Source: Candidatus Hydrogenedentota bacterium
GTDB lineage: Bacteria; Hydrogenedentota; Hydrogenedentia; Hydrogenedentales; CAITNO01
Assembly (NCBI GenBank): GCA_012730105.1
Contig: JAAYBJ010000107.1
Location: forward strand, 1 to 35,073
DNA length: 35,073 nt
Direction: 5' to 3'
A program made the translations under genes and the position numbers. Shown piece after piece: positions 1 to 35,073 of the stretch; positions within the stretch are counted from its first letter, which is position 1, and every line of letters begins with the position of its first letter. Below the pieces are notes generated by a model that was given only the letters and a program-made list of their open reading frames with translations, was not told where the DNA came from and searched no databases.

Positions 1-702
1 AACTGGTGCGGGAACGCGAAACCGCAGCGCGGCTTAGAGATATGAATGTAACCGCGGCGGGACTGGTCCATGAAACCAAGAACCCGTTGAACCTGATCCG
101 GGGCATGGCGCAGATGATCGGCCGCAGACCGGATACCCCCGGTGACATCCAAAATACCGCCGCCAAAATCACGGAAGAAACCGACCGGGTCACGGGCCGG
201 CTCAATCAGTTTTTGAACTATGCCCGCCCGGTGGGACCGGAACCGAAGCCGATGGATCTTAACGGGCTCGTTCAATCCGTTTTTGACGTTCTGACCTTTG
301 ATTGTGAGGAGAAGAATGTCGTTTTGGAAGTAACCGGCCCGGAAGTATCCGTTTGGGCGGATGAAGGCATGTTGCGCCAAACCTTGTTCAATCTGCTCCT
401 GAACGCCCTGCAGGCGGTTCCCAACGGCGGCCATGTGGCGGTGGCGATAGGGATGATGCCTGACAAAACGGTGCGGCTGGAAGTGCGGGATGACGGCCCG
501 GGGATCGCGAAAGAGAACTGCGAGGAGGTGTTCCGGCCCTACTACACCACCTCCGAAAAAGGAACCGGCCTCGGACTTGCCGTAGTGCGGCAAATCGCCC
601 GCGCTCATCAGTGGACGGTGGACTGCCAGCCCGGCGACCGGGGGGCGGTGTTCCGGGTCAGCGGTATTCGCCTCGCAAAAACGCAGCCGAGGGAGAACAC
701 GA

Positions 703-710
<8 letters not shown>
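1..710 (+). CDS. Sensor histidine kinase, C-terminal part (5' end outside window)
   Basis: The reading frame is open to the left edge, so the true start and any sensor domain lie outside the window; the GTG at 6 is only the first in-frame start-like codon. The visible part is a complete kinase core. The dimerisation/phospho-acceptor helix carries HETKNPLN, with the His as phosphorylation site. The N-box lies around NLLLNALQAVPNGG, the G1 box is DDGPGIA, and the F/G2 boxes are YYTTSEKGTGLGLAVV. This is the HisKA plus HATPase_c arrangement of NtrB/HydH-like kinases. The stop codon overlaps the start of the NtrC-type regulator by 8 bases, which indicates co-translation and a cognate pair. The signal sensed cannot be read from this fragment. 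Confidence 0.93.
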
Positions 711-2067
<1,357 letters not shown>

Positions 2068-2409
2068 CAGGAGTTCGTAGGTTGTTCGCGCTTCCCTATG
2101 CGGGGGATCTCTCACGGCCCGGACGCAGGTACCCCGCCCCGACCGACGTTTCCTCGTTCCCAAGTTGTACTTGGGAACGCACGAGAAGGCAAAGTTGAAC
2201 TTTGCAATTTATCTGATGGCACGCAACGCAACAATAAAGAGGAAGTAAAACTTCAAGAGCAATGACGTTCCCAAGTACAACTTGGGAACGAGAGGAAAAT
2301 CGTTAACACCATACGAACGAGAATAACTCACGCTCTGTTTCTTGTCTCTGTGGAATTTCTATTATACCCGGTGCTAGAATTGGAATCGGGTAAAACAGGA
2401 GAGTTTCAA
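2068..2409. other. Intergenic region containing a REPIN-like element
   Basis: About 340 bases separate the regulator from the antitoxin gene. The middle holds the paired palindromes described separately at 2153-2292. Between them is a small internal palindrome (CAAAGTTGAACTTTG) near 2190-2205. An ORF opens with GTG at 2350, but the antitoxin start at 2410 has the ribosome-binding site, so no gene is called here. No convincing promoter or terminator was identified. Confidence 0.6.
2153..2292. repeat. REPIN-like element: two inverted 25-bp palindromes
   Basis: Positions 2155-2179 and 2266-2290 are each near-perfect palindromes with arms CGTTCCCAAGT and ACTTGGGAACG. Their 3-base loops are TGT and ACA, so one is the exact reverse complement of the other. 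With the outer CT/AG bases the inverted repeat is 27 bp at both ends of a 140-bp unit. Two REP-like hairpins in opposite orientation around a short spacer is the organisation called a REPIN, normally mobilised in trans by a RAYT transposase. No RAYT gene is in the window. It could equally be called a small MITE. Confidence 0.75.
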
Positions 2410-2598
2410 ATGAGCACCGTTAAGAACGATGTCCAGTCGCTTTTGGAAACATTACCGGATGATTGCACCCTGGAAGATATTCAGTATCATCTCTATGTTG
2501 TCGAGAAAGTCCGCAGGGGAATTGAAAGGGCGGAAGCGGAAGGCGAAATGACGCAGCAGGAAGTAGAGAAGCGGCTTGATAAATGGCATACAGACTGA
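2410..2598 (+). CDS. Antitoxin of a ParE/RelE-type toxin-antitoxin pair
   Basis: A 62-residue acidic protein. The ATG at 2410 is chosen because AGGAG lies 8 bases upstream (2398-2402); a longer frame opening with GTG at 2350 has no such site. The sequence (LLETLPDDCTLEDIQYHLYVVEKV, then a Glu-rich helix ending EVEKRLDKW) resembles small addiction-module antitoxins found beside RelE/ParE toxins. It overlaps the toxin gene by 16 bases, the usual coupling in such operons. It should neutralise the toxin by direct binding and probably represses the operon, although no clear DNA-binding fold is recognisable in so short a protein. The neighbour makes the role fairly secure. Confidence 0.8.
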   Translation: MSTVKNDVQSLLETLPDDCTLEDIQYHLYVVEKVRRGIERAEAEGEMTQQEVEKRLDKWHTD

Positions 2599-2891
2599 CT
2601 TGGTCGCCGGAAGCGGTGGAAGATGTGGAATCTATTGCTGTGTATATAGCAAGAGACTCCTCGTTCTATGCACAGTCGGTTGTCAATAAGATACTTGAGG
2701 TGTCAAGAAATATTCAGGAATACCCCTTTATGGGTCGTGTTGTTCCTGAATTCAACTCGGTGGCTATACGAGAGCGGTTAGTCTATAGTTATCGGCTTGT
2801 GTACCAGATTACAGGGCAAAAGATTCTTGTTGTGGCGGTTATTCATGGGAAGCGGCTCCTGCAAAACGTTGAAGAGCGGTTTGAAGAATGA
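2583..2891 (+). CDS. RelE/ParE-family toxin
   Basis: This 102-residue protein matches the compact RelE/ParE fold in length and pattern. It starts YRLTWSPEAVEDVESIAVYIA (first strand and helix pair). The core is RNIQEYPFMGRVVPEF, and the C-terminal strands run RLVYSYRLVYQITGQKILVVAVIHGKR. Members either cut ribosome-bound mRNA (RelE) or poison DNA gyrase (ParE). The paired N-terminal helices and the HGKR-type ending look more like ParE, but the target cannot be fixed from sequence alone. Translation is coupled to the antitoxin by a 16-base overlap. The pair probably acts as a plasmid- or island-type stabilisation module. Confidence 0.88.
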   Translation: MAYRLTWSPEAVEDVESIAVYIARDSSFYAQSVVNKILEVSRNIQEYPFMGRVVPEFNSVAIRERLVYSYRLVYQITGQKILVVAVIHGKRLLQNVEERFEE

Positions 2892-2995
2892 ATGACCGGG
2901 TTGCCACGGGAAAACACGTGGGCTTACTCCTCAACTTCGGCGAAGCGCAAGTAGAGGTTAAACGAAAACTGCACGTTTTACATAAGGCAGAATAG

Positions 2996-3018
2996 ACAGG
3001 ATAGCCTGTTAATCCTGT
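2996..3018. repeat. Small inverted repeat between toxin and FN3-like gene
   Basis: ACAGGAT (2996-3002) and ATCCTGT (3012-3018) form a perfect 7-bp inverted repeat around a 9-base loop, 25 bases upstream of the next gene's GTG. It could be a weak hairpin in the leader transcript. There is no T-run to make it a clear intrinsic terminator. Confidence 0.4.
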
Positions 3019-3043
3019 TACCCTTTCAAGAAAGGTATTCTCC

Positions 3044-3664
3044 GTGCCTTGTTTTCCCAAAAAAGAAGCCGACATCTTCGCCCTGGCCAACCAGATGATT
3101 GCCGGGTACACTGACCACCCCGCCGTCTTTCCCCACGCCGACGTCGCCGCCCTCACCGACGCCCGCATCAACTACACCAATCAAGTCATCGTCGCGGGCT
3201 GCTACAAAGCCGATGTCGCACTCGCCACCGAAGTCAAAGACAAGTCCTTCCGCGCCCTCGTCCGCAACATGAAACAACAACTCAAACGCTCCGAGAGCGA
3301 CACCAAAGACAATCCCCTCCAGCTGAAACACATCGGCTGGACCGAAGAACGCTACGGCGGCCAAACCCGCAAACCCGCCCAACCCCGATCCTTCGAAGCC
3401 ACCCCACGCGGCCCCGGCGTCGTCGAACTCGAATGGAAAGCCCCCGCCCCCGGAAAAGGCGGACCCGTGCGCTCTTACGTCGTGCTCCGTCGGCAGCAAC
3501 TACCCGGACAAAAATTCACCCACTGGTCCCAAGAAGGCATGGCCCTAACCCCCGAAATCACCCTCACAAACCAGCCTCGCTATATCCAACTAGAATACCG
3601 TATAATCGCTATAAACGCAACAGGAACAAGCGTTCCGAGTAATGCCGTCGCGGTGGTGCTGTGA
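3044..3664 (+). CDS. Fibronectin type III-like domain protein, function unknown
   Basis: A 206-residue protein without signal peptide or membrane segment, starting at GTG 3044 with AAAGG about 8 bases upstream. Residues 1-100 are helical (ADIFALANQMIAG, a long Lys/Arg/Gln-rich stretch). The C-terminal 95 residues read as one FN3-like beta sandwich: PRSFEATPRGPGVVELEWKAP, then VRSYVVLRR, and finally EYRIIAINATGTSVPSNAVAVVL, which is the typical last FN3 strand. The gene has many C-runs and is more GC-rich than the orphan genes after it. Single-FN3 proteins of this shape recur in environmental bacterial genomes without known function. It shows no clear operon relation to the toxin-antitoxin pair 150 bases upstream. 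Confidence 0.7.
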   Translation: MPCFPKKEADIFALANQMIAGYTDHPAVFPHADVAALTDARINYTNQVIVAGCYKADVALATEVKDKSFRALVRNMKQQLKRSESDTKDNPLQLKHIGWTEERYGGQTRKPAQPRSFEATPRGPGVVELEWKAPAPGKGGPVRSYVVLRRQQLPGQKFTHWSQEGMALTPEITLTNQPRYIQLEYRIIAINATGTSVPSNAVAVVL

Positions 3665-3716
3665 ACAATTGAACATATTTATTTTGGATATCCGAAAAAC
3701 AAAGGGGAGTTAGGCT

Positions 3717-4154
3717 ATGTTCTGGTCAATAAAGAAATCAAGAGCACTACGAAGAGTATCAACAAAACTGGCTGGAAAACCTGATATGGGACTTTCCTTC
3801 ATGAATGCGCTGAATGAGGGTGGTTTTGATGCTATAGATAAACTCTTAAAACAGCAGGATATTTATAGGAGAGAACTGTATGAGATTGTACATAAGGACC
3901 CCAATACACAAAAAGTCCTTCAAGGATACAACATTTCTGATAAGGAACTCGATGATCTTTATAGTTCCCTTATAAGAGAAGGTGCAGGAGTTTATCGCAA
4001 AGGACATTGGGTTGCTGCATCGACGCTTGTATTCGCTTTTACTTTTGAATACGCAATCACACAAAAGAGAAATGGTGATGATTGTTTCAGCCGTGCATGT
4101 AAACGATTGATAGAATATTTTGATAGAAATGAAACGGGACCTTTACATAACTAG
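3717..4154 (+). CDS. Hypothetical protein, AT-rich orphan
   Basis: A 145-residue protein of no recognised family. The ATG at 3717 has a good site (AGGGGAG) about 8 bases upstream. The chain is soluble and mostly helical: a basic start (WSIKKSRALRRVSTKL), a central DAIDKLLKQQDIYRRELYEIV segment, then KGHWVAASTLVFAFTFEYAITQKRNGDDCFSRACKRLIEYF. The last part could be a helical-repeat or HEPN-like bundle, but no catalytic motif stands out. Its base composition is lower in GC than the regulator genes upstream, and two further AT-rich orphans follow on the same strand, so it probably belongs to an acquired patch. Confidence 0.65.
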   Translation: MFWSIKKSRALRRVSTKLAGKPDMGLSFMNALNEGGFDAIDKLLKQQDIYRRELYEIVHKDPNTQKVLQGYNISDKELDDLYSSLIREGAGVYRKGHWVAASTLVFAFTFEYAITQKRNGDDCFSRACKRLIEYFDRNETGPLHN

Positions 4155-4252
4155 ATTATGTAAAGACTCGGGGCAACAATTTTATTTTTATGATGGTTAA
4201 AACCCTTGATATCTCGAGATCCTAAGAACTTTGTAATTAAACAGGGAAGACG

Positions 4253-5158
4253 ATGAACACAATACGATCTATTCTGATAATGTTTCTGGCCTGCTCTTTC
4301 GGTCTTATGGTGATAGCTATTGTGATGGTTATCATGGGCTTGGCGGGGGCGCCTGGCGCATTGATATTTGAGGCAGGAAAGAAAACTAAAAATGTTCTTC
4401 TTTCTGTTTTGGGCTTTGTGCTTTCAGCACTCGGACAATCATATGTCGTTGGTGCGTATGCAGTGTTCGTTGTTAGCCTTCTAAGATGGTTCTCAGAAGC
4501 GAGACCAAACATACCAACGTGGCCTCTTTGGATCGCCGCTTTCTTTCATAGCTTAGCTGCTCCTGAATATGCTAAACGGGAGAGGGCAAAAGAACCTACT
4601 GCGCAACATTATTCTCTTGGCATTGTTGTGTTACTGTCTATCGTGTTCTTTTTTATCATGGTGTTTGCGCCGAATACGCTCAACCCTATTTATGGGTGGG
4701 TTCCTTTTTACCAATCCACGATCCATCCTAATACTACTTCAAATATGACTAAGAATGGCTCAGATGATCTGTATTCTTACTCGCTCACACAAAGTCAAAG
4801 AGAATCAGTGGATGGTTTTTTCACAGCATATCAATACCTTCAAGATATGCATGTACTAATTCAAGCGATGTCAAATTCACAGGATCCCGTAGAGGATTTG
4901 AAGGGCTTGGAAGCATTGATTGAAAAATCTCTTGATCGTTTGGCTGAATGTGAAGTCTTGGTACTGAATGATATCCAACCTGGCTGGGGAGATGTTGTTA
5001 GAGATAAATTTATGCCTGCCTTGACAAAGATGAAGTCTGGCATACAAAACAATGGCAATAAAGTGGATTTTGCTAAGGCAGATGCCCTATTAGCCTCATT
5101 TGATTCTTGGTTACAGGCGAATTGGAATGAGATTGGACAAAAAGTTGGAGAAAAATAA
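4253..5158 (+). CDS. Membrane protein of unknown function
   Basis: A 301-residue protein with ATG at 4253 preceded by AGGGA. The N-terminal half is strongly hydrophobic. Helices are visible at about residues 7-32 (ILIMFLACSFGLMVIAIVMVIMG), 48-80 (VLLSVLGFVLSALGQSYVVGAYAVFVVSLL), 90-105 and 122-140 (LGIVVLLSIVFFFIMVF). The C-terminal 150 residues are soluble and helical, without cysteine-rich or catalytic signatures, and include DPVEDLKGLEALIEKSLDRLAECE. No family was recognised. The topology of several helices followed by one soluble domain could suit a sensor or effector, but this is inference. It sits between two other orphan genes on the same strand, with spacers of about 100 and 190 bases. 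Confidence 0.7.
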   Translation: MNTIRSILIMFLACSFGLMVIAIVMVIMGLAGAPGALIFEAGKKTKNVLLSVLGFVLSALGQSYVVGAYAVFVVSLLRWFSEARPNIPTWPLWIAAFFHSLAAPEYAKRERAKEPTAQHYSLGIVVLLSIVFFFIMVFAPNTLNPIYGWVPFYQSTIHPNTTSNMTKNGSDDLYSYSLTQSQRESVDGFFTAYQYLQDMHVLIQAMSNSQDPVEDLKGLEALIEKSLDRLAECEVLVLNDIQPGWGDVVRDKFMPALTKMKSGIQNNGNKVDFAKADALLASFDSWLQANWNEIGQKVGEK

Positions 5159-5345
5159 AACTGTGCAACGGGCGGTCATGCTTTTTTCATCAAGACAAAT
5201 TCCATCGCATATAGAACTTTATATACAACAAGCAATTGTTTATGAATAGACAGGCGACCAATAACAGTCGCCGTTTAGCTTAGTAAGTATTTCAAGAATA
5301 GAATGTAAACAAACCTATTTAAATCAGGCCTTTAGGTGATGGACC

Positions 5346-6143
5346 ATGAGCGACGAAGACACTACAACTATCTATACAATAAACCGCACTCTGTTTGAGA
5401 GGGTTTCCAGTTGTGCGTGTACGTTGTCAGCCAACACATCAGGGCGCATGGTAGATAGCAGAAGGAAACAGATAGCATCGGTTATCTTTGGAAAGATTGC
5501 CCTTCATGCTTATACGATGCTCCAAATAGCACCTTCAAATTCACACGACGTTCATGGTTATCCCTTTGCGTTTCCAGATTATGCCTCTGTATTTGTATTG
5601 GCGCGGGCTGTCATGGAAGGCTATTGCACGCTGTATTACACGGCCATAGATGATATCAGCGAAGATGAGCGGAACTTCCGTATCCTGCTTGGTGATTATC
5701 ACGCAAAGAAAAAGCGTGTTGATTTGCTTAAAGCACTTGGACGCACTCCTGCCGAACTTCCAGAATTAGAGGCGGATGCTGACGCGCTAAGAACTGCTTT
5801 GCAGCAAACTGACACAACTGGAATCTGGGATGGAAAGAAACTGTTTCTTCTTTCAAATACGGATATTTGTGCAAAAGCGGGTATTGCACAAAGAAACTAC
5901 AAGCCCCTCTATGACTACCTTTCAAGTTATACGCACGGGTATCCTATATCGATTGAACAGATTTTGGACATATCGAGTATTAACCATGTCCTTAACCTAT
6001 TGATTCCCTTTTTGGATGTCTGTTCCGGATACGTGTGTTTTGCCATCCGAGATTTCATTAGACTATTTCCTGATCAGAATGTATTTGTTGATACGATTAT
6101 CCAACGGACGATTATCAGATTTGAAGAGAATTTTCGGTCCTGA
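5346..6143 (+). CDS. DUF5677-like / HEPN-like helical protein
   Basis: A 265-residue protein with ATG at 5346 and only a weak upstream site (GGTGA). Two blocks resemble the DUF5677 group of all-helical proteins. One is DYASVFVLARAVMEGYCTLYY around residues 78-98. The other is YKPLYDYLSSYTHGYP around 187-202, where a conserved Ser/His pair sits in a helix. Those proteins are found scattered in mobile regions and their activity is not settled; some all-helical relatives are HEPN RNases, but the RxxxxH signature of that group is not evident here. The coding sequence is moderately AT-rich, like its two upstream neighbours. It ends 86 bases before the convergent HzsA-like gene. Confidence 0.6.
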   Translation: MSDEDTTTIYTINRTLFERVSSCACTLSANTSGRMVDSRRKQIASVIFGKIALHAYTMLQIAPSNSHDVHGYPFAFPDYASVFVLARAVMEGYCTLYYTAIDDISEDERNFRILLGDYHAKKKRVDLLKALGRTPAELPELEADADALRTALQQTDTTGIWDGKKLFLLSNTDICAKAGIAQRNYKPLYDYLSSYTHGYPISIEQILDISSINHVLNLLIPFLDVCSGYVCFAIRDFIRLFPDQNVFVDTIIQRTIIRFEENFRS

Positions 6144-6229
6144 TTTAAAAAGTGTATAGGTTGGGGTTGCTGGGTAATCCCGTGCTCCATGCCGCTGGCT
6201 GGGATGCTACTTCGTTCCTTGGTTCACCC

Positions 6230-9200
6230 CTATTGCAGTGCCGGCATGGGCAGGCGCTCTCCCCGCAACAGCCTTTCCTGTTCTTCAGGCAGATAGGCGC
6301 CGTAGAAAATCGCGTTACAGTCGATCCATTGGGCAAGTCGCCTGAATTCCTCCGCGTCCAGGGACACTTCCTCGTGGCCGTCACGGAGTAATGCGATTAA
6401 CCTGCTGCCGCGGGCGCCATAGAGGCCGCCCGGCGGGGTGACCTGCACCTGGTTGCGCATGCCGAAGCGGGGCACCAGTGCGGCCGCCGCCGTTTCAGGA
6501 TTCGTGTTCGCACCCGCGAAATCCTTGTCGCCGCATAGGGCCCAGTAGGAGGTGGTGTACCCGTTGAGCGGCCCGCCAGTCAGGTCCAGGTTCCCTTGGG
6601 GTTCTGGGCCGCCGTGACACCGGACGCAATGCTCGTCCAGAATAGGCTGCACCATCCGGACATAGGAAAAGGGTTCGTTTTCATAGTCCTTCGGGAGGAG
6701 CCGGGACGGAGGCCGCCGCGCGGCGAGGGGCACCCCGGCCAAAGGCGCGTCCCTGCGGTTTTCATGGCAGCCGACACAGGAAATCTTCTCGCCGGGCTGC
6801 AGGTAGGTCAGGGAACGCATGGTCTGGTAGGCCATGCCGTTCTCATCCAGCAGTTGGAAGAGAAGGGGTTTTCGTGCGGGCACCGTAACATGAACGGAGC
6901 CGTCGGGCTCCACGGGCGCCGATCCCAGTACGGCCCTTGCGTTCTCCTCCAGGGCGAGGCCGATGGGGGGCGTTCCCCCCACCGGGGTCGTTTTCGGAAA
7001 GATTTGGATTACCCGGATTTCTTTGATAAGACCCTGGGCGGCAGCGTCCAATCCCTCATACACATTGGCAACCAGGATTTCGCCCTGATCGTCCGCGTCC
7101 AGCGGCAGGGTACTGGGCAGGACCGGGGGAATGGGACGCGGCACGAGCGGGCAGGCGTTGGTGCTGCCGATGACGGGGTCGCGGTAGAGCAGTTCGCGGT
7201 TGCCGAAGGCATCGATAAGGTAAATGCCCAGCGCGTGGGGAAGATTGGCGCCGGGTTCCCACACCAGGGGCCACGGGCTGTAACTCGCCAGGAAATACTT
7301 CTCGGACAAGGGCCACGGTGCATCGTAATATTCCCGGATGTCCATGGACTCGGCTTCCGGAAAGGGAATGCCGGGCGTAATGCGTGTCAAAGCGTCCAGG
7401 CTGTTATTGTCCACATCCGGGTTGACCACGACAAGGGGACCGCCGGTAATGGAGTGGTGGGCGGACGCCGTGAATACGATTTTGGAACTTTCGGGAATGG
7501 GCTGGATTTGGAAGGTGCAATGGGGCTTATCCACGGCATTGCCCCAGATCGCCGCGGGATTGGTGCCGTCGGGACGGGTCGCCCAGAGATTCTGATGGGT
7601 GACGGCGTCCCGGTCGATATAGTCCCAGCGGCTGTACAGGATCAAACCCGTGTTCGAGACTGTCGGGAACCATTCATTGGTGTCGTGGAAGGAAAGAGGG
7701 CGAAGGTTGCCGCCATCCGCGTCCATGCGGTGCAGCGCATAGACATGCCAGCGCGGGCTGAATTGGGCGCCGAAACAGCGTGCATAGCCTTTCCTCCGCG
7801 TGGAGGAGAAGACAATACCGCCGTCCGGAAGGTATGCCGGCATCAGGTCATCATAGGGGCCCTGCGTAATCTGCCGGAGGCCCGTGCCGTCCACCCCGGC
7901 CTCATAGATATGATAAAAGCCCTCATCGGTCTCATTGTTCAGTTGCAGCGGGTCGTATGCCTTGCCTGCGTCCTGTACGAAGGAAAAGAGAATACGCTTG
8001 CCGTCATAGGACAGGCGGGGCTCGAGTACGGAACCTTTTTCCAGCGCGCCTTCAAAAATGTCCCGGGCCGCGAAAGAGTATCCCGGCCGGTCAAGGCGGA
8101 AGAGGCCGCCCCCGGGCCGGGCGCGCCAGCCGAAGTATTGCATGACCAGATGGCTGTACGAAGTCGGCACGCGCTTGCAGAACATCAGCGGGCCAAAGCG
8201 CATTAAGGGATTGTCCAGTGCGATTTTTCTACGCAGCCCGTGGGCGCGCAGATAACGCACGCACGGCGCTTCAGCGCTACCTACCGGGGGGGCGTATCGG
8301 ACGTCCAGGTCCGCGGCGAGTTCTGCCGCCTTCTTCTCCACAGCGAGGGCCGCCGCTTCATAGCCCTGGGGTGTGGCCTCGAGACGGTCCTGCAGGTGCC
8401 AGTCCCACTGAACACAGGCCCACAGATCGATCTCCGGAGCGGCCTGCGGTTCGATGTTTCCCAGAACCGCAGTGAAGGCCTGCTGCACGTGATCGCGGAA
8501 AGGTCCGAGGTCCGCATGGATTGTGGTTGACTGGCGAAGGGCTTCGAGCCGCGCCGCGCCGTTCATCCAGGTGCCCGAGTAGGCGCCGGCGGCCACGATC
8601 GGGAGAACCTCTCCGGCCGTGTTGCGGATCCGCAGTGAAAGCGTTCCCGCTTCCGAAAGGGACGCCGCGATTTGCCAGGCGCAGGCGTTGAGTACGGCGC
8701 CCGCAATGCCGGAAGCATCTTTATCATCGGTCAGGATGAACAGGGGCAGGCTGGTTTCATGGTCCAGCAGGATTTCTTTGCCCGGCGAAAGCAGATACTC
8801 ATGAAAACAAAAATGACGGTCGAAACTGTAGAAATGCGGCAGGCCGGCAACCTCCTCCAGTTCCATCTCGTAGGACCAGCCGTCCTTCGGTTGCGCCGCA
8901 AAACCGTCGGATGCGCGTAACGCCGTACCATCGTCATAGACAATGATCGGGTCCCAGCGAGTGGTATCGCAGGCAATGGCGTTGCGCCTGTGAACGACAA
9001 AGCGAATGCGATCACCCGCGTGTGCCTCAAGGGGCAACGAGGGTTCCAGCCCTTCGGCATCATTCGCTTCAAGTTCCTGCTGCCAGATAGTTTCGGCGTT
9101 GTGACGGACGCTCACGCGCACGCCGTCGCCGCCGTTCGTGTCGGCCTTGCAGACCCGCCCCGACACGACGACCTTCCCGTCACGGGGAACCGTAAAGAGC

Positions 9201-9700
9201 CGGACGCTTGATGTCTTTTCGCCGGAATGTTGCCAGTCCCTTCCCACACGGGTCCAATCCGGGCCCGTCCAATAGGTGGACGCATACCAGGTATCCTCCG
9301 AATAGGTCAACGGTTTGAAGTGTGATCCATCGCGTAAGCCGCCGAACAGGAAAGTCCAATCAACAACATTTACTTGTGAAATTTCAGGTAGGGCGGTTTC
9401 TATCTGTGTCTCCAGCAGATACATCTCCGCATCAGGAAGCCACAACCGCTTCTGCCTGAGGGTGCCATCCATTTCCCCGCCCCGGACGATGGTCTCATGG
9501 ATGGTTGTTTCCTCGACCTGCAGGTTCTCCCGGGCCGCGACAAAAGACAGCGGCGCCCCGCGTTCCGTTTGCGCCATCCATACCGCCCCTGTGGCGGACG
9601 CCATTTCTCTGAGGATGTCCGGGGCAATAGATTCCGCTGCGACCGTCAGTCGTGCACACAGTATCGCAACCAGGAGCCCCAGGCATAGTCGCTTGTTCAT
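6230..9700 (-). CDS. Secreted HzsA-like protein with two c-type haem motifs
   Basis: A 1156-residue exported protein. The ATG at 9700 has GGAGAAAGG upstream and opens a signal peptide (MNKRLCLGLLVAILCARLTVA, then AES). Residues of roughly 25-450 are beta-rich domains that look carbohydrate- or ligand-binding. About 555-800 is a beta-propeller of WD40/PD40 type (SYDGKRILFSF, DGTGLRQIT, MPAYLPDGGIVFSSTRR, MDADGGNLRPLSF). The C-terminal part follows the alpha subunit of hydrazine synthase, with CVGCH at 975-979 and CVRCH at 1025-1029, each able to bind one c-type haem. Proteins of this build occur widely in bacteria that do not make hydrazine, so the name marks homology, not anammox. No beta/gamma hydrazine synthase gene is nearby. 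Its role is probably periplasmic electron transfer or oxidation. Confidence 0.8.
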   Translation of the reverse strand: MNKRLCLGLLVAILCARLTVAAESIAPDILREMASATGAVWMAQTERGAPLSFVAARENLQVEETTIHETIVRGGEMDGTLRQKRLWLPDAEMYLLETQIETALPEISQVNVVDWTFLFGGLRDGSHFKPLTYSEDTWYASTYWTGPDWTRVGRDWQHSGEKTSSVRLFTVPRDGKVVVSGRVCKADTNGGDGVRVSVRHNAETIWQQELEANDAEGLEPSLPLEAHAGDRIRFVVHRRNAIACDTTRWDPIIVYDDGTALRASDGFAAQPKDGWSYEMELEEVAGLPHFYSFDRHFCFHEYLLSPGKEILLDHETSLPLFILTDDKDASGIAGAVLNACAWQIAASLSEAGTLSLRIRNTAGEVLPIVAAGAYSGTWMNGAARLEALRQSTTIHADLGPFRDHVQQAFTAVLGNIEPQAAPEIDLWACVQWDWHLQDRLEATPQGYEAAALAVEKKAAELAADLDVRYAPPVGSAEAPCVRYLRAHGLRRKIALDNPLMRFGPLMFCKRVPTSYSHLVMQYFGWRARPGGGLFRLDRPGYSFAARDIFEGALEKGSVLEPRLSYDGKRILFSFVQDAGKAYDPLQLNNETDEGFYHIYEAGVDGTGLRQITQGPYDDLMPAYLPDGGIVFSSTRRKGYARCFGAQFSPRWHVYALHRMDADGGNLRPLSFHDTNEWFPTVSNTGLILYSRWDYIDRDAVTHQNLWATRPDGTNPAAIWGNAVDKPHCTFQIQPIPESSKIVFTASAHHSITGGPLVVVNPDVDNNSLDALTRITPGIPFPEAESMDIREYYDAPWPLSEKYFLASYSPWPLVWEPGANLPHALGIYLIDAFGNRELLYRDPVIGSTNACPLVPRPIPPVLPSTLPLDADDQGEILVANVYEGLDAAAQGLIKEIRVIQIFPKTTPVGGTPPIGLALEENARAVLGSAPVEPDGSVHVTVPARKPLLFQLLDENGMAYQTMRSLTYLQPGEKISCVGCHENRRDAPLAGVPLAARRPPSRLLPKDYENEPFSYVRMVQPILDEHCVRCHGGPEPQGNLDLTGGPLNGYTTSYWALCGDKDFAGANTNPETAAAALVPRFGMRNQVQVTPPGGLYGARGSRLIALLRDGHEEVSLDAEEFRRLAQWIDCNAIFYGAYLPEEQERLLRGERLPMPALQ

Positions 9701-10012
9701 GTCGTACCTTTCTCCGAAAAAACTGGCGTCATTATACCGAAAGGGGGGCTGTTGCCTGGAGTCGCGGTATACCGGCGTACCGCCAAAAAAAGGACAGCTT
9801 TCTTCGATGCCCTATTTACTGTGTATGGGCTTACTCGCGTGAGATAAGCGGCGGTGTTTCCGGTGCGAGTGTCGCTGCCCTTTCTGCAGGCTGGTTGGGC
9901 GTTATGTCTCAGATGTTCAGATCCTGAAAAATATTGGCTTTGGAGTCCGATTGCCTTTAAATTGTGTTTCATGCAACAGACTGATGCGCTGCGCTAAACC
10001 TTATTAACCCTG
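9701..10012. other. Intergenic region between sodB-type gene and HzsA-like gene
   Basis: No gene is seen in these 312 bases. On the minus strand a perfect TATAAT (plus-strand 9731-9736) lies about 31 bases before the HzsA-like start. A short inverted repeat GCGGTA/TACCGC lies near 9764-9783. The rest is unremarkable; ORFs here are short and lack ribosome-binding sites. Confidence 0.5.
9731..9736 (-). promoter_or_regulatory. Candidate -10 box of the HzsA-like gene
   Basis: The minus strand reads TATAAT here, about 31 bases upstream of the ATG at 9700. The hexamer 17 bases further upstream (CCAGGC) is not a good -35, so this is a candidate only. Confidence 0.35.
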
Positions 10013-10663
10013 TTACTTCATCTGTGATGCGGCAAATTCCCAGTTGACCAGATGCGCGAGAAATGTTTCCACGAAGTCTTTGCGGCGGTTCTGGTAATCG
10101 AGATAATAGGCGTGTTCCCAGACGTCACAGGTAAGAAGGGCTGTTTGATTGTGGGCCAGCGGAGTGTCGGCATTCGCGGTCTTGACGATTTTCAGCGCGT
10201 CCCCTTCCTGAACGAGCCAGGCCCATCCGCTGCCGAACTGTGTCAACGCGGCCTCGGTAAAGGCTTTTTTGAATGAATCAAAATCTCCAAAGGATTTCTC
10301 TATACATTCCAGCAACCGCCCCGCGGGTTTGCCTCCACCGCCGGGTTTCATGCTGTTCCAGAAGAAGGTGTGGTTCCACACCTGGGCCGCGTTGTTGAAA
10401 ATGCCTATATGCTCCTCCGCGCCCGCCGTCGTAAGGATGATTTCCTCCAACGGTTGTCCCTCCATAGGAGTGCCGCTGATTAACTTGTTCAAATTGTCCA
10501 CGTACCCCTGGTGATGTTTGCCGTAGTGAAAACCCAGCGTCTGCGCGGAGATATGAGGCTCCAGCGCGTCCTGGGCAAAAGGCAACGGCGGCAGTTCAAT
10601 AGCGGTTGCCGCAACTGCCAGACCAACGGCCATACCCCATACCAACAAAATGCCAGATTTCAT
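10013..10663 (-). CDS. sodB: Fe-type superoxide dismutase with signal peptide
   Basis: This enzyme converts superoxide to oxygen and hydrogen peroxide. The frame is open to 10690, but the ATG at 10663 is preferred because GGAGG lies 8 bases before it and a signal peptide follows directly (MKSGILLVWGMAVGLAVAATA). The remaining 195 residues match bacterial Fe-superoxide dismutases. Metal ligands are H46 (FHYGKHH), H98 (VWNHTFFW), D180 and H184 (DVWEHAYY). Q94 in NNAAQVWNH is the second-sphere glutamine placed as in the Fe type, rather than the Gly/Gln arrangement of Mn enzymes. The leader implies export to the periplasm or surface, unlike cytoplasmic E. coli SodB. Metal preference is inferred; cambialistic use cannot be excluded. 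Confidence 0.95.
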   Translation of the reverse strand: MKSGILLVWGMAVGLAVAATAIELPPLPFAQDALEPHISAQTLGFHYGKHHQGYVDNLNKLISGTPMEGQPLEEIILTTAGAEEHIGIFNNAAQVWNHTFFWNSMKPGGGGKPAGRLLECIEKSFGDFDSFKKAFTEAALTQFGSGWAWLVQEGDALKIVKTANADTPLAHNQTALLTCDVWEHAYYLDYQNRRKDFVETFLAHLVNWEFAASQMK

Positions 10664-10749
10664 GACGCATCCTCCATTGTTGTGACCCATACAGATTATT
10701 CAGAAATCCCTCTATTTCGCGATCAAGCGAAACGTTCCTTATAAGTATA

Positions 10750-10764
10750 CACCACAATGTGGTG
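10750..10764. promoter_or_regulatory. Palindromic operator candidate upstream of sodB
   Basis: CACCACA and TGTGGTG form a perfect 7+7 palindrome around one central base, 87 bases upstream of the sodB start. On the minus strand TATACT and TATAAG hexamers follow at once, so a bound repressor would cover the probable promoter. The regulator is not known. Confidence 0.4.
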
Positions 10765-10992
10765 AAATGGTTTTGTCAGGAACTGTAGCTCCGTTGCCCG
10801 CTATGGGAAAAAATGATTCCGGTCTGGTTGCATGCCGGGTAGAGCGGTACTCAACACTTCAAACATTTATGTCACAGGCGCGCAAGATAGGAGTATTTTT
10901 GCCAGAGCCATGAAATGATCCAAGCGGAACCCGCCTTTGCGTCTGAAAAGTTTCAAGAGCGGACATAGAGTCGCTTGAATGACCGCGTACCT

Positions 10993-11021
10993 TTGTGTTT
11001 CCTGCGTTTTTAGGCTACAAT
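10993..11021 (+). promoter_or_regulatory. Candidate sigma-70 promoter of the oxidoreductase-aroB group
   Basis: TTGTGT (10993-10998), a 17-base spacer and TACAAT (11016-11021) resemble a sigma-70 promoter. The first gene starts about 200 bases downstream, which would give a long leader. Confidence 0.4.
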
Positions 11022-11230
11022 TATCAGCCAGTGAAGAAACTATTGGCAGGCAGACCCCCCGGGCTCCTGAGTCTGTGAATACTTTTCCGGGTCTGCGGTC
11101 CGGTACTTCCCGTACAGGCTGCGGCAGGCGGTTTTGTCTTTCCTGCCTGCGGGAGCACCATAAATCGCAAGCCGTGTGCTCGCGGGGTTGTCTGTTTGCT
11201 AAACAACAAAAGCGATATCGAAAGGTGACT

Positions 11231-12265
11231 ATGAGCAGGAAAGTACGAATCGGCATTATCGGTTGCGGCGCGATCGCGGAGAGGCTTCATGTTCCCGAGT
11301 ATGCGGCCAGTCCCGACGCTGAACTTGTGGCGTTTTGCGATGCATTGAAAGGCAGGGCACAGGCGGTTGCGTCAACGTTCGCGCCGGACGCGCAGATATT
11401 CACCGATTATAAGGATCTCTTGAAGAAAGCGGATGTGGAAGGCGTTTCCGTGTGCCTTCCCAATCATCTGCACGGACCGGTAACCATTGCGGCGCTGAAG
11501 GTGGGCTGCAATGTGCTGGTGGAGAAACCCATGGCCACAAGCGTGGCCGAGGCACGTCGTATGCTGGACGCGGCGGACAAGGCGGGCAAACTCCTGGCCG
11601 TTAATCAGAGCCAGCGGTTGTTCCCGGCGCACGTCAAGGCCAAAGAAGTCATGGACAGCGGTATCATGGGCAAGGTGTTGCATGTGACGGCCATGTTCGG
11701 CCATGCAGGTCCCGAGTACTGGAGTCCGTCCGGAAAATGGTTCTTCAATAAAAAAGAGGCGCGCTTTGGGGCCATGGCTGACTTGGGCGTACATAAGGCC
11801 GATTTGGTGCGTTATCTCACGGGTAAGGAAGTAGGCTCCATCGGCGCCTTTTATGAACGCCTCGAAAAGAAACGGGCCAGCGTGGAAGATAATTTCGTCG
11901 CAGCGCTGAAATTCACTGACGGCACTGTAGGGACGCTGGCAGCCTCCTGGACCGTCAAAGGTGCGGAGGCGAATTACACCATTTTATACTGCACCAACGG
12001 TACCCTCAGCGTTTGCGCTTATCCGGGACGGCCGCTGGTGGCCAACCTGGTGAATCCTGAATGTGAAATCGACTTTGATGTGCCGCCTCCCCCGGATAAT
12101 GACAACGGCGGCTGGGGCCTGGATATCGGCGGCCGGTTCTGCCGCGCCATCAAGGGAGAGGAAGCGCCTTATTGCAGCGGTTTCGAGGGGATGAAATCCC
12201 TGGAAGTCATCCTCGCGGCGGAGCGGTCCGCCCTTACCGGCCGCACGATTAAAATCAACCATTAG
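11231..12265 (+). CDS. Gfo/Idh/MocA-family oxidoreductase
   Basis: A 344-residue NAD(P)-dependent oxidoreductase of the glucose-fructose oxidoreductase / inositol dehydrogenase family. ATG 11231 is chosen because the Rossmann fold begins directly after it (VRIGIIGCGAIAERLH, a GxGxxA-type nucleotide-binding loop) and AAAGGTG lies just upstream. VEKPMATS carries the family's EKP catalytic lysine. MADLGVHKADLVRYLTG holds the conserved Asp and His of the active site. The C-terminal domain has the usual open beta sheet. Substrates in this family are sugars, polyols and their derivatives; the exact one cannot be told. AroB follows after 20 bases, so they are probably co-transcribed, although the families are not known to act in one pathway. 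Confidence 0.92.
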   Translation: MSRKVRIGIIGCGAIAERLHVPEYAASPDAELVAFCDALKGRAQAVASTFAPDAQIFTDYKDLLKKADVEGVSVCLPNHLHGPVTIAALKVGCNVLVEKPMATSVAEARRMLDAADKAGKLLAVNQSQRLFPAHVKAKEVMDSGIMGKVLHVTAMFGHAGPEYWSPSGKWFFNKKEARFGAMADLGVHKADLVRYLTGKEVGSIGAFYERLEKKRASVEDNFVAALKFTDGTVGTLAASWTVKGAEANYTILYCTNGTLSVCAYPGRPLVANLVNPECEIDFDVPPPPDNDNGGWGLDIGGRFCRAIKGEEAPYCSGFEGMKSLEVILAAERSALTGRTIKINH

Positions 12266-12285
12266 CATCCCGGAGTGATCCCATA

Positions 12286-13380
12286 ATGACCCAGACGGTG
12301 ACCGTGCCCCTCGGCGATCGCGCGTATGACATCCATATCGGACGCCGGAACCTGCATTTCGTGAAGGAATGGTTGCAACTTCGGGGGCCGCGCGGAGCCG
12401 CAGGCCTGATTACGGACAGCAATGTGGGACCGCTGTATGCCGACCGGGTGCGTGCCCAAATCGAGGAAGCCGGATGGCGGTGTGTCGTTCACACGATGCC
12501 TGCGGGAGAGGCCAACAAACGTCTTGACCGCATAGAAGAGATTTGCGGGGCCATGCTCGAAGGCGGCTTGGACCGGGGCAGCGTTATGGTCGCTCTGGGA
12601 GGCGGTGTCGTCGGCGATGTGGCGGGTTTCGCCGCCGCCTGCTTCATGCGCGGCATACCCTGTTTACAAGTGCCTACCACCGTGGTTGCGCAGGTGGATT
12701 CCAGTGTCGGAGGCAAAACGGCGGTCAATCATCCCCTCGGGAAAAACACCATCGGCATGTTTCACCAGCCCGTCGCGGTTGTTATCGACATGGAATTGCT
12801 GGAATCCCTGCCCGTGCGCGAAGTGCGCGCCGGCTGCGCGGAAATCATCAAGCACGGTGTGATTGCCGATGCCGCCCTGTTTGCCTACATGGAAGCAAAC
12901 GCGCGGAACATCCTGGACGGGGATTTGGACGCGCTTGTGTACCCGATCGCCCGGTCCTGTGAGATCAAGGCTGCCGTGGTCACGCAGGATGAGCATGAGC
13001 TGGGGCTCCGCGCGAACCTGAATTACGGGCATACCTTCGGGCATGCCATTGAAACAGTGAGTCAGTACAGCCTTTTTCTGCATGGGGAGGCCGTTTCCCT
13101 GGGCATGTGCGCCGCGGGAGCGCTGGGCGGCAACCTCGGGCTGGTTGACCGGGAATTCATGGAACGCCAGCGTTCCTGCCTGGCCGCATACGGACTGCCC
13201 GTCCGCTGGCCGGAACTGCCTGTTTCCGACGCGCTTGCCGCGATGAAAAAGGACAAGAAGGCCCGGTCCGGGAAGTTGAAATTTATTGTTCCGGAGCGTA
13301 TGGGTGCTGTTATGCAGAGAACCGATATTACGGAAGAGCAGGCGCGGGCGGCGCTAGCTTCGCTGAAGAAGGAAGACTGA
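12286..13380 (+). CDS. aroB: 3-dehydroquinate synthase
   Basis: The second enzyme of the shikimate pathway, closing DAHP to 3-dehydroquinate in the cytoplasm with NAD and a divalent metal. The 364 residues match the family length. GGGVVGDVAGFAAACFMRG is the NAD-binding signature. VPTTVVAQVDSSVGGKTAVN and GKNTIGMFHQP are the substrate loops. GCAEIIKHG gives the metal-binding Glu, and NYGHTFGHAIE gives the two metal-binding His. The ATG at 12286 follows GGAG and lies 20 bases after the oxidoreductase stop. Transcription probably continues into the TPR gene 23 bases downstream. Neighbouring aro genes such as aroK are absent, so the pathway is dispersed in this genome. Confidence 0.97.
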   Translation: MTQTVTVPLGDRAYDIHIGRRNLHFVKEWLQLRGPRGAAGLITDSNVGPLYADRVRAQIEEAGWRCVVHTMPAGEANKRLDRIEEICGAMLEGGLDRGSVMVALGGGVVGDVAGFAAACFMRGIPCLQVPTTVVAQVDSSVGGKTAVNHPLGKNTIGMFHQPVAVVIDMELLESLPVREVRAGCAEIIKHGVIADAALFAYMEANARNILDGDLDALVYPIARSCEIKAAVVTQDEHELGLRANLNYGHTFGHAIETVSQYSLFLHGEAVSLGMCAAGALGGNLGLVDREFMERQRSCLAAYGLPVRWPELPVSDALAAMKKDKKARSGKLKFIVPERMGAVMQRTDITEEQARAALASLKKED

Positions 13381-13403
13381 ACAGACAAAGGTATAGGGAC
13401 AAG

Positions 13404-14171
13404 ATGTTATTCGGCGGTGAAACGGCCCAAAGTTATTATGAAGAAGGCTTGACGTCAGCCATAAAGGGCGACCTGGATCAGGCACTCTTGTATTTCAGGC
13501 GCGCTTTGCAGCTCGACGAACGGCTTCACCAGGCCCGGCACCAAATTGGACGCTGCCTGCTTCGCCAGGGAAAAGCGGAAGAAGCCCTGCCCAGTCTGGA
13601 CAAAGCGGCGCGCGCCCTTGCGGAGGTGAGTGCGCCCAGGGTGGACCTGGGATTCGCCTTTCTTCAACTGGGCCGTATAGAGGCTGCCAGGGACATATTC
13701 GCCGGCCTGTTGCAGGAAAAGCCTAACGAAGCGCGGGCCGTGCTCGGGCTGGCCTATTGCGCCTGCGGCAAGGGCCAGTGGGAAACCGCACTTGGCCTTG
13801 CGCAGCGGGCCATAGAACTGGGACGCACCCAGTTCGACACCCATTTTCTCATTGCACGCGCGGCGGACAAGGTGAACAGGGTGGACATCTCCACCGCCCA
13901 CTACCAAAAGGCGGAGGAGCTTATGAATCAGTCCATTGAGGCATCCCCGGACCATCCGGCGGGTTATTATCTTCGGGCGCGGGTGCACCACGGTCTCGGC
14001 CGGTATACCGCCGCACTGGATGATATCGAGAATGCCCTGAAATATGTCCGGCCCGGACAACGGTATGCCGCCTACAACGAACTCTTTTCGCAGGAGGAAA
14101 TCGTTGCGTATAAGGAATCGTTGCTGGTTGAATTGAACGCATCGGATAAACTGCGGGGGGGCGCCGGATAA
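13404..14171 (+). CDS. Tetratricopeptide-repeat protein
   Basis: A 255-residue protein made almost wholly of TPR helices. Recognisable units begin at SYYEEGLTSAIKGDLDQALLYFRRALQLD, then ARHQIGRCLLRQGKAEEALPSLDKAA, PRVDLGFAFLQLGRIEAARDIFAGLLQ, ARAVLGLAYCACGKGQWETALGLAQRAIELG, and YYLRARVHHGLGRYTAALDDIENALK. Five to six repeats are present, with the usual Gly/Ala/Tyr spacing. There is no signal peptide or other domain, so it should be a cytoplasmic protein-binding scaffold. It starts 23 bases after aroB, and the unrecognised gene at 14248 follows 76 bases later, which fits a four-gene transcript. The partner protein is unknown. Confidence 0.88.
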   Translation: MLFGGETAQSYYEEGLTSAIKGDLDQALLYFRRALQLDERLHQARHQIGRCLLRQGKAEEALPSLDKAARALAEVSAPRVDLGFAFLQLGRIEAARDIFAGLLQEKPNEARAVLGLAYCACGKGQWETALGLAQRAIELGRTQFDTHFLIARAADKVNRVDISTAHYQKAEELMNQSIEASPDHPAGYYLRARVHHGLGRYTAALDDIENALKYVRPGQRYAAYNELFSQEEIVAYKESLLVELNASDKLRGGAG

Positions 14172-14247
14172 CGGCGCGCCCTGAACCGGCCTGTCCATGA
14201 GACGGATATGATGCGCGGGCGTATGGATGGAAAGGAGAATATGGGAC

Positions 14248-14925
14248 GTGAGTGACATTAACATGCAACTTGCCCGGGAGTTTTTTGAACTCAATCTTTT
14301 CTATGTCCTGCCCCACTGGCGCTACGAAGCGGACCAGCGTGATTCTGATTATATCGGCGCCATGCTCTTCGTGGAGCAGCATACCCCCGCGCCCCCGATG
14401 GAGTTGGACTGTCTGTTGCGGCCGGGCGATGTGAAAGGTATTCAACGGGCGGTGGTCGAGGTGCGCGCCTGGCACGCGGACCGTCTTTACCCCTCCGTCA
14501 TCGAGTCAAATCCCGTATTTGCCCGGGTGGCTTCACAGCAGACCCGCACCCTTGCCGAATCCATCTTCGGCGGCCAGGAGTATAAGATCATACTGGTGGT
14601 GTCCGAGTTTTCTTCTGCGCCGGCCAAGCGGGATCAAGCGGTGAGGACGCTGCAAAAGCAGGGTATCGACCATGTGATTGAATTCCCAACCTTGCTCGCT
14701 GAAATTGTTCGACTGGTTTCAGCGCAAGGGGGCTATGCCGCCTCCCACTCCCTCCAGACCATCCGGCTTCTTAAACGGTACGGGTTCATCCGCCGCCAGC
14801 AGTTGGAACTTTTCTTCCCGGCGCCGGCGCCCGATGCCCCGGTGCTGCCCAGCGAAGTCGAATCGAACGAAATACCAGAAAGCGATACCGGGGAATCGGA
14901 GGAGGAGCCCGACGGGCTATTTTGA
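14248..14925 (+). CDS. Unrecognised protein linked to the aroB-TPR group
   Basis: About 226 residues from GTG 14248, which has AAGGAG 10 bases upstream; ATG starts at 14227 and 14263 are also in frame. No family was recognised. The protein is soluble, with an N-terminal helix-rich part (LAREFFELNLFYVLPHWRYE). A central beta/alpha part carries IQRAVVEVRAWHADRLYPSVI and a strand EYKIILVVSEF. Then follows a basic helical segment (HSLQTIRLLKRYGFIRRQQLELFF). The C-terminus is a very acidic tail rich in Pro, Glu and Ser. The strand-helix pattern of the middle part could be a nuclease-like or Rossmann-like fold, but no catalytic set can be assigned. It meets the convergent Smg-like gene after 31 bases. 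Confidence 0.65.
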   Translation: MSDINMQLAREFFELNLFYVLPHWRYEADQRDSDYIGAMLFVEQHTPAPPMELDCLLRPGDVKGIQRAVVEVRAWHADRLYPSVIESNPVFARVASQQTRTLAESIFGGQEYKIILVVSEFSSAPAKRDQAVRTLQKQGIDHVIEFPTLLAEIVRLVSAQGGYAASHSLQTIRLLKRYGFIRRQQLELFFPAPAPDAPVLPSEVESNEIPESDTGESEEEPDGLF

Positions 14926-14956
14926 AAGCCCCCCCTCTTCCATGTTTTTTCAGCGC

Positions 14957-15412
14957 TTAATGAAGGGTGGGACTGTAACCCTCAAAAACGGTCAGCATGG
15001 TCTGTTGCGCTTCGGCGTTACGTGCCGTGCCGACCACAAAGGACAGCGCGAAATCCAAAGATTCCATGTCCGCCTGGCCTTCGGAATGGATGAACCGTTC
15101 GAGAAGCACTTCACGCTCGTAGGGGTCCAGCAGCCCCATCAATTCCAGGCGTGTCATCGCCTGGTGCACTTCCATGCTGATTTTGGTCGACTCGTAGAAG
15201 GCCAGCTGGCGCACGGGGGGCGCCTGGGTGGTATAGACCGGCTTTTGGGCAAGGTGGGTGTTAATGATTTCTATGGCGGAATCTATGTCGTTCCGATTAT
15301 ATCCCTGGCGCAGCAGGAAAGAGCGCATGGCCTTCTCTGTGGGCACTTTACCGCGGGTGGCGGCCATACGTTCCAAAATTACACTCACTAATTTGGCTAC
15401 ACTGACTTTCAT
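14957..15412 (-). CDS. Smg/DUF494-family protein
   Basis: A 151-residue protein whose length and pattern fit the Smg (DUF494) family. After the N-terminal helix it has SFLLRQGYNRNDIDSAIEIINTHL, the counterpart of GFDREDIYNALLWLEKL in E. coli Smg. A divergent middle follows, then ELMGLLDPYEREVLLERFI, like the NLETREMVIERVL block, and a C-terminus ending in Leu-His, as Smg does. The family is small and cytoplasmic, and in proteobacteria it lies near dprA and topA; its biochemical role is not established. Neither of those genes is here. The ATG at 15412 follows GGAGAGG. A strong promoter inside a dyad lies about 50 bases upstream. Confidence 0.72.
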   Translation of the reverse strand: MKVSVAKLVSVILERMAATRGKVPTEKAMRSFLLRQGYNRNDIDSAIEIINTHLAQKPVYTTQAPPVRQLAFYESTKISMEVHQAMTRLELMGLLDPYEREVLLERFIHSEGQADMESLDFALSFVVGTARNAEAQQTMLTVFEGYSPTLH

Positions 15413-15447
15413 TTACCTCTCCAAAGGGGCATACAATAGAAATTTTG

Positions 15448-15486
15448 CACCCCTAATGCTATTATTGTAGGCATTCTTCAGGGGTG
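15448..15486. promoter_or_regulatory. Interrupted dyad around the -10 box of the Smg-like gene
   Basis: CACCCCTAATGC (15448-15459) faces GCATT (15471-15475) and AGGGGTG (15480-15486). The 5-bp and 7-bp arm parts are both perfect, and the TACAAT box sits in the centre. This is a plausible operator for a dimeric repressor, or a leader hairpin if transcription begins within it. Confidence 0.45.
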
Positions 15487-15493
15487 GAGTCAA
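15464..15493 (-). promoter_or_regulatory. Sigma-70-like promoter of the Smg-like gene
   Basis: Read on the minus strand, TTGACT (15493-15488), an 18-base spacer and TACAAT (15469-15464) precede the start codon by about 50 bases. Both hexamers match the consensus at five of six positions. Confidence 0.65.
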
Positions 15494-15749
15494 CCTTAAA
15501 AATAAATCATAGAGTATTATCATTCCAGATTCCGGATATTTCCTTCGATTTTTATGAAATAAAAGCCGCCACAAGATATGGTGGATAAAGAAGAATGGAC
15601 CCTGTAACGAATTATGGTGCTATTATGCATCAAGTTGTTCAATAAACGGCCTTTAGCGTCTTTCTTGGCGGACATGTTAAAATTACGTTCGTAGACTTTG
15701 CTATGTAGACGATGTTATGCGCCAAAAAATTCAAGGAGACACAACCCCA

Positions 15750-17240
15750 ATGAATATCGGACTTATCGGCTGTGGTCGTATTGCCGATCTTCATGCGCTT
15801 GCCTATCAAGGCCAGGATACGGCGCGTCTGTACGCGGTTTGCGACTCCGATGCGGAAAAGGCCGAGTTACGCAAACGGGAATGGCACGCTGAAAAGGCCT
15901 ACACCGATTACCGTGATCTACTGGCCGATCCTGATATTTCGGCGGTTGAAATCCTGAGTCCCTATGACACCCATGAGGAAATTGCCATTGCGGCGGCCCG
16001 GGCGGGAAAGCACATCGCCTGCCAGAAGCCCATGACCACTTCTCTCGCAAGCGCCGGGCGCATCCGTGAGGCGGTGCGCGCCGCCGGAGTGCATTTTCAA
16101 CTGACGGAGATCTATGTTCATTACCCGCCCATTGCGCTCGCCCGAAAACTGATTGATGCCGGCGCCATTGGCGAACCGGTCGGCATGCGTGCGGACTTCA
16201 TTTCCAGCCCGCTGGGAGGCTGGCCGGTGCCGCCCTCCACCTATGCGCAGCAGACGCGCCTGGCCGGGCGGGGATTCGGGCTGTCCACTTTCGACCATGG
16301 CCACCATGAATGGGCGACCGCCTGGTATCTGCTTGGCGATGTGGAACGTGTGTCCGCCTGGATCGACACCAATGACGGCATGCTGGACGTGCCCGCCACC
16401 ATTATGTGGAAGGGCAAAGGTAACAAGCGGTACGGGGTGTGCAATTTTCTTTTCGCGTCCGACCTGCCCGTTCCCACCCGCTATTATTCCAATGATGAAC
16501 TGTATCGCATTGTAGGCACGAAGGGCGTTATTCATATCAACCGCGGCACGGGCGAGATGAATGAGGGCCCGCCTGTCAGCGTGTTCGACGGCAGTACATG
16601 GACACACTACGAAGAGGTGCCCTCCGACTGGGCGTTGGGATTCGTCAATGCGGGCCGCCACTTTTTCAAGGTTCTTGCCGGGGAAGCCTCCCCCCTGCTT
16701 TCGCTGGATCAGGGCGCCGAGGTGCTCCGCTTCGCCCTGGCGATCATGGAATCCGCCCGCAGGCGCCGTGAAGTATACCTGGACGAAGTGGAGCGTCCCT
16801 TTGCGTTTCTCTCCAATCTGCGCCGGCGGTTGCGGGAACGAAAATCCTGCGTTGTTGCGCCTCGAGGACAGAAAACAGGCTGGTTTCCAAGGAACACCAC
16901 CCAGTATGCGTTACAAGCCGAAGCATTGACGGACGCCCTGCTGGACCGGTTTGACGGTTCGGCTGTTCCTGAATGGAAGGCGGTCATCGCCCTCGAACTC
17001 CTGGATGGCGCAGGCCAGTCCGCGCATTGCTACAGTTTTCATTTTGACAGGGGCGAACTGCGTGTGGAGAAAGGGGTGTTGGCCACGGATGCCGTTCTGA
17101 CGGTACACATGGAGGCCGGACTTTGGGCCGCTATTCTATTGAAGAAAAAGCGCATTGAGATGGCGGTCATCCAGGGAAAACTCAAGTTTGAAGGCCGGGG
17201 CGAAGAAGCCCTGTACTTGAAGAAGGCATTCAGGTTTTAG
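15750..17240 (+). CDS. Gfo/Idh/MocA oxidoreductase fused to an SCP2-like domain
   Basis: A 496-residue protein, longer than the usual 330-400. ATG 15750 is chosen because the Rossmann fold starts there ([20 protein letters not shown]) and AAGGAG lies 11 bases upstream. Residues 1-350 are a Gfo/Idh/MocA oxidoreductase. The catalytic lysine motif is QKPM instead of the common EKP, and [20 protein letters not shown] carries the active-site Asp/His region. Residues of about 380-496 resemble the SCP2 sterol/lipid-binding fold: a long helix ([14 protein letters not shown]), strands [21 protein letters not shown] and [10 protein letters not shown], and the hallmark ending [24 protein letters not shown]. 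It should be cytoplasmic and may act on a lipid-linked or hydrophobic substrate. mnmG follows 53 bases later. Confidence 0.8.
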
Positions 17241-17293
17241 TGCGAAAAAGATCCCCGGGGGTTTTAGAAACGTCCCCGTTTCGGAAATGGATA

Positions 17294-19177
17294 ATGAAAA
17301 CGTTTGAAGTGATCATCATAGGCGGCGGACATGCCGGCATCGAGGCGGCGCTTGCATGCGCCCGCACCGGACATCTGTCGTTGCTGATCAGCATGAACCT
17401 GGATGATATTGGGCGTATGTCCTGCAACCCGTCCATTGGCGGGGTGGCCAAGGGGCAGCTTACCCGGGAAATTGACGCCTTGGGTGGTGAGATGGGACGT
17501 TGTATCGACCGCACCGGCATCCAGTTCAAAATGCTCAATCGCAGCAAAGGGGCGGCCGTACATTCCCCGCGCGCCCAGGCGGACCGTTTCCTGTATCAGC
17601 AGTACATGAAACAGGTGTGTGAGTCCACAACCAATCTATATCTTAAACAGGCGGAAGTCACCGATCTGCTTGTGGAAGATAACCGTATTGCGGGCATTCG
17701 CACTTCCTTCGGAGAGGAGATCAGCGCGGCGGCCGTTATCGTCTGCACGGGCACTTTCCTGCACGGCAGACTGCATTTTGGTATGACAACGATTTCAGGG
17801 GGGCGCGGCGGATCCGCCGCCGCCGACGGGCTGAGCGACTGCTACCGTCGGCTGGGCTTTCCTGTGGGGCGGCTGAAAACGGGCACCTGCGCGCGGATTC
17901 ATGAACGAAGCATTCATTTTGAGAAGTTTCAGGAACAGCCCGGTGACGCCCTGCCCCGGCCTTTTTCTTTCTCCACTCCCGTGGAGGGCTTTGATCGGAA
18001 CCTGGTCTCCTGTTGGTTGACGCATACCACGGAAAAAACGAGGGATATAATCCTCGCCAACATGGACCGCAGCCCGCTGTATTCCGGCCGTATTGAAGGC
18101 ATCGGCACCCGCTATTGCCCAAGCATTGAAGATAAGATCGTGAAATTTCCTGATAAGCCCCGCCATCATTTGTTCCTGGAACCCGAGGGTTTGAACACGG
18201 CCGAGTGGTATGTGAATGGGTTATCCACCAGTTTGCCTGAAGACGTTCAGCGCGATATGCTGCACAGTTGTCCGGGCCTTGAAGATGCGGAAATTATCCG
18301 GCCGGGCTACGCCGTGGAATATGATTATGTCCCCCCCACCCAATTGAAACTGACACTGGAAACCAAAGCAATCGGCGGCTTATATCACGCGGGACAAATC
18401 AACGGCACTTCGGGGTATGAAGAGGCTGCGGCACAGGGTTTGTATGCCGCGCTGAATGCGGTACGTTTCCTCGAGGGAAAACCGCCCCTGATTATTGGCC
18501 GGGAGGAAGCCTACCTGGGGGTTATGGTGGACGATATCGTCACACGCGGAGTGCTGGAACCGTACCGGCTTTTTACGTCAAGGGCCGAGTACAGGCTCCA
18601 TCTGCGTCATGACAACGCGGATGTACGCCTTGCCGCGTACGGCATACGAAATGAAGCCCTGCTGCAACGCGTCGAAAAACGCGAACGGGATGTGGAGGCA
18701 GAAATTGTCCGTTTGCGGGATGTTTTCTTCTCCCCGGGCACGGAGTTAAACCAGTTCTTGACCGCCTGCGGCGAAGTTCCGGCCATGACACCCTTGTCCG
18801 CGGAACAAATTCTGAAACGGCCCGGCATGACCCTGGAAAATCTGTGGGAACTGACGCCGCCCGAGGCGCTTTTAGATTTCGAGGCGCGCGAACAGGTGGA
18901 GATTCGGATAAAATACGGAGGCTATCTCGACCGGGAAGCCAAAACCATTGAGCGTTTTGAGAAGGCGGAGAAATTGCGCATTCCGGATACCTTTGACTAC
19001 GACTGCATTCCCGGATTGCCCCGGGAGAGCCGCCAGCGTTTAAAAGAAATACAGCCCCTGACTTTCGGCCAGGCGGCGCGCGTGCCGGGCGTGCGATCGA
19101 GCGACATCGCCGTGCTGCACATTTACCTGATGAAGATGCAGAAATCCAGGCAGGGCGCAGTAAACGCCGATGAATAG
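17294..19177 (+). CDS. mnmG: tRNA uridine-5-carboxymethylaminomethyl(34) synthesis enzyme MnmG
   Basis: The FAD-binding partner of MnmE, which together modify U34 in the anticodon of several tRNAs. From ATG 17294 it has 627 residues, the family norm; the frame opens earlier but the FAD loop [21 protein letters not shown] begins a few residues after this Met. The signatures are intact: [23 protein letters not shown], the [11 protein letters not shown] strand, LKTGTCARI with the conserved Cys, and [21 protein letters not shown]. The C-terminal helical domain is also complete ([19 protein letters not shown]). The upstream ribosome-binding site is weak (GGAAATGG). Neither mnmE nor rsmG, frequent neighbours elsewhere, is beside it. 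Confidence 0.97.
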
Positions 19178-19294
19178 AAATGCCATCTTCTGCGTTTATA
19201 CTAAAAAGGAAGTAAGGGCGCTTGTTGGAATCCGCCTCTATGCCTGCAAGTGTCTTCGTAAGATAGAATTTACTGAAGTTGAAGGAGTAGAGAA

Positions 19295-21295
19295 TTGCTA
19301 TCCCGTCAGATGAAAAGAAAGTTAACCCGCCGTGGTTTTCTGCGCACGGCAGTGCTGGGAACGGCTGCCACCGGAGCTTTATTTCACATCGGCAAATCGC
19401 ACGCGCAGGCGCAGGGCAGAGTCATTATGCTCGGATATGATGGCATGGAGCCTTCAATCGTGGAGGAAATGCTGGAGCGAGGTGAACTGCCTAACCTGGG
19501 CAAGTTGCGGGAAACGGGCGCCTATCGCCGGCTCGGTTCAACGATTCCGCCCCAATCGCCGGTCGCCTGGAATACTTATGCCACCTGCAAAAACCCGGGA
19601 GGCCATAATATCTTTGACTTCATCCGTCGGGATCCGAAAAGCCCGGGTGGCCCCATGCCGCTGGTGGGCACGGGGAAACTGGTTCCTCCTGTGATCGGTA
19701 CGGATGGCGGCCTTCAGGAACCGGCAAAAGGTATTAATTATCGAACAGGTATTCCGTTTTGGTCCGTTGCCGATGAGCAGGGAAAACGGGGAAAAATCTT
19801 GAACATTCCCTTCGCATTTCCGCCTGATCCACTGAAAAACGGGATGATGATAAGTGCGCTGGGCGTTCCCGACCTGCGGGGTACGACAAGCACCTATTTT
19901 TCTTTGTCGGACAGTTTTACACAGGAGGAACTTTCTGAAGACCTGGGCGGCGGTCGGCGCATCGCATTGGCTTTTGACGGCAGTGATGAAGCGCTTTTCC
20001 CGGTTCCCGGGCCCCGGGACAACCGCTACCGGTTCAGTGATCCGAATGCCTACACGAGTACGCCCTTGCGTTTTAAGATCAACCGTGGCGATAAACGTGG
20101 CAAGATCAGTGATGGTGACAGTGAGGTGGACATTGAACAGGGCGCCTGGTCGGAATGGCTGGAACTTCGTTTTGAGATGTCCCCCAAGGTGGAGGTGCAC
20201 GGCATTACGCGCTTTTTCCCGATGGAAATCGGCGAACGGGTGCGCATCTACATGGCCTGTGTGCAATACCACCCGGACGCGCCTTATAGCGCCCTGACTT
20301 CCCCAGAGCCCTATAGCGCGGAGTTAAAAGGACGTTTTGGACTGTACAAAACGATTGGCTGGGCTTATGACACCCATGCACTGCGCCAGAACGACCTGGA
20401 GGAAGAGGCCTTCCTGAAGGACATAGACGATACCATGTCCTTCCGCGACCGGTTGACTCTTGACGAATTGAAACGAGGCGAGTTCGATTTCCTGCTGAGC
20501 GCCTGGACTGCAACAGATCGCGCGGGGCACATGTTCTGGCGTTACCGGGATGAAGGGCACCCCTATTACACCCCTGAGGCACCGGAACATTGGAAAAAAG
20601 CCCTTGAGTATACGTACAAGCGTGCGGACGCCCAGACGGGGGCGGTCCTGGAACAACTGCGTGAAGAGGATACCCTGTTCGTGTTTTCCGACCACGGTTT
20701 CGGCTCGTGGCGGCAGGGGTTCAATCTGAACACCTGGCTTCGTGATAACGGCTATCTCTCTGTAAAAGACCCGAAGCAGGCCGACCGGGGATTTCTTATG
20801 GGCATCGACTGGAATGAGACCAAGGCGTATTCGGTGGGGTTAAGTTCCCTTTACTTGAATATCAAAGGCCGGGAAACAGGCGGCGTGGTGGAACCGGATG
20901 CCGCGGAGGCGCTGATCGCTGAATTAAAAGACAAACTTGCCGGTGTAAAAGACCCGAAAACGGGCGCGAACGTTTTTTCATCGCTATATCCCCGCGGGGT
21001 ATACTCGGGAGAGGCCATGGGCGACGCCCCGGATATTTCCCTGGGGTACGCCCCCTACTATCAGAACAGCCGCCAGACCTCCCGGGGCGGCGTAGGCGCG
21101 CCGCTCCTGGAACCCGTTATGGACAAGTGGAGTGGTGAGCATGCCGCAAGTGATTGTAAGAACTGTCCCGGTGTCTTTTTTTCCAACAAGCCCCTGGATA
21201 AAGAAGATCCCCGTATCCAGGATCTCGGGATGACGACATTGTCACTACTGGGTGTGGACGCACCCTCGGATTATGAAGGGGATGTTATCTTATAA
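19295..21295 (+). CDS. Tat-exported alkaline phosphatase-family phosphoesterase
   Basis: A 666-residue protein of the type I phosphodiesterase / nucleotide pyrophosphatase branch of the alkaline phosphatase superfamily. TTG 19295 is taken as start since AAGGAG ends 7 bases before it; an ATG 15 bases later is the alternative. The signal has the twin-arginine motif TRRGFLRTA and then a hydrophobic stretch ending at SHAQAQG, so it is folded before export. Metal-site residues include D49 (LGYDGMEPS), the likely nucleophile S88 in IPPQSPVAWNTY, and later TATDRAGHMFW and FSDHGFGSW. GGHNIFDFIRRDP is typical of this branch. The substrate is unknown, with phosphodiesters or phosphoglycans being possible. 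It lies upstream of a mannosidase gene on the same strand. Confidence 0.88.
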   Translation: MLSRQMKRKLTRRGFLRTAVLGTAATGALFHIGKSHAQAQGRVIMLGYDGMEPSIVEEMLERGELPNLGKLRETGAYRRLGSTIPPQSPVAWNTYATCKNPGGHNIFDFIRRDPKSPGGPMPLVGTGKLVPPVIGTDGGLQEPAKGINYRTGIPFWSVADEQGKRGKILNIPFAFPPDPLKNGMMISALGVPDLRGTTSTYFSLSDSFTQEELSEDLGGGRRIALAFDGSDEALFPVPGPRDNRYRFSDPNAYTSTPLRFKINRGDKRGKISDGDSEVDIEQGAWSEWLELRFEMSPKVEVHGITRFFPMEIGERVRIYMACVQYHPDAPYSALTSPEPYSAELKGRFGLYKTIGWAYDTHALRQNDLEEEAFLKDIDDTMSFRDRLTLDELKRGEFDFLLSAWTATDRAGHMFWRYRDEGHPYYTPEAPEHWKKALEYTYKRADAQTGAVLEQLREEDTLFVFSDHGFGSWRQGFNLNTWLRDNGYLSVKDPKQADRGFLMGIDWNETKAYSVGLSSLYLNIKGRETGGVVEPDAAEALIAELKDKLAGVKDPKTGANVFSSLYPRGVYSGEAMGDAPDISLGYAPYYQNSRQTSRGGVGAPLLEPVMDKWSGEHAASDCKNCPGVFFSNKPLDKEDPRIQDLGMTTLSLLGVDAPSDYEGDVIL

Positions 21296-21519
21296 GCGGC
21301 TATTCTTGCCGGGACGCCCATATTTATTGGAAACACCGCGTTAAGCATACGAAGAACGCCGGGTAGTTCCGCTTTGTCTGCAGGATATCATATCACTGCC
21401 TCAACTCTTTTAAGTTCAATTCTGCTGGAAAACTGCACAGAAACCTGGATTTTAGCATGTCTGTAGTAGCACTTGATGAACTGGAAGCGCCGTTGTAACG
21501 GCTTTAAGGAAGATCAACG

Positions 21520-24168
21520 ATGAAGGCTTATTACTGCGTGGGCACCCATTGGGACCGGGAATGGTATGAACCGTTCCAGGAATTCCGCATGTGGCTGGTG
21601 GAATTGATAGACGAGGTTATGGACCTGATGGAGCGCGACCCGGAATACAAATGTTTCCACTTGGACGGCCAGACGATTGTTATTGAGGATTATCTGGAAA
21701 TCCGTCCTGAACAACGTGACAGACTGTTGCGCCATCTCAGGGAACGGCGCCTGCTGATCGGCCCCTGGTATAACCTGCCTGATGAATGGCTTGTTTCAGG
21801 GGAAAGCCTCATCCGCAATCTGATGCGGGGATACCGCGCTTGCAGGGAACTGGAGGTCGCTCCCCTGGATTTCGCCTATACGCCCGACCAATTCGGGCAT
21901 ATCGCCGCACTGCCCATGATCATGAATGGGTTCGGCCTCAAAACAGGGATTGTCTGGCGGGGCACACAGGATGAAAGCCACCCTGCCCAGTTCGTTTGGG
22001 AGGGACCTGACGGCAGCCGTTTGGTGTATTACAAATTGATGGATAAGGGCAGTTATGGCCCCTTTGATTTCTTGGCGCGCCGTCCCATCAAGGAGGCTGG
22101 CTACAGCGAGGAGAGTTTCAAGAAACATTTCGAGCCTTATTTTAAGGAAGAGTCATCGCGCGGTGCGGCACCCGTCGTGTTGCTGCTTGACGCCATAGAC
22201 CATCAGCGGCCCGATCCTGAAATGCCGGGACTTCTGGAACGTTTACGTCAACGGTATCCTGATATTGAGTTCCAATGGACGTCACTGGAGGAGTATGGCC
22301 GGGAATTGCTTCAATACAGCGATCAATACCCGTTACGCAAGGGTGAACTGCGCGAGCCCGCACGTGACGGGAAACGTGTCGGCCAATACCTGATTGTCCA
22401 CACCATTTCTTCCCGCGCCGACATTAAAAGACGGAATGATGCCTGCACTGCATTGCTGGAAAGATGGTGCGAACCTTATACGCTGTTCGCGCTCATGGAC
22501 GACCCCTTCCCCACGCTGCCCTATCTGGATAAGGCCTGGGAATATCTTCTGAAGAACCATCCCCATGATTCCATCTGCGGATGCAGCATTGATCAGGTGC
22601 ACCGCGATATGCACTACCGTTTTGACCAGGCGGAGATGATTGGAGAAGGACTGCTCCGACGGGCGCTGGCCCGAACAGGCAACGCTTCTTCGGACGTTGA
22701 ATATTGGCGTCATGTCGTCGCCCATAATCCCCTGCCGCAACCGCGAACGGGGGTGTTTAATGCTACCTTGTATTTTCCGACGGATTATGGGAAAACAACC
22801 GGCCACACCTATCATGACGGACTGGCGACCGGCGAAGAGTACAACAAGTTTCACCTGGTGGACAACGACGGGAAACGGCTCGCCTACCAGCATCGCGGGA
22901 TTGAACGCGGGATTGAATGCCGGCGTCTCGACGCGTCCGGGCGCGAAACCATTACGATCGGCGATTTGTACCACGTTGCCGTGGAAATGGACCTGCCGGC
23001 GTGCGGGATTTCCGGTTTCTCCATTGAAGGCACCGATGACGCTACACGAACCTTCGGCAGCCTGCTTACCGGTCCCATGTCCGCTTCCAACGGGAGTCTC
23101 TCCCTTTCCGTGGGTAATGACGGTGGCGTAACGCTCGCCCGGGAAAACGGACCTTGCTTTGAAGGTCTTTTTTTGTATGAGGATGCCGGTGACTGCGGCG
23201 ACGGCTGGACCCGTGGCATACCGGTGCATGACACTGTCTTTCGCTCCTTTGGCAGCACCGTTACTACAGGAATAGAAGAAAACGGCCCCCTGCGCGTAAC
23301 CTTCCGCATTGAACGGCAACTTTTACTGCCACGAGGTCTGGATCCCCGGTCAAAGACACGAAGCGATGACAGGGTTTCGGTCGCTATAACGGATTTCATT
23401 TCCTTGGAGAAACACGGTGACGCGGTGAAAGTCCGAACGGTCATAAACAATACCGCAGAAGACCACCGGCTTCGCGTGCTATTTCCCACCTGTTTGGAAA
23501 CAGACCAGTCTTTCGCGGATACGCCTTTTGCCATTGTCGAAAGAGAGATTGCCATTCCGGAATCAACGGCGTTGTGGCAGGAACGTGTAAACGAGGAAAA
23601 GGCCTTCAGCTCTTTTTGCGGGGTTGCCGACGCATCGGGCGGCCTGGCCGTGGTAAGTCAGGGCGGTCTGCATGAATATGCCGTGTTACAGACGACTCAA
23701 CGGGAACTGGCCCTGACCCTGTTCCGGTCCTTCCGTAAAACTGTGGGCAAGCCGGAAGAAAAGGATGGACAGCTCTTGGGACAACTGTCTTTCGAGTATT
23801 CCCTTGTTCCATTTTCCGGCCAGCCCAAGCCGGTGGAACTGCTGCGTCTGGCGGCCAGGCTTCAGGCCCCCCCACGTTTTCATACTGCAGAGGCGCTGCC
23901 ACCGCCGGTTTCCCGGCTGTCGCTGGAACATGGGAATGCGGTGGTAACCGCCTTGAAGCCGGCAGCGAATAGGCAAGGCGGCATCATACGGTTCTGGAAT
24001 CCCACTGGCGAAGATGTTGTCGAAGGATTTAAGACGTCGTGCCCCTTGACTTCCGTTTGTTACTGCAACCTCAATGAGGAACCCGGGGAAACCGTTCAGT
24101 TTCGGGGCGAATATGTCCCGGTGCGTATTGCCGCGGGCGGGATCAGCACCATCCGCTTCAACTGGTAA
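21520..24168 (+). CDS. Alpha-mannosidase, glycoside hydrolase family 38
   Basis: An 882-residue enzyme with no signal peptide, so probably cytoplasmic. The ATG at 21520 follows AAGGA. The N-terminal catalytic domain holds the zinc ligands H10 and D12 (GTHWDREWYEP), the nucleophile D123 in YTPDQFGH, and the third zinc ligand region around H347-D350 in NHPHDSICGCSIDQVH. IGPWYNLPDEWLVSGESLIRN is also typical. The middle helical and C-terminal beta-sandwich domains of GH38 follow from about residue 400. Length and architecture resemble E. coli MngB, which cleaves 2-O-mannosylglycerate after uptake, but no PTS gene is present, so the substrate is open. It ends 3 bases before the stop codon of the convergent exoribonuclease gene. 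Confidence 0.93.
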   Translation: MKAYYCVGTHWDREWYEPFQEFRMWLVELIDEVMDLMERDPEYKCFHLDGQTIVIEDYLEIRPEQRDRLLRHLRERRLLIGPWYNLPDEWLVSGESLIRNLMRGYRACRELEVAPLDFAYTPDQFGHIAALPMIMNGFGLKTGIVWRGTQDESHPAQFVWEGPDGSRLVYYKLMDKGSYGPFDFLARRPIKEAGYSEESFKKHFEPYFKEESSRGAAPVVLLLDAIDHQRPDPEMPGLLERLRQRYPDIEFQWTSLEEYGRELLQYSDQYPLRKGELREPARDGKRVGQYLIVHTISSRADIKRRNDACTALLERWCEPYTLFALMDDPFPTLPYLDKAWEYLLKNHPHDSICGCSIDQVHRDMHYRFDQAEMIGEGLLRRALARTGNASSDVEYWRHVVAHNPLPQPRTGVFNATLYFPTDYGKTTGHTYHDGLATGEEYNKFHLVDNDGKRLAYQHRGIERGIECRRLDASGRETITIGDLYHVAVEMDLPACGISGFSIEGTDDATRTFGSLLTGPMSASNGSLSLSVGNDGGVTLARENGPCFEGLFLYEDAGDCGDGWTRGIPVHDTVFRSFGSTVTTGIEENGPLRVTFRIERQLLLPRGLDPRSKTRSDDRVSVAITDFISLEKHGDAVKVRTVINNTAEDHRLRVLFPTCLETDQSFADTPFAIVEREIAIPESTALWQERVNEEKAFSSFCGVADASGGLAVVSQGGLHEYAVLQTTQRELALTLFRSFRKTVGKPEEKDGQLLGQLSFEYSLVPFSGQPKPVELLRLAARLQAPPRFHTAEALPPPVSRLSLEHGNAVVTALKPAANRQGGIIRFWNPTGEDVVEGFKTSCPLTSVCYCNLNEEPGETVQFRGEYVPVRIAAGGISTIRFNW

Positions 24169-24171
24169 CCG

Positions 24172-25113
24172 CTACTTCGTCCAGATGACGCGGTCAATCA
24201 GGGGCAGGTATTCAGACCATTCCTGCCCCTTTTCCCGTGTTTCCCGAATAATTCTGGAGAACGCGGCCGTCTGCGCGTCAAGGTTGTCAATGTGGTGCAG
24301 AACAATGGCTTCTATCGTGCGTGGCGTCACCGGCGAACCGTTAATGAGCTCCCCGTGATGGGAGAGGATGCAGTGCAGCAGTTCCAGACGGAGTTTCTCC
24401 GGAAAACCGGGTATGGCTTCTATTTTTCGCTGTACCATATCACATCCGATGTGAAGGTGGCCCAGCAACTTGCCCTCCGTGGTGTATTCTGCCGCGAGGC
24501 CGTGACTCATTTCGTGGATTTTGCCCACGTCATGGAGAAATATGGCCGTCATGAGCACGTCTCGGTCCAGTTCCGGGTAAAGTTCGCACATCGTGCAGGC
24601 GATGCGCATCATCTCATGACAGTGCTGGATCAGGCCACCCATGTATTCATGGTGCCACTTCTTGCCGGCCATGGCCTGGGTGAATGCGGATTTGAATTCA
24701 TCGTCCTGCCAGAACGACATCACCAGGGCTTTGCAGTGTGGATTTTCAAGCCCGGAAAGCATTATATCGAATTCATTCACAATATCTTTGAGGTTTTCGG
24801 GGCGGTTTACAAGGTCGTTCATGTTGTAATCACTTTCCCGCAAGGGGGTTACTTGTTCGACACGAATTTGGAGGCGTCCCTGATAGGCACTTACAATGCC
24901 GCGCACGTTTACCACGTCCCCCACCTCAAACAATTTGGCCGTATCCGTCGCGTTGGTCCACATCACGCCGCCCATGTCTCCGGTTTTATCTTTAAGCACC
25001 ACCCCCAGGAATTTCCCGCCGTCCTGCTTCGAACGCAGATCCTTCCTCGTCGCAATAAAATAATCGTTGACCCTGTCCCCCTCCTGCATCCTGCTCACAT
25101 ATTGATTCTTCAT
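24172..25113 (-). CDS. yhaM: YhaM-family 3'-5' exoribonuclease (OB fold plus HD domain)
   Basis: A 313-residue protein matching B. subtilis YhaM in length and domain order. Residues of about 5-85 are an OB-fold nucleic-acid-binding domain (VNDYFIATRKDLRSKQDGGKF and VVNVRGIVSAYQGRLQIRVEQV). About 150-290 is an HD domain with metal-binding KKWHHEYMGGLIQHCHEM, TAIFLHDVGKIHEM and LLHCILSHHGELI. ATG 25113 is preferred; a frame extension to TTG at 25143 has no binding site. The enzyme should trim RNA from the 3' end and in some species also DNA. It stands alone on the minus strand. A TATAAT on that strand 37 bases upstream may be its -10 box. Confidence 0.9.
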   Translation of the reverse strand: MKNQYVSRMQEGDRVNDYFIATRKDLRSKQDGGKFLGVVLKDKTGDMGGVMWTNATDTAKLFEVGDVVNVRGIVSAYQGRLQIRVEQVTPLRESDYNMNDLVNRPENLKDIVNEFDIMLSGLENPHCKALVMSFWQDDEFKSAFTQAMAGKKWHHEYMGGLIQHCHEMMRIACTMCELYPELDRDVLMTAIFLHDVGKIHEMSHGLAAEYTTEGKLLGHLHIGCDMVQRKIEAIPGFPEKLRLELLHCILSHHGELINGSPVTPRTIEAIVLHHIDNLDAQTAAFSRIIRETREKGQEWSEYLPLIDRVIWTK

Positions 25114-25149
25114 GAATAAAAACACTTTCTTTTCAGAGTTCAAAAACGG

Positions 25150-25155
25150 ATTATA
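25150..25155 (-). promoter_or_regulatory. Candidate -10 box of the yhaM-like gene
   Basis: TATAAT on the minus strand, 37 bases upstream of the preferred ATG. No good -35 hexamer is found at the usual distance, so support is limited. Confidence 0.3.
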
Positions 25156-25301
25156 AAAGGAAAAAGGTGTTTTGCCCCGCCGTTCTGATTCATCCGCAAT
25201 AGAGTATCACCCGACATACAGCGTACCGCACAGCCAGGGCAAACGGAATACTTTCCGAAATCACCCCGGCTATAGTACCACACTCGCGGGTGCGTGGAGA
25301 A

Positions 25302-26807
25302 TCAGACCATGCCTTTGATGCTGTCCAGTCGCGGCACCGCATAAGTGCCCATGCGCATCTGGTCAAAATTACTGACATCGGTGCAGGTGTTTCGCGCGCT
25401 TTCAAGATCAATGATGTTGTTCTTGAACATTTTGTACAGGTAGGCTTCAAAGAGCATGGAATGGCCTACGGTCTGTTGCATGCCCACGCGTATCAGGTCC
25501 GTGTCGCCTTTCAGAATGGCGTCGCCGATGGGTTTGATGTCGTTGAACAGGAATTCCAGCGCCGGGATGCGCCCTCCGCCGATTTTGGGCACGAGGCGTT
25601 GGCAAATGACGCCTTTCAGGCAGTCGCGCAACTGAAGGCGCACCAGGTCGCGTTCGATGGGATCGAAGAAACTCACAATTCGGTTGATTACCTCGTAGGC
25701 GGTGTTCGAATGGAGGGTGGTAATTACAAGGTGGCCCGTGGCCGCGGCGTTAATAGCAGCGCGGATGGTGTCCGGATCGCGCATTTCGCCGATAAGAATT
25801 ACGTCCGGGTCATGGCGCAGCGCGCCTGTCACGGCCTCGCCGAAAGATCCCACGTCACTGCCTATGCTTCGCTGGGATATGATGGATTTTTTATTGGCAT
25901 GCACGTATTCGACAGGGTTTTCAATGGTGAGTATATGCAGCGACTTGTGCGTGTTGATCCAATCCGCCAATGCGGCCATGCTGGTGGTTTTACCGCTGCC
26001 GGTCATGCCGCTGACGATGATTAAACCGCGCGGTGTCTGGGCAATGGCCTGCATCTGGTCCGGAGGCACATTCAGTTCCTCAAAACTGGGTATTTTTTCC
26101 GGCAGGTAGCGGAAAGTGCAATGGGGAGTTCCGTGCTTGATGAATGCCGAAACGCGGGCATAGCCCACACCGGCCTGGTGGTAGCTGAAACTGGTCTGCT
26201 TGTAATTTTCAAATTCTTCCCAGAATCCCTGGGGGGCAATGCGTTGGATCAGGTCAAGAATCTGCACGCTCGAAAGGGGGGTCATAATTTCAGAGTACCG
26301 GGTGTCATTGTCAATGCGGAACACCGGATTCAGGCCTGCCGTCAGATGCACATCACTCGCGTGGTACTGGACCATGGCATGGAACAGCATCTCAATATTA
26401 ATGGCTTCAAGTCGGAAATCATGGCCTTCCGCGCGCCACACTTCCGGTAGATTGATGATGCCGGTTAATTTGTTGATAGCCTCAAGGACCTTGGGAGAAA
26501 AGGGGGATCCTTTGGGCGGACAGACAATCTGCCAGTCATATTCCTGGTCTACAAGGGCCACCTCTTCCGGATAGGCTCCGGCGAATTCCCGCAAGACATC
26601 TTCATCCACTATGTCCCGGGGCATGGTGATGACATAATTTTCGAAGTCTCCTTTGAGTTCAGGTCGTTGAACTTCAATAGAGAACTTGTCTGTCCAGAGA
26701 CGGATTCTCCTCGGCACGCCCTCCGTCTTGACAATGGTGGCCTCTATAAGCCGAAGCACATTTCTCAAGGTCTGCTTCTGGCCGGTTCCCAGTACAAATT
26801 CTGACAT
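25302..26807 (-). CDS. PilT-like secretion/pilus ATPase with N-terminal extension
   Basis: A 501-residue ATPase of the type II/IV secretion family; GGGAGG precedes ATG 26807. The region from about residue 155 follows PilT: ASDVHLTAGLNPVFRID, then Walker A GMTGSGKTT. The Asp box lies around LTIENPVEYVH, Walker B is VILIGEMRDPDT, and the His box is ITTLHSNTA. PilT drives pilus retraction and twitching. Ordinary PilT has about 345 residues, so the first 150 or so residues here (for example VPRRIRLWTDKFSIEVQRPELKG) are extra and resemble no domain I can name. No pilin or pilus assembly gene is adjacent, so it is an orphan locus. The C-terminal AIRNLIRE-type motif of PilT is not evident. Confidence 0.88.
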   Translation of the reverse strand: MSEFVLGTGQKQTLRNVLRLIEATIVKTEGVPRRIRLWTDKFSIEVQRPELKGDFENYVITMPRDIVDEDVLREFAGAYPEEVALVDQEYDWQIVCPPKGSPFSPKVLEAINKLTGIINLPEVWRAEGHDFRLEAINIEMLFHAMVQYHASDVHLTAGLNPVFRIDNDTRYSEIMTPLSSVQILDLIQRIAPQGFWEEFENYKQTSFSYHQAGVGYARVSAFIKHGTPHCTFRYLPEKIPSFEELNVPPDQMQAIAQTPRGLIIVSGMTGSGKTTSMAALADWINTHKSLHILTIENPVEYVHANKKSIISQRSIGSDVGSFGEAVTGALRHDPDVILIGEMRDPDTIRAAINAAATGHLVITTLHSNTAYEVINRIVSFFDPIERDLVRLQLRDCLKGVICQRLVPKIGGGRIPALEFLFNDIKPIGDAILKGDTDLIRVGMQQTVGHSMLFEAYLYKMFKNNIIDLESARNTCTDVSNFDQMRMGTYAVPRLDSIKGMV

Positions 26808-26820
26808 ACGCCACCTCCCG

Positions 26821-26833
26821 CTGACAAGGTCAG
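26821..26833. repeat. Small hairpin in the pilT-like leader
   Basis: CTGAC and GTCAG pair perfectly around AAG. The hairpin lies about 14 bases from the start codon, directly before the ribosome-binding GGGAGG on the minus strand. It might affect translation initiation. Confidence 0.35.
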
Positions 26834-26883
26834 TTTACCTGGTCCATCACTTCTCAACCATCCGCATACAACTCATAGCGGGT

Positions 26884-26912
26884 ATTGTACACTTTAATAA
26901 ATTGCGCATCAA
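26884..26912 (-). promoter_or_regulatory. Sigma-70-like promoter of the pilT-like gene
   Basis: On the minus strand TTGATG (26912-26907), a 17-base spacer and TACAAT (26889-26884) lie about 77 bases before the start codon. Spacing and hexamers are close to consensus. Confidence 0.65.
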
Positions 26913-27165
26913 ACGCGAATCAATACCAGCCCGCCATCTTCCGAATCATCGGTTTCTGTTGAAGACATATAGTATTTCTGAAAATTACAGGCCGGCGGCT
27001 ACTCCGCAAAATTCCATGGATTACGGGGGATGCTGAAAGACCCATGACTGGCCCCCCATGAAATTCCCAGTAGTGCCGTGATTTTTATCCTTTTGGTTTA
27101 CCGGGGGCGGTAAAAAGGAGAAGGAACCAAGCCATTACAGCAGACCGCAAACATTTAATATCTAT
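26913..27165. other. Former 3' flank of the large secreted repeat gene
   Basis: No gene is seen. Before the IS arrived this stretch lay directly downstream of the repeat protein gene now at 28499-31880. The bases just left of the target duplication supply the original TAA of that gene (minus strand, 27155-27157). A perfect 7-bp hairpin with a 4-base loop (TTTACCG GGGG CGGTAAA, 27097-27114) may have ended its transcript, but no clear T-run follows on either strand. Confidence 0.55.
27097..27114. terminator. Hairpin, possible terminator of the pre-insertion repeat gene
   Basis: TTTACCG pairs with CGGTAAA around a GGGG loop. It lies about 40 bases beyond the original stop codon of the minus-strand repeat gene. 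The missing T-run makes a rho-independent terminator doubtful. Confidence 0.3.
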
Positions 27166-27183
27166 CACTGCTGTCCCAACGTT
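27157..27183. repeat. Left IS end: target duplication plus inverted repeat
   Basis: AATATCTAT (27157-27165) is the target-site copy. The left inverted repeat runs from 27166 to about 27183 and matches the right end at 17 of 18 positions. Confidence 0.92.
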
Positions 27184-28489
27184 TTGGCCATAATATGCAA
27201 ACGGCCCTTATTTTACAGTCCTTTAAGACCAAAATGCGATTTATCGATTTGAAACTGTCAAGTAAAATCCGTGGACTATTCCCAACAACGTGGAGGATAG
27301 TCAACGATGAATCCAGGCGCAACTATATTTTCTCAACTGATGGAGTTCGTGCCCAGGTACGAGTTTCGCAAGTGTATAAACCGTTATCAAGGGCACTACA
27401 AAGTCAAGCGCTTTTCCTGCTGGGAACAATTTCTCAGCATGGCGTTTGCCCAAGTGACTTACAGGGAAAGTCTTCGAGACATCGAATCCTGCCTTCGGGC
27501 CGCACCGGAAAAACTATACCATATGGGTTTCAGAGGCAAGGTTGCACGCAACACACTGGCCAATGCCAATTCGGCTCGGGATTGGCGTATTTATGCGGAC
27601 TTTGCCAAAGTACTGATCGACATTGCACGTCCTTTGTACGTGGGCGAAGACTTAGGATTCGAACTCGAAAAAGCGGTTTACGCGCTCGACTCGACAACGA
27701 TAGACCTTTGTCTGGCTGTCTATCCATGGGCACAATTCCGCAAACACAAAGGTGCCATCAAACTTCACACATTGCTGGATGTCCGTGCGCGTATTCCCAC
27801 GATTATTGTTATCACAACAGGCAAAGTACACGATGTCAACATCCTCGACAAACTGTGGTTCGAGCCCGGGGCTTTTTATGTCATGGATCGTGGCTACGTG
27901 GATTTCGAGCGTCTGTATCGCATACAGCAAGCGTCCGCTTTCTTCGTAACACGAGCCAAGAAAAATTCTACGTTCCGCCGACTATATTCAAATGTAGTGG
28001 ACAAGAGCGAAGGCATACAGTGCGACCAGACCGTGATGCTGACAGGTTTCTATGCTCGCCAGAATTATCCAGAAAAACTGCGTCGTATCCGGTATCTCGA
28101 TCCGGATACGAACAAAAGACTTGTTTTCTTAACCAACAACCATGAGCTGCCGGCTATTGTCATTGCAAAATTATATAGAGCACGTTGGAGTGTGGAATTA
28201 TTTTTCAAGTGGATAAAGCAACACCTGCGAATCAAGGCATTCTATGGAACCTCAGAGAACGCTGTGAAAACTCAGATTTGGATTGCGATATCCGTGTATG
28301 TACTTGTTGCCATCGTCAAGAAACGTTTGAATCTGGAGCAAAGCCTCTACAGTATTCTACAGATTTTAAGCGTTACGATGTTCGAGAAAACGCCCATTTT
28401 ACAGGTGCTTTCACGACATGATGATAACGATCTGGATGATGACGCTCCTAAACAGTTGCAATTATTCGAATAACGCTGGGACAGCAGTG
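27166..28489 (+). mobile_element. Complete IS4-family insertion sequence, 1324 bp
   Basis: The element has one transposase gene, terminal inverted repeats of about 18 bp with one mismatch (both ends begin CACTGCTGTCCCA when read inward) and a perfect 9-bp target duplication AATATCTAT (27157-27165 and 28490-28498). Intact ends, intact duplication and an uninterrupted transposase point to a fairly recent insertion. The right end lies in the 3' end of the minus-strand repeat protein gene and removed its stop codon. The name IS4 rests on the transposase motifs; the subgroup was not determined. Confidence 0.93.
27307..28473 (+). CDS. IS4-family DDE transposase
   Basis: A 388-residue transposase, full length for the group, with ATG 27307 preceded by GGAGG 10 bases upstream. 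The N-terminal 75 residues (FSQLMEFVPRYEFRKCINRY and FSCWEQFLSMAFAQVTYRESLRDIE) are the DUF4372-type DNA-binding part. The catalytic triad is D128 (YALDSTTID), D194 (VMDRGYVDF) and E297. The glutamate lies in the IS4 signature Y-2-R-3-E-6-K, here Y290, R293, E297 and K304. The stop codon overlaps the right inverted repeat, as in compact insertion sequences. No frameshift or missing catalytic residue is seen, so the enzyme should be active. Confidence 0.96.
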   Translation: MNPGATIFSQLMEFVPRYEFRKCINRYQGHYKVKRFSCWEQFLSMAFAQVTYRESLRDIESCLRAAPEKLYHMGFRGKVARNTLANANSARDWRIYADFAKVLIDIARPLYVGEDLGFELEKAVYALDSTTIDLCLAVYPWAQFRKHKGAIKLHTLLDVRARIPTIIVITTGKVHDVNILDKLWFEPGAFYVMDRGYVDFERLYRIQQASAFFVTRAKKNSTFRRLYSNVVDKSEGIQCDQTVMLTGFYARQNYPEKLRRIRYLDPDTNKRLVFLTNNHELPAIVIAKLYRARWSVELFFKWIKQHLRIKAFYGTSENAVKTQIWIAISVYVLVAIVKKRLNLEQSLYSILQILSVTMFEKTPILQVLSRHDDNDLDDDAPKQLQLFE

Positions 28490-31400
28490 AATATCTATAT
28501 TGCAAAATGCACAGAACTAACAACGCTGCTCCCAGCAGCAACAGGTCGCCCAGCCAATGCCCGGGTTCACGCGGTGTCCCGCTTTCTTTGTCACAGGTTG
28601 ACACGCAGCCGCAGCATGCAGGAGGGGGTTGTTCGTCCTCCCCTTCTTCGGGGGCCCCTTCCTCAGGCTCGCCCCCGGCGTCCTCTCCTTCAAGGTACTC
28701 CCCTTCTCCTTCAGGGGCCTCGCCCTCGTCCGCCGCGCGCACCAGCACGGCCGTATTCCACATGGCGTTGCGTTCTTCATCACTTACTGCGGGGGTGGCC
28801 GTCTTGAAGTCCTGTATCGCGTCAGCGTCATTGGTGGTCGCCGTGTTGCGCACCCACACGCCATAGGAACCTGCCGCAAGGGGCGCCGCAAGCACGGCGT
28901 TTCCCGACCACGATTGCCAGGAAACCCCGGGGGTACCGCTCTTGATCACCACCGGTTCGCCGCCCGCCCAGGCGCCGGAGGCATCCCGGAACCCGGCGGT
29001 CAGTTTGATGGTTTCCCCGACGGCGCCGCCATGATAGCGGCCCCCCAGGCCGTTCAAGACCACCCCTTGGCCGGGAGCGGCCGGATTTGGCGCATAGGTG
29101 CATGCCGTAAGGGTCACCCCATAGGAGAGGGCCACCTGCAAGGCGGTCTCAAAACGATCGTTCCTCGTTTCGTCCGCACTCGCCGGCACGGCATGCTTGA
29201 AGTCTTCTATGGCCTCCTTGTCGCTCGTTGTCGCTGTATTCCGCACCCAGGCAACGTAGTCGCCCGGCAGCGCGGGGGCCGTGAGCGTGGCGCTCCCGGA
29301 CCAGGCCTGCCAGGCCAGGCCGGGTTTGCCGGACCATACCACCACGGGGTTCCCACCCGTCCAGGCGCCTGAAGCGTTGCGCAGGCCCACCGTCACCTTG
29401 ATGGTCTCGCCGACAGCCCCGCTATGATAGTGCCCGCCAAGCCCGTTCAGCGCCACGGGAAGCCCCGGATTCACCGGGCTCGGCTGGAAAGCGCACGATT
29501 CCGCGGTTATCCCGTAAACCAACAGTTCCCCTTCGGATGGAAATTCGCCTTCCCCGGATTCCCCCTCAACCGTGGCGTCCTCCACCGTCAGGGCGCTGTC
29601 CCATGAATCATCGCGTATTCCATTCGCCGACAGGGGATCCGCGTTTTTGAAGTCTTGAATAGCGCCCGCCGTGTCCACGCTCGGAGTATTCCGCACCCAC
29701 ACGGCATAGTTCCCCGCAGCTTCCGGCGCTTTCAGCACGGCCGTGGCCGCCCAGGATTGCCAGGCGGTGCCGGGAATACCCGAGTAGACCACCACCGGTT
29801 CGCCGCCCGCCCAGGTGCCGGAGGCGTCCCGGAACCCGACCGCAACCTTAAGCAACTCATCCTCTGCCGCGCCGTGACAGCGTCCTTCCAGGCCGCTCAA
29901 CGTCACGGACTGGTTGAGCCCCGCAGGATTCGGGATTATAGCACAGGCATCCAGCGCAATCCCATAGGCTCCGGCTTCGCCTTCGAGGGGCGCTTCTCCT
30001 TCCGTTTCAGGCACCTCGAGCACATATTCCGATTCCAAGCCATAATCCGGAACGGACACGGTATTATCGAGTGTGCCGGATGCGCCAACCTTGACCATAT
30101 ACGAGAACACCGCCGTTTTATTGCGGTCCAGCGATGGGATGAGGTATCCGCTTTCGTCCAAGGGGAAGAGGGTCGTCCCTGCAGCGTCATCCCCGATGGA
30201 ATTGCCGTTGATTCTGGTACTGTTCGCCTGATAAATCAGGGAGGGATGGGGCACGTCCCGCACCCCGATGGCCTCCAGGTTCCGGAGCCCGTTATTAAAT
30301 ACAGTAACACGGTATTCCAGGATGTCGCCCACGCTCACCCCCGGCATGCCAAGGTCCTCTTTCGTAACACACTCCTTCTGCAACGAGAGCTGAGACGCAG
30401 GGAGTATTATATATCCAATCTCAAGTTCATAAGGGTAGGTTGTATCCTTACGGAAACCCTCTGAATGGTTGCCCCAGGCGGCGGCGAAGAGGACATTGTT
30501 CATGGTATACAAGCGCATACCCGTCTGGTCATTGTCCGGCTCGTAAATCATCTGACATTGGTAAGCGTTCAAATCGTAGCCGGCATCGTAACGCCCGCCC
30601 TTCGGGTCCACCAAGGGTCCCTGACCGTCGCCATTGAAATCCGCGTACACGCGGGTTGCCGCAGTCGGCGCTACCAACACCGGGTTGTCATTCTCCGTTA
30701 GATCATAACTGCCCGGCGCCCAGCCTATAATGGCCTCCGCCGTCAACGCCGCGTCCGGAACCAATGACGCCCCCCATTCCCACATATGCGCGGCATAAAG
30801 TTGCGCGTTTACCGCGATCAGCGCCTGGAAAGGATCGTTCCCGTCGCTTTGAAAGCGTGCCCCGGACCGTATCGGCATCTCCCAGGAAGATACGGATAAA
30901 GCGTCCACCTGGAAACTGCCTGTACCGGCGATGGACGTCGTATGAATCGTCAGGGGATGCGCATTGGGATTATACACAAACACATAAGACTTACCGGTGG
31001 TACTGATGGGACATGTATAACCATCGGTCCACTGATCCTCGGGGTATAGGGTATAGGAACGGGTCATATAACAATAACAATCTCTTTTTCCCGTAATCAG
31101 ATGGGCCTGGACGGGTTGGGAGGCTTCCACCGTAGCCCCCAGAAGAATCCCGCCGTCCGCCAGGTAAGATTCGCCGCGGTTCAACACGATTTCTATCGCT
31201 TCACCCGCGCCGGCGCCGTCCAAATCAATCTGTACCTCCGTAGCACTCTCTTGTGCCATAACCAACAGGCCGGTATACGTGAACAATCCACTGGCTGTTG
31301 TAACATTCTCGCCAAGAGGACAGACGAAACGAAGGCCATAATCCCGGATGGCTGAAACGTTCACCGCACCGGCTACTCTTGATCCCGGTATGGTCGCCCA

Positions 31401-31880
31401 ACCGGCGCGCGAAACAGACAGGGGCCTGGTGGAAGCGATACGATCCCGCCCGTCGTAAAGAATGGAGACATCGCGGGGAAGGGAGACCTGGTTCCACAAT
31501 ACGATAACCGCGCCTTTGGAAAATCCCACCGGATCACTGGCATAGCCGGGCGGCTTGCCGTTGCCGTCATTGCCGTCCCCCCAGATCTCCGTGCTCTGCT
31601 GGACAGGTCGCGCTATTTCCAACTCATAACTGTCTTCCCAGTGATCGTAATGAAGTATTGCCCCGTCGCCCCAGATCACAAGAGTACTTATGGATTCCAT
31701 CGTCATGCTCGTACCCGGTGAAATCGTATTGAATGATGTTCGCCACTGGTCTTCCGGCAAGGGCAGGTAGTATTCCTCCATCATGGTAGCGGCGTGCGCG
31801 AACAAAGACAGGTACAGCAAACAAAAACAGATACTCCCTCCTGGCCCCAATCGTTTCACAAATACACAAAAATGTTTCAT
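28347..31880 (-). CDS. Large secreted repeat protein, 3' end extended into IS
   Basis: The frame has 1177 residues, but only the first 1130 are native; the last 47 are read from the IS. A signal peptide (ICFCLLYLSLFAHA) opens the protein. About residues 30-480 are beta-rich, with TGKSYVFVYNPNAHPLTIH-like segments reminiscent of IgGFc-binding N-terminal domains. About 490-620 is a DUF11-type domain (SVGDILEYRVTVFNNG, LDNTVSVPDYG). Three tandem units of about 130 residues start at 639, 789 and 920 (YGI/YGV to ALxV), joined by Glu/Gly-rich linkers. The native C-terminus has a Cys cluster (ACCGCVSTC) and a hydrophobic anchor (GHWLGDLLLLGAALLVLCILQYRY), like a cell-surface sorting signal. It is probably an adhesin or envelope protein. 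Confidence 0.85.
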   Translation of the reverse strand: MKHFCVFVKRLGPGGSICFCLLYLSLFAHAATMMEEYYLPLPEDQWRTSFNTISPGTSMTMESISTLVIWGDGAILHYDHWEDSYELEIARPVQQSTEIWGDGNDGNGKPPGYASDPVGFSKGAVIVLWNQVSLPRDVSILYDGRDRIASTRPLSVSRAGWATIPGSRVAGAVNVSAIRDYGLRFVCPLGENVTTASGLFTYTGLLVMAQESATEVQIDLDGAGAGEAIEIVLNRGESYLADGGILLGATVEASQPVQAHLITGKRDCYCYMTRSYTLYPEDQWTDGYTCPISTTGKSYVFVYNPNAHPLTIHTTSIAGTGSFQVDALSVSSWEMPIRSGARFQSDGNDPFQALIAVNAQLYAAHMWEWGASLVPDAALTAEAIIGWAPGSYDLTENDNPVLVAPTAATRVYADFNGDGQGPLVDPKGGRYDAGYDLNAYQCQMIYEPDNDQTGMRLYTMNNVLFAAAWGNHSEGFRKDTTYPYELEIGYIILPASQLSLQKECVTKEDLGMPGVSVGDILEYRVTVFNNGLRNLEAIGVRDVPHPSLIYQANSTRINGNSIGDDAAGTTLFPLDESGYLIPSLDRNKTAVFSYMVKVGASGTLDNTVSVPDYGLESEYVLEVPETEGEAPLEGEAGAYGIALDACAIIPNPAGLNQSVTLSGLEGRCHGAAEDELLKVAVGFRDASGTWAGGEPVVVYSGIPGTAWQSWAATAVLKAPEAAGNYAVWVRNTPSVDTAGAIQDFKNADPLSANGIRDDSWDSALTVEDATVEGESGEGEFPSEGELLVYGITAESCAFQPSPVNPGLPVALNGLGGHYHSGAVGETIKVTVGLRNASGAWTGGNPVVVWSGKPGLAWQAWSGSATLTAPALPGDYVAWVRNTATTSDKEAIEDFKHAVPASADETRNDRFETALQVALSYGVTLTACTYAPNPAAPGQGVVLNGLGGRYHGGAVGETIKLTAGFRDASGAWAGGEPVVIKSGTPGVSWQSWSGNAVLAAPLAAGSYGVWVRNTATTNDADAIQDFKTATPAVSDEERNAMWNTAVLVRAADEGEAPEGEGEYLEGEDAGGEPEEGAPEEGEDEQPPPACCGCVSTCDKESGTPREPGHWLGDLLLLGAALLVLCILQYRYSLLSQRYSNNCNCLGASSSRSLSSCRESTCKMGVFSNIVTLKICRIL
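28472..28498. repeat. Right IS end: inverted repeat plus target duplication
   Basis: The right inverted repeat occupies about 28472-28489, ending in GGGACAGCAGTG. AATATCTAT at 28490-28498 is the second target-site copy. Confidence 0.92.
28736..29966 (-). repeat. Three tandem ~390-450 bp units in the secreted repeat gene
   Basis: Units lie at about 29575-29966, 29124-29516 and 28736-29123. Each encodes a Cys near the start, a GLGG-like turn, VGxRxASGxWxGGxPVVVxSGxPG, WVRNT and AIxDFK. The first and third share a 49-base block (29790-29838 and 28947-28995) differing at two bases, so recent duplication or gene conversion is likely. Confidence 0.85.
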
Positions 31881-32035
31881 GCCCGTGTGGACTTTCCTGT
31901 CCGGTAATGACGCGTTTTGAATTGAATTCGTGGGTAATTGCGAATCGTGTCTCCTGAATTCGGGATTTTTTTATTAGAGAAAGGAAAACATCATCGACTA
32001 CTACATCTCGATGTAATTTACCCAATATCCGGCCT
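31881..32035. other. Short intergenic stretch with a weak hairpin
   Basis: A CATCGA/TCGATG hairpin (31992-32013) followed by a pyrimidine-rich run on the minus strand may be a weak terminator for the upstream orphan gene. AGGAAAG occurs 13 bases before the repeat protein start. Confidence 0.35.
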
Positions 32036-32923
32036 CTATTCTGGAACGGGAGGATGTTTATAAACATAGGGTTCACTTTCCCGTTTCTGTACCAGAGGAT
32101 GGGTACTCTGTTTAAGAAATGCATCTACCTCAGGGGTACGGAGATCATGAACGATATTGACTATTTCCGCAATAAATAAATCTATGTAAGCATAATTTGA
32201 AGAAATTAGATTATTTAATATCATTTTTTCGCCATCTAGATTATCGTTTTTCCACCCCTCCGGATTCTTATTCCAATGTAGTGTTACATGCGTAGAAATA
32301 GACTGCTTTATTTCCTCTATATCTTGCGACGATAGGGTGTTGTTTAGTGATATTAATGCTCTTCCAGGAGATAGGGAAAACATAAGATCTAAAAGAGATA
32401 ACGAAAGTACGCTACTCGTATCTATCTCTTCATCAAGAAGTGCGTTGTGCGGTGTGAAATCAAAATCCCATATTCGATCTCGCATTTTATCTTCTTTGTT
32501 ACTACTTGAAAGGACAAACAAATAAGATAAATATTCTTTTTTTAGTTTGCCATTGGATTGATACCAAACGGGTGTTAATAACTTTAGTATTTCATGCTTT
32601 GATATACCTGCTTGGTTAAAGGAAATCAATCCCTGCGTCATTTGAAATTCCCATTTTGTTCCTACTTTTTCGGTTTTAAGTTGTGCAAAATTTTCCAGAA
32701 CTTTTACAAATAAGGCCTGCCCAGAAACTTCTAAACATATTTCTAGTTCTGAAAGCAGAATAGGTGATGCTGTCTCCCAAGAATCTCCCATAGAAAAACC
32801 TTCAATCAATCCAGCTTCAGATCGTTGGGCAACATCTTGAAAGCAATCACCATATAATTTATTTTGAAAAGATATTGTTAATAGTGATAAAATTATACAT
32901 ATATCTTTTATATTATTTGACAT
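32036..32923 (-). CDS. Secreted or membrane-anchored orphan protein, AT-rich
   Basis: A 295-residue protein of no recognised family. ATG 32923 follows AGGAGAG. The N-terminus (IKDICIILSLLTISFQNKLYG) looks like a signal peptide or uncleaved anchor, although it is short on positive charge. The remainder is soluble and helical, with acidic stretches and segments such as LSLSLLDLMFSLSPGRALISLNNTL and YAYIDLFIAEIVNIVHDLRTP. The end is Pro-rich (KHPPVPE). A 60-base sample at 32521-32580 has only about 27% GC, far below the repeat gene downstream. It follows the lipase-like gene after 32 bases on the same strand and may be co-transcribed with it. Confidence 0.65.
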   Translation of the reverse strand: MSNNIKDICIILSLLTISFQNKLYGDCFQDVAQRSEAGLIEGFSMGDSWETASPILLSELEICLEVSGQALFVKVLENFAQLKTEKVGTKWEFQMTQGLISFNQAGISKHEILKLLTPVWYQSNGKLKKEYLSYLFVLSSSNKEDKMRDRIWDFDFTPHNALLDEEIDTSSVLSLSLLDLMFSLSPGRALISLNNTLSSQDIEEIKQSISTHVTLHWNKNPEGWKNDNLDGEKMILNNLISSNYAYIDLFIAEIVNIVHDLRTPEVDAFLKQSTHPLVQKRESEPYVYKHPPVPE

Positions 32924-32955
32924 CCAGATACTCTCCTATTGTTATAAGCATAACA

Positions 32956-34779
32956 TTAATTTATGCAATTGTGGATATTATCATCCCCAAAAGAATATAG
33001 TGGCAGACACACAAAACTATATAATATATTGTCTAATATATTTTTATAAATATCGTGCACAATTACGCAATCATCTATGTCTTGATGCGTTTGACCAAAT
33101 ACACGTGGTAACAAGTTAATATTAAAATTTGGGCTTGTTACCGTTCCATTTTCATCTATTGTTGTTGCCCCATTAAGTGGTATAGGGAATATAGTAATTT
33201 CTTGATATAAATTCCCGTGACGTAAGCTACTTGGGGGATATTTCCTTTCAGCTGAGATAGGTAGTAAACTCATGTCTTCGCTTATTGCATCTATGTAGCC
33301 TGTAAAACAAATATCTAAAGAGCGAACTCCTGGTTTATTGTGATCATAAGCAGAATCCGCATATTCGAAAAGGTTACATAAATTATAGATGGATCCTCCT
33401 CCATGACTATGCCCGATAAGCATTACAGATTTAGCCTTTAAACCACGTAACCTTAAAACGATTTCTTCATATAACCACCCCGAACCGTCTGGATTTACAA
33501 CATCTTCATTATAAAAATCTACCGTGTAACACGGTTCAAGCATAGGACGCAAGACAACGTTCAAGCCACTTCCTGAACAATCTACAAATTGTCCTGAAAA
33601 TTCACATTCTCCCGAAAGCAAAATAACCCACGGTCGTAAAAAGACGGCCTTTACGTTAAAAATGGGTTCATCCCTCGGGACATGACGTCCCGGGTGTGCC
33701 GGATCATCCCACCAGTTCATCCATATATCCAAGTCGCCTTCCAAGGGCAGACCGTTACTATTTCTTACCGCTTCCCATCCGGTATCCCGCAATATTTCCC
33801 AATGACTGAATTCCCATCCGGGGTGGGGCGATGCGGAAAGGGTAACTTTATTGGCATTTATGTCCGGAGCCGGTTCAAGTGCGTTTATTATGTTAAAGGT
33901 ATTGACATACGGTATGGGGTTATAGGTGTAGGGGAGATAACCCGGTATCATGCCTTCACCTTCGACCAGCACATTAAGCCTGATGCGCTCCGCGAGATGC
34001 AGGGTGAATGTCGTATCCGCGGATAAAGGCCTGATTATGGTCGCTATTTCGGTTGTGCTGGTTACAGAACATATGTCAATGCCCTGTTCACTCCATCCCC
34101 AATATGCGGGAAAGAAGTTCTTACCCACCTCAACTCTTGCAGCGAAGTTCGCCGCAAGGCAGGAGCTCTTCTGAACATGCGCATCAACGGTGCCCGGAGC
34201 CGAATCACTGGTAAAAACCTCCCCAGAGCCCCCTTCCAAAGCAACGGTTCCGGTAAAAGATGGTGGGGGTGGCGGGGACGAACCATCGCGTATATCGGCA
34301 AATCCCGGAATAAATTCAGCGTTATGGCATTTCACCATCACGTGCAGTGGATTTTCATAGAAAGCCCCTCCCGGAAAAGCTCGCCAATGTGTAAACACAA
34401 ATCCTGAATAGGGAACGGCTTTTATCTCCACCACTTTTCTATACGGAACTGTAAACGTTCCTTCAGGGACTGTTTCACCATAGTTCATAAACGGATACGG
34501 TCGATGAACCGAATACGTACGGTAAGGATCCGTATCGACGATAGGCATCACCCAGGTGTTCCCGGAGACATCGAACTCGAGGCAGTTCGTATCCCAATTA
34601 GTATCCATGAAACGTGCGTCAGGGCAGATGTCATCCTGATCATATCCCTCAACGCCTGCAAACCATTCAATAAATCGTTCCCCGGCTACGGGCTCGTAAC
34701 ATACCCGCACCGATTCTCCAGGCAAATAGTGCCATTTGTGACTGTCCCCTGTTATGTCAGAATGGTATCTAATTCTCAA
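32956..34779 (-). pseudogene. InlB-repeat / lipase-like protein, N-terminus apparently frameshifted
   Basis: The frame holds about 608 residues from the TTG at 34779. It runs on to 34986 as a highly Arg/Pro-rich, unlikely N-terminus that overlaps the next gene in another frame. Recognisable are InlB/bacterial-repeat-like units (HYLPGESVRVCYEPVAGERF, AVPYSGFVFTHW, PHPGWEFSHWE, FNVKAVF). Then comes an alpha/beta-hydrolase domain with nucleophile elbow GHSHGG (SVMLIGHSHGGGSIY); downstream Asp (GYIDAIS) and His (QTHQDIDD) could complete the triad. There is no signal peptide and no start codon with a binding site. The preceding frame ends at 34769, where a one-base shift in a T/C run would join PRVHLPFP to LRIRYHSD. 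A frameshifted secreted lipase-like protein is most likely; two separate genes remain possible. Confidence 0.6.
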
Positions 34780-35073
34780 AGGGAAAAGGAAGATGGACCC
34801 GAGGTAACAGAACCTCCATCTCCTGTGGTGTGGATTCGTTTGTCTGAACACTGTCCTGAACCATCTCCTCCGGGGTGGTTTCGTCCGTCTGAACATCCTC
34901 CTGTGGAATTTCCTCCGGGGTGACTGGCAGTGATTCCGCGTTGTCGAGAGGCGGTTTGGCGACAACCGGCCCAAATCCGCGGGCAATCAGGGCGATACGC
35001 TTTTTCTCAGGATCCAGGATGCAGATCTGATCTTTTCCAAGCAAAAAAACAGCATAATCACCTGCGATGTGGG
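34769..35073 (-). CDS. Partial gene, Glu/Pro-rich C-terminal segment
   Basis: The frame is open past the right edge, so the N-terminus is missing. The visible 101 residues start HIAGDYAVFLLGKDQICILDPEK, followed by KRIALIARGFGPVVAKPPLD, which reads like the end of a beta-propeller or similar repeat domain. An acidic linker follows, with a 15-residue repeat (TPEEIPQEDVQTDET, then TPEEMVQDSVQTNES). The frame stops at 34769 just after PRVHLPFPFEN. It could be a complete gene end, or the upstream half of the lipase-like protein separated by a single-base frameshift. The function of this part is not recognised. Confidence 0.6.
   Translation of the reverse strand, partial: HIAGDYAVFLLGKDQICILDPEKKRIALIARGFGPVVAKPPLDNAESLPVTPEEIPQEDVQTDETTPEEMVQDSVQTNESTPQEMEVLLPRVHLPFPFEN

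Follow-up and report, generated by a model that had tools for sequence, protein, structure and literature searches.

Enzyme-borne SCP2 domains usually serve substrate binding or transfer, as in MFE-2, SCPx and the alkylsulfatases, and polycyclic lipids are among the ligands that such domains can hold. In HSDL2 and MFE-2 the oxidoreductase part is a short-chain dehydrogenase and not a Gfo/Idh/MocA enzyme, and both proteins are eukaryotic and peroxisomal. With the protein described here, HSDL2 (PMC9863881) and MFE-2/17beta-HSD4 (SCP2 domain 1ikt) share the combination of an NAD(P) oxidoreductase with an SCP2 domain. The type III alkylsulfatases SdsA1, Pisa1 and SdsAP are likewise enzymes with a C-terminal SCP2-like domain, but their catalytic part has the metallo-beta-lactamase fold. 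SdsA1-type alkylsulfatases act on alkyl chains, and the dimer interface of SdsAP is built from all three of its domains, among them the SCP2-like one (PMC5426288).

We analyzed a Gfo/Idh/MocA–SCP2 fusion gene encoded at 15750..17240 on the forward strand of a 35,073-nucleotide stretch of DNA (the window), which is one whole contig (contig 51) of a 98%-complete Candidatus Hydrogenedentota MAG (G000). The top sequence and fold matches of its oxidoreductase part are levoglucosan dehydrogenase (6a3i), TM0414 (3ezy) and scyllo-inositol dehydrogenase (5yap/6ktj). The protein resembles these enzymes in having both Gfo/Idh/MocA domains, the Rossmann nucleotide loop and the catalytic Lys, Asp and His, and differs from them in a QKP motif in place of EKP and in an additional linker and SCP2 domain of ~150 residues. 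Oxidoreductases and other enzymes carrying SCP2 domains are thus already known (MFE-2 and HSDL2, and the alkylsulfatases, respectively); new here is the recurrent MFS_2 neighbor of the Gfo/Idh/MocA–SCP2 fusion. The earlier note on this DNA had considered the architecture probably undescribed, and open-access full-text searches of a limited library found no paper on a Gfo/Idh/MocA–SCP2 protein.

Domains and active site of the fusion protein

The open reading frame starts at the ATG at 15750, which is preceded by AAGGAG, and ends with the stop codon at 17238-17240, giving a protein of 496 amino acids; a longer frame from 15717 merely reflects an in-frame ATG upstream. The gene is supported by full-length orthologues, and the coordinates given in the earlier note were exact, with both domains scoring above their Pfam cut-offs. 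The N-terminal NAD(P)-binding Rossmann domain (15750..16100, residues 1-117), with the nucleotide loop GCGRIA, matches PF01408 with 89 bits (cut-off 24). It is followed by the Gfo/Idh/MocA C-terminal alpha/beta domain (16137..16775, residues 130-342), identified by PF22725 (38.3 bits, cut-off 27, residues 130-261) and PF02894 (31 bits, cut-off 22.9, residues 132-342), and Foldseek gave whole-domain matches of the oxidoreductase part to Gfo/Idh/MocA structures. That the C-terminal part of the protein could be this ordinary C-domain, which the earlier note had named as a refutation of its proposal, does not hold, as the C-domain sits separately at 130-342. The SCP2-less paralogues stop at its end.

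Between the enzyme and the SCP2 domain lies a basic, aromatic-rich linker (16788..16901, residues 347-384), containing a predicted helix at 352-366. Its net charge is +8 in the window protein and +4 to +10 in homologues, and it is positive and rich in aromatic residues in every homologue aligned. The full-length model is weak at residues 151-183, in part of 203-248 and at 364-381, and gives the tail a confidence of ~80–90 over most of 385-460.

The tail (16902..17237, residues 385-496) is an SCP2 domain. PF02036 matched residues 404-494 with 25 bits when the full sequence was searched and rose to 28.8 bits for the C-terminal 126 amino acids alone (cut-off 21.3), and the fusions of other phyla scored 36–46 bits. 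Using an SCP2 profile (E ≤ 0.01), we found a match in all 10 of the Hydrogenedentota and L018 fusions in alignment A2 and in none of the four SCP2-less paralogues. A search of the PDB with the tail profile retrieved mammalian SCP2 (2c0l, 1qnd and 1c44; E 1.7e-4 to 5e-4) as well as the SCP2 domains of alkylsulfatases, these matches together falling between 1.7e-4 and 0.05. AlphaFold2 folded the tail into five strands plus helices with a pLDDT of 92.9 and a pTM of 0.83, and Foldseek placed SdsA1 first (1.0e-7), with SCP2 proteins of yeast, human and insect (about 1e-6 to 1e-5) and of rabbit also matched. Both the profile search and the structure prediction that the earlier note had proposed as checks thus agree with its assignment. 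The Alkyl_sulf_C family (PF14864, cut-off 27 bits) was not reached, with 18.9 bits for the whole protein and 23.1 bits for the tail alone, and no relative of the tail was found in viral contigs.

The putative active site follows the Gfo/Idh/MocA pattern. Lys93 lies in the QKP motif (16023..16031, residues 92-94), at the position of EKP in alignments to PDB sequences, and Asp182 and His186 are candidate catalytic residues of the TFDHGHH motif (16287..16307, residues 180-186), which has the form DxGxH. All three are unchanged in 19/19 aligned fusions and short forms. They match the K–D–H triad that is known from family members of the inositol dehydrogenase type (PMC5969746), and the catalytic set appears from sequence to be intact. 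The window protein is probably a cytosolic NAD(P)-dependent oxidoreductase. It scores far below the cut-offs of the levoglucosan dehydrogenase equivalog NF052479 (116 vs. 650 bits) and the inositol 2-dehydrogenase equivalog TIGR04380 (106 vs. 355 bits). The replacement of the motif's Glu by Gln, correctly pointed out in the earlier note, is seen in all 19 aligned sequences. As it is invariant in the SCP2-less paralogues too, QKP is a trait of the clade that is not tied to SCP2; its presence in an unrelated Gfo protein (L005) of the window genome likewise led us to reject it as a mark of altered chemistry.

Distribution of fusions and SCP2-less paralogues

We searched some hundreds of genomes by profile and covered 84,980 species with a pattern scan that was biased to close relatives. 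The fusion was found in 12 of 68 Hydrogenedentota genomes, with the G009 copy split over two contigs and the G058 copy truncated by the contig end. It also occurs in two further small phyla, in three of five genomes of one (G195, G331 and G388) and one of two of the other (G322, cut at the contig end), as well as in G418 (group f258) and in a contig of a "Deltaproteobacteria" MAG (L018). Conservation is lower in the SCP2 part, with a mean identity of 50%, than in the Gfo part, with 65%.

Four genomes (G001, G002, G039 and G043) contain an SCP2-less paralogue that is 50–54% identical over the Gfo part and stops directly after it, before the linker, providing a natural control for the contribution of SCP2. 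Maximum-likelihood analysis of the Gfo part placed the short forms (support 99/99) between the fusions of Hydrogenedentota and those of other phyla. The best tree of the aligned sequences needs two changes, either one gain of SCP2 and its loss in the short forms or two gains; a single clade of all fusions was not rejected (AU P value 0.32). In two genomes the SCP2-less paralogue lies behind a different, tandem Gfo/Idh/MocA gene of 336–349 amino acids (L041:7066-9141 and L020:7995-10093), the ends of the two genes overlapping or almost touching.

Most Hydrogenedentota genomes have a stand-alone SCP2 gene of ~115 amino acids, usually one. The copy of the window genome (G000:C342, L071:4913-5281) is near an alpha/beta hydrolase-like gene. 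A second apparent fusion in G035, a frame of 472 amino acids, was rejected as a stand-alone SCP2 gene beside groEL (at L067:4355-5416) with an upstream frame open by chance. Hydrogenedentota have a strongly expanded and poorly characterized set of Gfo/Idh/MocA enzymes, and 63 places in the window genome match the fusion protein at E ≤ 0.001. A fused lipid-binding module and a recurrent transporter neighbor are rare, testable clues to a substrate class.

Neighboring genes and the MFS_2 transporter

In the window, the fusion is flanked by a DUF494 gene and by the tRNA modification gene mnmG, located downstream on the same strand (17294..19177; TIGR00136, 798 bits) and syntenic in L015 and L011. 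We rejected mnmG as a functional partner, because it is downstream of the fusion only in the window's own family (window, L015 and L011), and it is likely unrelated to the fusion in function. Beyond mnmG are a type I phosphodiesterase-like gene with a twin-arginine-type N-terminus (19295-21295) and a GH38 alpha-mannosidase gene (21520-24168), both syntenic in L015. A second Gfo/Idh/MocA gene (10979-12265) directly precedes aroB (12286-13380); the nearest NCBIfam for its product is UDP-GlcNAc 3-dehydrogenase, far under the cut-off (143.5 vs. 450 bits). Judged by eye, the gene at 27307-28473 resembles an IS4-type transposase. The G+C content is 41% at 4001-6000 and 38% at 32001-34000, in comparison with 49–64% elsewhere in the window, and these two stretches are possibly recent acquisitions.

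At other loci, the fusion has a recurrent neighbor. An MFS_2 gene adjoins it in 7 of 14 assessable loci, representing about five independent lineages: downstream in G039, G040, G002 and G054, where the stop and start codons overlap in two cases (ATGA in G039 and GTGA in G040), and immediately upstream on the same strand in G195, G331 and L018. Every partner tested scored above the cut-off of PF13347. No MFS_2 gene is adjacent at the window locus or in G008, G019, G001, G003, G388 and G418, and the one MFS_2 gene that the window genome carries lies elsewhere and gave no match in the PDB at E ≤ 0.1. Assuming roughly ten MFS_2 genes per genome, we estimate the probability of a chance adjacency at well under 1% per lineage. 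Within the phylum, 7 of the 12 genomes with a fusion and 2 of the 56 others encode a relative of the partner transporter with at least 44% identity (P value 2.5e-5, Fisher's exact test), a threshold picked after seeing the data and a test treating genomes as independent; at E ≤ 1e-40 the P value is 0.0015.

MFS_2 proteins transport glycosides and phospholipids (PMC8329300), and among proteins of known structure the partners are related to MelB and to MFSD2A, a lysophosphatidylcholine symporter. Similarity to MelB is detectable among the partners and similarity to MFSD2A in three of them. MFSD2A is the better match for L075 (1.3e-18 vs. 2.8e-5) and L018 (2.6e-16 vs. 6.6e-11), the two are about equal for the L040 partner, and the L038 and L013 partners match MelB but not MFSD2A. 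The identity among partners of different phyla is just 21–36%, and judging by these sequences the pairing of fusion and transporter may involve different substrates. The positions of MelB Asp55 and Asp59 hold Glu and Asn in three Hydrogenedentota partners (L038:7209-8498, L012:9482-10768 and L040:10746-12347) and Glu and Cys in a fourth (L013:9495-10760); the L075 and L074 partners retain both Asp. Because these cation-site residues are replaced, and a D59C mutant of MelB is reported to lose cation coupling and still translocate sugar (PMC8329300), the Hydrogenedentota partners may be uncoupled.

Near the G003 fusion lie two genes with relatives in G002, one ceramidase-like (PF04734, 40 bits) and the other a BNR gene, which pointed to glycosphingolipids as a candidate lead. 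We discarded this lead, as that neighborhood is uninformative: PF04734 has 9–18 matches in every genome tested, including G046, which lacks the fusion.

Interpretations of the SCP2 module

The reading that we favor, with a probability of about 0.42, is that the SCP2 pocket holds an amphipathic glycoside or polyol that the Gfo domain oxidizes or reduces. According to this reading, a Gfo/Idh/MocA oxidoreductase would have gained an SCP2 lipid-binding module in cis, and its substrate would be amphipathic, a hydrophobic tail bearing a head that resembles a sugar, glycoside or polyol. That tail would sit in the SCP2 pocket, the basic linker would lie close to the membrane, and the Gfo domain would act on a hydroxyl or keto group of the head; the MFS_2 protein, in many of the bacteria concerned, would move the substrate or the product across the membrane. 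The proposed role of the SCP2 domain is like the one thought for that of the alkylsulfatases. The recurrence of a neighbor from a glycoside- and lysolipid-type transporter family gives indirect support to an amphipathic substrate and to the lipid-linked sugar suggested in the earlier note, with which the data are compatible. The best fold match of the tail, to an SdsA1-type alkylsulfatase, the complete Gfo part with its invariant Lys, Asp and His, and the basic, aromatic linker are also in favor of this reading. Against it count the loci without an adjacent transporter, the window's included, the divergence of the partners, and the lower conservation of the SCP2 part, which would fit a structural accessory too.

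A structural or dimerization module without a lipid role, attached to an otherwise ordinary sugar or inositol-type dehydrogenase of a small soluble substrate, is somewhat unlikely, yet it would explain several of the observations. Besides the difference in conservation, the SCP2-less paralogues form a conserved clade and keep all catalytic residues, and the Gfo part can thus work without SCP2; a structural role also has a precedent in SdsAP, where the SCP2-like domain shares in the dimer interface (PMC5426288). Against it, the SCP2 module has been retained in separate phyla, and the transporter family of the recurrent neighbor includes lipid carriers. Gfo enzymes, moreover, dimerize or tetramerize via their own C-domain.

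The amphipathic-substrate reading can be taken further. The fusion could be the first member of the Gfo/Idh/MocA superfamily to be specialized for an amphipathic or lipid-linked glycoside, with the in-cis SCP2 presenting the substrate and a paired, MFSD2A-like MFS_2 protein importing or exporting it, the two genes forming a small portable system in several uncultured phyla. We consider this extended version doubtful.

The chances are slimmer still that SCP2 works as a sensor with a regulatory role or tethers the enzyme to the membrane, such that a fatty acyl or isoprenoid ligand controls or localizes a dehydrogenase of free sugar or polyol. The basic, aromatic linker with its predicted helix and the low confidence at 364-381 are what one would expect of a flexible tether, but the usual work of SCP2 domains in enzymes is the binding or transfer of substrates.

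A further suggestion of the earlier note, a hopanoid glycoside, is very improbable. The capacity of SCP2 domains for polycyclic lipids and a cyclase family match in G054, G195 and G331 would fit such a substrate, but SQHop_cyclase_N has no match in 12 of the 15 fusion genomes tested, including the 98%-complete genome of the window. Finally, the modest 25 bits of the window protein and the chance frame around the stand-alone SCP2 gene of G035 might suggest a false Pfam hit or a misassembled separate SCP2 gene, an explanation that is refuted, with a virtually negligible residual probability, by the full-length orthologues that other phyla and independently assembled genomes contain and by the independent fold match.
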